Assembly (NCBI RefSeq): GCF_038049925.1
Contig: NZ_CP145809.1
Location: forward strand, 1,240,001 to 1,304,000
Origin: Georgenia sp. M64
GTDB taxonomy: Bacteria > Actinomycetota > Actinomycetes > Actinomycetales > Actinomycetaceae
Reading direction: 5' to 3'
DNA length: 64,000 nucleotides
The notes below the pieces were generated by a model. It was given only the letters and a program-made list of their open reading frames with translations. It made no database searches and was not told the DNA's origin. Positions 1 to 64,000 of this stretch are shown in pieces. The translations under genes and the position numbers were made by a program. Numbering within the stretch: position 1 is the first letter of the stretch; each line of letters begins with the position of its first letter.

Positions 1-771
1 CGGCCCGGGCTGGCCAACCGCCTCGGCGCCCGGTGGGCCGCGGCCGTCGCGCTGACGTTCCCCTCGACGCGGCTCCGGGCGGCCCAGGGCCGCACCGAGG
101 TCACCGGCCTGCCGCTGCGCCCCGCCGTCGCCGCGCTCGTCGAGGACCGCGCCACCGACGACGGCGCCGCCGACCGGCGCCGCCTCGCCGCGGCGGAGCT
201 CGGCCTCGACCCGGACCGCCCGACTCTCGTCGTCACCGGCGGCTCGCTCGGTGCGCAGCGGCTCAACGAGGCCTTCGCCCCCGAGGCGTCGGTCATCGTC
301 GCGGCCGGCGCGCAGGTGCTGCACCTGACCGGCCGCGGCAAGGACGCCGACGTCCGCGGCGCCGTGACCGCGCAGGGTCCGGGCGTGGCCGCCCACTACC
401 AGGTCCGGGACTACCTCGGCCGCATGGAGCTCGCCTACGCCGTCGCCGACCTCGTCGTGTGCCGTTCCGGCGCGGGCAGCGTCAGCGAGCTCGCCGCCCT
501 GGGCCTGCCGGCCGTCTACGTGCCGCTACCCGTGGGCAACGGCGAGCAGCGGCTCAACGCCACCGACGTCGTCGCCGCCGGTGGCGGGACGGTCGTCGAG
601 GACGGCGACCTCGACCGGCCGTGGGTGCGCGCGCACGTCCCGGCCCTCCTGGCCGACCGCGACCGGCTCGCCGCCATGGGCCGCGCCGCGGCCGGGGCCG
701 GCCCGCGCGACGGTGCGGCCCGGCTCGCCGACCTCGTCGTCGCCGTCGCCCGTGGGGGCGGGCATGGCTGA
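1..771 (+). CDS. murG: MurG, lipid II-forming GlcNAc transferase (5' end outside window)
   Basis: C-terminal 256 residues of UDP-N-acetylglucosamine:lipid I GlcNAc transferase, the cytoplasmic-face enzyme making lipid II. The frame is open from base 1. It shows the GGSLGAQRLN donor-site loop and, further on, a CRSGAGSVSELAALG stretch followed by PVGNGEQRLNA, both typical of the MurG C-terminal GT-B domain. The N-terminal acceptor domain lies upstream of the window. The stop overlaps the murC start by 8 bases, so the two are probably translationally coupled in the division/cell-wall cluster. Confidence 0.95.
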   Translation, partial: RPGLANRLGARWAAAVALTFPSTRLRAAQGRTEVTGLPLRPAVAALVEDRATDDGAADRRRLAAAELGLDPDRPTLVVTGGSLGAQRLNEAFAPEASVIVAAGAQVLHLTGRGKDADVRGAVTAQGPGVAAHYQVRDYLGRMELAYAVADLVVCRSGAGSVSELAALGLPAVYVPLPVGNGEQRLNATDVVAAGGGTVVEDGDLDRPWVRAHVPALLADRDRLAAMGRAAAGAGPRDGAARLADLVVAVARGGGHG

Positions 772-2152
772 GCGGTTCCACCTCGTCGGGGTCGGCGGAG
801 CCGGCATGTCCGCGGTGGCCGAGCTCCTCGCGGCCGCCGGCCACGACGTCTCCGGCTCGGACCAGCACGACTCGGCGACCCTGGACCGGCTCCGCCGCCT
901 CGGCGTGCGCACCCACGTCGGCCACGACGCCGCCCACGTCCCGGCGGCCGGGTCGCTCGTCGTCTCCACCGCGGTGCGGGAGACCAACCCCGAGCTCCGC
1001 CGTGCCCGCGAGCTGGGGCTGCCCGTCCTGCACCGCTCCCAGGCCCTGGCCCGGGCCGCCGAGGGCCGGGACTTCGTCGCCGTCGCCGGCGCCCACGGCA
1101 AGACCTCCACCTCGGCCATGCTCGCCGTCGCGCTGCGCGCCGCCGGGCAGGACCCCTCCTACGCCATCGGTGGCACCGTGCTGGCGCTCGGCACCGGCGC
1201 CCACCTGGGCGGCGGGCGGGCCTTCGTCGCCGAGGCGGACGAGTCCGACGGCTCCTTCCTCAACTACACCCCCCGCCTGGCCCTCGTGACCAACATCGAG
1301 CCCGACCACCTCGACCACCACGGCTCCGAGGCCGCCTTCCGGCGCGCCTTCGAGGAGTTCGCCGGCCGGATCGTGCCCGGTGGGCTGCTCGTGGCCTGTG
1401 CCGACGACGACGGCGCGCTCACCCTGGCCCGCGCGGCCGCCGGCCGGGGCGTCCGGGTCCTGACCTACGGCACCGGGCCCGCGCCGCTCGCCGCGCACGT
1501 CCGGCTCACCGACGTCGAGCTCGGGGCCACCGGGTCCACCGCGACCCTGCTGGCCGAGCACGCCGCCGTCCCGCTGCGCCTGGCGGTGGGGGGCGCCCAC
1601 ATGCTCCTCAACGCCGCCGGGGCCTGGTGCGCCGGGGTCGAGCTCGGTGTCGACGGCCCGGCGATGGCCGAGGCGCTGGGCGCCTTCACCGGGACCGGCC
1701 GCCGGTTCGAGGACCGCGGCACCGCCGCCGGCGTGCGCGTCGTCGACGACTACGCCCACCACCCCACCGAGGTCGCCGCCACCCTGCGCACGGCCCGGCT
1801 GGCCGCCGGGACCGGCCGGGTCGTCGTGCTGTTCCAGCCACACCTGTTCTCCCGCACCCGCACCTTCGCCGGGGAGTTCGCCGGCGCCCTGGCGGCGGCG
1901 GACGAGGTCGTCGTCACCGGGGTCTACGCGGCCCGGGAGGACCGTGCCGACCACCCCGGGGTCGAGGGCTCGCTCATCACCGACGCCATGGGGCGCGCCG
2001 GACACCCCGCCCGGTTCGTCGCCGACCGGCTCGAGGCCGCCCGCGCCGTCGTGCGGCTCGCGCGACCCGGCGACCTGGTCCTGACCGTCGGGGCCGGGGA
2101 CGTCACCGAGCTCGGCCCGGTGATCCTCGAGCGGCTCGGGGCCCGGGCATGA
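764..2152 (+). CDS. murC: UDP-N-acetylmuramate--L-alanine ligase
   Basis: 462-residue Mur ligase adding L-Ala to UDP-MurNAc in the cytoplasm. An N-terminal Rossmann-type stretch (FHLVGVGGAGMSAVAELL) is followed by the ATP loop GAHGKTS near residue 109, then EADESDGSF and NIEPDHLDHHG in the central domain, and DDYAHHPTE at the start of the C-terminal domain, all MurC hallmarks. ATG at 764 is chosen because it overlaps the murG stop and directly precedes the conserved ERFHLVG start. Its stop overlaps the ftsQ start (ATGA). Length is normal for the family. Confidence 0.96.
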   Translation: MAERFHLVGVGGAGMSAVAELLAAAGHDVSGSDQHDSATLDRLRRLGVRTHVGHDAAHVPAAGSLVVSTAVRETNPELRRARELGLPVLHRSQALARAAEGRDFVAVAGAHGKTSTSAMLAVALRAAGQDPSYAIGGTVLALGTGAHLGGGRAFVAEADESDGSFLNYTPRLALVTNIEPDHLDHHGSEAAFRRAFEEFAGRIVPGGLLVACADDDGALTLARAAAGRGVRVLTYGTGPAPLAAHVRLTDVELGATGSTATLLAEHAAVPLRLAVGGAHMLLNAAGAWCAGVELGVDGPAMAEALGAFTGTGRRFEDRGTAAGVRVVDDYAHHPTEVAATLRTARLAAGTGRVVVLFQPHLFSRTRTFAGEFAGALAAADEVVVTGVYAAREDRADHPGVEGSLITDAMGRAGHPARFVADRLEAARAVVRLARPGDLVLTVGAGDVTELGPVILERLGARA

Positions 2153-3129
2153 GGCCGCCGGCGCCGCCCCGGCAGCCGCGCCGCGAGCCGCCGAGCCCGG
2201 CACCCGCGCGCGAGCCCGCCGACCGGCCCGGCCGGTCGGGCCGCGCCGGGGCGAGGACCACGCCGTCCACGACCGTCGCCACGCCCGCGCCCGCACGAGG
2301 ACGCGAGGTCACGCCGGCGGTCGATCCCGCGTCGGCCCCGCCCGCGGCCCTGCCGCGTGTGATCATCCCGCGGGGGAGCGGCCCGCAGACACCGGTCGTG
2401 AGCACCGGTCTCGCCGCCCGGATGGCCGAGCGCGCCCGGGCCTCGCGCCACCTCCTGCGGCGCCGCGTGCTGGTCGCCGCGGCGGTGCTCGTCGCGCTCC
2501 TCGCCCTGGGCTGGCTGCTGCTCGTCTCCCCGGTGCTCGCCCTGGACGGGGAGAGGATCGAGGTCGTCGGTGCGACCGGCACCGTCGACGCCGCGGCCGT
2601 CACGGACCTCGTCGAGCCGGAGGTCGGCACGCCCCTGCTGCGGGTGGACACCGGCGCGGTCGCGGACCGGGTCGGGGCCCTGACCACCGTCAAGGAGGCC
2701 CTCGTCGCGCGGTCCTGGCCGGACGGCCTCGTCGTCACCGTCGTCCCCCGGGTGCCCGTCGCGGCAGCGTCGACGCCGGAGGGATGGGTCCTCGTCGACG
2801 CCGACGGCGTGCAGGTCGGGTCCGCCGACCAGGTTCCCGAGGGCATCCCGCGGGTCACCGTCCCGCTCGGCCAGAGCGACGAGACGGCGCCCGCGGTCGA
2901 GGCGGTGCTGGCGGTGCTGGGCACGCTCCCGCCCGACCTGCTGACGCAGGTGGCCGAGGCCGGCGCCGCCTCCCGCGAGCAGGTGACGCTCACCCTGGTC
3001 GACGGCGCGCAGGTGCGGTGGGGGAGCGCGGAGGAGAGCGAGCTCAAGGCGGCCGTGCTCGCGGTGCTGCGCCAGCAGCCCGCAGGGGTCTACGACGTCT
3101 CCGTCCCGCGCGCGCCCACCACGTCCTGA
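2149..3129 (+). CDS. ftsQ: Division protein FtsQ (DivIB), POTRA domain
   Basis: 326-residue bitopic division protein. A roughly 100-residue Pro/Ala/Arg-rich cytoplasmic tail comes first, then one membrane segment (about residues 107-129), then a POTRA-like extracytoplasmic domain (about 133-200) with the GTPLLRVDT and VKEALVARSWPDGLVVTVV patterns, then the FtsQ beta domain. The start overlaps murC by 4 bases. The long basic, proline-rich N-terminus is usual in actinobacterial FtsQ. Position between murC and ftsZ supports the call. Confidence 0.9.
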   Translation: MRPPAPPRQPRREPPSPAPAREPADRPGRSGRAGARTTPSTTVATPAPARGREVTPAVDPASAPPAALPRVIIPRGSGPQTPVVSTGLAARMAERARASRHLLRRRVLVAAAVLVALLALGWLLLVSPVLALDGERIEVVGATGTVDAAAVTDLVEPEVGTPLLRVDTGAVADRVGALTTVKEALVARSWPDGLVVTVVPRVPVAAASTPEGWVLVDADGVQVGSADQVPEGIPRVTVPLGQSDETAPAVEAVLAVLGTLPPDLLTQVAEAGAASREQVTLTLVDGAQVRWGSAEESELKAAVLAVLRQQPAGVYDVSVPRAPTTS

Positions 3130-3205
3130 CCTGCTCGCCGCACCGGCGGGGCAGGACGCGCGCGACACACCCGCGGCGGTCGTTGCCCGGAGGGGGTCGC
3201 GGACC

Positions 3206-3293
3206 TAGCGTCACGGGTGGCAGCAGATGACATAAGTCTAACTCTGAAGTAGAGGTTCAGGGTTGGCCCGGCAGGACGACGAGAGGGACCGAC
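3206..3293 (+). promoter_or_regulatory. ftsQ-ftsZ intergenic promoter region
   Basis: The 164-base gap before ftsZ holds a -10-like TAGCGT at 3206-3211 and a second AT-richer patch (ATGACATAAGTCTAACTC, 3226-3243) followed by an imperfect AGAGGTTCAGGGTT run. Similar AT-rich segments precede ftsZ in other actinobacteria. Two separate promoters are plausible; a GAGAGGG Shine-Dalgarno lies a few bases before the GTG start. Promoter calls are by eye. Confidence 0.5.
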
Positions 3294-4553
3294 GTGGCGG
3301 CACCGCAGAACTACCTGGCAGTGATCAAGGTGGTGGGCATCGGCGGCGGCGGCGTGAACGCCGTGAACCGCATGATCGAGGTCGGGTTGAAGGGCGTGGA
3401 GTTCATCGCCGTCAACACCGACGCTCAGGCCCTCCTCATGAGCGACGCCGACGTCAAGCTGGACGTCGGTCGTGAGCTCACCCGCGGCCTGGGCGCCGGG
3501 GCCGACCCGGAGGTCGGCAAGAAGGCGGCCGAGGACCACGCGGAGGAGATCGAGGAGGTCCTGCGCGGGGCCGACATGGTCTTCGTCACCGCCGGCGAGG
3601 GCGGCGGGACCGGGACCGGGGGCGCGCCCGTCGTCGCCCGGATCGCGCGCTCGCTCGGCGCCCTGACCATCGGTGTCGTCACCCGCCCCTTCACGTTCGA
3701 GGGCCGCCGCCGCGGCGTGCAGGCGGAGTCGGGCATCGAGGCGCTGCGCGCCGAGGTCGACACGCTCATCGTCATCCCCAACGACCGGCTGCTCTCGATC
3801 AGCGACCGCGGGGTCTCCGTCCTGGACGCGTTCAAGTCCGCCGACCAGGTGCTGCTCTCCGGTGTCCAGGGGATCACCGACCTCATCACCACGCCGGGCC
3901 TGATCAACCTCGACTTCGCCGACGTCAAGTCGGTCATGCAGGGTGCCGGCAGCGCCCTCATGGGCATCGGCTCCGCGCGTGGCGAGGACCGGGCGGTCCA
4001 GGCCTCGGAGCTCGCGATCTCCTCGCCGCTGCTCGAGGCGAGCATCGACGGCGCGCACGGGGTGCTGCTGTCCATCCAGGGCGGCTCCGACCTGGGTCTG
4101 TTCGAGATCCACGAGGCCGCCCGCCTGGTCCAGGAGGCCGCGCACCCCGAGGCGAACATCATCTTCGGTGCCGTCATCGACGACGCCCTGGGCGACGAGG
4201 TCCGCGTGACCGTCATCGCCGCGGGGTTCGACGAGGGCAGCGGACCCAGCGGGTCCACGGCGAAGATCACCGGGCGCCAGGTCGGCCAGGTGGCGCCGCG
4301 CGCCGCCGCACCGGCCGAGCCCGCCCCGGCGGCCGCCCCCGCCGACGCCGCCGCGCACCGGGCGGAGCTGCCCACGCCCGGCGCGCCCGTCGCCCCGGCA
4401 CCCGAGCCCGCCCCCGAGCGGGTCCCGGCGTTCATCGGCGAGTCCGCCGGCGGTCAGCAGTCCCGCGGGCTGGAGGTGCCCCGGGTCTTCGACGAGGAGC
4501 CGGCCCGCTCGCGCCGCGACGAGGACCTCGACATCCCCGACTTCCTCAAGTGA
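3294..4553 (+). CDS. ftsZ: Cell division GTPase FtsZ
   Basis: 419-residue tubulin homologue that polymerises into the Z ring. The N-terminal [14 protein letters not shown] nucleotide loop, the tubulin signature [13 protein letters not shown] near residue 103, and the T7 loop region ([11 protein letters not shown]) are present. An Ala/Pro-rich linker of about 70 residues leads to the conserved C-terminal peptide [11 protein letters not shown], the docking site for partners such as SepF. GTG start at 3294 is preceded by GAGAGGG. The stop overlaps the next gene's GTG by 4 bases. Confidence 0.98.
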
Positions 4554-5326
4554 GCCCGGCAGGAGCGCTCCCGCTCCTGCCGGCGAGTCTGGGCCCCGGC
4601 GCGCGTGGTGCCTTCACCACGCGCGCCGGTGGCGTCTCCGCCGGGCCCTTCGGAGCCGCCGGTGGGGCCGGCGGTCTCGACCTTGCCCTGCACGTCGGTG
4701 ACGACCCCGACCAGGTGGCGCGCAACCGGGAGCTGCTGGCCGCGAGCCTGGGGGTGGCGGTGTCGTGGATGGACCAGGTCCACGGCACGGACGTCGCCGT
4801 CGTGGAGACGCCGGGGGGCGTCGACCTGGGCCGGTGCGACGGCGCCGTCGCCGTCCGCCACGACCGTGCCCTGGCGGTGGGCGTCCTCGTGGCCGACTGC
4901 GTGCCCGTCCTGCTCGCGGACGTACGCGGCGACGTCGTGGCCGCCGTGCACGTGGGGCGCCGCGGTCTCGTCGCGGGCGTCCTCCAGGCCACGCTGACGG
5001 CCGTGGCGGCGCACGGCGTCGAGCCTGCGGACCTGTTCGCCGCGGTCGGCCCCGCGGTGTGCGGGCGGTGCTACGAGGTGCCCGCCGTCATGCGCGCGGA
5101 GGTGGCCGACGTCGTCCCCGGCACCGCCTCGACCACGTCGTGGGGGACCCCGGCGCTCGACGTCCCCGCGGGCGTGCGGGGCCTGCTCGCCGCCGCCGGG
5201 GTGCGCGCCGTGGACCACGTCGACGCCTGCACGGTCGAGGACGAACGGTTCTACTCCTACCGCCGGGCGGGTCGCGACGGCACGACCGTCACCGGCCGGT
5301 TCGCCGGCGTCGTCCGCACCCGCTGA
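4550..5326 (+). CDS. pgeF: PgeF/YfiH family (peptidoglycan editing factor, laccase-domain)
   Basis: 258-residue member of the YfiH/YlmD family (DUF152), which has been linked to peptidoglycan editing and purine nucleoside phosphorylase activity. Putative metal ligands are visible: His in [10 protein letters not shown], Cys in [11 protein letters not shown], and His in AAVHVGRRG. The last motif is usually HAGWRG, so the Trp-to-Arg change is a small oddity. [11 protein letters not shown] and YSYRR also fit the family. GTG start overlaps ftsZ (GTGA), as expected for this cluster. The ylmE/yggS gene that often follows is absent here. Confidence 0.85.
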
Positions 5327-5378
5327 CCCGCGGCCGACACGCCGCGGTGACGTGCCGGGACGCGCCACGGCGCTGGTC

Positions 5379-5384
5379 TAGCGT
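5379..5384 (+). promoter_or_regulatory. Putative sepF promoter (-10 TAGCGT)
   Basis: The 107-base pgeF-sepF gap contains TAGCGT, the same -10-like hexamer as in front of ftsZ, then a GC-rich inverted repeat (GCGCGGC/GCCGCGC, about 5395-5408) in the putative leader and an AACGAGGAGCACC Shine-Dalgarno before the ATG. No clear -35 was seen. Confidence 0.4.
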
Positions 5385-5433
5385 CGGGGCAGGGCGCGGC
5401 GCCGCGCCGTGGGATGAGCAACGAGGAGCACCG

Positions 5434-5922
5434 ATGGCCGGAACGATGCGCAAGATGATGGAGTACCTGTCCCTGGCGGAGCCGGAGGACGAGTTCTACG
5501 ACGAGGTCCCCGAGGGGGAGCACCGCCGCGAGGAGGAGCCGGAGCGGCACGAGCGCGTCGAGCGGACCGAGCGGCACGCCGAGGTCACCCCCATCTCCCG
5601 GGCCGCGGCCCTGCACGTCGAGGAGGCTCCCGTGGTGGAGGACCTGCGCCGGATCGTCACCGTGCACCCGTCGAGCTACAACGAGGCCCGCGTCATCGGC
5701 GAGGCCTTCCGCGAGGGCACCCCGGTCATCATGAACCTCACCGGCATGAGCGAGGCGGACGCCAAGCGCATGGTCGACTTCTCGGCGGGCCTGGTGTTCG
5801 GCCTGCGCGGCGCCATCGAGCGGGTGACGAACCGGGTCTTCCTGCTCTCCCCGGCCACGGTCGAGGTAGAGTCCGACAACGACGGCGTGGACCGGCCGGG
5901 CCGCTTCTTCAACCAGAGCTGA
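5434..5922 (+). CDS. sepF: Division protein SepF
   Basis: 162-residue FtsZ membrane anchor. A short N-terminal helix ([19 protein letters not shown]) suited to membrane contact is followed by an acidic/basic linker rich in Glu and Arg, then the SepF core (about residues 73-150) with the [18 protein letters not shown] dimer motif. ATG at 5434 follows GAGGAG. Next to ftsZ and yggT, as in other Gram-positives. Confidence 0.95.
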
Positions 5923-5925
5923 GCA

Positions 5926-6225
5926 TTGTCACTCTTCTTCGGGATCCTCGATCTCCTGCTCGTCCTGTACATCCTCGTCCTGCTCGTGCGTCTCGTGCTC
6001 GACTGGGTCCAGCTGTTCGCGCGCTCCTGGCGCCCGACCGGGCTCGTCCTGGTCGTCGCCAACGGTGCGTACGCCCTCACCGACCCGCCCCTGCGGTTCC
6101 TGCGGCGCCTCATCCCGCCGCTGCGGATCGGGCAGGTCCAGCTCGACCTCGGGTTCATCATCCTGTTCATCGGGGTGCAGATCCTCCGGGCGGTGGTCGC
6201 GACCCTGGCGCGCAGCGTCGGCTGA
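5926..6225 (+). CDS. YggT family membrane protein (YlmG-like)
   Basis: 99-residue membrane protein with two hydrophobic segments (about residues 3-24 and 75-95) and the family's central TDPPLRFLRRLIPPLR motif. YlmG/YggT proteins sit beside sepF and divIVA in many Gram-positives and affect division or septal membrane organisation; the mechanism is unclear. TTG start at 5926, 3 bases after the sepF stop, is the only start that gives the usual short N-terminus. Confidence 0.88.
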   Translation: MSLFFGILDLLLVLYILVLLVRLVLDWVQLFARSWRPTGLVLVVANGAYALTDPPLRFLRRLIPPLRIGQVQLDLGFIILFIGVQILRAVVATLARSVG

Positions 6226-6275
6226 GGCCCCGGCGCCGCGCCGGGCACGTGCACGCCCGCCGCGCCGTTGCCCAC

Positions 6276-6317
6276 TAGGGTCATCGCAGGCACATCCCGC
6301 GGCCGGTCCGCTACGGT
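6276..6317 (+). promoter_or_regulatory. Putative wag31 promoters
   Basis: The 155-base gap before wag31 has two -10-like hexamers, TAGGGT (6276-6281) and TACGGT (6312-6317). Neither has a convincing -35. A GAGGTG Shine-Dalgarno precedes the ATG at 6381. Confidence 0.35.
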
Positions 6318-6380
6318 TGCTCCGTGAGCAGCAGGACCGAAAGCTCATGACCGAACGACACGACACCGAGGTGACGACAC

Positions 6381-7037
6381 ATGGCGCTGCTCACGGCAGA
6401 CGACGTCCTCAACAAGAAGTTCCAGCCCACCAAGTTCCGGGAGGGCTACGACCAGGACGAGGTCGACGACTTCCTTGACGAGGTCGTCAACACGCTCCGC
6501 GTGGTGCAGGGCGAGAACGAGGAGCTCAAGGCCAAGCTCGCGGCCTGCGAGCGCCGCGTCGGCGAGCTCTCCCGCGGGGAGGGTGAGCGCCCCGCCGAGG
6601 AGGCCCCCGTCGAGGAGCCCGAGGACGAGCAGCCGGCGCCCGCGCCGCAGCCCGCCCCGGTCGCCCAGGCGGCCCCCGTCGCCCCGGTCGCCGCCGCCCC
6701 GGCCGCGGCCGCCGTCACGAGCGGTGGCGAGCCGGAGTCGGCCACGGGCATGCTCGCCCTGGCCCAGCGCCTGCACGACGAGTACGTGCGCAACGGCAAG
6801 GAGGAGGGCGACCGCATCGTCTCCGAGGCCAAGGCCGAGGGCGCCCGCATCGTCAAGGAGGCCGAGGACCAGCACAACCGGACCCTCACCCAGCTCGAGC
6901 AGGAGCGCTCGCTCCTCGAGCGCAAGATCGACGAGCTGCGCACGTTCGAGCGGGACTACCGCACCCGCCTGAAGAGCTACCTCGAGTCGCTGCTGAGCAA
7001 CGTCGAGGCCGGCCGGCCCCAGGCCGAGGGCCTCTAG
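6381..7037 (+). CDS. wag31: DivIVA/Wag31 polar growth scaffold
   Basis: 218-residue coiled-coil protein that marks cell poles and septa in actinobacteria. The DivIVA N-terminal domain (ALLTADDVLNKKFQPTKFRE, then YDQDEVDDFLDEV) is followed by an Ala/Pro/Glu-rich linker (about residues 75-115) and a long coiled coil rich in Glu, Lys and Arg to the end. The GAGGTG Shine-Dalgarno supports the ATG. A strong hairpin directly follows, ending this transcription unit. Confidence 0.95.
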   Translation: MALLTADDVLNKKFQPTKFREGYDQDEVDDFLDEVVNTLRVVQGENEELKAKLAACERRVGELSRGEGERPAEEAPVEEPEDEQPAPAPQPAPVAQAAPVAPVAAAPAAAAVTSGGEPESATGMLALAQRLHDEYVRNGKEEGDRIVSEAKAEGARIVKEAEDQHNRTLTQLEQERSLLERKIDELRTFERDYRTRLKSYLESLLSNVEAGRPQAEGL

Positions 7038-7051
7038 GCCCTCACGCGCAG

Positions 7052-7085
7052 GACGGACGGCGGCGAGCACTCGCCGCCGTCCGTC
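7052..7085 (+). terminator. Intrinsic terminator-like hairpin after wag31
   Basis: Perfect 16-bp inverted repeat: 7052-7067 pairs with 7070-7085 around CA, followed by TCGTT. The downstream T run is short, as is usual in high-GC genomes. Confidence 0.75.
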
Positions 7086-7112
7086 TCGTTGTGCGTGGGA
7101 GACTCTTCCCCG

Positions 7113-7727
7113 ATGGACACCCAGCCCGACGCGCCGAGCGCGCCCCCCGTCGCGCCCGTCCGGCGCCGGCGCCTGCTGACCCTCCTGCTCGTGCTGACCG
7201 TCGTCGTCGGCGTCGCCGACCAGGTCACCAAGTACCTGGCGGAGGCCGAGCTGACCCCGGGTGAGCTGGTCCCGGTGCTCGGCACGGTGCTGGGCCTGCA
7301 GCTCGTCTACAACCCCGGTGCCGCGTTCTCCTTCGCGACCGGGATGACGTGGGTCTTCACCCTCGTCTCCGTGGCCGTCGTCGTCGTCATCGCGCGGACC
7401 TCGCGGCGGCTCGGCTCGACCGGCTGGGCGGTCGCCCTGGGCCTGCTCCTGGGCGGCTCGCTGGGCAACCTCGTGGACCGGCTCTTCCGCGAGCCCGCCT
7501 TCGCCCGCGGCCACGTCGTGGACTTCATCAGCTACAACGGCTGGTTCGTCGGCAACGTCGCGGACATCGCCATCGTCGCCGCCGCCGTCCTCATCGCGGT
7601 GCTGGCGCTGCTGGGCCGCGAGGTCGACGGCTCGCGGGCCGACGACGGCCCGGGCGCGTCCGCCCGCGGGAGCGGGCGGACCGGCCCCGGCCCCGCGACC
7701 GGGACGAGCGGGACCGACCATGTCTGA
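7113..7727 (+). CDS. lspA: Lipoprotein signal peptidase II
   Basis: 204-residue membrane aspartyl protease that cleaves prolipoprotein signal peptides. Four hydrophobic segments are visible. The catalytic motifs are [19 protein letters not shown] (Asp122) and GNVADIAIV (Asp151), matching the two catalytic aspartates of LspA. ATG at 7113 is preferred to a GTG 24 bases upstream because GGGAGA precedes it; GAGACT at 7099-7104 could also be a -10 for a near-leaderless mRNA. The C-terminal 30 residues are Gly/Arg/Asp-rich. Overlaps the next gene by 8 bases. Confidence 0.93.
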
Positions 7728-8646
7728 GACCCGCTCCCTGCCCGTGCCGGAGGGGCTCGCCGGCGAGCGGGTCGACGCCGCCCTCGCCCGGCTCCTGGGG
7801 CTCTCGCGCACCCGCGCGGCCGAGCTCGCGGCGGGCGGCCACGTGCTCCTCGACGGCCGGGCCGTGGGCAAGTCCGACCGGCTCACGGCGGACGGCTGGC
7901 TCGAGGTCACCCTGCCCGCGGCGCCCGCGCCCGTGGCCCCGGTGGTCGTCGCCGGCATGCGGGTCGTCCTCGAGGACGACGACGTCGTCGTCGTCGACAA
8001 GCCGGTGGGCGTCGCCGCGCACGCCAGCCCCGGGTGGGAGGGGCCCACCGTCGTGGGCGCCCTCGCCGCCGCCGGGCACCGGGTCTCGACCTCCGGGCCG
8101 GCCGAGCGCCAGGGCGTCGTGCACCGCCTGGACGTGGGCACGTCCGGGCTCATGGTCGTGGCGAAGTCCGAGCTCGCCTACTCGGTGCTCAAGCGCGCCT
8201 TCAAGGAGCGCACGGTCGAGAAGGTCTACCACGCCCTCGTCCAGGGCCACCCCGACCCCTCGGCGGGCACCATCGAGGCGCCGATCGGCCGGCACCCGAG
8301 CCAGTCGTACAAGATGGCGGTGGTCGCCGGCGGCAAGGAGTCCGTCACGCACTACGAGACGATCGAGGCGATGCCGGGCGCCTCGCTCCTGGAGATCCAC
8401 CTCGAGACCGGCCGGACGCACCAGATCCGCGTCCACACCGCGGCGGTGCGCCACCCGTGCGTGGGTGACCTCACCTACGGCGCCGACCCGCGGCTGGCGG
8501 AGCGGCTGGGCCTGGGACGGCAGTGGCTCCACGCCGTGCGGCTCGGCTTCGAGCACCCGGCGACCCGCCGCCGGGTCGAGGTGACGAGCGAGTACCCCGA
8601 GGACCTGCGCCACGCGCTCGAGCTGATGCGCGAGGGCGTGCGGTGA
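7720..8646 (+). CDS. RluA/RluD-family 23S rRNA pseudouridine synthase
   Basis: 308-residue pseudouridine synthase. An N-terminal S4 RNA-binding domain (about residues 5-70) is followed by the RluA catalytic core with HRLDVGTSG, Asp138 being the catalytic aspartate, and GRTHQIRVH late in the domain. Length and domain order match RluD (large-subunit helix 69), but RluA-family specificity cannot be read from sequence by eye. It follows lspA with an 8-base overlap, the same pairing as in other actinobacteria. Confidence 0.9.
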
Positions 8647-9128
8647 GCGGCGTCGACGTCGTCCGGGTCACCCGCCGCGACCAGCTCGAGGACGCCTGGA
8701 CGGTGCGGATGGAGGTCTTCGTCGACGAGCAGGGCGTCCCCGCGGAGGAGGAGGTCGACGACCTCGACACCGCGCCCACCACCACCCACGTCCTGGCGGT
8801 GGACCGGGCGAGCGGCGCACCCCTGGGCACCGGCCGGCTGCTCGCCGACCCCGCGCACCCCGGCGAGGTCCACCTCGGCCGGCTCGCGGTGCGCGCCGCC
8901 GCCCGCGGCACCGGCCTGGGCGCCCGCCTGGTCGTCGCGATCGAGGCCATCGCGCTCGCCGAGCACGCCGTCGCCGAGGACGGCCCGCTCGCCGTCACCG
9001 TGGTCCTCTCCGCCCAGGAGTCGGCCATGGGCTTCTACCGGCGGCTGGGGTACGAGGTCCGCACGGGTGAGCGCTACCTCGACGCCGGCATCTGGCACCA
9101 GGACATGGCCCGGACCGTCACGGCGTGA
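8643..9128 (+). CDS. GNAT family N-acetyltransferase (ElaA/YjcF-like)
   Basis: 161-residue GNAT acetyltransferase. The N-terminal [20 protein letters not shown] motif and the acetyl-CoA loop region ([17 protein letters not shown]) fit the YjcF/ElaA group; [10 protein letters not shown] is the usual C-terminal signature. Substrate unknown. The GTG start overlaps the rluD-like stop (GTGA), so it is the last gene of the lspA unit. Confidence 0.85.
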
Positions 9129-9221
9129 CGCGCCGGGCGACACGCCGGTCGGGGGCGGCGCGCCGGGGCGACCCGCCCGGCCTCGCCGGAGGCGTCGGTG
9201 CACCGAATTACACTGGTGCGC

Positions 9222-12200
9222 ATGGCTGCCGGAGGAACTGAAGACTTCGTCCACCTCCACGTGCACACCGAGTACTCGATGCTCGACGGCGCCGCCAAGC
9301 TCGACCCGCTGTTCGCCGAGGTCGGCCGGCTCGGCCAGAAGGCCGTCGCCATGACGGACCACGGCTACATGTTCGGCGCGTACGACTTCTGGAACAAGGC
9401 GCGCGGCGCCGGGATCAAGCCGATCATCGGCGTCGAGGCCTACCTCACCCCCGGCACGGCCCGGGCGGACAAGACCCGCGTGCGCTGGGGGGACGACTCC
9501 CAGAGCGACGACGACGTCTCCGCCCGCGGCTCCTACACCCACATGACCCTGCTGGCGGCGACGACGGAGGGGATGCACAACCTCTTCCGGATGGACTCCC
9601 TGGCCTCCCTCGACGGCCAGATGGGCAAGGCGCCGCGGATGGACCGCGAGCTGCTCACCACCTACGGCAAGGGCCTGGTCGCCACGACCGGGTGCCCCTC
9701 CGGCGAGGTGCAGACGCGCATCCGGCTCGGCCAGTACGACGAGGCCGTCCGCGCCGCGGCCGAGTTCCAGGACATCTTCGGCAGGGAGAACTACTACGTC
9801 GAGCTGATGGACCACGGCCTCGACCTGGAGAAGCGGGTCATCGCGGACCTGCTGCGTCTGGCCAAGGACATCGGCGCCCCGCTCCTGGCCACCAACGACT
9901 CCCACTACGTCACGGCCCAGGACCAGCCCACCCACGACGCGCTGCTGTGCATCAACTCCGGCTCGACCCTGGCCGACCCCGACCGGTTCGCCTTCACCGG
10001 CGACACGTACTACATCCGTTCCGCGGCCGAGATGCGCCGGCAGTGGCGCGAGCTGCCCGAGGCCTGCGACAACACCCTCGTCGTCGCCGAGCAGTGCGAC
10101 GTCGACTTCCGCACCTCGGCCCAGGGCGCGAACTACATGCCCCGCTTCGAGGTGCCGGCCGGTGAGGACGAGCACTCCTGGTTCGTCAAGGAGGTCGAGC
10201 GCGGACTGCACTACCGCTTCCCCGGCGGGATCCCCGACGACGTGCGCCGCCAGGCCGAGTACGAGGTCGGCATCATCACCCAGATGGGCTTCCCGGGGTA
10301 CTTCCTCGTCGTGGCGGACTTCATCAACTGGGCGAAGTCGCGCGGCATCCGCGTCGGCCCGGGCCGTGGCTCCGGCGCCGGGTCGATGGTCGCCTACGCC
10401 ATGCGCATCACCGACCTCAACCCCCTGCACCACGGCCTGATCTTCGAGCGGTTCCTCAACCCCGACCGTGTCTCGATGCCCGACTTCGACGTCGACTTCG
10501 ACGAGCGCCGGCGCGGGGAGGTCATCGACTACGTCACGCGCAAGTACGGCGACGACCGGGTCGCCCAGGTCGTCACCTACGGCACGATCAAGGCCAAGCA
10601 GGCCCTCAAGGACTCCTCGCGGGTGCTCGGCTACCCCTACGCGATGGGGGAGAAGCTCACCAAGGCGATGCCGCCGTCGGTCATGGGCAAGGACATCACC
10701 CTGTCGGGCATCTTCGACCCCACGGACAAGCGCTACGCCGAGGCCGAGGAGTTCCGCCAGGTCCACGCCGCCGACCCGGAGGCGCAGAAGATCGTCGCCA
10801 CCGCCCAGGGCCTGGAGGGCATCAAGCGCCAGTGGGGCGTCCACGCCTGCGCCGTCATCATGTCCTCGGACCCGCTGATCGACATCATCCCGATCATGCG
10901 GCGCCCCCAGGACGGGGCGATCATCACCCAGTTCGACTACCCCACGTGCGAGACCCTGGGCCTGCTGAAGATGGACTTCCTGGGCCTGCGCAACCTCACC
11001 GTCCTGGACGACGCCCTGCGCAACATGGCCCGCAACGGCAAGGAGCCGGTGGACCTGGAGACGCTCGGCCTGGACGACCCCGCGGCGTACGAGCTGCTCT
11101 CCCGCGGGGACACCCTCGGCGTCTTCCAGCTCGACGGCGGCGGCATGCGCACCCTCCTGCGGCTCATGCGCCCCGACAACTTCGAGGACATCTCCGCCGT
11201 CGGCGCCCTGTACCGCCCGGGCCCGATGGGCGCGAACTCCCACACCAACTACGCGCTGCGCAAGAACGGCCAGCAGCGGATCGACCCGATCCACCCCGAG
11301 CTGGAGGAGCCCCTCAAGGAGATCCTCGGCACCACCTACGGCCTGATCGTCTACCAGGAGCAGGTCATGGCCATCGCGCAGAAGGTCGCCGGGTTCACCC
11401 TCGGCCAGGCCGACCTGCTGCGCCGGGCCATGGGCAAGAAGAAGAAGGCCGAGCTCGACAAGCAGTACGCCGGGTTCGAGGCCGGCATGCTCGAGCGCGG
11501 GTACTCCGCCGCGGCCGTCAAGACCCTGTGGGACATCCTCCTGCCGTTCTCCGACTACGCCTTCAACAAGGCGCACTCGGCCGCCTACGGCGTGGTGTCG
11601 TACTGGACGGCCTACCTCAAGGCCAACCACCCCACCGAGTACATGGCCGCCCTGCTCACGTCCACGCAGGACAACAAGGACCGGCTGGGCCTCTACCTCG
11701 GCGAGTGCCGGCACATGGGCATCACCGTCCTGCCGCCGGACGTCAACACCTCCGCGGCGGACTTCACCCCCGTGGGGGCCGACATCCGCTTCGGGCTCGC
11801 GGCCATCCGCAACGTCGGCGCCAACGTCGTCCAGGCGATCATCGATGCCCGGACCGAGAAGGGTGACTTCACCTCCTTCCAGGACTTCCTCGACAAGGTC
11901 CCCGCCGTGGTGTGCAACAAGCGCACGGTGGAGTCCCTCGTCAAGGCGGGCGCGTTCGACTCCCTCGGGCACACCCGACGGGCCCTCGTGGCCCGCCACG
12001 AGGAGGCCATCGACGCGGTCGTGGACGTCAAGCGCAACGAGGCCGTCGGCCAGTTCGACCTCTTCGCCGGTCTCGGCGGCGACGCGGCACCGGGGACCGG
12101 CTTCAGCGTCGAGATCCCGGACCTGCCCGAGTGGGACAAGAAGCAGAAGCTCGCGTTCGAGCGGCAGATGCTCGGGCTCTACGTCTCCGACCACCCGCTG

Positions 12201-12770
12201 GCCGGGCTCGAGCACGTGCTCCAGCGCGCGGCCGACACCCAGATCTCCTCCCTCCTCGAGGACGAGGCGCGTCCCGACGGCTCCAGCGTCCACATCGCGG
12301 GGCTGGTGACGTCCCTGCAGCGGAAGATGACCAAGAACGGCAACCCCTGGGCCATCGCCACCGTGGAGGACCTGGCCGGGTCGATCGAGGTGCTGTTCTT
12401 CCCGCAGACGTTCGCCACCGTCTCCACCGCGCTGGCCGAGGACACCATCGTCACCGTGCGGGGGCGCCTCAACCGCCGCGACGACATCCCCACCGTCTAC
12501 GCCCAGGAGCTCACCCTCCCGGACGTCTCCGACGCCCAGAACGGGCCGGTGAGCCTGACGATGGTCGAGTCGCGCTGCACGGGCCCGGTGGTGGAGCAGC
12601 TCCGGGTCGTCCTCGGCAACCACCCCGGCACCGCCGAGGTCCGCCTGCGACTCACGCGGGGGAACAAGGCGCAGGTCGTCCAGCTGGCCGACCGGTTCCG
12701 GGTGGACCCCAGCCCCGCGCTCTTCGGCGACCTCAAGGCCCTCCTCGGGCCGAGCTGCCTCACCCACTGA
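9222..12770 (+). CDS. dnaE: DNA polymerase III alpha subunit
   Basis: 1182-residue replicative polymerase, DnaE1 type. An N-terminal PHP domain ([16 protein letters not shown], then [10 protein letters not shown]) precedes the C-family polymerase core with PDFDVDFDE at residue 420 (Asp421/423/425 include catalytic aspartates), [15 protein letters not shown], and [10 protein letters not shown]; an OB domain lies near the C-terminus ([20 protein letters not shown]). TACACT (9209-9214) ends 7 bases before ATG 9222, suggesting a leaderless transcript, so the GTG at 9198 was rejected. No full-length gene partner follows on this strand. Confidence 0.97.
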
Positions 12771-12813
12771 CCGCCGACCGGGCGACCGGCCGGCCCAGGG
12801 CGGGCCGACCCAC

Positions 12814-12867
12814 CCGCCGTCCTCAGCCGACGCGGGTGGCCCGCCGTCCTCAGCCGACGCGGGCGGC
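12814..12867. repeat. Two 27-bp direct repeats at the end of the S4 gene
   Basis: Units 12814-12840 and 12841-12867 differ at one base. The second unit holds the stop codon (12850-12852, minus strand) and the last codons of the S4 protein, so the first looks like a duplication of a coding end lying between the convergent dnaE and S4 genes. Confidence 0.85.
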
Positions 12868-13077
12868 CCGGGTCCCGGTCGGCACGGCGACCTCGACGAG
12901 GTCACCCGGGGCGAGCTGGCGGCCGCGACGGGTCTCGACCTCGCCGCCGACGGAGACCTCCCCCTCCGCGATGAGCTCGCGGGCCTGCGCGCCGGAGTCG
13001 GCGAGCCCGGCGAGCTTGAGGAACTGGCCCAGGCGGATGGTGCCGCTGGCGGGGACGGTGGGAACGGGCTCGGTCAT
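12850..13077 (-). CDS. Small S4-domain RNA-binding protein (YbcJ-like)
   Basis: 75-residue protein consisting almost entirely of an S4 RNA-binding fold: [20 protein letters not shown], then [21 protein letters not shown] and GDLVEVAVP. YbcJ-like proteins are thought to bind structured RNA; the target is unknown. ATG at 13077 is the only start giving the usual short N-terminus. It converges with dnaE and is divergent from hisD. Confidence 0.85.
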
Positions 13078-13173
13078 GACCCGATCCTGCCAGGTGGCCA
13101 CGGCGCCGGCGGCGCCGGGGGCGGCGGGGGCCGGCCGGCCGCGGGCCGCCCGGGACCGGCCGGGCGGCGCCAC

Positions 13174-13179
13174 TAGGAT
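13174..13179 (+). promoter_or_regulatory. hisD -10 element, leaderless start
   Basis: TAGGAT ends 7 bases before the hisD ATG at 13187 and no Shine-Dalgarno is seen, the pattern of a leaderless actinobacterial mRNA. Confidence 0.6.
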
Positions 13180-13186
13180 CGACGTC

Positions 13187-14542
13187 ATGCTCAAGCGCAT
13201 CGACCTGCGAGGCCAGAGACTCACCGCCGCAGAGCTCGCCGCGGTCCTGCCGCGGGCGGCGCTGGACGTCGAGCGGGCCATGGAGCAGATCCGGCCGGTC
13301 ATCGACGACGTCCGGGCTCGGGGGGCCGCGGCGCTGCGCGAGCTCGCGGAGCGCTTCGACGGCGTCCGGCCCGAGCACCTGCGGGTGCCTCGACAGGCCC
13401 TGACGGACGCCCTGGCCGGGCTCGACCCGGAGGTCCGCGAGGCGCTGGAGATCTCCATCGCCAACAACCGCGCCGGGCACGCCGCCCAGCTCCCGCACGA
13501 GACGAGCACCGAGATCACCCCGGGCGGGTTCGTCCGCCAGCGCTGGGTGCCGGTGCGCCGGGTGGGGCTCTACGTCCCCGGCGGGCTGGCCGTGTACCCC
13601 TCGAGCGTGGTGATGAACGCCGTCGCGGCCCAGGTGGCCGGGGTCGCCGAGCTCGCGGTGGCGAGCCCCCCGCAGCGCGGGTTCGGCGGGTTGCCGCACC
13701 CGGTCATCCTCGCGGCGTGCGAGCTCCTCGGTGTGCACGAGGTCTACGCGGCCGGGGGCGCGCAGGCGGTGGCGATGTTCGCGTACGGCGCCGCCACCGA
13801 GGACGAGACGGACCGGGCGGACCTCGCGGCGGCCGGCGTCGAGGGCAACCTGCTGTGCGAGCCCGTGGACGTCGTGACCGGGCCGGGCAACGTCTACGTC
13901 GCGGCGGCCAAGCGCGCCGTCATGGGCACGGTCGGCATCGACGCGGAGGCCGGCACGACCGAGATCGCCGTCCTCGCCGACTCCACGGCGCACCCCGCCC
14001 ACGTGGCGGTGGACCTCATGTCCCAGGCGGAGCACGACCCCGCGGCCGCGTCGGTGCTCATCACCGACTCCATCGAGCTCGCCGACGCCGTCGACGCCGA
14101 GATCGCCGCGCGCGTCCCGGTCACCCGGCACGCCGAGCGGATGCGCACCGCGCTCGGCGGTCCGCAGTCGGGCACCGTCCTGGTCGCCGACCTCGACCAG
14201 GCCGTCGCCGTCGCCGACGCCTACGGCGCCGAGCACCTCGAGGTCCAGACGGTCGACGCCGCCGAGGTCGCGGCCCGGATCCGCAACGCGGGGGCCATCT
14301 TCGTCGGGCCGTTCTCGCCCGTGCCGCTGGGCGACTACATCGCGGGGTCCAACCACGTCCTGCCCACCGGCGGGACCGCCCGGTTCGCCTCGGGCCTCAA
14401 CGTCATGGCGTTCATCCGGTCCGTGCAGGTCATCGAGTACGACGAGCGGGCGCTCAAGGAGATGGCCGCCCCGCTGACGGCCCTGGCCGCCTCCGAGGAC
14501 CTGCCCGGGCACGCCGAGGCGGTCAACACCCGGTTCGTCTAG
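13187..14542 (+). CDS. hisD: Histidinol dehydrogenase
   Basis: 451-residue zinc enzyme for the last two steps of histidine synthesis (L-histidinol to L-histidine, NAD-dependent). Family blocks are clear: [60 protein letters not shown], the QAEHDP zinc-site block and EHLEVQ. It is separated from hisC by about 4.7 kb of other genes but has its own promoter. The stop TAG shares one base with the next gene's GTG. Confidence 0.96.
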
Positions 14543-15012
14543 TGCGCCGGCTGCCACGGGCCGTCGCCCGCGCGCCGGTGCCGATCTTCCGGGCGGGCCT
14601 GGGTCCGCTCCTGGGCGGGGCGCTGGTGATGGTCGAGCACCGCGGGCGGGTCACGGGCCGGTCCCGCACCGTCGTCCTGGAGGTGGTGGAGCGGGCCGGC
14701 CGGGCGGGTCGCGGCGGCGTGCCCACGATCGTCGTCGTCGCGGGGTTCGGCCCAGGCTCGCAGTGGTACCGCAACGTGGCGGCCGAGCCGCGCGTGCGGG
14801 TGTGGTGGGGGACCCGGCGCGCGGTGCCGGCGGTCGCGGAGCTGCTCGGCCCGGTCGGGAGCGCGGAGGTCCTCCGCCGCTACCGGGCGGCTCACCCCTG
14901 GCGGGCGAGGTTCGTCTCCCGCGCCCTCGGGGTGCCGGCACTGGCGTCGGGACCGGTCGACGCCGGTCTGGTCGCCCGGCTGCCGGCGGTGCGTCTACGG
15001 CCGGTCCGCTGA
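14542..15012 (+). CDS. Deazaflavin-dependent nitroreductase family protein (DDN-like)
   Basis: 156-residue protein resembling the F420-dependent nitroreductase/DDN split-barrel family: VMVEHRGRVTGRSRTVVLEV, then VVVAGFGPGSQWYRNVAAEP with the W-[YF]-x-N motif, and a C-terminal AHPWRARFVSR. Such proteins reduce quinones or xenobiotics with F420H2. GTG start at 14542 overlaps hisD by one base; translation is probably coupled. Substrate unknown. Confidence 0.78.
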   Translation: MRRLPRAVARAPVPIFRAGLGPLLGGALVMVEHRGRVTGRSRTVVLEVVERAGRAGRGGVPTIVVVAGFGPGSQWYRNVAAEPRVRVWWGTRRAVPAVAELLGPVGSAEVLRRYRAAHPWRARFVSRALGVPALASGPVDAGLVARLPAVRLRPVR

Positions 15013-15027
15013 GCCGTCGCTCAGCGG
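15006..15027. terminator. Bidirectional hairpin between convergent genes
   Basis: CCGCTGAG (15006-15013) pairs with CTCAGCGG (15020-15027) around a 6-base loop. It overlaps both the stop of the DDN-like gene and the stop of the HAD gene on the other strand. No T run, so weak as an intrinsic terminator. Confidence 0.45.
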
Positions 15028-15803
15028 TCGAGCCAGGACGGGAGGTCGGCGATCGAGTCGAGGACGACGTCGGCCTCGCCGTGGGCCGAGCTCTCCGCCC
15101 CGGGCAGGTACTTGCCGGTGCGCACGAGGACGCCGGTCAGCCCGCACGCCTGGGCGGCGAGCACGTCGGCGTCGACGTCGTCGCCCACCATGACCGCGTC
15201 GCCGGGTGCCGCACCCAGCACGGCGAGGGCGGTGGTGAAGAACGCCCGGGCGGGTTTGCCCACCACCACGGCCTCGACGCCGGCGGCCCGCTCGAGCCCG
15301 GCGAGGAACGCGCCGGTGTCGAGCTGGAGACCGACGTCGGTGCGCCAGAACAGGTTGCGGTGCATCGCCACGAGGACGGCGCCGGCTCGCAGCGTGCGGA
15401 AGGCCCGGTCGAGGGCCTCGTAGGAGAGCTCGGGCCCGGCGCCACCGAGCAGCACCACGTCGGCGTTCGCGTCAGGGTCGGTGACGAGGTCGACGCCGGG
15501 GAGGTCCTCGGCGATGTCGCCGTTGCTCAGCAGGAGGCACCGGGCGCCGGGGTGGTGCTCGGCGAGGTACGCGGCCGTGAGCACGGGGGCGGTGAGCACC
15601 TCCGAGGCCGCGACGTCGAACCCCGCGGTCCGCAGCCCGGCGACGACGGAGGCACGCGGGCGCGAGGTGGTGTTGGTGACGAGGAGCAGGTCCAGGTCGC
15701 GCTCGCGCAGCGCGGCGAGGGCCTCCACCGCGCCTGGCAGCGGCCGCCAGGAGACGGTGAGCACGCCGTCGACGTCGAGCAGGACGGCACGTCTGGCGTC
15801 CAT
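15021..15803 (-). CDS. HAD superfamily hydrolase, class IIA
   Basis: 260-residue HAD phosphatase. Motif I is AVLLDVDGVLTVSW (DxD nucleophile/acid), motif II is LLLVTNTTSRP, motif III Lys is in VVVGKPARAFF, and motif IV is GDAVMVGDDVDADVLAAQ. The architecture resembles HDHD2/LHPP-type phosphatases. It starts 15 bases after the recQ stop on the same strand, so both are probably one operon. Substrate unknown. A second class IIA HAD gene lies at 61959. Confidence 0.85.
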   Translation of the reverse strand: MDARRAVLLDVDGVLTVSWRPLPGAVEALAALRERDLDLLLVTNTTSRPRASVVAGLRTAGFDVAASEVLTAPVLTAAYLAEHHPGARCLLLSNGDIAEDLPGVDLVTDPDANADVVLLGGAGPELSYEALDRAFRTLRAGAVLVAMHRNLFWRTDVGLQLDTGAFLAGLERAAGVEAVVVGKPARAFFTTALAVLGAAPGDAVMVGDDVDADVLAAQACGLTGVLVRTGKYLPGAESSAHGEADVVLDSIADLPSWLDR

Positions 15804-15818
15804 GGACCGACCTTAGCC

Positions 15819-18155
15819 TCAGCGCACGGCCAGGACGAAGGGGTGGACGGCACCCGCGCCGGCGCGACGCAGCAGCCGGGCCGCGACGGTGAGGGTCCAC
15901 CCCGAGTCGGTGAGGTCGTCCACGAGGACGACGGTGCGCCCGGGCAGCCCGGCCAGGGCGGCCTCGCCGAGGTCGAGGCGCAGCCGGCGCTCCACGGCGG
16001 CCAGCCGCTGCGCCGAGTTGACGTCGTGGCGGCCGGGGGCCTGCTGCGGGTCCGGCGAGACGGCGCCCACCACCGGGACGCCGAGGATCTTGGCGACGCC
16101 GGCCGCGAGGTGCGCCACGAGCCGGGGCCGGGTGGCCGAGCCGACCACCACCACGCCGTCCACACCGGGGGAGCCGTCACCGCGCCTCAGCGCCGGGGCC
16201 CACTCGCGCAGCACGGTCTCGACCGGCCGGCGCAGGGCGGCGGGGAGCATCCCGTCCGCACCGTGCGCGGCCTCCTGGGCGCCGGAGCCGGGAGCGCCGG
16301 AGCCGGGGGCGCCCGGGCCGGGAGCGCCGGAGCCCACGGCGCCGGAGGGGTCGTGGGCCGCGGCCGTCCCGGCGGCGACGGACGGTGCGGCCCGGCCGGG
16401 CGCATCCCCCCGGGCGGGCTCGAAGAGGTCACGCAGGGGGCCCGACCAGCCCAGCCCGTCCAGGCGCGCGAGCGCCCTGCCGTCCTCGGCCCGATCCTCG
16501 GCGGAGATCCGGCCCCGCACCGAGATGCCGAGGGTCTCCATGCCCGAGGGCCACTGCCGCCGGGCGGCCACCTCGATCCCTGGACGGTCCATGGCCGCGC
16601 GGGCATCGCGCAGGGCGCCGTCGTCGACCTCGGCGACGAGGTCCAGCCCGCCGCACAGGTCGCACCGGCCGCAGCGCCACCCGGGCTCGAGGTCGGGGTC
16701 GTCGAGCTGGTCGCGCAGGTAGGCCATCCGGCACGCACCGGTGCCCAGCCGCTGGTAGGCCACCATGGCGTCCTGCTCGGCCCGGCGGGTCGCGCTCACC
16801 CGGGCGTAGCGCTCGGTGTCGTAGGTCCACGGCGCCCCGGTGGTCTCCCAGCCGCCGCGCACCCGGCGCACCGCGCCGTCGACGTCGAGGACCTTGAGCA
16901 TCGTCTCGAGCCGGTTGCGGCGCAGGTCGACCATCGGCTCGAGCGCCGCCGTCGACATCGTCCCGCCGTCGGCCAGGGTCGCCAGGGTGGCCCGCACGGC
17001 GGGCTCCGGCGGGAAGGCGAGGGAGCCGAAGTACGCCCAGATGTCCTGGTCCTCACGGCCGGGGAGCAGGACGACGTCGGCCCGGTCGACGCCGCGCCCG
17101 GCGCGGCCGACCTGCTGGTAGTAGGCGACCGGCGAGGACGGGGCCCCGAGGTGGACGACGAAGGCGAGGTCGGGCTTGTCGAAGCCCATCCCGAGGGCCG
17201 AGGTCGCCACGAGGGCCTTGACACGGTTCTCCTTGAGGTCGGCCTCGAGCTGCTCGCGCTCGGCGGTGTCGGTCTGGCCGGTGTAGGCGCGCACCTCGTG
17301 GCCGGCCAGCCGCAGCTGCTCGGCCACCTGCTGCGCCGATGAGACCGTCATCGCGTAGACGATGCCCGAGCCGGACCACCGGCCCAGCTGGCCCGCGAGC
17401 CACGCCACCCGGGCCGCCTGGTCGGCCAGCTCCAGCACGCCGAGGTGGAGGGAGGGGCGGTCGAGGCCGCCGCGCAGGACCAGGACGCCGTCCTCGCCTC
17501 GGCCCACCCCCAGCTGCTCGGCGACGTCGGCGCTCACCCGCGCGTTGGCGGTGGCGGTGGTGGCCAGCACCGGGATGCCGCTCGGCAGGTCCTCCAGCAG
17601 GGTGCGGATGCGCCGGTAGTCGGGCCGGAAGTCGTGCCCCCAGTCGGAGATGCAGTGCGCCTCGTCGACGACCACCAGCCCGGCGCTCGCGGCCAGACGG
17701 GGGAGGACCTCGTCCCGGAAGCCGGGGTTGTTGAGCCGCTCCGGCGAGCACAGCAGGACGTCGACCTCGCCGGCGGCGATCGCCGCGTGGACGCCCTCCC
17801 ACTCGGTGACGTTCGCGGAGTTGATCGTCACCGCGCGGATGCCGGCCCGGGCCGCCGCGGCGATCTGGTCGCGCATGAGGGCGAGCAGCGGCGAGACGAT
17901 CACGGTCGGGCCGGCCGGCGGGCCGTCGCCGGTGCCGGCACGGAGCAGAACCGTCGCGACGAAGTACACCGCCGACTTCCCCCAGCCGGTCGCCTCGACC
18001 ACGAGCGCCCGGCGCCGGTGCGCCACGAGGGCCTCGACAGCGCTCCACTGGTCCTCGCGCAGCCGGGCGTCGGGACGGCCCACGAGGGCGCGCAGGGCCT
18101 CCTCGGCCCGGTCGCGCAGGTCCTGCTGTGCCGTCGTCGTCTCCACGTCTCCCAC
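15819..18155 (-). CDS. recQ: RecQ-family DNA helicase with C-terminal phosphoribosyltransferase-like domain
   Basis: 778 residues from the GTG at 18155; a GTG at 18146 is possible. Helicase core: Walker A as GWGKS (57-61, usually GGGKS), DEAH at 164-167 in the RecQ signature VVDEAHCISDWGHDFRPDY, then MGFDKPDLAFVVHLG and QQVGRAGRG. A Cys cluster (about 473-500, WRCGRCDLCGG) marks the zinc domain. A Gly/Ala/Pro/Ser linker (about 578-635) leads to a C-terminal domain with TVVLVDDLTDSGWTL (about 738-752), which looks like the PRPP loop of type I phosphoribosyltransferases. This extended form is known in actinobacteria. No HRDC domain was seen. Confidence 0.88.
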   Translation of the reverse strand: MGDVETTTAQQDLRDRAEEALRALVGRPDARLREDQWSAVEALVAHRRRALVVEATGWGKSAVYFVATVLLRAGTGDGPPAGPTVIVSPLLALMRDQIAAAARAGIRAVTINSANVTEWEGVHAAIAAGEVDVLLCSPERLNNPGFRDEVLPRLAASAGLVVVDEAHCISDWGHDFRPDYRRIRTLLEDLPSGIPVLATTATANARVSADVAEQLGVGRGEDGVLVLRGGLDRPSLHLGVLELADQAARVAWLAGQLGRWSGSGIVYAMTVSSAQQVAEQLRLAGHEVRAYTGQTDTAEREQLEADLKENRVKALVATSALGMGFDKPDLAFVVHLGAPSSPVAYYQQVGRAGRGVDRADVVLLPGREDQDIWAYFGSLAFPPEPAVRATLATLADGGTMSTAALEPMVDLRRNRLETMLKVLDVDGAVRRVRGGWETTGAPWTYDTERYARVSATRRAEQDAMVAYQRLGTGACRMAYLRDQLDDPDLEPGWRCGRCDLCGGLDLVAEVDDGALRDARAAMDRPGIEVAARRQWPSGMETLGISVRGRISAEDRAEDGRALARLDGLGWSGPLRDLFEPARGDAPGRAAPSVAAGTAAAHDPSGAVGSGAPGPGAPGSGAPGSGAQEAAHGADGMLPAALRRPVETVLREWAPALRRGDGSPGVDGVVVVGSATRPRLVAHLAAGVAKILGVPVVGAVSPDPQQAPGRHDVNSAQRLAAVERRLRLDLGEAALAGLPGRTVVLVDDLTDSGWTLTVAARLLRRAGAGAVHPFVLAVR

Positions 18156-18200
18156 GCTCTCACACCGCACCGACACGCCCGCTCCCGGGTGTGGACGACG

Positions 18201-18214
18201 GGGACATTCGTCAC
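18201..18214 (+). promoter_or_regulatory. DosR/DevR-like box upstream of the universal stress protein gene
   Basis: GGGACATTCGTCAC matches the mycobacterial DosR core GGGACTWWAGTCCC at 11 of 14 positions (consensus from memory). A CACGCT -10-like element followed by GGGG starts 23 bases downstream (18238-18243), placing the box centre near -43. The same layout is seen at 34063 and 49782. Confidence 0.55.
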
Positions 18215-18294
18215 CCGCGGGGCGCCGGGAGCCGTGCCACGCTGGGGCCGCGGCGTCGCGGGTCCCGCGACCGCACGGCACGGAGGAGGACCCC

Positions 18295-19164
18295 ATGTCC
18301 ACCACCACGGCACCGGTCGGCAGCGTGGTCGTCGGGACCGACGGCTCCCCCCACGCCGAGGTCGCGCTCGACTGGGCGGCCGCGGAGGCCGCCCGGCGCG
18401 GGACCGGCCTGCACGTCCTCTACGCCTACCCCTGGCTCGCCCGGGCGCGGGCCTGGGAGTTCGCCCCCGACCTGGCAGAGCTCACCCACGGCGACGACGT
18501 CGTCGCCGCCGCGGCCGCGCGCGCCCGGTCCGCCCGCCCGGGCCTGACGGTGACGACGGAGGTCGTGGTCGACGACCCGTCGGTGGCCATCACCCTCGCC
18601 TCCTGCGACGCCGCCGTGGTCGTCGTCGGCGCGCGGGGGCTGGGTGCGGTGGCCGAGGTCCTCGGCTCGGTGTCCCTGCGGGTGGCCGAGCACGCGTACG
18701 CCCCGGTCGTCGTGGTCCGCGCGGACGGGTTCGCCGAGGACACCCGGCGGGTGGCCGTGGGCCTGGACCCCCACGACGACGACGGCGAGACCCTGCGCTA
18801 CGCCCTCGACGACGCCCGTCGGCGCAAGGTGGGTCTCCTCGCCGTCCAGGGGGTGCAGCTGCGCACCGAGCACCCCGACGACGTCTACGTCCAGCGCCTG
18901 ACCGAGGTCGTCGAGGCGGGGGAGAGCCGCGTCCGCGACCGGCTCGACGTCTGGCGGGAGCGGTACCCCGACGTGCCCGTCGAGCTGCGCCAGGTGCGCG
19001 AGCACCCGGCCGACGCGCTCGCCGACGCGGCGGCCGAGTGCGCCGTCGTGGTCGTGGGCAGCCGCGGGCACGGCGGCCTGGCCGGGCTCCTGCTCGGGTC
19101 CGTCAGCCGCGCACTGCTCCACCGCGCCCCGGTCGTCGCGGTGGTGCGGCACGTGCGCGAGTGA
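18295..19164 (+). CDS. Universal stress protein, two tandem Usp domains
   Basis: 289 residues, two UspA-like domains (about 8-140 and 150-287). Each begins with a strand and ends with a nucleotide-loop motif: domain 1 VVVVGARGLGAVAEVLGSVS (one residue short of canonical G-2x-G-9x-G-S) and domain 2 VVVVGSRGHGGLAGLLLGSV (canonical). Tandem Usps bind ATP and in mycobacteria belong to the dormancy regulon. GGAGGA precedes the ATG. The upstream DosR-like box fits a hypoxia or redox role. Divergent from recQ. Confidence 0.92.
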   Translation: MSTTTAPVGSVVVGTDGSPHAEVALDWAAAEAARRGTGLHVLYAYPWLARARAWEFAPDLAELTHGDDVVAAAAARARSARPGLTVTTEVVVDDPSVAITLASCDAAVVVVGARGLGAVAEVLGSVSLRVAEHAYAPVVVVRADGFAEDTRRVAVGLDPHDDDGETLRYALDDARRRKVGLLAVQGVQLRTEHPDDVYVQRLTEVVEAGESRVRDRLDVWRERYPDVPVELRQVREHPADALADAAAECAVVVVGSRGHGGLAGLLLGSVSRALLHRAPVVAVVRHVRE

Positions 19165-19260
19165 GCCGCCGGCCCCACCTCCGCAGACCTCACACCGGTC
19201 CGTCTCGCCCGCGGTGGTCCGGGCCCCGGACGCCGCACGGCCGGGGTGGACCGCGCGGCC

Positions 19261-19266
19261 TAGAAT
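19261..19266 (+). promoter_or_regulatory. hisC -10 element, leaderless start
   Basis: TAGAAT ends 6 bases before the hisC GTG at 19273, with no Shine-Dalgarno. It would drive the hisC-hisB-unknown-hisH-priA-sseB unit. Confidence 0.6.
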
Positions 19267-19272
19267 CCTGGG

Positions 19273-20415
19273 GTGACCACACCGCCCGACAACGCCGTGC
19301 GCCTGCCCCTGCGCCCCGGCCTGGAGGGGCTCACCCCGTACGGCGCCCCCCAGCTGGCCGTGCCGGTCCTCCTCAACGTCAACGAGAACCCCTACCCGCC
19401 GTCCGCGGGCGTCGTCGCGGACATCGCCGCGGCCGTCGCCGAGGCGGCCGGCGGGCTCAACCGCTACCCCGACCGGGACTTCCCCCGGCTGCGCGAGGAG
19501 CTCGCCGCGTACCTCGCCGCGGAGTCCGGCGTCGAGCTCGACCCCGGGCAGGTCTGGGCGGCCAACGGGTCCAACGAGGTCATGCTCCACCTCCTCCAGG
19601 CCTTCGGGGGGCCGCGGCGCACGGTCCTGTCCTTCGCGCCCACCTACTCGATGTACCCCGAGTACGCCCGCGACACCCTCACGGGCTGGGTCGCGGGACG
19701 CCGCGAGGAGGACTTCTCCCTCGACGTCGGCCACGTCCGCGCCCTCATCGACGAGGTCCGCCCCGCCGTGGTGCTCCTCGCCAGCCCGAACAACCCGACC
19801 GGCACCGCCCTGGACCTGGCCACCGTCGGGGCGGTCTGCGAGGCCACGCTCACCTCCGGACCGGCGGGTCCGGACGGCGCACCCACCGCGAGCGTCGTCG
19901 TCGTCGACGAGGCCTACGGGGAGTTCCGCCGTGCGGGGACCCCGTCCGCGTTGACCCTGCTCGCCCGGTACCGCCACCTCGCGGTCTCACGGACGATGTC
20001 CAAGGCGTTCGGGATGGCCGGCCTGCGGCTGGGCTACCTCGCCGCGGCGCAGGAGCTGGTCGACCACCTGCGGGTCGTCCGCCTGCCGTACCACCTCTCC
20101 GCGCTCACCCAGGCCGCCGCGCTGGCGGCGCTGCGCCACCGCGAGGAGCTCATGGGGCAGGTCGCCTCCCTGCGCGCCGAGCGCGACGCCCTCGTCGTGT
20201 GGCTGCGGGGCCGTGGGCTCGAGGTCGCCGACTCCGACGCGAACTTCGTCCTGTTCGGGCGCTTCGACGACCGCAGCGCCGTGTGGCAGGGTCTGCTGGA
20301 GCGGGGCGTCCTCATCCGTGAGGTCGGACCCGACGGTTGGCTCCGGGTGTCGGTCGGCACCCCGGAGGAGACGGCCGCCTTCCGGGCGGCCCTGGTGGAG
20401 GTGCTGGGCCGATGA
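19273..20415 (+). CDS. hisC: Histidinol-phosphate aminotransferase
   Basis: 380-residue PLP aminotransferase converting imidazole acetol phosphate to histidinol phosphate. [35 protein letters not shown] and [10 protein letters not shown] mark the class I/II fold; the PLP lysine is Lys244 in [20 protein letters not shown] start at 19273 is supported by the TAGAAT -10 just upstream. First gene of the his operon; its stop overlaps hisB by 4 bases (ATGA). Confidence 0.95.
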
Positions 20416-21023
20416 GCGAGCTGACGGGCCGGACGGCGCGGATCGAGCGGAAGACCTCGGAGTCCGACGTCCTCGTCGAGCTCGACCTCGACGGGAGCGG
20501 CCGGACGGACATCTCCACCTCCGTGCCGTTCTACGACCACATGCTCACCGCCCTGGGCAAGCACTCCCTCATCGACCTCACCGTGCGGGCCACCGGCGAC
20601 ACCGACATCGACGTCCACCACACCGTCGAGGACGTCGCGATCTGCCTCGGCCAGGCGCTGCGGCAGGCGCTGGGCGACAAGCGCGGCATCTCCCGCTTCG
20701 GCGACGCGCTCGTCCCGCTGGACGAGGCCCTCGCCCAGGCCGTCGTCGACGTCTCCGGGCGCCCCTACCTCGTGCACGAGGGTGAGCCCGCCGGCCAGGA
20801 GTACCACCTCATCGGCGGGCACTTCACGGGCTCGCTCACCCGGCACGTGCTCGAGTCGATCGCCCACCACGCCGGGATCTGCCTGCACGTGCGGGTCCTC
20901 GCCGGCCGCGACCCCCACCACATCGTCGAGGCCCAGTTCAAGGCCCTCGCCCGGGCCCTGCGCGCGGCCGTCGAGCCCGACCCGCGCGTCGAGGGCGTGC
21001 CGTCCACCAAGGGAGCACTGTGA
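20412..21023 (+). CDS. hisB: Imidazoleglycerol-phosphate dehydratase
   Basis: 203-residue monofunctional HisB dehydratase. The Mn-binding motifs are [13 protein letters not shown] and [14 protein letters not shown] in the first half and [12 protein letters not shown] and [15 protein letters not shown] in the second, i.e. the duplicated half-domain pattern. No phosphatase domain. Both start and stop overlap neighbours by 4 bases. Confidence 0.96.
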
Positions 21024-21793
21024 GCACCACCGGGCCGCAGGGTGACGACGAACCCCTCACCGAGGCCGACATCGAGCGCATGCTCCGCGCGCTCGGCCCG
21101 GACGCGACCCAGGACGGGCCGGACGCGCCAGGTGTCCCCGGCGGCACCGACGGCCTCGGCACCGACGGGCCCGGGCCCGACGGGCCGGAGCCCGGCCGGG
21201 CCGCCTCCGCCGGCCCGGGACCGGCGCCCGCCGGCGACGGCCCGGTCGGTGCGGCCGCGCAGCAGACGCCGGCCCGGCTGGCCCTGGTCCTGACCCCCGT
21301 CGCATCGGCCCCGGCGCTCGCCGGCCTGTGCGCGATGGCCGGGATCGACGTCGACGTCGTGCCCTCGGCGTCGGGCGCCGTCGCGGTGCTCGAGGTGCCC
21401 GCCAAGGAGGCTCCGGCTGACTGGGACATCACCGAGCTGCTCGGCGGCGGTGAGATGCCCGGCGCCTTCCCGCCCGAGGCGGAGGAGGTCGCCTCGGCCC
21501 TGTCCCGGCTCGCGCGCACCGGGGTGGTCCTGCTCACCGCCGACCTCGCCACCGACGTCGGCATCGAGCCGGGCCTGTCCGGGCACGTCAGCGCCCGCCG
21601 CTACGTCGGCGGGACCGCCGAGGGCGACATGCCCGCCGGGCTGGTCCTGGCCGGCGCCGACCAGGTGGTCGAGGACCTCGTCCTGGGCCGGGTCCGGGCC
21701 GGGGAGGTCGCCGGCCACCAGCGCTCGGGCAACCTGCCGCGGTGGAAGGCCACCCGCATGTTCACCCGCGGACTGCGCAGGAGGAAGCCGTGA
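21020..21793 (+). CDS. Unknown protein embedded in the his operon
   Basis: 257 residues, not recognised. An acidic N-terminus ([18 protein letters not shown]) is followed by a low-complexity Gly/Pro/Asp/Ala stretch (about residues 30-80), then an ordered region with [20 protein letters not shown], a probable alpha/beta domain to about residue 235, and a basic tail ending GLRRRKP. GTG start overlaps hisB and the stop overlaps hisH, each by 4 bases, so co-translation with the histidine enzymes is likely. No membrane segment or catalytic motif seen. Similar-position genes are recalled from other Micrococcales, without a known function. Confidence 0.8.
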
Positions 21794-22440
21794 GCGCCGG
21801 CCGGCGGGTCGTCGTCCTGGACTACGGCTCGGGCAACGTCCGCTCCGCGGTGCGCGCCCTCGAGCGCGTCGGCGCCGACGTCGAGCTCACCGCGGACCCC
21901 GACGCCGCGGCCGACGCGCACGGCCTCGTCGTACCCGGCGTGGGCGCCTTCGCCGCGGTGATGGACCAGCTGCGCTCGGTCGACGGCGGCCGCATCATCG
22001 AGCGCCGCCTGGCCGGCGGCCGCCCCGTGCTGGGCATCTGCGTGGGGATGCAGGTGATGTTCACCGCCGGGGAGGAGCACGGGGTCACCACCCCCGGCCT
22101 CGACCAGTGGCCCGGCACCGTGGACCGGCTCCACGCCCCCGTCGTCCCCCACATGGGCTGGTCGACCGTCGAGGCCCCCGAGGGCAGCGTCCTGTTCGAG
22201 GGAGTCGGCGACGAGCGGTTCTACTTCGTCCACTCCTACGCCGCCCAGTCCGACCCCGCCGCGGCCCTCGACGGCGGGGAGGACAGCCCGTTCCCGCCGC
22301 CGCTGGTCACCTGGTCCGAGCACGGTGGGCGGTTCGTCGCCGCGGTCGAGAACGGCGCGCTGTCCGCCACCCAGTTCCACCCCGAGAAGTCCGGCGACGC
22401 CGGCGCCCAGCTGCTCCGCAACTGGGTCACCAGCCTGTAG
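21790..22440 (+). CDS. hisH: Imidazole glycerol phosphate synthase, glutaminase subunit
   Basis: 216-residue class I glutamine amidotransferase feeding ammonia to HisF. Starts [20 protein letters not shown]; nucleophile Cys84 in [11 protein letters not shown]; His197 and Glu199 in FHPEKSG complete the triad. GTG start overlaps the unknown gene by 4 bases. Its partner hisF is not in this window; in this order it would usually come after hisA, but sseB follows instead. Confidence 0.95.
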
Positions 22441-22448
22441 GAGCCCCG

Positions 22449-23186
22449 ATGACCTCCACCCCCCGCCTCGAGCTGCTGCCGGCCGTCGACGTCGTCGACG
22501 GCCAGGCCGTGCGCCTCTTCCAGGGTGCCGCGGGCTCCGAGACCACCTACGGCGACCCGGGCGAGGCGGCGGCCGCCTTCGTCGCCGAAGGGGCCGAGTG
22601 GATCCACCTCGTCGACCTCGACGCGGCCTTCGGCCGTGGCTCCAACCACGAGCTCCTCGCCCGGATCGTCGGCGAGCTCGACGTCAAGGTCGAGCTCTCC
22701 GGCGGCATCCGCGACGACGAGTCCCTCGCGCGGGCGCTCGGGTCGGGCGCCACCCGGGTCAACCTCGGCACCGCCGCCCTGGAGGACCCCGCGTGGACCG
22801 CCAGGGTCATCGCCCGGCACGGCGAGCAGATCGCCGTCGGGCTCGACGTGCGCGGCACCACGCTCGCCGCACGAGGGTGGACCCGCGAGGGCGGCGACCT
22901 GTGGGAGGTCCTCGAGCGCCTCGACGCCGACGGCTGCGCCCGCTACGTCCTCACCGACGTCACCAAGGACGGCACCCTGCGCGGTCCCAACGTCGAGCTG
23001 CTCCAGGAGGTGTGCGAGCGCACCTCCGCCCCCGTGGTCGCTTCCGGCGGGGTCGCGAACCTCCACGACATCGAGGCCCTGCGGGAGCTGACCGGCATCG
23101 GCGTCGAGGGGGCCATCGTCGGCAAGGCCCTGTACTCCGGCGCCTTCACGCTCAGCCAGGCGCTCGACGTCGCGGGCCGCCCGTGA
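22449..23186 (+). CDS. priA: Phosphoribosyl isomerase A (HisA/TrpF dual type)
   Basis: 245-residue (beta-alpha)8 barrel isomerising ProFAR in histidine synthesis. Asp14 in [15 protein letters not shown] and Asp170 in [12 protein letters not shown] correspond to the general acid/base pair. In many actinobacteria this protein (PriA) also does the TrpF reaction of tryptophan synthesis; the loop sequence here looks like that type, but the dual role is inferred from lineage. It follows hisH by 8 bases and overlaps sseB by 4. Confidence 0.9.
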
Positions 23187-24085
23187 CCGGCGCGCCGACC
23201 GGCCCCGGGCACGACGAGGACGCCCCTCCCGCCGTGGTCCACCCCCACCACCCGGGACGGCCGGGCCCTGGAGACCGCGCACCCCTGCGCATCGCCGAGG
23301 GGCTCACCGACGCCGCCCTGGCCGACTCCGCCGGCCAGGCGTGGGCGGGACGCACGCTGAAGCCCAACCCCTTCGCCGGCGACGACGGCAGGGTCCAGCC
23401 CGGCATGGCCGCGGCCCTGGCGCTGACCGACCCCGGCGAGCGGGTCGTGGCGGTCGTGGAGGAGCTGCGCACCGGCCGCGTCGTCGTCCCCGTCGTCGCG
23501 CACGAGCACCCCGGCACCGACGGCGACGGGCACGTCCGCCCCCACGACGCCGACCGGTTCCGCACCGGTGACCGCGGCGGGGACGCCATGGCCTCGGCGG
23601 CGATGGTCTCGGTCCGGACCCCCGACGGACGCTCCGCCCTGCCGGTCTTCTCCTCCGTCGAGGCGCTCCTGCGCTGGGACCCGGCCGCCCGGCCCGTCCC
23701 GGTCGAGGCCGCCCGGGCGGCCCTGTCGGCGGTGGGGGAGTCGGACTCCCTGCTCGTCCTCGACCCCGGTGCGCCGACCACCGTCCTCGTGCCCCGGCCG
23801 GCGGTGTGGGCCGTCGCCCAGCAGCGCGCCTGGGTACCCTCCTGGGCGGACCCCGAGCTGCCCTCGCTCGTCGCGGCGGCCCTGCGGGGGATCACCGAGC
23901 TCGTCGGCGTGCGGCTCGAACGCGGTGAGCGCGCCGAGCTGAGGGTCGTCCTGGCCGTGCGGGCCGGTCTCGACGCCGAGACGGTCCGCGCTGCCGTGGC
24001 CCGGGCGAGCGAGGCGCTCGGCGCCGAGCACGCGCTGCGCGAGCGGGTGGACTCCCTCGAGCTCGCCCCGACCGTGGTGGCCTGA
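23183..24085 (+). CDS. SseB-family protein
   Basis: 300 residues. The first ~40 residues are His/Pro/Gly-rich, then a region typical of SseB N-terminal domains: [40 protein letters not shown] and [19 protein letters not shown]. In actinobacteria such genes sit between priA and infC. Function unknown. GTG start overlaps priA (GTGA), last gene of the operon, converging on the ligase gene. Confidence 0.78.
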
Positions 24086-24153
24086 CACCAGGCGCGGCCC
24101 TGCGGTCGCCGCCGCCGAGCGCCGGGTGCGCTGCGTTCACCCGACGGGGCAGG

Positions 24154-25674
24154 TCAGAGCCCCGCGAGCACCCGCACCGCCTCGAGGGTGTCGGCCTCTG
24201 CCGCCGTCTTGTCGTCGCGGTAGCGCAGCACCCGTGCGAACCGCAGCGCGACCCCGCCGGGGTAGCGGGGAGAGCGCTGGACGCCGTCGAAGGCGATCTC
24301 GACGACCTGCTCGGGCCGTACGTGGACCACGTGGCCCTCGCGGTGGGTCTCGAGAGCGAGGAACCGTTCGGTCTGCCAGGCGAGCATCTCGTCCGTCATG
24401 CCCTTGAACGTCTTCCCGAGCATGACGAACCCGCCCGCACCGTCCGCGGCACCGAGGTGGATGTTCGACAACGTGCCGCTCCGGCGACCCGAGCCCCACT
24501 CGACGGCGAGCACGACGAGGTCGAGAGTGTGCCGGGGCTTGACCTTGACCCAGGCGGCGCCGCGGCGCCCGGCCTCGTAGGGGGCGTCGAGGCTCTTGAC
24601 GACGACGCCCTCGTGCCCGCCCGCGAGCGTCCGGGCGTAGAAGTCCGCGGCGGCGCCCGGGTCGTCCGTGCGCAGCCGGGGCACGACCAGGTCCCCGGGC
24701 ACCACCTCCTCGAGCGCGGCGAGCCGGGTCCGGGCCGGTGCGTCGAGGAGGTCCTGGCCGGCCACGTGCAGGACGTCGAAGAAGACGGTCGTGACGGGCA
24801 CCTGCCCGCGCAGGGTCGCGACGTCGGCGCTGCTCATCGTCCGCGCCGCGGTCTCCTGGAAGGGCCGCGGCCGACCGTCGGCGCGCAGGGCGATCGCCTC
24901 GCCGTCGAGGACGAGGTCGCCGCCGCCCAGGCCCCGGGCCGCCTCGACCACCTCGGGCAGCCGTGCGGTGATGTCGTCCAGGGACCGGGTGAACACCGCG
25001 ACCTCCCGCCTGCGCCGGTGCACCTGGATGCGGATGCCGTCGAGCTTGGCGTCGACCGCGACCTCGCCGGCGAGCCGCTCGAGCGCCCCGGCCAGGTCGG
25101 GTGCGGCGGAGGCGAGCATGGGACGCACCGGCGTGCCCACCGCGAGGGTGAACGCCGCCAGCGCGGCCTCCCCGCCGGTGAGGGCGGCGACGGCGACCGG
25201 GCCCGTCTCGCCGGAGAACATCGCCGCCCGGCGCACCGCCGCGAGCGAGACAGAGGACGCCTCGGCGACGGCGTCGAGCATGAGCGAGTCCAGCGCCCCC
25301 TGGCGCAGCTCGCCCAGGACGAGCAGCCGCAGGAACCGCTGCTCGGCGGCGGTGGCCCGGCCGAAGAGCTCGGCGACGGCAGCGGCCCGCCGCGCCTGGG
25401 AGCCGCTGCCGGACAGCGCCGCGAGGGTCTCCAGGGCGGCGTCGACCTCCACGACCGTCAGGGTGGGGACGTCCGCCGGTGCCGGCAGCGTCTCGAGCGA
25501 GCGCCACCCCAGGCCCGTGCGGCGCTGGCGCACCGTCCCGGAGAGGTAGCCTGCGACGAGCGCCGCCTCGGGGCCGGCCTGGCGCAGCGCACCGGCGAGG
25601 GCGTGGCGCTTGGCCAGGCGGGAGCGCGTGGCGGCCACGGCCTGGGAGGCCGCGACGAGGTCGGCGAGGAGCAT
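24154..25674 (-). CDS. lig: ATP-dependent DNA ligase (LigB type)
   Basis: 506-residue ATP-dependent ligase with an N-terminal helical domain, the adenylation domain with motif [14 protein letters not shown] (Lys210 is adenylated), LDGEAIAL (motif III), EGVVVKSL (motif IV) and WVKVKPRH (motif V), and a C-terminal OB domain ending at the [13 protein letters not shown] tail. Three in-frame ATGs exist (25755, 25683, 25674); the last matches the usual [10 protein letters not shown] start of family members. Separate from the NAD-dependent replicative ligase, probably a repair enzyme. Divergent from infC. Confidence 0.92.
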
Positions 25675-25742
25675 GGCGACCATGGTCCTGCCGTGTGGCC
25701 GGGGCCACCACCGGGCGTCGGTGCCGGGCGGGGCGTGCGTGC

Positions 25743-25748
25743 TAGTCT
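25743..25748 (+). promoter_or_regulatory. Putative infC operon promoter (-10 TAGTCT)
   Basis: TAGTCT lies about 240 bases before the infC start. Transcription from near 25755 would give the structured leader below. No clear -35. Confidence 0.4.
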
Positions 25749-25754
25749 TGTCCA

Positions 25755-25990
25755 CTGACCGACCAGGGCCTGTCCCTGGTGCGCAAGTGGAGATCCTCCC
25801 ACCTGGGTGACGTCGGCAGCCGAGAGGCTGCCACAGTGACCGGGTTCAGGTCGACGGGGCTGGTCCCCGTGCACCCGTGCGGCCCAGCGCCGCGGGGGTG
25901 ACGACCTCTGTGGGCCTCCGCGTGCGCGAGCACGACGGAGGCCTTCTTCGTCTCGCGACGGTCACCGCGAACGAGGTAGAGGAGCACAGC
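25755..25990 (+). promoter_or_regulatory. Structured infC-rpmI-rplT leader with attenuator
   Basis: About 236 bases with successive hairpins: CCAGGG/CCCTGG (near 25766), GGCAGCC/GGCTGCC (near 25816-25832), CGGGG/CCCCG (near 25854-25868), then a strong terminator-like hairpin at 25913-25953 and the SD AGAGGAG at 25978-25984. The layout is that of an attenuation leader controlling IF3, L35 and L20; it may respond to L20, as in other bacteria, but the regulator cannot be read here. Confidence 0.6.
25913..25953 (+). terminator. Attenuator hairpin in the infC leader
   Basis: GGCCTCCG (25913-25920) and CGTGC pair with GCACG and CGGAGGCC (25936-25943): 13 bp with one bulged A and a GCGA tetraloop, then TTCTTCGTCT. 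It lies 48 bases before the infC start codon, so read-through would be needed for expression. Confidence 0.7.
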
Positions 25991-26647
25991 ATCAGCGAGC
26001 CCCGCATCAACGAGCGGATCCGCGTGCCCGAGGTCCGGCTGGTCGGCCCCGGTGGCGAGCAGGTCGGTGTCGTCCGCGTCGAGGACGCCCTGCGGCTGGC
26101 CCAGGAGGCCGACCTCGACCTGGTCGAGGTCGCGCCCGACGCGCGCCCGCCCGTGGCCAAGCTCATGGACTACGGGAAGTTCAAGTACGAGTCCGCCATG
26201 AAGGCCCGTGACGCCCGGCGCAACCAGGCGAACACGGTCCTCAAGGAGATCCGGTTCCGCCTCAAGATCGACGCGCACGACTACGCGACCAAGAAGGGTC
26301 ACGTCGAGCGCTTCCTCACGGGCGGCGACAAGGTCAAGGTCATGATCATGTTCCGCGGCCGTGAGCAGTCCCGCCCCGAGATGGGCATGCGGCTGCTCCA
26401 GCGGCTGGCCGAGGACGTCGCCGAGCTCGGCTCGGTCGAGTCCTCCCCGCGGCTGGACGGGCGCAACATGACCATGGTGATCGGCCCGCACAAGAAGAAG
26501 GCCGAGGCCAAGAGCGAGCAGCGCCGCAAGCGCGAGCAGGAGCAGGCGGCCAAGACCGCCGCCGCCCCCGCAGCGGCCGCCGAGCCGGCAGCCCCGACCG
26601 CGCCCGCGGCGGACGCGCCCGCCGACGGCGCCGCGGACGCCAGCTAG
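25991..26647 (+). CDS. infC: Translation initiation factor IF-3, AUC start codon
   Basis: 218 residues. Starting at ATC (25991) gives [20 protein letters not shown], the normal actinobacterial IF3 N-terminus, 6 bases after AGAGGAG. No ATG, GTG or TTG lies in frame at a sensible distance. AUC/AUU starts on infC are well known and allow IF3 to repress its own mRNA. Then [40 protein letters not shown] and [15 protein letters not shown] are classic IF3 motifs. The C-terminal tail (about 40 residues) is Ala/Pro-rich, a known actinobacterial extension. Confidence 0.95.
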
Positions 26648-26737
26648 CCCACATACCTGCAAAGACGTCCTGGCCCACCACCCGGGCCCAGGGCAGGACA
26701 GATCTGTGCCACCGGCGCAGTCGACCGAGGGACGAAC

Positions 26738-26932
26738 ATGCCGAAGAACAAGACGCACTCCGGTGCCAAGAAGCGCTTCCGGGTCACCGGCAGCGGGAAG
26801 CTCATGCGCGAGCAGGCCAACAAGCGCCACCTGCTCGAGCACAAGTCCTCCAAGCGCACCCGACGTCTCGCCCAGGACCAGGTGGTCTCCGGCGCCGACG
26901 TGAAGAAGATCAAGAAGCTGCTCGGCAAGTAA
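26738..26932 (+). CDS. rpmI: 50S ribosomal protein L35
   Basis: 64-residue basic ribosomal protein: [20 protein letters not shown], then [14 protein letters not shown], ending IKKLLGK. Second gene of the infC operon, 90 bases after infC and 25 before rplT. Confidence 0.97.
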
Positions 26933-26957
26933 GCCGCCCCGAACGAAGGAGACTGAC

Positions 26958-27338
26958 GTGGCACGCGTCAAGCGGGCGGTCAACGCCCAGAAGAAGCGCC
27001 GCACGACCCTCGAGCGCGCCGCCGGTTACCGCGGCCAGCGCTCGCGGCTGTACCGCAAGGCCAAGGAGCAGGTCACCCACTCGATGACCTACGCCTACCG
27101 CGACCGGCGCGCCCGCAAGGGTGACTTCCGCCGGCTGTGGATCCAGCGCATCAACGCCGCGGTGCGCGCCGAGGGCATGACCTACAACCGCTTCGTCCAG
27201 GGCCTCAAGGCCGCGGGCGTCGAGGTGGACCGCCGCATGCTGGCCGAGCTGGCCGTGACCGACATCGCCGCGTTCAACGCGCTCGTCGCCACCGCCCGCG
27301 CCGCCCTGCCCGCGGACGTCAACGCCCCGGCCGCCTGA
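26958..27338 (+). CDS. rplT: 50S ribosomal protein L20
   Basis: 126-residue ribosomal assembly protein: [60 protein letters not shown] start preceded by GAAGGAGA. In other bacteria L20 represses this operon by binding the leader. Confidence 0.97.
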
Positions 27339-27369
27339 GCCGAGCGCACCCCCGCACCGCGGGAGCGAC

Positions 27370-28275
27370 ATGACCGGACGCCCGGACACCCTGACCAACC
27401 CACGCGCCGAGCGCGTGCGAACGGTCAGGGCACTGTCCGGGCGTCCGGCGCGTCTGCGGCACGGCCAGTTCCTCGTCGAGGGCCCCCAGGGCGTGCGTGA
27501 GCTCGTCCGGCACCGCCGCGGCCAGGTGCGCGACCTCTACCTCACCGAGGACGCCGCGCGGCGCCACCCCGAGATCGTCGACGACGCCGCCGGCCTCCAC
27601 CTGTACCTGGCCACCGCCGAGGTCCTCGCCGCGATGAGCCCGGACGCCCAGGGCGTCCTCGCCGTCGCCCGCGCCCTCGACCCCGCGCCCACCGTCGGTG
27701 ACCTGGTCACGGGCGAGCAGCCGCGCCTGGTCGCGCTCCTCGTGCGCGCCGCGGACCCGGGCAACGCGGGCACCGTCATCCGGGCCGCGGACGCCGCCGG
27801 CGCCGACGCCGTCGTCCTCGGCAGGGGCAGCGTCGAGGTGCACAACCCCAAGGTCGTCCGGGCCACGGCCGGCTCCCTGTTCCACCTGCCGGTCGTCCCG
27901 GGCGCCGACGTCGAGGCAGCCGTGGCCGCCCTCCGGGGCGCCGGGCTCCAGGTGCTCGCCGCCGACGGCGCGGGGGAGTGGGACCTCGACGAGCTGGCCG
28001 ACCGGGCCGCCGCCGAGGCCTACGGCTGCTCCCCGTGGGAGGCCGACGAGCTGAGCGCGACCGGGCTCGTCGCCCCCGACCTGGCCGCCCCGACCGTGTG
28101 GCTGCTGGGCAACGAGGCCCACGGCCTCACCGACACCGAGCGCGGGCTCTGCGACGCCGGCGTGCGCGTGCCCATCCACGGCCGTGCGGAGTCCCTCAAC
28201 GTCGCCACCGCCGCGACGGTGTGCCTGTACGCCTCGGCCCGCGCGCAGCGCCGCACCCGAGCGCCCCACGCCTGA
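27370..28275 (+). CDS. TrmH/SpoU-family RNA 2'-O-methyltransferase
   Basis: 301-residue methyltransferase. An N-terminal substrate-binding domain (LSGRPARLRHGQFLVEGPQG) precedes the SpoU trefoil-knot domain with DPGNAGTVIRAADAAGADAV, WLLGNEAHGL and SLNVATAATVCLY. An acidic insert (EWDLDELADRAAAEAYGCSP) lies between motifs. Mycobacterium has tsnR at the same place beside rplT. Target nucleotide unknown. The last codons lie in a 15-bp tandem repeat that continues past the stop. Confidence 0.9.
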   Translation: MTGRPDTLTNPRAERVRTVRALSGRPARLRHGQFLVEGPQGVRELVRHRRGQVRDLYLTEDAARRHPEIVDDAAGLHLYLATAEVLAAMSPDAQGVLAVARALDPAPTVGDLVTGEQPRLVALLVRAADPGNAGTVIRAADAAGADAVVLGRGSVEVHNPKVVRATAGSLFHLPVVPGADVEAAVAALRGAGLQVLAADGAGEWDLDELADRAAAEAYGCSPWEADELSATGLVAPDLAAPTVWLLGNEAHGLTDTERGLCDAGVRVPIHGRAESLNVATAATVCLYASARAQRRTRAPHA

Positions 28276-28322
28276 GTGCTCCACGCCTGAACGCTCCACG
28301 CGTGGGTGCTCCCCGCGTGAGT
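28261..28322. repeat. 15-17-bp degenerate tandem repeat across the end of the methyltransferase gene
   Basis: Four units: 28261-28277, 28278-28292, 28293-28307 and 28308-28322, consensus GCTCCACGCSTGAGT. The stop codon lies in the first unit and most later units also hold TGA. Confidence 0.8.
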
Positions 28323-28440
28323 GTCCAGCACCTGCCCGGCCGACGTGTGCGCACCGGCGGCCCGGCCACCCTTCCGCCGCCGGGAGCGCGGGACTAGCGT
28401 GACCCGCGCCGGAGGGGTTCTCCGGCGAACGGGAGGAATC

Positions 28441-28827
28441 ATGAGCGGCCGCGTCGTGCACTTCGAGATGCCCTACGACGACAAGGACCGGGCCACGGCC
28501 TTCTACCGTGACGCCTTCGGCTGGCGGGTCGAGGAGATGCCGGGCTTCGACTACAGCTTCGTCACCACCGGACCGGCCGGGGACGACGGTGCCGCGTCCG
28601 AGCCGGGGTACATCGGCGGCGGGATGACCCCGCGCGAGGACCCGGTCAGCGGCCCCGTCATCACCATCGACACCGACGACGTCACCGCCGCGCTCGAGCG
28701 CGTGGTGGAGCTCGGCGGGTCGGTGATCCAGGAGCGCACCCCGGTCGGGGACATGGGCTTCACCGGGTACTTCCGGGACACCGAGGGCACCGTGGTCGGG
28801 CTCTGGGAGAGCGCCCGGCCCGCCTGA
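28441..28827 (+). CDS. VOC (glyoxalase-like) superfamily protein
   Basis: 128-residue vicinal oxygen chelate fold: VVHFEMPYDDKDRATAFYRD, AFGWRVEEMPGFDYSFV, GYIGGGMTPRED, TDDVTAALERVVELGGS and MGFTGYFRDTEGTVVGLWE. Such small stand-alone VOC proteins are often lactoylglutathione lyase-like or resistance-like by name only; the activity is unknown. GGGAGGAA precedes the ATG. TAGCGT at about 28395 may be its -10. Confidence 0.85.
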   Translation: MSGRVVHFEMPYDDKDRATAFYRDAFGWRVEEMPGFDYSFVTTGPAGDDGAASEPGYIGGGMTPREDPVSGPVITIDTDDVTAALERVVELGGSVIQERTPVGDMGFTGYFRDTEGTVVGLWESARPA

Positions 28828-28865
28828 CCCCCAGCGCGGCCGGCCGAAGGTGCGGCGGTCGGTGC

Positions 28866-29300
28866 TCAGGCGCCGCCCTGGACGTAGTCGACCAGGCTGT
28901 CACGCTCGTCCTGGAGCTCGCCCAGCCGCTGCTTGACGACGTCGCCGATGCTCACGATGCCCACCAGGCGGCCGTCCGCGACCACGGGCAGGTGGCGCAC
29001 CCGCCGCTCGGTCATCGTCCGCGCGAGCGTCTCGAGGTCGTCGTCGAGGCGACAGGTGGCGACCTCCGTGGTCATGATCGTCCCGACCGGCACGGCCGGG
29101 AGGGGTTCGGTCGACCCGCGCAGGTGCCGCACCACGTCGCGCTCGGAGACGATGCCGTCGACCGTCCCGTCGGCGTCGGAGACGACCACCGCCCCGATCC
29201 CGCGGTCGGCGAGCAGGTCGAGCAGCTCCGCCACGGAGGCGTCGCTGCGGATGGTGACGACGGCGTCGCCCTTGCGCCTGAGCACGTCCGAGATGCGCAT
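28866..29300 (-). CDS. CBS-domain pair protein
   Basis: 144 residues, essentially two CBS domains (about 8-60 and 75-128): VVTIRSDASVAELLDLLADR, then IGAVVVSDADGTVDGIVSER, MTTEVATCRLDDDLETLART and HLPVVADGRLVGIVSIGDVV. Such proteins bind adenine nucleotides; the closest mycobacterial analogues (Hrp1) are hypoxia-induced. ATG at 29300 gives the canonical MRISDVLRRKGD start; TACGGT lies 5 bases upstream, suggesting a leaderless mRNA. Confidence 0.9.
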   Translation of the reverse strand: MRISDVLRRKGDAVVTIRSDASVAELLDLLADRGIGAVVVSDADGTVDGIVSERDVVRHLRGSTEPLPAVPVGTIMTTEVATCRLDDDLETLARTMTERRVRHLPVVADGRLVGIVSIGDVVKQRLGELQDERDSLVDYVQGGA

Positions 29301-29401
29301 GCTCGACCGTACTGCGGGCAGCGGCCGCCCGGCCAGACCCCGTCCGTCTCCGTGCGGCTCTTGACCGGGCGCCGGGCCGGGCACATGCTCAGGAGGTGAC
29401 C

Positions 29402-29653
29402 GTGGTGCCGATGCCGCCCCGCTCGCGCTGGTTCGCCGACCCGCGCGGCCACGGGCGCGGGCTGCGGGTGACCGCCCACCCCGAGACCGGGATGGTCGTG
29501 CTCAGCCTGTGGCGCGCGGACGAGTGCGTCGCCACCGTCCGGCTCACCCCCACGGAGGCGGCCGGGCTCGTGGGTGCCCTCGGCGCCGGCCTGGCGGACC
29601 TCGCCGGGACCGCCGGGGCGGAGGTGACGACCGACCGCGCCGCCGACGGATGA
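29402..29653 (+). CDS. Small unknown protein
   Basis: 83 residues, not recognised: starts MVPMPPRSRWFADPRGHGRG and has a strand-rich middle (GMVVLSLWRADECVATVRL) and an Ala/Gly-rich end. Looks soluble. AGGAGG at 29391-29396 suits the GTG at 29402 (or 29405). The stop overlaps the start of the RNA ligase-like gene by 4 bases, so they are probably co-expressed. Divergent from the CBS gene. Confidence 0.65.
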   Translation: MVPMPPRSRWFADPRGHGRGLRVTAHPETGMVVLSLWRADECVATVRLTPTEAAGLVGALGAGLADLAGTAGAEVTTDRAADG

Positions 29654-30255
29654 GGCTCTTCGTCGCCCTGGCGCTGCCGCCGCAGGTGCAGGAGCACCTG
29701 GACCTCGCCGTCGCCGCGGTCGGCGACGACGAGCGGGCCGGCCGGGGCGCACCCACGCTGCGCTGGGTGGCTCCCGGGCTGCGGCACATCACCCTGGCCT
29801 TCTACGGGGAGGTGCCCGGCGGCGCCGTCCCGGACCTCACCGCCGACGTCGCCGACGTCGCCGCCGCCCACGGGCCCCTACGGCTCCAGGTGCGCGGCGC
29901 CGGCGTCTTCGCCGGCCGGACCCTGTGGGCCGGTGTGCGGGAGGTGGACCCGCCCGGCGGCGCGCTGGTGCGGCTGATGACCGACTGCGAGGACCTGCGC
30001 CACCCCGACGCCGCCCGGCGTGAGCGCCACCGCGCGCACGTCACCCTCGCCCGGGCGCGCCGTCCCGACGCCGCCGGCCTGGACCGGCGCGCGCAGGTCC
30101 TGTCCGTCTACTCCGGGCCGACGTGGCTCGCCGAGGACCTGGAGCTGCTCTCCTCCGAGCTGGGCGCCGGCAAGGGCGGGGCGCCGGTGCACGAGGTGAT
30201 CGCCCGGCTCCCGCTCGGCGGACCCGCCCCTGCCGCCGGCTTTCCGGACCACTAG
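29650..30255 (+). CDS. thpR: RNA 2',3'-cyclic phosphodiesterase / 2'-5' RNA ligase family
   Basis: 201 residues of the 2H phosphoesterase superfamily. The two catalytic HxT motifs are RHITLAFYG (about residue 48) and RAHVTLARAR (about residue 127). ThpR acts on 2',3'-cyclic phosphate RNA ends; the physiological role is uncertain. ATG at 29650 gives MRLFVALALPPQVQEHL, the usual start. Between a small unknown gene and pheS. Confidence 0.9.
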   Translation: MRLFVALALPPQVQEHLDLAVAAVGDDERAGRGAPTLRWVAPGLRHITLAFYGEVPGGAVPDLTADVADVAAAHGPLRLQVRGAGVFAGRTLWAGVREVDPPGGALVRLMTDCEDLRHPDAARRERHRAHVTLARARRPDAAGLDRRAQVLSVYSGPTWLAEDLELLSSELGAGKGGAPVHEVIARLPLGGPAPAAGFPDH

Positions 30256-31407
<1,152 letters not shown>

Positions 31408-31408
31408 G

Positions 31409-34027
31409 ATGCCGTACGTCCCGCTGACCTGGCTCGCCGACCACACCGAGGTCCCCGCCGGCACCACCGCGGCGGACCTGGCCGCCGCCCTCGTGCGCGT
31501 CGGGCTCGAGGAGGAGGCGATCAAGCCGCCCGCCGTCACCGGCCCGCTCGTCGTCGGCCGGGTCCTCTCGGTGGTCAAGGAGGAGCAGAAGAACGGCAAG
31601 ACGATCAGCTACTGCCGGGTCGACGTCGGCCCGGCGCACAACGACGCCCCCGGCGAGGGCGCTGAGCCGGCCGACGCCGCGTCCCGCGGCATCATTTGCG
31701 GCGCGCACAACTTCGCCGCCGGCGACGACGTCGTCGTCGCGCTGCCCGGTTCCGTGCTCCCGGGGCCGTTCCCCATCGCCGCCCGCAAGACCTACGGGCA
31801 CGTCTCCGACGGGATGATCTGCTCAGCCCGCGAGCTCGGCCTCGGGGAGGACCACAGCGGCATCATCGTCCTCGGGCAGCTCCTCGGCGCCGACGCCGTC
31901 CCCGCGCCGGGCACGGACGCCGTCGCCCTGCTGGGCCTGGGCGAGGAGGTCCTCGAGATCAACGTCACCCCGGACCGCGGCTACTGCTTCGCCATGCGCG
32001 GGGTGGCCCGGGAGTACTCCCACTCCACCGGGGCGGCCTTCACCGACCACGGCCTGGCCGAGAACCTCCCCGGCGGGGCCGTCCCCGCCCCCACCGCGGA
32101 CGGGTTCGCCGTCGAGGTCGACGACCCCGGCATCGACGGCCACGTCGGCTGCGACCGGTTCGTCACCCGGATCGTCCGGGGCATCGACCCCGCCGCGCCG
32201 AGCCCGGCGTGGATGACCGAGCGGCTCACCCAGGCCGGCATGCGGCCCATCTCGCTCGCCGTCGACGTGACCAACTACGTCATGCTCGACCTCGGCCAGC
32301 CCCTGCACGCCTACGACCTCGCCACCGTCCACGCCCCGATCGTCGTCCGCCGGGCCGCCGCCGGGGAACGGCTGACCACCCTCGACGACGTCGAGCGGCG
32401 CCTCGACCCCGAGGACCTCCTCATCACGGACTCGCCCCACGGGCGCGCGTCCCGCGTGCTCGGCCTCGCCGGGGTCATGGGCGGCGCGGAGACCGAGGTC
32501 TCGCCCGCCACCACCGACGTGCTCGTCGAGGCCGCCCACTTCGACCCGGTGTCGATCGCCCGGACGGCCCGCCGGCACAAGCTGCCCTCGGAGGCGGCCA
32601 AGCGCTTCGAGCGCGGGGTGGACACCGCCCTGCAGGCCGTGGCCGCCCAGCGGGTCGTCGACCTGCTCGTCGAGCACGGCGGCGGCACCGCCGACCCGGC
32701 CGTGAGCGACCTCGACACCACCACGCCCCCGGCGCCGATCGTCCTCGACCCGACCCTGCCCGCCCGGCTCGTCGGGGTGGACTACCCACGGCAGCACGTG
32801 CTGGAGATCCTCGAGCGGATCGGCTGCACCGTGCGGCCCACCGCCGCCGGCCCCACCACGGCCGAGGACGACGGGGCCGACGACGCGGTGGGCACGGTCG
32901 TCGTCACCCCGCCCACCTGGCGCCCGGACCTCACCGTGCCGGCGGACCTCGTCGAGGAGGTGGCGCGCCTGTCGGGCTACGACGCCATCCCCTCGGTGCT
33001 GCCGCCCGCCCCGGCCGGCCGCGGGCTCACCCCGGACCAGCGCCGCCGCCGCGACGTCGCCCGGGCGCTGGCGGAGCACGGCCTCGTCCAGGTGCTGTCC
33101 TACCCCTTCGTCGGCGACGTCCACGACCGCCTCGGCCTGCCCGCCGACGACGAGCGACGCCGGGTCCTGCGGCTGGTCAACCCCCTCGCGGACGACGCCC
33201 CCGTGCTGCGGACGTCCCTGCTCGACAGCCTCCTCGACGTCGCCCGGCGCAACGTCGGACGCGGCGCCGGGGAGCTCGGCGTGTTCGAGATCGGCCTCGT
33301 CACCCGCCCCGCCGGGGTGCGCTCGGGTCCCGTCCCCGGGGTGGACCGCCGACCGGACGCCGACGCCCTGGCCGCCCTCGGGGCCGCGGTGCCGCACCAG
33401 CCGCGCCACCTCGCCGCGGTCCTGGCCGGCCCGCTCCTCCCCGACGGCGTGTGGGGTCCGTCCCGCCCCGTGGACTGGGCAGACGCCGTCGAGACGGCCC
33501 GGGTCGTCGCGGGCACGGTCGGCGTCGAGCTGAGCGTGCGGCAGAGCGACGTCGCGCCGTGGCACCCCGGCCGCTGCGCCGAGCTCGTCGTCGGCGGGGA
33601 GGTCCTGGGCCACGCCGGGGAGCTGCACCCCCACGTCACCGCCGCCCTCGAGCTGCCCGACCGGACCGTCGCCCTCGAGCTCGACCTCGACGCCCTCCTC
33701 GCCGCCGTCCCGGACGAGCCGGTGCAGGTCACCCCGGTCTCCACCTTCCCCCTGGCGAAGGAGGACGTAGCCCTCGTCGTCGACGCGGCGGTGCCGGCCG
33801 AGGAGGTCCGCGCCGCCGTCGTGGCGGGCGCCGGCGAGCTCGCCGAGGAGGTGCGCCTCTTCGACGTCTACACCGGCGACCAGCTCGGCGAGGGCCGCAA
33901 GTCCCTGGCGTTCGCGCTGCGTCTGCGCGCCCCGGACCGTACGCTCACCGCGGAGGAGACCGCTGCCGTGCGCGAGCGGATCGTCGCCGTGGCCGGCGAG
34001 CGTGTCGGGGCGGTGCTGCGCACCTGA
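31409..34027 (+). CDS. pheT: Phenylalanine--tRNA ligase beta subunit
   Basis: 872 residues in the standard order: N-terminal EMAP-like tRNA-binding domain (PLVVGRVLSVVKEEQKNGK, CGAHNFAAGDDVVVALPG), B3/B4 editing domain (SHSTGAAFTD onwards, ITRSV-like DVTNYVMLDLGQPLHAYD), B5 domain (VLEILERIGCTV), catalytic-like domain (YPFVGDVHDRLG, NPLADDAPVLRTSLL) and a C-terminal FDX-ACB anticodon-binding domain (VSTFPLAKEDVALVVDAAVP). Same operon as pheS. Confidence 0.97.
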   Translation: MPYVPLTWLADHTEVPAGTTAADLAAALVRVGLEEEAIKPPAVTGPLVVGRVLSVVKEEQKNGKTISYCRVDVGPAHNDAPGEGAEPADAASRGIICGAHNFAAGDDVVVALPGSVLPGPFPIAARKTYGHVSDGMICSARELGLGEDHSGIIVLGQLLGADAVPAPGTDAVALLGLGEEVLEINVTPDRGYCFAMRGVAREYSHSTGAAFTDHGLAENLPGGAVPAPTADGFAVEVDDPGIDGHVGCDRFVTRIVRGIDPAAPSPAWMTERLTQAGMRPISLAVDVTNYVMLDLGQPLHAYDLATVHAPIVVRRAAAGERLTTLDDVERRLDPEDLLITDSPHGRASRVLGLAGVMGGAETEVSPATTDVLVEAAHFDPVSIARTARRHKLPSEAAKRFERGVDTALQAVAAQRVVDLLVEHGGGTADPAVSDLDTTTPPAPIVLDPTLPARLVGVDYPRQHVLEILERIGCTVRPTAAGPTTAEDDGADDAVGTVVVTPPTWRPDLTVPADLVEEVARLSGYDAIPSVLPPAPAGRGLTPDQRRRRDVARALAEHGLVQVLSYPFVGDVHDRLGLPADDERRRVLRLVNPLADDAPVLRTSLLDSLLDVARRNVGRGAGELGVFEIGLVTRPAGVRSGPVPGVDRRPDADALAALGAAVPHQPRHLAAVLAGPLLPDGVWGPSRPVDWADAVETARVVAGTVGVELSVRQSDVAPWHPGRCAELVVGGEVLGHAGELHPHVTAALELPDRTVALELDLDALLAAVPDEPVQVTPVSTFPLAKEDVALVVDAAVPAEEVRAAVVAGAGELAEEVRLFDVYTGDQLGEGRKSLAFALRLRAPDRTLTAEETAAVRERIVAVAGERVGAVLRT

Positions 34028-34062
34028 GCGTCGGCCGGTGGCCGGGCCGTAACCGGACGTTG

Positions 34063-34076
34063 GGGACATAAGTCCC
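34063..34076 (+). promoter_or_regulatory. DosR/DevR-like box upstream of the flavodoxin gene
   Basis: GGGACATAAGTCCC matches the DosR core GGGACTWWAGTCCC at 13 of 14 positions and has TTG in front, as in the longer consensus. CACGCT followed by GGGG begins 24 bases downstream (34101-34106), 6 bases before the gene's ATG, so this may be an activated leaderless promoter. Confidence 0.65.
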
Positions 34077-34112
34077 ACCAACGACGCGGAGGTGGTGGGC
34101 CACGCTGGGGTC

Positions 34113-34637
34113 ATGAAGATCCTCGTCGTCGTCGCCTCGAAGCACCACGCCACCGAAGAGATCGGTGACGTCATCGTCGAGGAGCTCCGCGCCGCCGGCC
34201 ACGGGGCGCGGCGGGTCGCCCCCGCCGAGGTCCGCTCGTTCGAGGGGGTCGGGGCGGTCGTCCTGGGCTCGGCCGTGTACATGACGCAGTGGATGGAGCC
34301 GATGCGCGACCTCGTCGCCCGCCGGGCCGAGGAGCTGCGGCACCTGCCGGTGTGGGCGTTCTCCGTGGGCCTGGCCGGCGTCCCCGGCGGCGAGGTGCAG
34401 GAGCCGGCCCGGGCCGCCGCCGTCGTGCGCCAGGTGGACCCGCTCGGCCACGTGACCTTCAAGGGCCGGCTCGACCCCACGGTCCTGGGCCTGCGGGAGC
34501 GCTCGGTCACCCGGCTGGGCAGCGCCCCCGAGGGCGACTACCGCGAGTGGGACAAGATCCGGGCGTGGGCGCGCGACGTCGCGGCCGAGCTCGACGAGCA
34601 CGTCACCCGCACCGAGGGGCTGGCCCACACCGGCTGA
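34113..34637 (+). CDS. Flavodoxin-domain protein (HemG-like)
   Basis: 174-residue flavodoxin fold: MKILVVVASKHHATEEIGDV is the phosphate-binding first strand and loop, VVLGSAVYMTQWM the second FMN-contact region, and WAFSVGLAGVPGGEV the third. It resembles the menaquinone-dependent protoporphyrinogen oxidase (HemG) group, which also includes flavodoxins of unknown role. ATG at 34113 follows CACGCT by 6 bases. The DosR-like box upstream suggests induction under low oxygen or redox stress. Convergent with the quinone reductase, 6 bases apart. Confidence 0.85.
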   Translation: MKILVVVASKHHATEEIGDVIVEELRAAGHGARRVAPAEVRSFEGVGAVVLGSAVYMTQWMEPMRDLVARRAEELRHLPVWAFSVGLAGVPGGEVQEPARAAAVVRQVDPLGHVTFKGRLDPTVLGLRERSVTRLGSAPEGDYREWDKIRAWARDVAAELDEHVTRTEGLAHTG

Positions 34638-34643
34638 GGTGCG

Positions 34644-35627
34644 TCACGGCACCAGCAGCACCTTGCCCGTCGTCCCGCGGCCCTCGAGCGCCTCGTGGGC
34701 GGCGCGCGCCTCGGTGAGCGGGAACCGCTCGCCGATCCGCACGTCCAGCCCCCCGGTGCGCACGGCCTCGAAGAGCTCGCCCGCCCGCCAGGTCAGCTCG
34801 TCGCGGGTGACGACGTAGTCGCCGAGCTTGGGTCGGGTCACGAACAGCGAGCCGGCCCGGTTGAGCCGCTGGAGGTCGAACGGCGGCACCTGGCCGCTGG
34901 CGCCGCCGAAGAGGACGAGCGTGCCCCGGCGACGCACGCAGGCGAGCGTGGCGTCGAACGTGTCCTTGCCGACCCCGTCGTAGGCGACGTCGACGCCGAC
35001 GCCGCCGGTGAGCCCGCGCACCAGGGCGGGCAGCTCGGTCGCCAGGTCCGTCATCTCGGTGTACCGCACGACGTCGGCGGCGCCGGCCGCCCGGGCCAGC
35101 GACTCCTTCTCTGCCGACCCCACCAGGCCGATGACCCGGGCGCCGCGCGCCACCGCGAGCTGGGTGAGCAGGAGCCCGACCCCGCCGGCGGCCGCGGTCA
35201 CGAGGACCGTGTGGCCGGCCTGGACCGGGAACGTCGACGCCACGAGGTAGTGCGCGGTCATGCCCTGCAGGGGGAGTGCGGCGGCGACGTCCATGCTCAC
35301 CCCGTCGGGCACCGGGACGGCCCGGCCGGCCTCGACCACGACCTTCTCGGCGTAGGAGCCGGGCGCGTCCGCCCAGGCGACGGCGTCGCCGGCGGAGACG
35401 CCGGTGACGCCGTCACCGACCGCCACGACGGTTCCGGCCCCCTCGGCGCCCGGGACGTGCGGGAACGGCATGGGGTAGACCCCGCCACGCTGGTAGGTGT
35501 CGATGAAGTTCACGCCGGCGGCGGCCACCTCCACGACGAGCTGCCCCGGACCGGGCTCGGGGTCGGGCAGGTCGACGACGGACAGGACCTCGGGTCCACC
35601 GGGCTCGGTGGCGTGGATCGCGCGCAT
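34644..35627 (-). CDS. qor: Zinc-independent quinone oxidoreductase (QOR family)
   Basis: 327-residue MDR-superfamily NADPH:quinone reductase: MRAIHATEPGGPEVLSVVDL, the NFIDTYQRGGVYPMPFPHVP catalytic-domain block, the cofactor loop AAAGGVGLLLTQLA, and GTLVLFGGASGQVPPFD. No structural-zinc Cys cluster. ATG at 35627 gives the standard QOR start; CATGCT lies 7 bases before it, suggesting a leaderless mRNA. Convergent with the flavodoxin gene. Confidence 0.92.
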   Translation of the reverse strand: MRAIHATEPGGPEVLSVVDLPDPEPGPGQLVVEVAAAGVNFIDTYQRGGVYPMPFPHVPGAEGAGTVVAVGDGVTGVSAGDAVAWADAPGSYAEKVVVEAGRAVPVPDGVSMDVAAALPLQGMTAHYLVASTFPVQAGHTVLVTAAAGGVGLLLTQLAVARGARVIGLVGSAEKESLARAAGAADVVRYTEMTDLATELPALVRGLTGGVGVDVAYDGVGKDTFDATLACVRRRGTLVLFGGASGQVPPFDLQRLNRAGSLFVTRPKLGDYVVTRDELTWRAGELFEAVRTGGLDVRIGERFPLTEARAAHEALEGRGTTGKVLLVP

Positions 35628-35721
35628 GGCCCCCAGCATGCCCGTCCTGGTCCGACCGTGCGGCGCGAGCACCAGCTCGTTCATCTGGTCGTCGTCGGCG
35701 ACCAGAGGAGCAACCTGGTGA

Positions 35722-38014
<2,293 letters not shown>

Positions 38015-38018
<4 letters not shown>

Positions 38019-39024
38019 GCGGGACGGATGTGAACCCGACGACCGAGGAGTTCTACTTCGACACCGAGCGCGACCTCTTCCCCCACCAGAAGGCCGAGGT
38101 CCTGGTCCAGGCGCTGCCGTGGCTGCAGCGGTTCTCCGGCGCGCGGGTGGTCATCAAGTACGGCGGCAACGCCATGGTGGCCGAGAACCTCAAGCGCACC
38201 TTCGCCCAGGACGTCCTGTTCCTCCACCAGGTCGGCCTGCGGCCGGTCGTCGTCCACGGCGGCGGCCCGCAGATCTCGACCATGCTCGAGCGGGTGGGTC
38301 TGGAGAGCGAGTTCCGCGGCGGCCTGCGCGTGACCACGCCGGAGGTCATGGACGTCGTGCGGATGGTGCTCACCGGTCAGGTCCAGCGCGAGCTCGTCGG
38401 CCTGCTCAACGCCGACGTCGCCCACGCCGTCGGGCTCTCCGGGGAGGACGGGCGGCTCCTGCGCGCCCGCCGCCGGCCCGCCACCGTCGCGGGCGAGAGC
38501 GTCGACGTCGGCCTCGTCGGTGACGTCGTCGAGGTCGACCCCCAGGCGGTCGAGGACCTCCTCGCCGCCGGGCGGATCCCGGTGGTCTCCACGGTCGCGC
38601 TCGACGTCGACGAGCCCGGCCAGATCCTCAACGTCAACGCGGACACCGCCGCCGCGGCGCTCGCCGTCGCCCTCGGCGCCACGAAGCTCGTCATCCTCAC
38701 CGACGTCGAGGGGCTCTACGCCCGCTGGCCGGACCGCGCCTCCCTCATCAGCCGCCTCGCCGCGGCCGAGCTCGAGGAGATGCTGCCCTCCCTCCAGTCC
38801 GGGATGGTGCCGAAGATGGAGGCCTGCCTGCGCGCCGTGCACGGCGGGGTGCCGCAGGCCCACGTCATCGACGGCCGGCAGGAGCACTCGATGCTGCTGG
38901 AGATCTTCACCGACGCCGGCGTGGGCACCCTCGTCGAGCCCGACGCCCCGGCGCCTGAGCAGCCTGCGGTGCCGGACCACCCGGCGCCGGACCACACCAG
39001 CGAGCCCACCGACCTGGAGCAGCC

Positions 39025-39028
<4 letters not shown>
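38015..39028 (+). CDS. argB: N-acetylglutamate kinase
   Basis: 337-residue kinase, longer than usual because of an N-terminal helix ([17 protein letters not shown]), the mark of arginine-inhibited forms, and a C-terminal Pro/Glu tail (about residues 307-337). [10 protein letters not shown] is the nucleotide motif, [11 protein letters not shown] binds substrate, [14 protein letters not shown] and LTDVEGLY follow. Feedback inhibition by arginine is therefore likely. Stop overlaps argD by 4 bases. Confidence 0.95.
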
Positions 39029-40280
<1,252 letters not shown>

Positions 40281-40299
<19 letters not shown>

Positions 40300-40331
40300 C
40301 CGGGGCGGCGTCGTGACCGGGGTGGCGTCGT
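40281..40331. repeat. 17-bp tandem repeat at the argD-argR junction
   Basis: Three units (40281-40297, 40298-40314, 40315-40331) of GACCGGGGYGGCGTCGT. Each unit ends in GT followed by GA, so each copy carries a GTGA that could act as stop or start. argD ends in the first unit and argR starts at the last. Confidence 0.85.
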
Positions 40332-40923
40332 GAGCGAGGTCGGCGTTGCCGCCACCAAGGCGGGGCGGCACGCCGTCATCGAACACATCCTCACCTCGGC
40401 GCCGGTGCGCTCGCAGACCGAGCTCGGCGAGGCGCTGACCGCGCGGGGCATCCGCGTGACCCAGGCAACCTTGTCCCGCGACCTCGACGAGCTGCGCGCG
40501 ATCAAGGTCCGCGGACCGGACGGGCAGGCCGTCTACGCCCTCCCGGGCGAGGGGGCCGGCGGCGTCGCCCGGCCGGGGCAGGGCGGCGAGGACCAGATCG
40601 CCGCCCGGCTCCAGCGCTGGTGCGCCGAGGTCCTCCTCACCGCGGACAGCACCGCCAACCAGGTCGTGCTGCGCACCCCGCCCGGGGCGGCGCAGCTGCT
40701 CGCCTCGGCGATCGACCACTCCGTCTTCCCGCAGGTCCTCGGCTGCATCGCCGGGGACGACACCGTCCTCGTCGTCGCGCGGGACCGCGCCGGCGCCGAG
40801 GCGCTGACCCGGCGGCTCCTCGAGCTCGCCGGGGGCAGACCCCGCCCCACCACCGATCAGCCCGACCCCGCCGGCGCCGGCCGTGCGGGCACGAACGACC
40901 CAGGAGAGACCCCCCATGAGTGA
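40330..40923 (+). CDS. argR: Arginine repressor ArgR
   Basis: 197 residues. N-terminal winged helix ([20 protein letters not shown] and [18 protein letters not shown]) and C-terminal arginine-binding hexamer domain with [12 protein letters not shown] and [15 protein letters not shown] disordered Pro/Gly/Thr tail of about 25 residues follows. GTG at 40330; two further GTGs occur in the repeat units upstream. Likely controls the operator at 35734. Overlaps argG by 8 bases. Confidence 0.94.
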
Positions 40924-42172
40924 GAGCACGAGCAAGAAGGAGCGGGTCGTCCTGGCCTACTCAGGCGGCCTGGACACCTCCGTCGCGATCGGCTGGATCG
41001 CCGAGCGCACCGGCGCCGAGGTCATCGCGATGGCGGTCGACGTCGGCCAGGGCGGGGAGGACCTCGAGGTCATCCGCCAGCGGGCGCTGGACTGCGGCGC
41101 CGTCGAGGCCTACGTCGCCGACGCGCGCGAGGAGTTCGCGACCGAGTACTGCATGCCGGCCCTCAAGGCCAACGCGATGTACATGGACGCCTACCCGCTC
41201 GTCTCGGCGCTGTCCCGGCCGGTCATCGTCAAGCACCTCGTGCGGGCGGCCCGCCAGTTCGGCGCGACCACGGTCTCGCACGGCTCGACGGGCAAGGGCA
41301 ACGACCAGGTCCGCTTCGAGGTCGGCATCACCTCGATCGCCCCCGACCTGCGGTGCATCGCCCCGGTGCGCGACCTCGCGCTGACCCGCGACGTCGCCAT
41401 CGACTACGCGAACAAGCACGACCTGCCCATCGCGACGACGAAGAACAACCCGTTCTCCATCGACCAGAACGTGTGGGGCCGGGCCATCGAGACCGGCTTC
41501 CTCGAGGACATCTGGAACGAGCCCACCAAGGACGTCTACAGCTACACCGACGACCCGACCTACCCGCCCTTGCCGGACGAGGTGACCATCACCTTCCGCG
41601 AGGGCGTCCCGGTGGCGATCGACGGCCACGCGGTGACCCCGCTCCAGGCGATCCAGGAGATGAACCGCCGTGCCGGCGCACAGGGCGTGGGCCGGATCGA
41701 CATCGTCGAGGACCGGCTCGTGGGCATCAAGTCCCGCGAGGTCTACGAGGCCCCCGGCGCCATGGCGCTCATCGCCGCCCACCGCGAGCTGGAGAACGTC
41801 ACGGTCGAGCGCGAGCAGGCCCGGTTCAAGAAGGGCGTGGGGCAGCGGTGGACCGAGCTGGTCTACGACGGGCAGTGGTTCTCGCCGCTGAAGAACTCCC
41901 TCGACGTCTTCATCGACGACACCCAGCGCTACGTCTCCGGCGACATCCGGATGGTCATGCACGGTGGTCGGGCCACCGTCACCGGCCGGCGCTCGGAGTC
42001 GTCCCTGTACGACTTCAACCTCGCCACCTACGACACCGGCGACGCCTTCGACCAGTCCCACGCCAAGGGCTTCATCGAGATCTACGGCATGACGTCGAAG
42101 CTCTCCGCCGCCCGGGACGTCTCCTTCGGCAACGGCGTCGACCTGTCCACGGTGCCGACGATCAAGGCCTGA
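40916..42172 (+). CDS. argG: Argininosuccinate synthase
   Basis: 418-residue ATP-dependent ligase joining citrulline and aspartate. The ATP loop [11 protein letters not shown] lies near residues 15-23; [13 protein letters not shown] and [11 protein letters not shown] follow. AGGAGAG precedes the ATG. Last gene of the argCJBDRG operon; two hairpins follow. Confidence 0.96.
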
Positions 42173-42181
42173 CCGGCCCGG

Positions 42182-42270
42182 AGCACCGCGCGGTGGGGCC
42201 CGACCTCCCGTGCGGTGCTGGTCCGTCGGGTGAGCCCGCACCGCCCTGCCCGCCGAGCCCTGCGGTGCGG
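42182..42270 (+). terminator. Two hairpins after argG
   Basis: AGCACCGC (42182-42189) pairs with GCGGTGCT (42212-42219), and CCGCACCGC (42236-42244) with GCGGTGCGG (42262-42270). Both are related GC stems with large loops and no T run; they may end transcription from argG, or act both ways between convergent genes. Confidence 0.45.
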
Positions 42271-42323
42271 CGTCACGGTGGCGTGCGTGTGATCAGCGCG
42301 TAGTCCGGTGATCCCGCCTCGCG

Positions 42324-42447
42324 CGGTGATCCCTCTGTCGGTGAACGATCCCTCTGTTGCCGAACGAGCACTCTGTCGCCGAGCGATCCCTCTGTTGCCG
42401 AACGATCCCTCTGTTGCCGAACGATCCCTCTGTTGCCGAACGATCCC
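42324..42447. repeat. 19-bp tandem repeat array between argG and the OTC gene
   Basis: Five full units, 42343-42361, 42362-42380, 42381-42399, 42400-42418 and 42419-42437, consensus GAACGATCCCTCTGTTGCC; three or four are nearly identical. A degenerate unit lies before (42324-42342) and a partial one after (42438-42447). No spacers, so it is not CRISPR. No gene was found in 42173-42636. Confidence 0.9.
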
Positions 42448-42558
42448 CGCAGACCGCTCTCACTCGGCGACAGCGGGACCTTTCGCGTGCGGCGTGCGGG
42501 TGGCGTGCGGCGAGCGCGAGCCGGGCGCCGGCGCTCCGCGTTGGAGTGCGCCCCGCTC

Positions 42559-42609
42559 ATCACTGGCTGCCGGTCAGCACTGGCTGCCGGGCATCACCGG
42601 CTACCGGTC
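42559..42609. repeat. 17-bp tandem repeat just after the OTC gene end
   Basis: Three imperfect units (42559-42575, 42576-42592, 42593-42609) of about ATCACTGGCTGCCGGTC, with a fourth decayed copy to 42626. Different from the 19-bp array upstream. Confidence 0.75.
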
Positions 42610-42636
42610 ATCATCACCCGCTGACGAGCAGTGCGC

Positions 42637-43647
42637 TCAGCCCAGCGTCGCGACGAGGACCGCCTTGATCGTGTGCATGCGGTTCTCCGCCTGGTCGAAC
42701 ACCACCGACGCGGCCGACTCGAACACCTCGTCCGTCACCTCGAGGGCCTCGAGCCCGGTGCGGGCGTGCACCTCCCGGCCCACCACGGTGCCGAGGTCGT
42801 GGAACGCCGGCAGGCAGTGGAGGAACCTCGCGCCGGGGTTGCCGGTCGCGGCCATGAGCTCGGCGTCGACCCGGTAGGGGCTCAGCAGCGCGATGCGCTC
42901 GTCCCACACCTCCTTGGGCTCGCCCATCGAGACCCAGACGTCGGTGTAGACGAAGTCCGCCCCCGCCACGCCCGTCCGGACGTCGTCGGTGATGAGCAGC
43001 CGCGCACCGGTGCGCCCGGCCAGCTCCTCCGCCACGGCGACCACCTCGGGCGCGGGCTGCAGGGCAGCGGGGGCGACGAGGCGCACGTCCATGCCGAGCA
43101 GCGCGCCGGAGACAAGGAGGGAGTGGGCGGTGTTGTTGCGCGCGTCGCCCGTGTAGGCCAGGACGAGCTCGCCGTCGTCCTTGCGCCGGCCGTCGACGAC
43201 AGGGGCGTGCTCGCGCATGGTGAGCTGGTCGGCGAGCATCTGGGTGGGGTGCCACTCGTCGGTGAGCCCGTTGTAGACCGGCACCTCGGCGTGCGCGGCC
43301 AGGGTCTCGACGTCGGCCTGGCGGGCGCCGCGGTACTCGATGGCGTCGAACATCCGCCCGAGCACCCGGGCGGTGTCCTTGACCGACTCCTTGTGCCCGA
43401 CCTGCGACCCGCTGGGGTCGAGGTAGGTGACGTGCGCGCCCTGGTCGTGTGCGGCGACCTCGAACGCGGCCCGCGTGCGGGTGGAGGTCTTCTCGAAGAT
43501 CAGCGCGATGTTCTTCCCGGAGAGGCGGCGCTCCTCGGTGCCCGAGCGCTTGGCCGCCTTCAGGTCGGCGGCGAGGTCGAGCAGCGAGCGCCACTCCTCC
43601 GTGGTGAAGTCCAGCTCCTTGAGGAAGCTGCGTCCGCGCAGGTCCAC
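42637..43647 (-). CDS. Ornithine carbamoyltransferase (arcB or argF)
   Basis: 336-residue OTCase. [13 protein letters not shown] is the carbamoyl-phosphate loop, [14 protein letters not shown] and HCLPAFHD (His277, Cys278) the other sites. GTG start preceded by GAAAGGA. It lies 72 bases after arcA on the same strand, which points to the catabolic arginine deiminase pathway, but no other argF is in this window and argCJBDRG lacks one, so it may serve both directions. Direction cannot be told from motifs. Confidence 0.9.
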
Positions 43648-43719
43648 GCCCGGTCCTTTCTCGTCGTCGGCGTCACAACTGTGCGTGCGCCCCGCCCGCG
43701 CGTGCCCGACGGGCGCGCG

Positions 43720-44988
43720 TCACAGGCCCTCACGGATCGTAGGACAGCTCATGCAGCGCGGGCCGCCGCGTCCGCGGCCGAGCTCGGAGCCGGGCACCTC
43801 GAGGACCTCGATGCCGCTCTCGCGCAGGTAGGAGTTGGAGGTGACGTTCCGGTCGTAGGTGACGACGACCCCCGGGGCGAGCGCGAGGGAGTTGCACCCG
43901 TCGTCCCACTGCTCGCGGGCCGCTGCGTGGACGTCCTGCTCCGCGGCGAGGATGCGCAGCCCGGTCACGCCCATCGCGTCGGCGAGCGCGTCGTGCATCC
44001 GCTCGGGCTCGTGGTCGGTGATGCGCAGGCCGCCGGGGCCGGGACCGGGGGTGACGGTGTAGGACGGGAGCATCCCCAGGCCGGCGTACTTGATGAAGCT
44101 GCGCTCGTCGACCATGGTCATCACGGTGTCCAGGTGCATGAACGAGCGCGCCCGGGGCAGCTCGACGGCCACGATCCGGTCCGCGACGCCGGCGTCGAAC
44201 AGGCGTGTGGCGAGCCGTTCGACGCCCTGGGCGGTAGTGCGCTCGCTCATCCCGACCAGGACCGCGCCGCCGCCCAGGACGAGCACGTCACCGCCCTCGA
44301 CCGAGGCCTCCCCGGCGATCCCGGCGGACCAGTGGTGGAACGTCGTGGGCGCGAACCGGGGGTGCCAGCGGTAGATCGCCTCGTAGTTGACCGTCTCGCG
44401 CGCTCGGGCCGCCATCCGCATGGCGTTGACCGCGACGCCGTCGTACACCCAGCACGAGGTGTCACGCGTGAAGAGGTGGTTGGGGAGCGGAGCCAGGACG
44501 AGGTCGTCCGCGCCCGAGCCGTGCAGCACCAGGGAGGACGGCTCGTCGATGCGCTTCCGCAGCTCGCGCCGGGTCAGGCCCCCGACGAGGAGCTCGGCGA
44601 GCTCGGCGTCGCCCATGCCGGCCGCGAGGTCGCGCAGCACCGGGGCGGCCACTGGGCCCTGGACGCGGTCGTCGAAGGTCTGATCGACGATCCACGTGCG
44701 GGCCTCCGGGACAGCCAGGGTCTCGCGTAGCAGGTCGGTGAGCTCGAGGACCTTCACGCCGGCGCCGGCGAGGACCTCGCTGAAGACGTCGTGCTCCTCC
44801 TGGGCTCGGCGCACCCACAGGAGGTCGTCGAAGAGCAGCTCCGCCATGTTCTCCGGGGTCAGGCGCAGCAGCTCGAGCCCGGGGCGGTGGACGATGACCT
44901 CTCGCAGCCGACCCACCTCGGAGCCGACGAAGGGCGGCTCGGCCGCGGGCGGGCGCAGGTCAGCGGTGGTGGTGTCCGTCGTCGCCAT
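43720..44988 (-). CDS. arcA: Arginine deiminase
   Basis: 422-residue amidinotransferase-fold enzyme turning arginine into citrulline and ammonia. Starts PFVGSEVGRLREVIVHRPG; NHLFTRDTSCWVYDG, HLDTVMTMVDERSFI and the nucleophile Cys412 in GGPRCMSCPTIREGL are all present. AGGAGG precedes the ATG at 44988. With the OTC downstream it forms an arc pair; no arcC (carbamate kinase) or arcD is visible here, so ATP-forming completion lies elsewhere, if at all. Confidence 0.94.
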   Translation of the reverse strand: MATTDTTTADLRPPAAEPPFVGSEVGRLREVIVHRPGLELLRLTPENMAELLFDDLLWVRRAQEEHDVFSEVLAGAGVKVLELTDLLRETLAVPEARTWIVDQTFDDRVQGPVAAPVLRDLAAGMGDAELAELLVGGLTRRELRKRIDEPSSLVLHGSGADDLVLAPLPNHLFTRDTSCWVYDGVAVNAMRMAARARETVNYEAIYRWHPRFAPTTFHHWSAGIAGEASVEGGDVLVLGGGAVLVGMSERTTAQGVERLATRLFDAGVADRIVAVELPRARSFMHLDTVMTMVDERSFIKYAGLGMLPSYTVTPGPGPGGLRITDHEPERMHDALADAMGVTGLRILAAEQDVHAAAREQWDDGCNSLALAPGVVVTYDRNVTSNSYLRESGIEVLEVPGSELGRGRGGPRCMSCPTIREGL

Positions 44989-45005
44989 CGGGGCCTCCTG
45001 GGCTT

Positions 45006-45017
45006 GGTGGGCCCACC
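45006..45017. promoter_or_regulatory. Palindrome upstream of arcA
   Basis: Perfect 12-bp palindrome GGTGGGCCCACC, 17 bases before the arcA start. Could be an operator or a leader hairpin; no matching regulator is known to me. Confidence 0.3.
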
Positions 45018-45076
45018 GTCTCACAGGGGAGCGGTGGATCACACGTCCCGCCTCGCCCGGCCGCGCGGGAGCACGG

Positions 45077-45148
45077 ACGACGGGTGCTCGGCGTAAGCGG
45101 GCGATGGGTGTTCGGCGTACCCGGGCCGCGGATGCTCGGCAGACACGG
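45077..45148. repeat. 24-bp degenerate tandem repeat between arcA and the multicopper oxidase gene
   Basis: Three units (45077-45100, 45101-45124, 45125-45148) sharing GGRTGYTCGGC. They lie in a 313-base gap with no gene. Unlike the other repeat families in this window. Confidence 0.75.
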
Positions 45149-45149
45149 G

Positions 45150-45180
45150 CGACCGGCGGTGGCGAGGCCACCGCCGGTCG
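45150..45180. terminator. Perfect 14-bp hairpin
   Basis: CGACCGGCGGTGGC (45150-45163) pairs with GCCACCGCCGGTCG (45167-45180) around GAG. It could be a second stop for the multicopper oxidase transcript or an insulator between the two genes. No T run on the minus strand. Confidence 0.5.
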
Positions 45181-45254
45181 TCTCACGTCGCCGGCAGGTG
45201 CGACGTGGCTGGTGAAGGGGTCTGCGGCGAACGTGTCGCCGTCCTGCCGGGGTG

Positions 45255-45292
45255 CACCCGGCCCGGCAAACCCTGCGGCGCCGGGCCGGGTG
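45255..45292 (-). terminator. Hairpin after the multicopper oxidase gene
   Basis: A 13-bp inverted repeat, 45255-45267 with 45280-45292, starts 10 bases after the stop codon (in minus-strand sense). Probable terminator. Confidence 0.65.
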
Positions 45293-45301
45293 GATCGGTT
45301 G

Positions 45302-48300
45302 CTAGGGCAGCGGGAGGGTGTTGGACCAACCCGACTGGGTCGTGTCACTGAAGGCGTGGACCCGGTAGAGGTACGCCACACCCGACGTGACTGTCTGGGT
45401 GAAGGTGGTGGTGTTCGGCCCCACCGTGGCGTTGACGACGTTGGTGCCGTCGCTGTTGGTGCGCTGGATGAGGAACCCGGTCTCGTTGTCAGAGTTGTCC
45501 ATCCAGCTGAGGTTCACCGTGGAGGTCTTCTTGTTCTTCACGGTGAGCGTCCCGGTGAGGTTGGTCGGCGTCAAGACAGGGTCGCCCACGGTCTGGGGGG
45601 TGTTCCTGCTGTCGACCGTGATCGTCGGGAAGCCTGCCCCCGGGGCGAGGTTGTTGAACGCCGGGTTCGAGTAGTCCCACGTGTCCCCGACCGTGTTGAT
45701 CGCGTACACCTGGTACTCGTAGTTGTCCCTCGTGTTGCCGATGGGGTCGACGTACTCGGCAAGGCCGGTCTCGGCGCCGGTCGGTGTGGTGCCGTCCGGC
45801 AGGGCCGTGATGTTCACCCTGCCCTCGGTCTGGACCATCGCGACCTCGGTCCACGGTCCGGTCGAGCCTTCGAGACGCCGCTCGATCACGAAGGCGGTCT
45901 CGTTCTTCGAGTTGTCCGTCCAGCTGACGAGGTACTGCTGGTTACGGCCGGAGCCGGACCGGACGGCACCGATGTAGGTCGGTTCTGCCGGGTTCACCGC
46001 CACGGCCTGGGTGCGCATCATGTCCATCTCCTCATGGCTGAGGATGTGGCAGTGGAGCACGTACTCCCACCCGAAGTTCACGAAGTGGTTGAGCACGTCG
46101 ATCGGCTCGCCGTCGGGGTTGAAGGCCATGAGCGGAAGCCCCATCGCCTCCTGCTGCGTGGTGTTGGCGATGTATGCACCAGCCGGCATCGACGGGTCGA
46201 GCAGGCGGACGCTGTTGGGCAGACCACCGGCCCACTCCCCATCCGTCGGGATCGGCGGGATGATCGGCCGCACGACCACGATCGTGTCCTCAAGCGGGCT
46301 GATGCGGACCGTGTCCTTCCAGCCGAGCTCGGTCGCCTCGGGCTTGCGGACGATACCGTCCCAGCCGACACGGTTGAGCAGCTGGACGTCGTAGAGGTGG
46401 AAGTGGATGGGGTGGGTGTCCACGCCGTTGTGGGTGAACTTCCAGATCTGGGTGCCGTCGTCCGCCTGGGCGATCGGGGTGGCCTCCATGCCCGGGGGAA
46501 GCTCGATGCCGTCGAGGACCTCGGTGGGCGGCATCACGAAGCCGTACAGGATCATGTTCTGCAGGCCCGCCTGGGCGTTCGGTGTCTCCACCCCCAGGAA
46601 GCCGCTCATGCGCCCGTACTCGTTCTCGAACGCCTCACCCATCTCGTCCTGGATCATCTTGGGCTTGAGGTTGATGGTGAGCCGCTCGGCCGCCGTGGAG
46701 GTGGTGAACGGAGCTCCCGGCGCGGTGGCCGCGTCCGGGTCGACGAGCCGGTTGAAGGTCAGCGAGGTGTCGTAGATCTGCACCGTCCCGTTGAGCGGGC
46801 CGCTCGTGGGGAAGCTGGTGCCGTAGGCGCTGTTGTACTCGCCCTGGCCGACGACGATCGGCTTCTGGCCGGACTCGAACACGCCGGACCCGTCGGCCTG
46901 GTGCGCGAACGCGGCCTGGAGCGTGGTCAGGTTGAACGCGGGAGCCGGTGCGGTGTCCGTGACCTTGATCTGCATGACGGTGCGGGTGTTCGGCCCGTAC
47001 CCGGGCAGGGTCGACGAGGCGCCGCCGGAGTCGCGGTAGTCGCCGTTGCCGGTGTAGTAGTCGTAGCGCGGGTCACGCGCCGGGAAGGCGGCCGGGGCGT
47101 CGTTGTAGACGATCAGCGTCTGGCCCGCGTACTGCGACAGGTCGACGACGACGTCGAAGCGCTCGGCCGGGGCGACGAGCAGCGAGTGCTGGTCGACGTT
47201 GCCGGCGTTGAACACCGTGGGGTCGTTGACCCACGTGGTGGGGTGCGCCGGAACCACGGCCGGAGCGGGCAGGAAGCCGCCCTCGGTGCCCATGACGATC
47301 CAGTCCGGGCCCTCGGTGCCGGCGACCGGCGTCGGGAACACGGTCGGGTCATCGAGAGCCGCCGCGACCTCGTCAGGGTTGAGCGCGACCTCGGTGCAGG
47401 AGAAGCCGGTGCTCTCCGGGACGGGCGTGGTGGTGCCGTCGCAGACGGCGCCGTTGGCGTCGACGGCCTGGTAGAGCGAGAGGTTCATGAAGCGGTCGTT
47501 GGCCGCGTTGAGGATCCGCAGGCGGTAGGCCTTCGGCTCCAGCGTCTTGGTGGGGTAGGCCATCCCGTTGACCACCGGGGTGTCCATGAACGCCTCCATG
47601 CCCATGGAGTTGTACGGCGTGCTGGGCATGAGTGGCGGCTCGCACCACCCGGCCTCCGCGTCGCAGAGCGGGTCGTAGTACGGGTTGTCGATCGGCGGGT
47701 AGTCCACGTTGTTCGTGGGCGGCCAGAACCAAGGGCCGTAGGCCCAGCGGCCGTAGGCGTTGACGCCTGACGGGTCACCGGGGTTCTGCGCCGGCGAGTA
47801 GACGTGCGGCAGCCAGAGGCTGCCCTCGCCGCCCCAGCGGGCGGTGTCCCACGTCTCGTCCTGGAGGGCGAGCTGGTCAGCGTTGGGCACGAACGTCTTG
47901 TCCTGGAACACGAGCGGGATGGTGTCGGCCGCGCCGGGGATGGTCCCGGCGTCGACGAGCGCCTGCTCGGTGGCGTCCTGGATGATGTACGGCGCGGCCT
48001 CGCCGGCGTACACGTTGAGGCGCGTGATGCCCCACGAGTGGTCGTGGTAGAACATCAGCCGCGCGCTCTGGGCGTTGGTGTAGTAGAGCGTCTGGACGCC
48101 GTCCTTCGGGTCGTCGACGTTCGCCATGTCGGGCACGTTCTGCACGCTCACGCCCTCCGGGAACGGGGTGTCCTCGTTGGCCGGGGTGATCCACTGGTGC
48201 GGCGTGCCGTCGGAGATCCACGGGGTGATGCCGCCGTGCAGGTGGGCGATGGACCGGTTCTCGGAGTAGCACAGCCCGTCCACCACGAGCTGGTTCTTCG

Positions 48301-49693
48301 TCATCGCGACGCCGTCGATGAACATGCGGTTGCCGTCCATGTCGAACATGCCGTCGTCGCACATGGGCCTCTGCGGATCCACCATGCCCGGCATGGCCTC
48401 CATCATCGCGTGGCCTTCGGGCGTCATGCCCGCGCCCATGACGGTGGGGTCCACCGGGAGGAAGAGGTTGCCGGCTTCGCCTGTGGGAAGCAGGTTGCGG
48501 AACGTGATCCGGACCGGTGTGTCCTTCTGCGCCACGATGGCCGGGCCGAGGTAGCTCGGCTCGGTGACGCCGAAGTATCCGTTACCGAGGTCGTAGTGAG
48601 CGCTGTCCACGGGGACATTTGTCGGCGTCTCGAGCTGCACATAGCCGCGCAACTTGGTCGCCGGGAGGTCGGCGTGCATCTTCTGGCTGTACTCGACCAG
48701 GGCGATCTCGTAGTAGTCCGCCGCCGGGACACCATCCCCGGCGGGGAAGGACGTCGTATCGGCGACGGCCGTAGGGATCGTGGGGAGCTCATCGACGAAC
48801 TTCCTGATGCCGCCGGTGATCGTGACCTGGTCCGGGCCCGCCATGCTCGCGGCGAAGGAGTACGTCCGAGCCTGCGAGGTGAACAGCGGGTAGGGAGCCG
48901 TTCCCAGAGTGATCGTGGAGTCCTGCGCGGGCAGGGCCCCGGACGGGTAGTAGATGCTGTCGGTGCCGGAACCGCCGGTGTAGGGGATGCCTCGGCCGTA
49001 GTGGGCGATCCGGTCACCTGCGAGGACCGGGAGGTTGGCGACGCCGTAGGTCGCCACGCCGGTCGTGGTGGGCGTGGTGAGCACGCCGCTGTCGAACACG
49101 ACCGAGTACTCGTTCGGGTTCGCCGTCGGTCGAAGCACGTAGGCGTGGAAGGAGAGGTTCTCCGAACCGGCCTGCACGTAGCTCTGGAACCCGTTGAGGA
49201 AGCCGGTGGACAGCACCCCGGGGCTCATGACGAGGACGTTCGACGCGCCGTCGCTGGCGGTCGGTCGCTGCACCACGTCGTTGCCGACCAGGACGTCCGC
49301 GCCAGGAGCGGTCGTGAGTTCCGGCAGCGGGCTGTTGGCGTAGTTCGGGTGGCTGAAGTAGCGGGGCGCATCGCCGGGAAGGGCGGCAGCGGCAGCCGCC
49401 ATGTCCACCATGAGCGGGTTGAGCGCACCCTCCTGGAGGGCGCGGGCGGCCGCAGCGTCGCGGTCCGCCTGGTCGATCTTCTTGTCGATCTTCTCCTGGA
49501 CGTTGGCGGCCTTCTCCTCGTACCGCTTCGCGTCGTCCTTGGCTGCCGCAGGGGCAGCGGAGCGGGCAGCGTTCACACCGGCTGCGGCGACGGTCGTCGC
49601 CTGGCTTGGTGGACTGGCTGCCGAGACTGTCCCTACCCCGAGGGGTAAGAGGGCGATGGCCACGAGGGCGGCCATGACTGACCGATGCTTCAT
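45302..49693 (-). CDS. Large secreted multicopper oxidase with C-terminal fibronectin type III-like domains
   Basis: 1463 residues. A signal peptide (about 1-26, MKHRSVMAALVAIALLPLGV then cleavage near SAA) is followed by an Ala/Lys-rich helical stretch (about 27-95), a region unlike usual cupredoxins (about 100-400), then the oxidase. All four copper motifs are present: HLHGG (484-486), YHDH (549-552), HPIHFH (1094-1099) and HCHILSH with Met1225 as axial ligand (1214-1225). After about 1235 come two modules resembling fibronectin III (SWTDNSKNETAFVIERR and SWMDNSDNETGFLIQR). No membrane anchor or sorting signal seen. The size and insertions recall Mn(II)- or metal-oxidising enzymes, but substrate is unknown. 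Two DosR-like boxes lie upstream. Confidence 0.9.
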   Translation of the reverse strand: MKHRSVMAALVAIALLPLGVGTVSAASPPSQATTVAAAGVNAARSAAPAAAKDDAKRYEEKAANVQEKIDKKIDQADRDAAAARALQEGALNPLMVDMAAAAAALPGDAPRYFSHPNYANSPLPELTTAPGADVLVGNDVVQRPTASDGASNVLVMSPGVLSTGFLNGFQSYVQAGSENLSFHAYVLRPTANPNEYSVVFDSGVLTTPTTTGVATYGVANLPVLAGDRIAHYGRGIPYTGGSGTDSIYYPSGALPAQDSTITLGTAPYPLFTSQARTYSFAASMAGPDQVTITGGIRKFVDELPTIPTAVADTTSFPAGDGVPAADYYEIALVEYSQKMHADLPATKLRGYVQLETPTNVPVDSAHYDLGNGYFGVTEPSYLGPAIVAQKDTPVRITFRNLLPTGEAGNLFLPVDPTVMGAGMTPEGHAMMEAMPGMVDPQRPMCDDGMFDMDGNRMFIDGVAMTKNQLVVDGLCYSENRSIAHLHGGITPWISDGTPHQWITPANEDTPFPEGVSVQNVPDMANVDDPKDGVQTLYYTNAQSARLMFYHDHSWGITRLNVYAGEAAPYIIQDATEQALVDAGTIPGAADTIPLVFQDKTFVPNADQLALQDETWDTARWGGEGSLWLPHVYSPAQNPGDPSGVNAYGRWAYGPWFWPPTNNVDYPPIDNPYYDPLCDAEAGWCEPPLMPSTPYNSMGMEAFMDTPVVNGMAYPTKTLEPKAYRLRILNAANDRFMNLSLYQAVDANGAVCDGTTTPVPESTGFSCTEVALNPDEVAAALDDPTVFPTPVAGTEGPDWIVMGTEGGFLPAPAVVPAHPTTWVNDPTVFNAGNVDQHSLLVAPAERFDVVVDLSQYAGQTLIVYNDAPAAFPARDPRYDYYTGNGDYRDSGGASSTLPGYGPNTRTVMQIKVTDTAPAPAFNLTTLQAAFAHQADGSGVFESGQKPIVVGQGEYNSAYGTSFPTSGPLNGTVQIYDTSLTFNRLVDPDAATAPGAPFTTSTAAERLTINLKPKMIQDEMGEAFENEYGRMSGFLGVETPNAQAGLQNMILYGFVMPPTEVLDGIELPPGMEATPIAQADDGTQIWKFTHNGVDTHPIHFHLYDVQLLNRVGWDGIVRKPEATELGWKDTVRISPLEDTIVVVRPIIPPIPTDGEWAGGLPNSVRLLDPSMPAGAYIANTTQQEAMGLPLMAFNPDGEPIDVLNHFVNFGWEYVLHCHILSHEEMDMMRTQAVAVNPAEPTYIGAVRSGSGRNQQYLVSWTDNSKNETAFVIERRLEGSTGPWTEVAMVQTEGRVNITALPDGTTPTGAETGLAEYVDPIGNTRDNYEYQVYAINTVGDTWDYSNPAFNNLAPGAGFPTITVDSRNTPQTVGDPVLTPTNLTGTLTVKNKKTSTVNLSWMDNSDNETGFLIQRTNSDGTNVVNATVGPNTTTFTQTVTSGVAYLYRVHAFSDTTQSGWSNTLPLP

Positions 49694-49705
49694 TGCAATC
49701 TCCTG

Positions 49706-49734
49706 CCGAGTCGGGATTTTCCCCCCCCACTCGG
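49706..49734 (-). promoter_or_regulatory. 5'-UTR hairpin with G8 tract before the multicopper oxidase gene
   Basis: On the transcript, CCGAGT plus GGG pair with CCC plus ACTCGG (49734-49706), with eight G in a row in the stem/loop (49728-49721). The Shine-Dalgarno CAGGAG (49705-49700) follows directly, then ATG. It could control ribosome access, and the G tract could vary in length. Confidence 0.45.
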
Positions 49735-49781
49735 ACGCGGCGGCCTTCCCCCAAGTCGTCGAGCCGTGAGGTCCAAGATCC

Positions 49782-49818
49782 AGGACATTCGTCGACGGCG
49801 GGAAGGGACCTAAGTCCT
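49782..49818 (-). promoter_or_regulatory. Tandem DosR/DevR-like boxes upstream of the multicopper oxidase gene
   Basis: Upstream box 49805-49818 reads AGGACTTAGGTCCC on the minus strand (12 of 14 to GGGACTWWAGTCCC); downstream box 49782-49795 reads TCGACGAATGTCCT (9 of 14). Their centres are 23 bp apart, about two helix turns. CGACTT followed by GGGG begins 23 bases past the second box (49758-49753), matching the usp and flavodoxin layouts. Confidence 0.55.
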
Positions 49819-49844
49819 AGGATTTACCTCTCGAAATGCTTTAA

Positions 49845-52138
<2,294 letters not shown>

Positions 52139-52219
52139 CGCCTCCGGGTCGTCCGGGCGGCGCGGTCCCCCCGCCGGGCCCGCCCGTGGGCCGGTGCGCG
52201 ACCGGGCGGCCGGGCACGG

Positions 52220-52225
52220 CACACT
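52220..52225 (+). promoter_or_regulatory. Putative tyrS promoter (-10 CACACT)
   Basis: CACACT about 46 bases before the tyrS GTG, with AGGAAC just before the start. No T-box leader was seen. Confidence 0.35.
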
Positions 52226-52270
52226 GGTGCCCCGTGCCCGGAGCAGGGCCGGAAGACGAAAGGCAGGAAC

Positions 52271-53545
52271 GTGACCGACATCCTCGACGAGCTCCAGTGG
52301 CGGGGCCTGCTGGCCCAGTCCACCGACATCGCCACCCTCCGGGCGGCGATGGCCGAGGGTCCGATCACCTACTACTGCGGCTTCGACCCCACAGCGGCGA
52401 GCCTGCACCACGGTCACCTGGTCCAGCTCGTCGTCATGCGCCACCTCCAGCTCGCGGGTCACAACCCGATCGCCCTCGTGGGCGGGGCCACGGGCATGAT
52501 CGGCGACCCCCGCATGTCGGGCGAGCGCGTCCTCAACGACAAGGACACCATCGCCGGCTGGACCGACCGGCTGCGTGGGCAGATCTCGACCTTCCTCGAC
52601 TTCGACGGTCCCCACGCGGCGCAGATGGTCAACAACCTCGACTGGACCGGCCAGCTGACGGCGATCGACTTCCTGCGGGACATCGGCAAGTACTTCCGGC
52701 TCGGGACGATGCTCGCCAAGGACACCGTCGCCAGGCGGCTGGCCAGCGAGGAGGGCATCTCCTTCACCGAGTTCAGCTACCAGATCCTGCAGGGCATGGA
52801 CTTCCTCGAGCTCTACCGCCGCCACGGCTGCACCCTGCAGACCGGCGGCAACGACCAGTGGGGCAACCTCCTCGCCGGCGTCGACCTCATCCACAAGGCC
52901 GAGGGGGGGAGCGTGCACGTCCTCACCACCCCGCTCATCACGAAGTCCGACGGCACCAAGTTCGGCAAGTCCGAGGGCGGGGCGATCTGGCTCGACGGGG
53001 AGATGTTCAGCCCGTACGCCTTCTACCAGTTCTGGCTCAACACCGACGACGCCGACGTGGTCCGCTACCTCAAGGTCTTCACGTTCCGGACGCGGGAGCA
53101 GATCGAGGAGCTGGCCGAGGCGGTGGCCACGCGCCCGCAGGCCCGAGAGGCCCAGCGCGTCCTCGCGGAGGACGTCACGACCCTGGTCCACGGCGCCGAC
53201 GCGACCGACCGGGTCCGTCGAGCGTCCCAGGCACTGTTCGGGCGGGACGACCTGCGCGAGCTCGACGCCGTCACGTTGCGCGACGCGGTCGCGGAGCTGC
53301 CGACGGGGGAGGCGGTGGTCGGCGAGGCGACCATGGTCGACCTCCTGCTCGCCACGGGGCTCGAGGGCGGACGCTCGGCTGCGCGACGGACCATCGCGAG
53401 CGGAGGGGCGTACCTGAACAACGAGAAGATCGAGGACGAGGACCAGGTCCTCGCGACCGGTGACGTCCTCGACGGCGGGTACGTGCTCCTCCGCAAGGGA
53501 CGACGCAACCTCGCGGTCGTGGCCGCTGTCGGGCTGTCGAACTGA
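52271..53545 (+). CDS. tyrS: Tyrosine--tRNA ligase
   Basis: 424-residue class I synthetase. HIGH-type site in DPTAASLHHGHLVQL, KMSKS-type KFGKS at residues 230-234, and a C-terminal S4 domain (SAARRTIASGGAYLNNEKIE). GTG start. Next in the order is the rRNA operon, whereas mycobacteria have other genes here. Confidence 0.97.
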   Translation: MTDILDELQWRGLLAQSTDIATLRAAMAEGPITYYCGFDPTAASLHHGHLVQLVVMRHLQLAGHNPIALVGGATGMIGDPRMSGERVLNDKDTIAGWTDRLRGQISTFLDFDGPHAAQMVNNLDWTGQLTAIDFLRDIGKYFRLGTMLAKDTVARRLASEEGISFTEFSYQILQGMDFLELYRRHGCTLQTGGNDQWGNLLAGVDLIHKAEGGSVHVLTTPLITKSDGTKFGKSEGGAIWLDGEMFSPYAFYQFWLNTDDADVVRYLKVFTFRTREQIEELAEAVATRPQAREAQRVLAEDVTTLVHGADATDRVRRASQALFGRDDLRELDAVTLRDAVAELPTGEAVVGEATMVDLLLATGLEGGRSAARRTIASGGAYLNNEKIEDEDQVLATGDVLDGGYVLLRKGRRNLAVVAAVGLSN

Positions 53546-53838
53546 CGAAGGCTCAGCCGGCGGGGCACCGCTCTACGGGCGCGGTCCATCGCGTAGGGGA
53601 GGCGCCACACCGGCTCCGGCCCCGCAGGGGAGCGCCTCGGCCCCCTACCCCCTCGCGGCAATCGGACGACGGCGAACGGGTGAGGCGGGGGAGCGCAAGG
53701 CGCCGCGCCACCAATGTCCTGTGGGTCAGGTCTCAGCCGTCAGCAGCGGAGGCTCACCGGCGCCTGCGACGCGCGTCCGCAACAAAACCGCAGGTCAGAG
53801 CGTTGTGCACGGTGCAGTCGGGCGTCAGCCGTACGGAG
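53546..53838. other. tyrS-rrn gap, no gene seen
   Basis: About 290 bases with no convincing coding region, tRNA or strong terminator; composition is GC-rich up to 53750, then more mixed toward the rrn promoters. Confidence 0.5.
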
Positions 53839-53867
53839 TTGACCTGCCCCGCGAGGGGACGTAGTGT
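53839..53867 (+). promoter_or_regulatory. rrn promoter P1
   Basis: TTGACC (53839-53844), 17-base spacer, TAGTGT (53862-53867). Strong sigma70/SigA-type spacing, about 525 bases before 16S. Confidence 0.75.
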
Positions 53868-54038
53868 TCTTCTTGCTGCGCCGGACGGGGAGCACGGACA
53901 AGCGGTTCGAGAGAGCTGCAGGCCGGTCCCGAGGCGCGAGAACCTGAGTCGATCGAGCCGGCTAGCTGCCGGTCCTCGGACGACCCAGGGGCCAGCGAGG
54001 CGGATCGTCCCGCTCGATCGCGAGAGATTGCGGCGAGT

Positions 54039-54067
54039 TTGACGAGGTCGGCCGAGATGGTTAAGAT
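54039..54067 (+). promoter_or_regulatory. rrn promoter P2
   Basis: TTGACG (54039-54044), 17-base spacer, TAAGAT (54062-54067). A second SigA-type rrn promoter, about 325 bases before 16S. Confidence 0.8.
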
Positions 54068-54120
54068 TGAGAGGTTGCCCCAGTTCGGGTCCGGGGGTTG
54101 TTTCGGGTCTGGGTGGTGTG

Positions 54121-54391
54121 TGTCTGTTTCTTGAGAACTCAACAGTGTGCCAAGTTTTTGATGCCATTTGATTCTGGGTGTCGTGGCTGGTCTTCTGCTT
54201 TTGTGGTGGGGGGTTGGTTGTGGTGTCTGGGGTCTTTGTTTTGTTTTGGTTATCGCGCCTGGTCCTGGCCCCTGGTTGGGTCTGGGTGTGTGTAGTCATG
54301 GGTTTGCCCTTGGCCTGCTTTGGTGGGTTGGGGGTGTGCTCTTCGTATGGTTTGTCGGCCGCGCTTTTGGGTGTGGTTTGGCGAGTGTTTT
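54121..54391 (+). promoter_or_regulatory. 16S leader with processing-stem strand and G/T-rich tract
   Basis: CTTGAGAACTCAACAGTG (54130-54147) can pair with 56036-56053 in the 16S-23S spacer at 16 of 18 positions including G-U pairs, so it is likely the 5' strand of the 16S processing stem. GTTTCTTGAGAAC resembles GTTGTTTGAGAAC in the 16S-23S spacer and may hold a boxA-like antitermination signal. From 54168 to 54390 the RNA-like strand is strikingly rich in G and T. The short open frames here are not convincing genes. Confidence 0.55.
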
Positions 54392-59350
<4,959 letters not shown>

Positions 59351-59500
59351 CAACACAAAGCATCCAAACGACTGCTTGCGTCCACTGTACGGTTCCCGGG
59401 TAACGCACCCCGCACCCCACACACCCCACCACCACCCCCACACCGGGTGGCCGGCGGAAACGAGGGGAACGCGGAAGGGGTTGCGCACAACTCGACAGAG
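59351..59500 (+). other. 23S-5S spacer and 3' strand of the 23S processing stem
   Basis: 59374-59395 is complementary to 56201-56222 (about 20 of 22 bases). A C/A-rich run at 59405-59450 is also complementary to the G/T-rich spacer before 23S, so the stem may be much longer. No gene. Confidence 0.65.
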
Positions 59501-59618
59501 TTACGGCGGTCATAGCGAGGGGGAAACGCCCGGTCCCATTCCGAACCCGGAAGCTAAGCCCCTCAGCGCCGATGGTACTGCACGGGAGACTGTGTGGGAG
59601 AGTAGGACACCGCCGAAC
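59501..59618 (+). rRNA. rrf: 5S ribosomal RNA
   Basis: About 118 bases: TTACGGCGGTCATAGCG at the start pairs with the end CACCGCCGAA; CCCGGTCCCATTCCGAACCC and AAGCTAAGCC are classic 5S blocks. Boundaries by homology. Confidence 0.95.
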
Positions 59619-59631
59619 ACCCATTCCAAGG

Positions 59632-59662
59632 AGGCCGCAACTTTATGTTGCGGCCTTTTTGG
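59632..59662 (+). terminator. rrn operon terminator
   Basis: AGGCCGCAAC (59632-59641) pairs with GTTGCGGCCT (59647-59656) around TTTAT, followed by TTTTGG. A clear intrinsic terminator. Confidence 0.9.
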
Positions 59663-59703
59663 CGTTTATGTAGGACAATGGCACACCAGGAATAGAGGCA
59701 ATC

Positions 59704-61959
59704 ATGGCGACTGAGGACAACGAGCGCGATAAGGGTTCGTCGCCGCGTCGCGGTGGCGGAAAGCGGCCGTATTCCGGTGGTCACCGGTCGGACGGTGTGG
59801 GCGGCAATGAGGCCGGCCGCGACTCCGGCAGGGGAAGGGCGAGCACCGGATCCTCCCGAGAGGGCGGTTATCAGGGTCGCCGTGAGGGCTCCGGCCCCCG
59901 TGAGGGCGGATTCCAGGACCGTCGCGAGGGTGGCTACCGCGGCACGCCTCCCCGTGAGGGCGGTTACCAGGGTCGCCGTGAGGGCTCTGCTCCGCGTGAG
60001 GGCGGTTATCAGGGTCGCCGTGAGGGCTCGGGTCCGCGTGAAGGCGGATACCAGGACCGTCGCGAGGGTGGCTACCGCGGCACAGCTCCCCGTGAAGGTG
60101 GTTACCAGGGTCGCCGTGAGGGCTCCGGCCCGCGTGAGGGCGGTTATCAGGGTCGCCGTGAGGGCTCCGGCCCGCGTGAGGGCGGTTATCAGGGTCGCCG
60201 TGAGGGCTCGGGCCCGCGTGAAGGCGGATACCAGGACCGTCGCGAGGGTGGCTACCGCGGCACAGCTCCCCGTGAAGGTGGTTACCAGGGTCGCCGTGAG
60301 GGCTCCGGCCCCCGTGAAGGTGGTTACCAGGGGCGCCGTGAGGGCTCTGGCCCCCGTGAAGGTGGTTACCAGGGGCGCCGTGAGGGCTCTGGCCCCCGTG
60401 AAGGTGGTTACCAGGGGCGCCGTGAGGGCTCTGGCCCCCGTGAAGGTGGTTACCAGGGTCGCCGTGAGGGCTCTGGCCCCCGTGAAGGTGGTTACCAGGG
60501 TCGCCGTGAGGGCTCTGGCCCCCGTGAAGGTGGTTACCAGGGGCGCCGTGAGGGCTCTGGCCCCCGTGAAGGTGGTTACCAGGGTCGCCGTGAGGGCTCT
60601 GGCCCGCGTGAGGGCGGTTACCAGGGTCGCCGTGAGGGCTCTGGCCCCCGTGAGGGCGGTTACCAGGGTCGCCGTGAGGGCTCTGGCCCCCGTGAAGGTG
60701 GTTACCAGGGTCGCCGTGACGGCTCCGGCCCCCGCGAGGGCGGATACCAGGACCGTCGCGAGGGCGGATACCAGGACCGTCGCGAGGGCGGCTACAGCGG
60801 CACGTCTCCGCGTGAGGGCGGTTACCAGGGGCGCCGTGACGGCTCCGGCCCGCGCGAGGGTGGTTACCAGGGGCGCCGTGACGGCTCCGGCCCGCGCGAG
60901 GGTGGTTACCAGGGGCGCCGTGACGGCTCCGGTGCCCGTCAGGGCGGTCACCACGGGCGCCCCGTCGGTGACCGACCTGACGGCCGTTCGTTCCGGGACG
61001 GTCCTCAGGACTCAGCGCGACGCGACCCGCGGCCGGACCGACCTGCGGAGCCCCACGTCCCGGACGACGTCATTCCGCAGATGCTGGACCGCACAGCACG
61101 CACCCGCCTGCGAACTCTCGGCAAGACCAATGCCGATCTGGTCGCCAGGCACCTCGTCATGGCCGGTCGTCTCCTCGACACCGATCCAGAGACCGCGTAC
61201 GAGCACGCCCAGGCGGCGGCTCGTCGTGCCGGCCGTGTCGACATCGTGCGGGAGGGCGTCGCGGTGACCGCTTACGCCACGGCTCGCTACGCAGAGGCTC
61301 TGCGGGAGCTTCGGACCGTGCGAAGGCTTTCTGGGATCGACGCTCACCGGCCGATGGAAGCCGACTGCGAGCGAGGACTTGGGCGTCCGGAGCGGGCTCT
61401 GGCCATCGTCGCGGAGACGGATGTCAGCAAGCTGACCGAGGACGACCGTGTCGAGCTGGCGATCGTGGCGAGCGGCGCCCGTGCTGATCTCGGCGAGAAC
61501 GAAGCGGCACTCATGGTGCTCGAGTCGGCGCTCGTCGAGCGGGTGGCGGACCCTGCCCTCCGAAGCCGTCTCGCGCTCGTGCGGGCGGAGCGCCTCGACG
61601 AGCTCGGCCGAACGGAGGAGGCGCAGGCTCTTCGTGCCGAGGTCGGTCCGGAGCCGATCGACGATGAGGAGATCGTGGTGCACGACCTCGCCGAGTCCGA
61701 CGAGGACGAAACGCACACAGCCGACGAGGATGGCGAGTCAGCAGGCTCGGAGGCTGAGGCGGAGCTGGGACCCGAGCCTGAGCTGGAGGCTGAGCTTGAG
61801 CTTGAGCTTGAGCCTGAGCCTGAGCCTGAGGCCGAGGCCGAGGCCGAGGCTGAGCCCGAGCCGGCTGTGGCTGGTGTCGCAGAGAGTGACGACACGAGCG
61901 AGGACTTCGAGCAGGCGGCCCTCGACCTCGGGGCCGGGATCGACAAGGAGGAGCGCTGA
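59704..61959 (+). CDS. TPR-like protein with long Arg/Gly-rich repeat domain and acidic tail
   Basis: 751 residues. After a basic, Gly/Ser-rich lead (1-51), about two dozen copies of a 14-residue unit YQGRREGSGPREGG (52-419), with variants (DRREGG, YRGTAP, YSGTSP). Then an ordered helical domain (about 440-660: MLDRTARTRLRTLGKTNADL, MAGRLLDTDPETAYEHAQAA) that resembles TPR and matches the position of the mycobacterial Rv1691-type gene (tyrS, this gene, HAD, tiny gene, tlyA). The last 90 residues are Glu/Pro/Ala repeats. The tract is RGG-like and likely disordered and RNA-binding. ATG follows AATAGAGGCAATC. Function unknown. Confidence 0.85.
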   Translation: MATEDNERDKGSSPRRGGGKRPYSGGHRSDGVGGNEAGRDSGRGRASTGSSREGGYQGRREGSGPREGGFQDRREGGYRGTPPREGGYQGRREGSAPREGGYQGRREGSGPREGGYQDRREGGYRGTAPREGGYQGRREGSGPREGGYQGRREGSGPREGGYQGRREGSGPREGGYQDRREGGYRGTAPREGGYQGRREGSGPREGGYQGRREGSGPREGGYQGRREGSGPREGGYQGRREGSGPREGGYQGRREGSGPREGGYQGRREGSGPREGGYQGRREGSGPREGGYQGRREGSGPREGGYQGRREGSGPREGGYQGRREGSGPREGGYQGRRDGSGPREGGYQDRREGGYQDRREGGYSGTSPREGGYQGRRDGSGPREGGYQGRRDGSGPREGGYQGRRDGSGARQGGHHGRPVGDRPDGRSFRDGPQDSARRDPRPDRPAEPHVPDDVIPQMLDRTARTRLRTLGKTNADLVARHLVMAGRLLDTDPETAYEHAQAAARRAGRVDIVREGVAVTAYATARYAEALRELRTVRRLSGIDAHRPMEADCERGLGRPERALAIVAETDVSKLTEDDRVELAIVASGARADLGENEAALMVLESALVERVADPALRSRLALVRAERLDELGRTEEAQALRAEVGPEPIDDEEIVVHDLAESDEDETHTADEDGESAGSEAEAELGPEPELEAELELELEPEPEPEAEAEAEAEPEPAVAGVAESDDTSEDFEQAALDLGAGIDKEER
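59857..60960 (+). repeat. 42-bp coding tandem repeat array
   Basis: Runs of 42-bp units encode YQGRREGSGPREGG. From 60271 to 60732 eleven units sit in perfect register; elsewhere variants of 54 bp and other length interrupt. Codon usage is nearly identical between copies, suggesting recent expansion or homogenisation by recombination. Confidence 0.92.
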
Positions 61960-63032
61960 TGACCGAGTCCACGGGGCTGCTCGCGAGCGCGCGCGCTCTT
62001 GCCGAGGAGTACGACCTCGCCCTCATGGACCTCGACGGCGTCTGCTACCGCGGAGCCGAGCCGGTCGAGCACGCGGACGAGGGGGTGGCGTCCGCACGGG
62101 GCCTCGGCATGCGGATGCTCTTCGTCACCAACAATGCCAACCGGCCGCCCCAGACGGTCGCCGACCAGCTCAGCTCGCTCGGGATCCCGACCGAGCCGGT
62201 GGAGGTCATGACCTCCTCGCAGGCGGCAGCGGCGGTCCTCGCGCAGGACCTTCCCGCGGGCGCGCTCGTGCTCGCCGTCGGCGGGGCGGGGCTGCGCTCC
62301 GCCCTCCTTGAGGCGGGACTCCGTGTGACGGACACCGCAGCGGACGAGCCCGTGGCCGTCGCCCAGGGGTTCGCGCCCGAGGTCGGGTGGGCCCAGTTGA
62401 CCGAGGCGGCCTACGCGATCGCGGCCGGTGCACGCTACGTGGCAACCAACCTCGACTCGACCCTGCCCACGGAGCGGGGTTTCGCCGTGGGCAACGGCTC
62501 CCTCGTGGCAGCGGTCGTCAACGCGACCGGGGTGACGCCGCTCTCCGCCGGCAAGCCGGAGGCCGAGATCTTCCACCAGGCGGTGGCGCGGGCCGGCGGG
62601 ACGCGCCCCCTCGCCGTCGGTGACCGGCTCAACACCGACCTGGCCGGGGCGCGCGCGGCGGGCATCCCCGGACTCCACGTCCTGACGGGGGTGAGCGACG
62701 CCCGCGCGGTGGTCCTCGCCGAGCCCCACGAGCGGCCGAGCTTCCTCGCCGTCGACCTTCGCGGCCTCGCCGAGCCCCACCCGGCACCGCACCGCGACCC
62801 GCAGGGGTGGTGGCGGTGCGGCGCGGCCGCGGCCCGGGTCGCCGGCTCCGAGCCGCACCTCGAGCTGCGGGTGGGCGACCGGACGCTGGACCTGGACTCC
62901 GACGCCGAGCCGGTGACGGTCTCCCTCGACGCCTGGCGCTGCCTCACCGCGGCAGCCTGGGACGCTGCGGACGACGGCACGGTACTCACACCCGAGCGGG
63001 TGCCCGTGCTGGAGGTCGTCTCGCCGCGATAG
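61959..63032 (+). CDS. HAD-superfamily phosphatase, class IIA (Rv1692-like)
   Basis: 357 residues. Motif I ALMDLDGVCYRG (about 21-27), motif II LFVTNNANRPP, motif III Lys in SAGKPEAEIF, motif IV AVGDRLNTDLAGA. A C-terminal extension of about 90 residues follows the core. The mycobacterial gene in the same place encodes a glycerol-3-phosphate phosphatase, so that activity is a reasonable guess. Start overlaps the previous stop by one base (TGATG). Confidence 0.85.
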   Translation: MTESTGLLASARALAEEYDLALMDLDGVCYRGAEPVEHADEGVASARGLGMRMLFVTNNANRPPQTVADQLSSLGIPTEPVEVMTSSQAAAAVLAQDLPAGALVLAVGGAGLRSALLEAGLRVTDTAADEPVAVAQGFAPEVGWAQLTEAAYAIAAGARYVATNLDSTLPTERGFAVGNGSLVAAVVNATGVTPLSAGKPEAEIFHQAVARAGGTRPLAVGDRLNTDLAGARAAGIPGLHVLTGVSDARAVVLAEPHERPSFLAVDLRGLAEPHPAPHRDPQGWWRCGAAAARVAGSEPHLELRVGDRTLDLDSDAEPVTVSLDAWRCLTAAAWDAADDGTVLTPERVPVLEVVSPR

Positions 63033-63070
63033 CCTGACCGGTGCCCGCACGACCCGGAGAGGAGACGACG

Positions 63071-63232
63071 ATGGACGTGACCCCCGCCGACCTCCCCGCG
63101 GCGCGTCCGGCTGCCGCCGACCCTCTCGAGAGGCTGGGCGAGATCGACGAGCTCCCCCTGGCGGACCAGGTCGCCGTCTTCGACGCCATCCACTCGCACC
63201 TCTCGGCGCGGCTGAGAAGCGCCGAGAGCTGA
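63071..63232 (+). CDS. Tiny conserved protein (Rv1693-like)
   Basis: 53 residues: MDVTPADLPAARPAAADPLE, then LGEIDELPLADQVAVFDAIH and a basic end. One amphipathic helix likely. ATG at 63071 follows GGAGAGGAGA; the upstream ATG-like extension has no such site. Same place as the small gene between the HAD and tlyA genes in mycobacteria. Function unknown. Ends one base before tlyA's start. Confidence 0.75.
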   Translation: MDVTPADLPAARPAAADPLERLGEIDELPLADQVAVFDAIHSHLSARLRSAES

Positions 63233-63233
63233 C

Positions 63234-64000
63234 GTGGCGCGCCGCGTACGCATCGACGCCGAGCTGGTCCGACGAGGTCTGGCCCGTTCGCGCCAGCACG
63301 CCGCCGAGCTCCTCGCGGCCGGTCACGTCCGGCTCGACGGCGAGGTCGTCACCAAGCCCGCCCGGCAGGTCGATCCTGCCCAGGCCCTGCTCGTCGACGT
63401 GCCTGACGCCCAGGACTACGTCTCGCGCGGTGCCCACAAGCTGGCCGGCGCCCTCGACGCGCTCGGGGCCGACGCGCCGGTGGTCGACGGTCGTCGGTGT
63501 CTCGACGCCGGGGCCTCCACCGGCGGGTTCACCGACGTGCTGCTGCGCCGCGGGGCCGCCCACGTCGTCGCCGTCGACGTCGGCTACGGCCAGCTGGCGT
63601 GGTCCCTGCAGACCGACGAGCGCGTGAGCGTGCTGGACCGCACCAACGTGCGGACCCTCACGCCGGAGGCTGTCGCGCCGGCGCCGCAGCTCGTGGTGGG
63701 CGACATGTCGTTCATCTCGCTCACCCTCGTCCTGCCTGCCCTCGCGAGGGCGGCCGCCCCGGACGCGGACTTCCTCCTCATGGTCAAACCGCAGTTCGAG
63801 GTGGGCAAGGACCGGCTCGGCTCGGGCGGGGTGGTGCGCGACCCCGCGCTCCACGTGGAGTCGGTCCTCACCGTCGCGGCCGCCGCGGCCGAGGTCGGAC
63901 TCGACACGTGGGCCGTGGTCCCCAGCCCGCTGCCCGGTCCGTCCGGCAACGTCGAGTACTTTCTGGCGATGCGCCGCGACCACCCCCGGGCCCTGAGCGG
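63234..64000 (+). CDS. tlyA: TlyA family rRNA 2'-O-methyltransferase (3' end outside window)
   Basis: First 255 residues from GTG 63234. S4 domain (1-62: RRVRIDAELVRRGLARSRQH, HVRLDGEVV), then the methyltransferase domain with KLAGALDALG, the SAM motif CLDAGASTGGFTD, VAVDVGYGQLAW, VVGDMSFISL and MVKPQFEVGKD (catalytic Lys region). TlyA methylates 16S and 23S rRNA and sets capreomycin sensitivity in mycobacteria. The frame is open to base 64000; a short C-terminal piece is missing. Confidence 0.93.
   Translation, partial: MARRVRIDAELVRRGLARSRQHAAELLAAGHVRLDGEVVTKPARQVDPAQALLVDVPDAQDYVSRGAHKLAGALDALGADAPVVDGRRCLDAGASTGGFTDVLLRRGAAHVVAVDVGYGQLAWSLQTDERVSVLDRTNVRTLTPEAVAPAPQLVVGDMSFISLTLVLPALARAAAPDADFLLMVKPQFEVGKDRLGSGGVVRDPALHVESVLTVAAAAAEVGLDTWAVVPSPLPGPSGNVEYFLAMRRDHPRALS

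Follow-up and report, generated by a model that had tools for sequence, protein, structure and literature searches.

Gene arrangement behind the rRNA operon

What might a protein do that combines a long Arg/Gly/Tyr-rich repeat tract with a TPR-like domain and an acidic tail, and whose gene lies directly behind an rRNA operon? The question was raised by a stretch of 64,000 nucleotides from Georgenia sp. M64, called the window in the following, for which a link of this protein to ribosome assembly had been suggested from the sequence. The position beside the rRNA operon was given correctly, the open reading frame starting 85 bases after the 5S gene on the same strand. The features of this part of the window are:

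52271..53545, plus strand: tyrS, tyrosine-tRNA ligase, preceding the rRNA operon (372 bits with NCBIfam tyrS, cut-off 113.8)
54392..55915, plus strand: 16S rRNA (Rfam RF00177)
56238..59352, plus strand: 23S rRNA (Rfam RF02541)
59502..59618, plus strand: 5S rRNA (Rfam RF00001)
59626..59662, plus strand: terminator-like hairpin of 16 pairs with T-rich tail, between 5S gene and reading frame
59704..61959, plus strand: protein of 751 aa with repeat tract, TPR domain, and acidic tail (open reading frame, ATG start)
59704..59868, plus strand: Gly/Arg/Ser-rich leader, residues 1-55
59869..60948, plus strand: repeat tract, residues 56-415, with 20 14-mers, five 8-mers, and four 10-mers; predicted to be disordered
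60283..60744, plus strand: eleven consecutive 14-mers, residues 194-347
61069..61644, plus strand: TPR domain, residues 456-647 (AF2 model, Foldseek, family alignment)
61669..61956, plus strand: Glu/Asp-rich tail, residues 656-751
61959..63032, plus strand: HAD-type phosphatase (Pfam Hydrolase_6 and Hydrolase_like over cut-off; NCBIfam HAD-IIA 95.9 bits, just below the cut-off of 100.15)
63071..63232, plus strand: small open reading frame of 53 aa between the HAD gene and tlyA (no NCBIfam match)
63234..64000, plus strand: tlyA, rRNA cytidine-2'-O-methyltransferase family, extending past the window

The ATG of the phosphatase gene overlaps the stop codon of the repeat protein gene by one base. 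TlyA scored over the cut-off of a subfamily model and below that of a narrower equivalog model. Two shadow reading frames over the array, of 463 aa on the minus and 504 aa on the plus strand, were taken as by-products of the repeat. Elsewhere in the window, a protein of 1463 aa is encoded on the minus strand (45302-49693), whose matches to the multicopper oxidases PhsA and CueO are weak and stay far under the cut-off. It is flanked by arginine genes, namely argG (40883-42172), ornithine carbamoyltransferase (42637-43647), arginine deiminase (43720-45381), and argH (49854-51491).

A similar order of genes is known from mycobacteria. Mycobacterial rrnB sits behind tyrS, as does the operon in the window (PMC10218544), and Rv1691, Rv1692, Rv1693, tlyA, ppnK, and recN form one run (PMC3072309). 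In Georgenia, the repeat protein, the HAD phosphatase, the small reading frame, tlyA, NAD kinase, and a recN-like gene, the last recognized by eye, follow each other. The small reading frame thus occupies the place of Rv1693. Gene order, together with the presence of TPR-family loci in genomes bearing PPE genes, suggests that the window protein may be an orthologue of MSMEG_3754/Rv1691.

Structure of the repeat tract

The 14-mer YQGRREGSGPREGG is present in 15 exact copies, or in 19 if exchanges of E/D and G/A are allowed, and the array is closed by one further 14-mer, YQGRRDGSGARQGG, which brings the total to 20. Interspersed among the 14-mers are the 8-mers, mostly YQDRREGG (5 copies), and the 10-mers, e.g. 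YRGTAPREGG (4 copies), the order of units being A-b-c-AA-b-c-AAA-b-c-A(x11)-bb-c-AAA with A for the 14-mer. The motif [YF]Q[GD]RR[ED]G occurs 25 times in all, five 8-mers included. The original prediction of about two dozen units is therefore acceptable if the 8-mers are counted, but too high for the 14-mers alone. Eleven 14-mers do follow in register; the first ten are identical in protein and the eleventh carries an exchange of E to D. On the DNA level, Tandem Repeats Finder reported a period of 42 with 20.8 copies and a score of 1008.

The 360 residues of the tract comprise 121 G, 77 R, 44 E, 28 Y, and 1 F, and are devoid of K, L, I, V, M, and W. An aromatic residue is found every 8-14 positions inside the array. 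The charge is distributed as had been proposed, an Arg/Gly/Tyr-rich tract being opposed by a Glu-rich tail: 77 R versus 53 D/E result in a net charge of +24 for the tract, and the tail contains 39 D/E versus 2 K/R among its 96 residues. The whole protein has a net charge of -18. To call the tract RGG-like is loose. It is rich in Gly and Arg, but the single RGG is located at residue 16, outside the array, and RG is found just six times in the 751 residues, so that RGG/RG motifs are not clustered. Among 262 crude gene calls from 400 kb of the same genome, the maximum of Arg+Gly was 58 per 100, equal to the tract (58), which was therefore not set apart from the background by this measure; the background stretches with the highest values may be wrong reading frames. 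Disorder, also proposed for the tract, was predicted for residues 1-440, with mean pLDDT values of 36-50 in blocks of ten residues and no secondary structure. In the model of the full-length protein, only residues from about 455 to 650 are ordered, tract and tail both being predicted to be disordered.

Comparing 19 units in 171 pairs yielded 635 synonymous versus 66 non-synonymous codon differences, and 700 of 718 base differences between units are in third codon positions. As a single-base change in such a 14-mer unit would be non-synonymous in 73% of cases, the predominance of synonymous differences indicates an array beyond chance. The nearest species compared, with 97% identity in the TPR domain, has a comparable array, but the order of units is different and 8-mer/10-mer pairs amount to 7 each versus 4 each in the window protein (same patterns). 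Units have therefore been gained and lost between species. The change in copy number proposed for strains was thus observed for two species, with one genome per species covered. An assembly artefact was considered and is unlikely: the genomes of both species are single contigs, the second one containing its array in another order, and the array in the window is in frame with differences mostly in third positions.

The TPR domain and its conserved site

The assignment of a TPR-like domain was corroborated by structure prediction and by the family. The AF2 model of this part shows 11 helices with a mean pLDDT of 93.8, and the Foldseek list was filled by TPR structures, such as 8chy (consensus TPR, E 8.8e-4), 5m72 (SRP72, 1.5e-3), and 2q7f (YrrB, 1.8e-3). 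The VIA rows also contained TPR structures with Z of 13.6-15.9, MamA (3vty) reaching Z 15.9 with an rmsd of 3.6 and 171 aligned residues. Among 46 family members, Pfam TPR models were matched at E <= 0.01 by up to 18 (TPR_2 in 18, TPR_19 in 15), and models of other TPR proteins by some, SctY by 19 members (best 8e-06) and PrsT by 6 (best 5.8e-09). The window protein alone had no Pfam or NCBIfam match over curated cut-offs and no TPR model at E <= 0.01, TPR_19 remaining below cut-off with E 0.2, and a family dedicated to these proteins was not found in Pfam or NCBIfam. Searching the sequences of solved structures gave marginal TPR matches alone (best E 0.059, SRP72). The TPR domain of human SRP72, bacterial MamA and YrrB, and the designed consensus TPR thus share the fold with the window protein, but only 9-18% identity. 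Structural ties of this kind are common among helical repeats, so that no function follows from them.

Conservation was scored on 188 distinct domains from the class and 13 from outside. In either set, R511, R516, Y524, R541, D554, and R557 reach 1.00 (two decimals), and E517 reaches 0.99 in the class and 1.00 outside. Judged by the TPR register rather than by coordinates, several of these (near-)invariant residues would belong to inner helices and outline a binding groove.

Linkage to rRNA and phosphatase genes

The TPR domain was detected in 56 of 59 relatives. Of 246 genomes sampled from the class, 224 contain it, six of these having two matches. A draw of 198 genomes from the phylum yielded 82 with the domain, among them 17 from the same class. 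All locus counts ignore kinship, and some loci represent one genome sampled twice.

In 114 of 214 loci, rRNA is located upstream, always on the same strand, and many loci are clipped by contig ends or flank length. Longer flanks were obtained for 40 loci of the class, seven of which had been picked since the shorter flank had shown none, and for 20 from other classes; 33 and 18 of these, respectively, had the 600 or more upstream bases needed for evaluation. A 5S gene on the same strand within 600 bp was present in 23 of the 33 and in 12 of the 18. In the remaining 10 and 6 loci it was absent from this distance, three of each having 5S 0.6-2.6 kb away. For comparison, only four 5S matches were obtained in the 4.18 Mb of the Georgenia genome itself. 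Besides the 5S gene of the window, these are three identical genes on the minus strand within about 10 kb (L295-L297, G000:C1:2813204-2823245), two of them 2 kb apart. The window protein belongs to an actinobacterial TPR family whose gene has often been kept directly behind an rRNA operon. The link to rrn and tlyA, initially noted at a single locus, is found again at many loci across the phylum and is stronger than could be known at that time.

The hairpin between the 5S gene and the reading frame, one compared with an average of 0.7 in shuffles of the region, is also a common feature. Stems of at least 9 pairs follow 5S in 108 of 114 spacers versus 14 of 114 after shuffling, 49 of the 114 were positive in a terminator scan demanding a T run, and the distance from the end of the stem to the start codon has a median of 63 bases (91 spacers measured). 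With a stem at this location, the rrn transcript may end before the gene and co-transcription is not given; either read-through or a promoter nearby may be needed for expression. A promoter consensus between 5S and the reading frame was not detected, and promoter-like elements chosen by eye were not kept in the nearest species. Read-through past 5S is not mentioned in passages of a study on rRNA transcripts of Propionibacterium acnes (PMC3848588).

Downstream, 19 genomes were sampled for genes on the same strand within 8 kb; HAD was found in 13 of them and TlyA in 14. In 17 of 214 loci, TPR domain and HAD are fused to one protein, as called by a C-terminal part of at least 400 aa and a HAD match 79-112 nt past the domain; the fused sequences were read in five of them (L016, L019, L022, L023, and L029). 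A role outside RNA is argued for most strongly by the link to HAD. Fusions, downstream position, and the overlap of start and stop codons in the window would all fit a scaffold or regulator whose TPR domain binds the phosphatase, a glycerol-3-phosphate phosphatase in the case of Rv1692 (PMC12722247). Tract and tail would then serve solubility or localisation, and the rRNA neighbourhood would be an old accident of gene order. However, there are loci with 5S close upstream in which HAD was not found (L312) or is 1.7-2.1 kb away (L303, L304, and L306), and the Arg-rich tract is left without explanation. We regard this main rival as unlikely.

Evolution of the N-terminal tract

The tract is not a peculiarity of one genome, as had been assumed, but of a type general in the class. 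Among 141 complete N-termini of at least 30 aa, Arg makes up 15% or more in 139 and Gly 10% or more in 133; the 132 that combine the two mostly have repeats of their own. Their length varies from 36 to 705 residues with a median of 260. One exception, L034 with low GC3, has a Lys-rich N-terminus instead. Outside the class, N-termini of 12-90 aa in 13 loci and 15-295 aa in 20 loci were observed, part of them only 12-40 aa long; with the longest reaching 295 aa, Arg-rich tracts of at least 100 aa occur there too. In five loci of mycobacterial type, 48-93 aa precede the domain, the longest value resulting from an uncertain TTG start, and 20 aa follow it, compared with 455 and 105 in the window protein. 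The genus of these five is indicated by PPE genes in three of the genomes, the other two sharing the genus code. Mycobacterial relatives are thus much shorter, as predicted, but they do not lack the tract altogether, since a short Arg-rich stub is kept.

Tandem arrays were detected in 95 of 122 tracts of at least 100 aa. Every period is a multiple of three, and the units differ between loci. In 136 tracts compared with shuffles within the tract, RGG[YF] was enriched 8.6-fold, GG[YF] 5.9-fold, RR[DE][DE] 3.8-fold, and RGG 1.8-fold, values that are inflated by tandem repetition; RG (1.02), RR (0.77), and GR (0.68) were without enrichment. GC bias was rejected as the source of the Arg richness, as Arg content is independent of GC3 (rho -0.03, n=135), and is a partial explanation for Gly (rho 0.37). 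Longer tracts go along with a larger number of acidic residues in the tail (Spearman 0.59, n=123, kinship ignored).

These data also bear on the possibility that the tract is a low-complexity expansion prone to slippage, with little function past solubility, and that the TPR domain alone works as an adaptor between proteins. In the window, the identity of units drops from 0.94 to 0.88 over lags 1 to 7, as expected of tandem duplication, repeats vary between loci, and part of the loci outside the class manage with very short N-termini. On the other hand, the same composition and motifs recur in unrelated arrays, Arg content is independent of GC, the codons in which units differ are mostly synonymous, and tail acidity tracks tract length. 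On balance, a tract without specific function is rather improbable. The tract constitutes a natural experiment, in which composition was kept and sequence rewritten, many lineages having amplified different units with similar motifs.

Co-purification of a putative mycobacterial orthologue with RNA polymerase

MSMEG_3754, the orthologue of Rv1691, is annotated only as TPR-repeat-containing protein. An anti-RNA-polymerase pull-down recovered it among the high-confidence proteins; DNA did not come down with the tagged protein, which may be RNA associated according to the authors (PMC7092591). Proximity to polymerase is weak evidence, since formaldehyde was used and 214 high-confidence proteins are listed (PMC7092591). 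MSMEG_3754 is also part of a ClpC1 interactome table (PMC10433963). Pull-down and gene position at the 3' end of rrn could be reconciled with a protein that acts at rRNA operons as polymerase partner, e.g. in elongation or antitermination, instead of handling RNA. The missing association with DNA, the broad pull-down list, and the lack of a DNA-binding domain among Pfam and NCBIfam matches make such a partner highly doubtful. A functional study of the family or of its rrn linkage was not found among the literature matches listed, 15 of 935 in one case, few subscription journals being covered. The same holds for a measurement of RNA binding.

Possible function

The evidence consists of the architecture, a conserved charged TPR site, a recurring linkage to rrn and tlyA, and a tract rebuilt repeatedly under steady composition. 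It seems about evenly balanced whether the window protein is associated with RNA or RNPs at all. The reading we prefer, tentatively and at somewhat less than even chance, is an adaptor that is associated with RNA or RNPs and acts in rRNA synthesis or ribosome assembly, and rRNA as its main client is less likely than not. In such an adaptor, the TPR groove (R511, R516, E517, Y524, R541, D554, and R557) would dock a conserved protein partner, and the Arg/Tyr tract could make many weak contacts with RNA, which longer tracts may strengthen in some lineages. The acidic tail might compete with RNA for the Arg tract and thereby keep binding reversible; that tail acidity tracks tract length suggests such self-competition.

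Three lines point to RNA without being a proof, namely the position next to rrn and tlyA, the motifs of Arg, Gly, and aromatic residues, and the co-purification with polymerase. RNA binding is a plausible proposal. Other findings count against the adaptor. Acidic residues keep the tract far from being purely basic, and the net charge of the entire protein is negative. By Arg+Gly alone, the tract did not stand out in the crude comparison with the rest of the genome. The sole orthologue with data is mycobacterial, and loci of mycobacterial type have a very short tract. The hairpin behind 5S, the phosphatase fusions, and the loci without nearby 5S belong here as well.

RGG/RG-motif RNA-binding proteins with Arg/Tyr-rich disordered regions are known from eukaryotes, FUS, fibrillarin, and Ddx4 being of this type. 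The window protein resembles them in its low-complexity Gly/Arg-rich tract with regular aromatics, and RGG[YF] is enriched in its family. It is unlike them in having a TPR domain, many acidic residues in the tract, and one RGG, and RNA binding is only proposed here. Formation of condensates, for which the regular aromatic spacing is the sole pointer, is speculation.

In a bolder version, Actinomycetota would have a protein dedicated to organizing RNA, encoded at the end of an rRNA operon. Its TPR domain would be held at the site of transcription or assembly and the tract, rebuilt many times by tandem duplication, would gather nascent rRNA into a nucleolus-like body, or the protein would be a general RNA chaperone of Actinomycetota; this has little probability. 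Actinomycetota are not known to possess a general RNA chaperone, be it Hfq or ProQ.

With a (near-)invariant site and no described function found, the gene is well suited as a candidate when missing components of ribosome production or RNA handling in actinobacteria are sought. It is nearly always single-copy and lies behind the rRNA operon in many members of the phylum, including genomes of mycobacterial and streptomycete type. The gene is also contained in records titled Sporosarcina (L155) and Proteobacteria MAG (L109), which are possibly mislabelled or contaminated assemblies.
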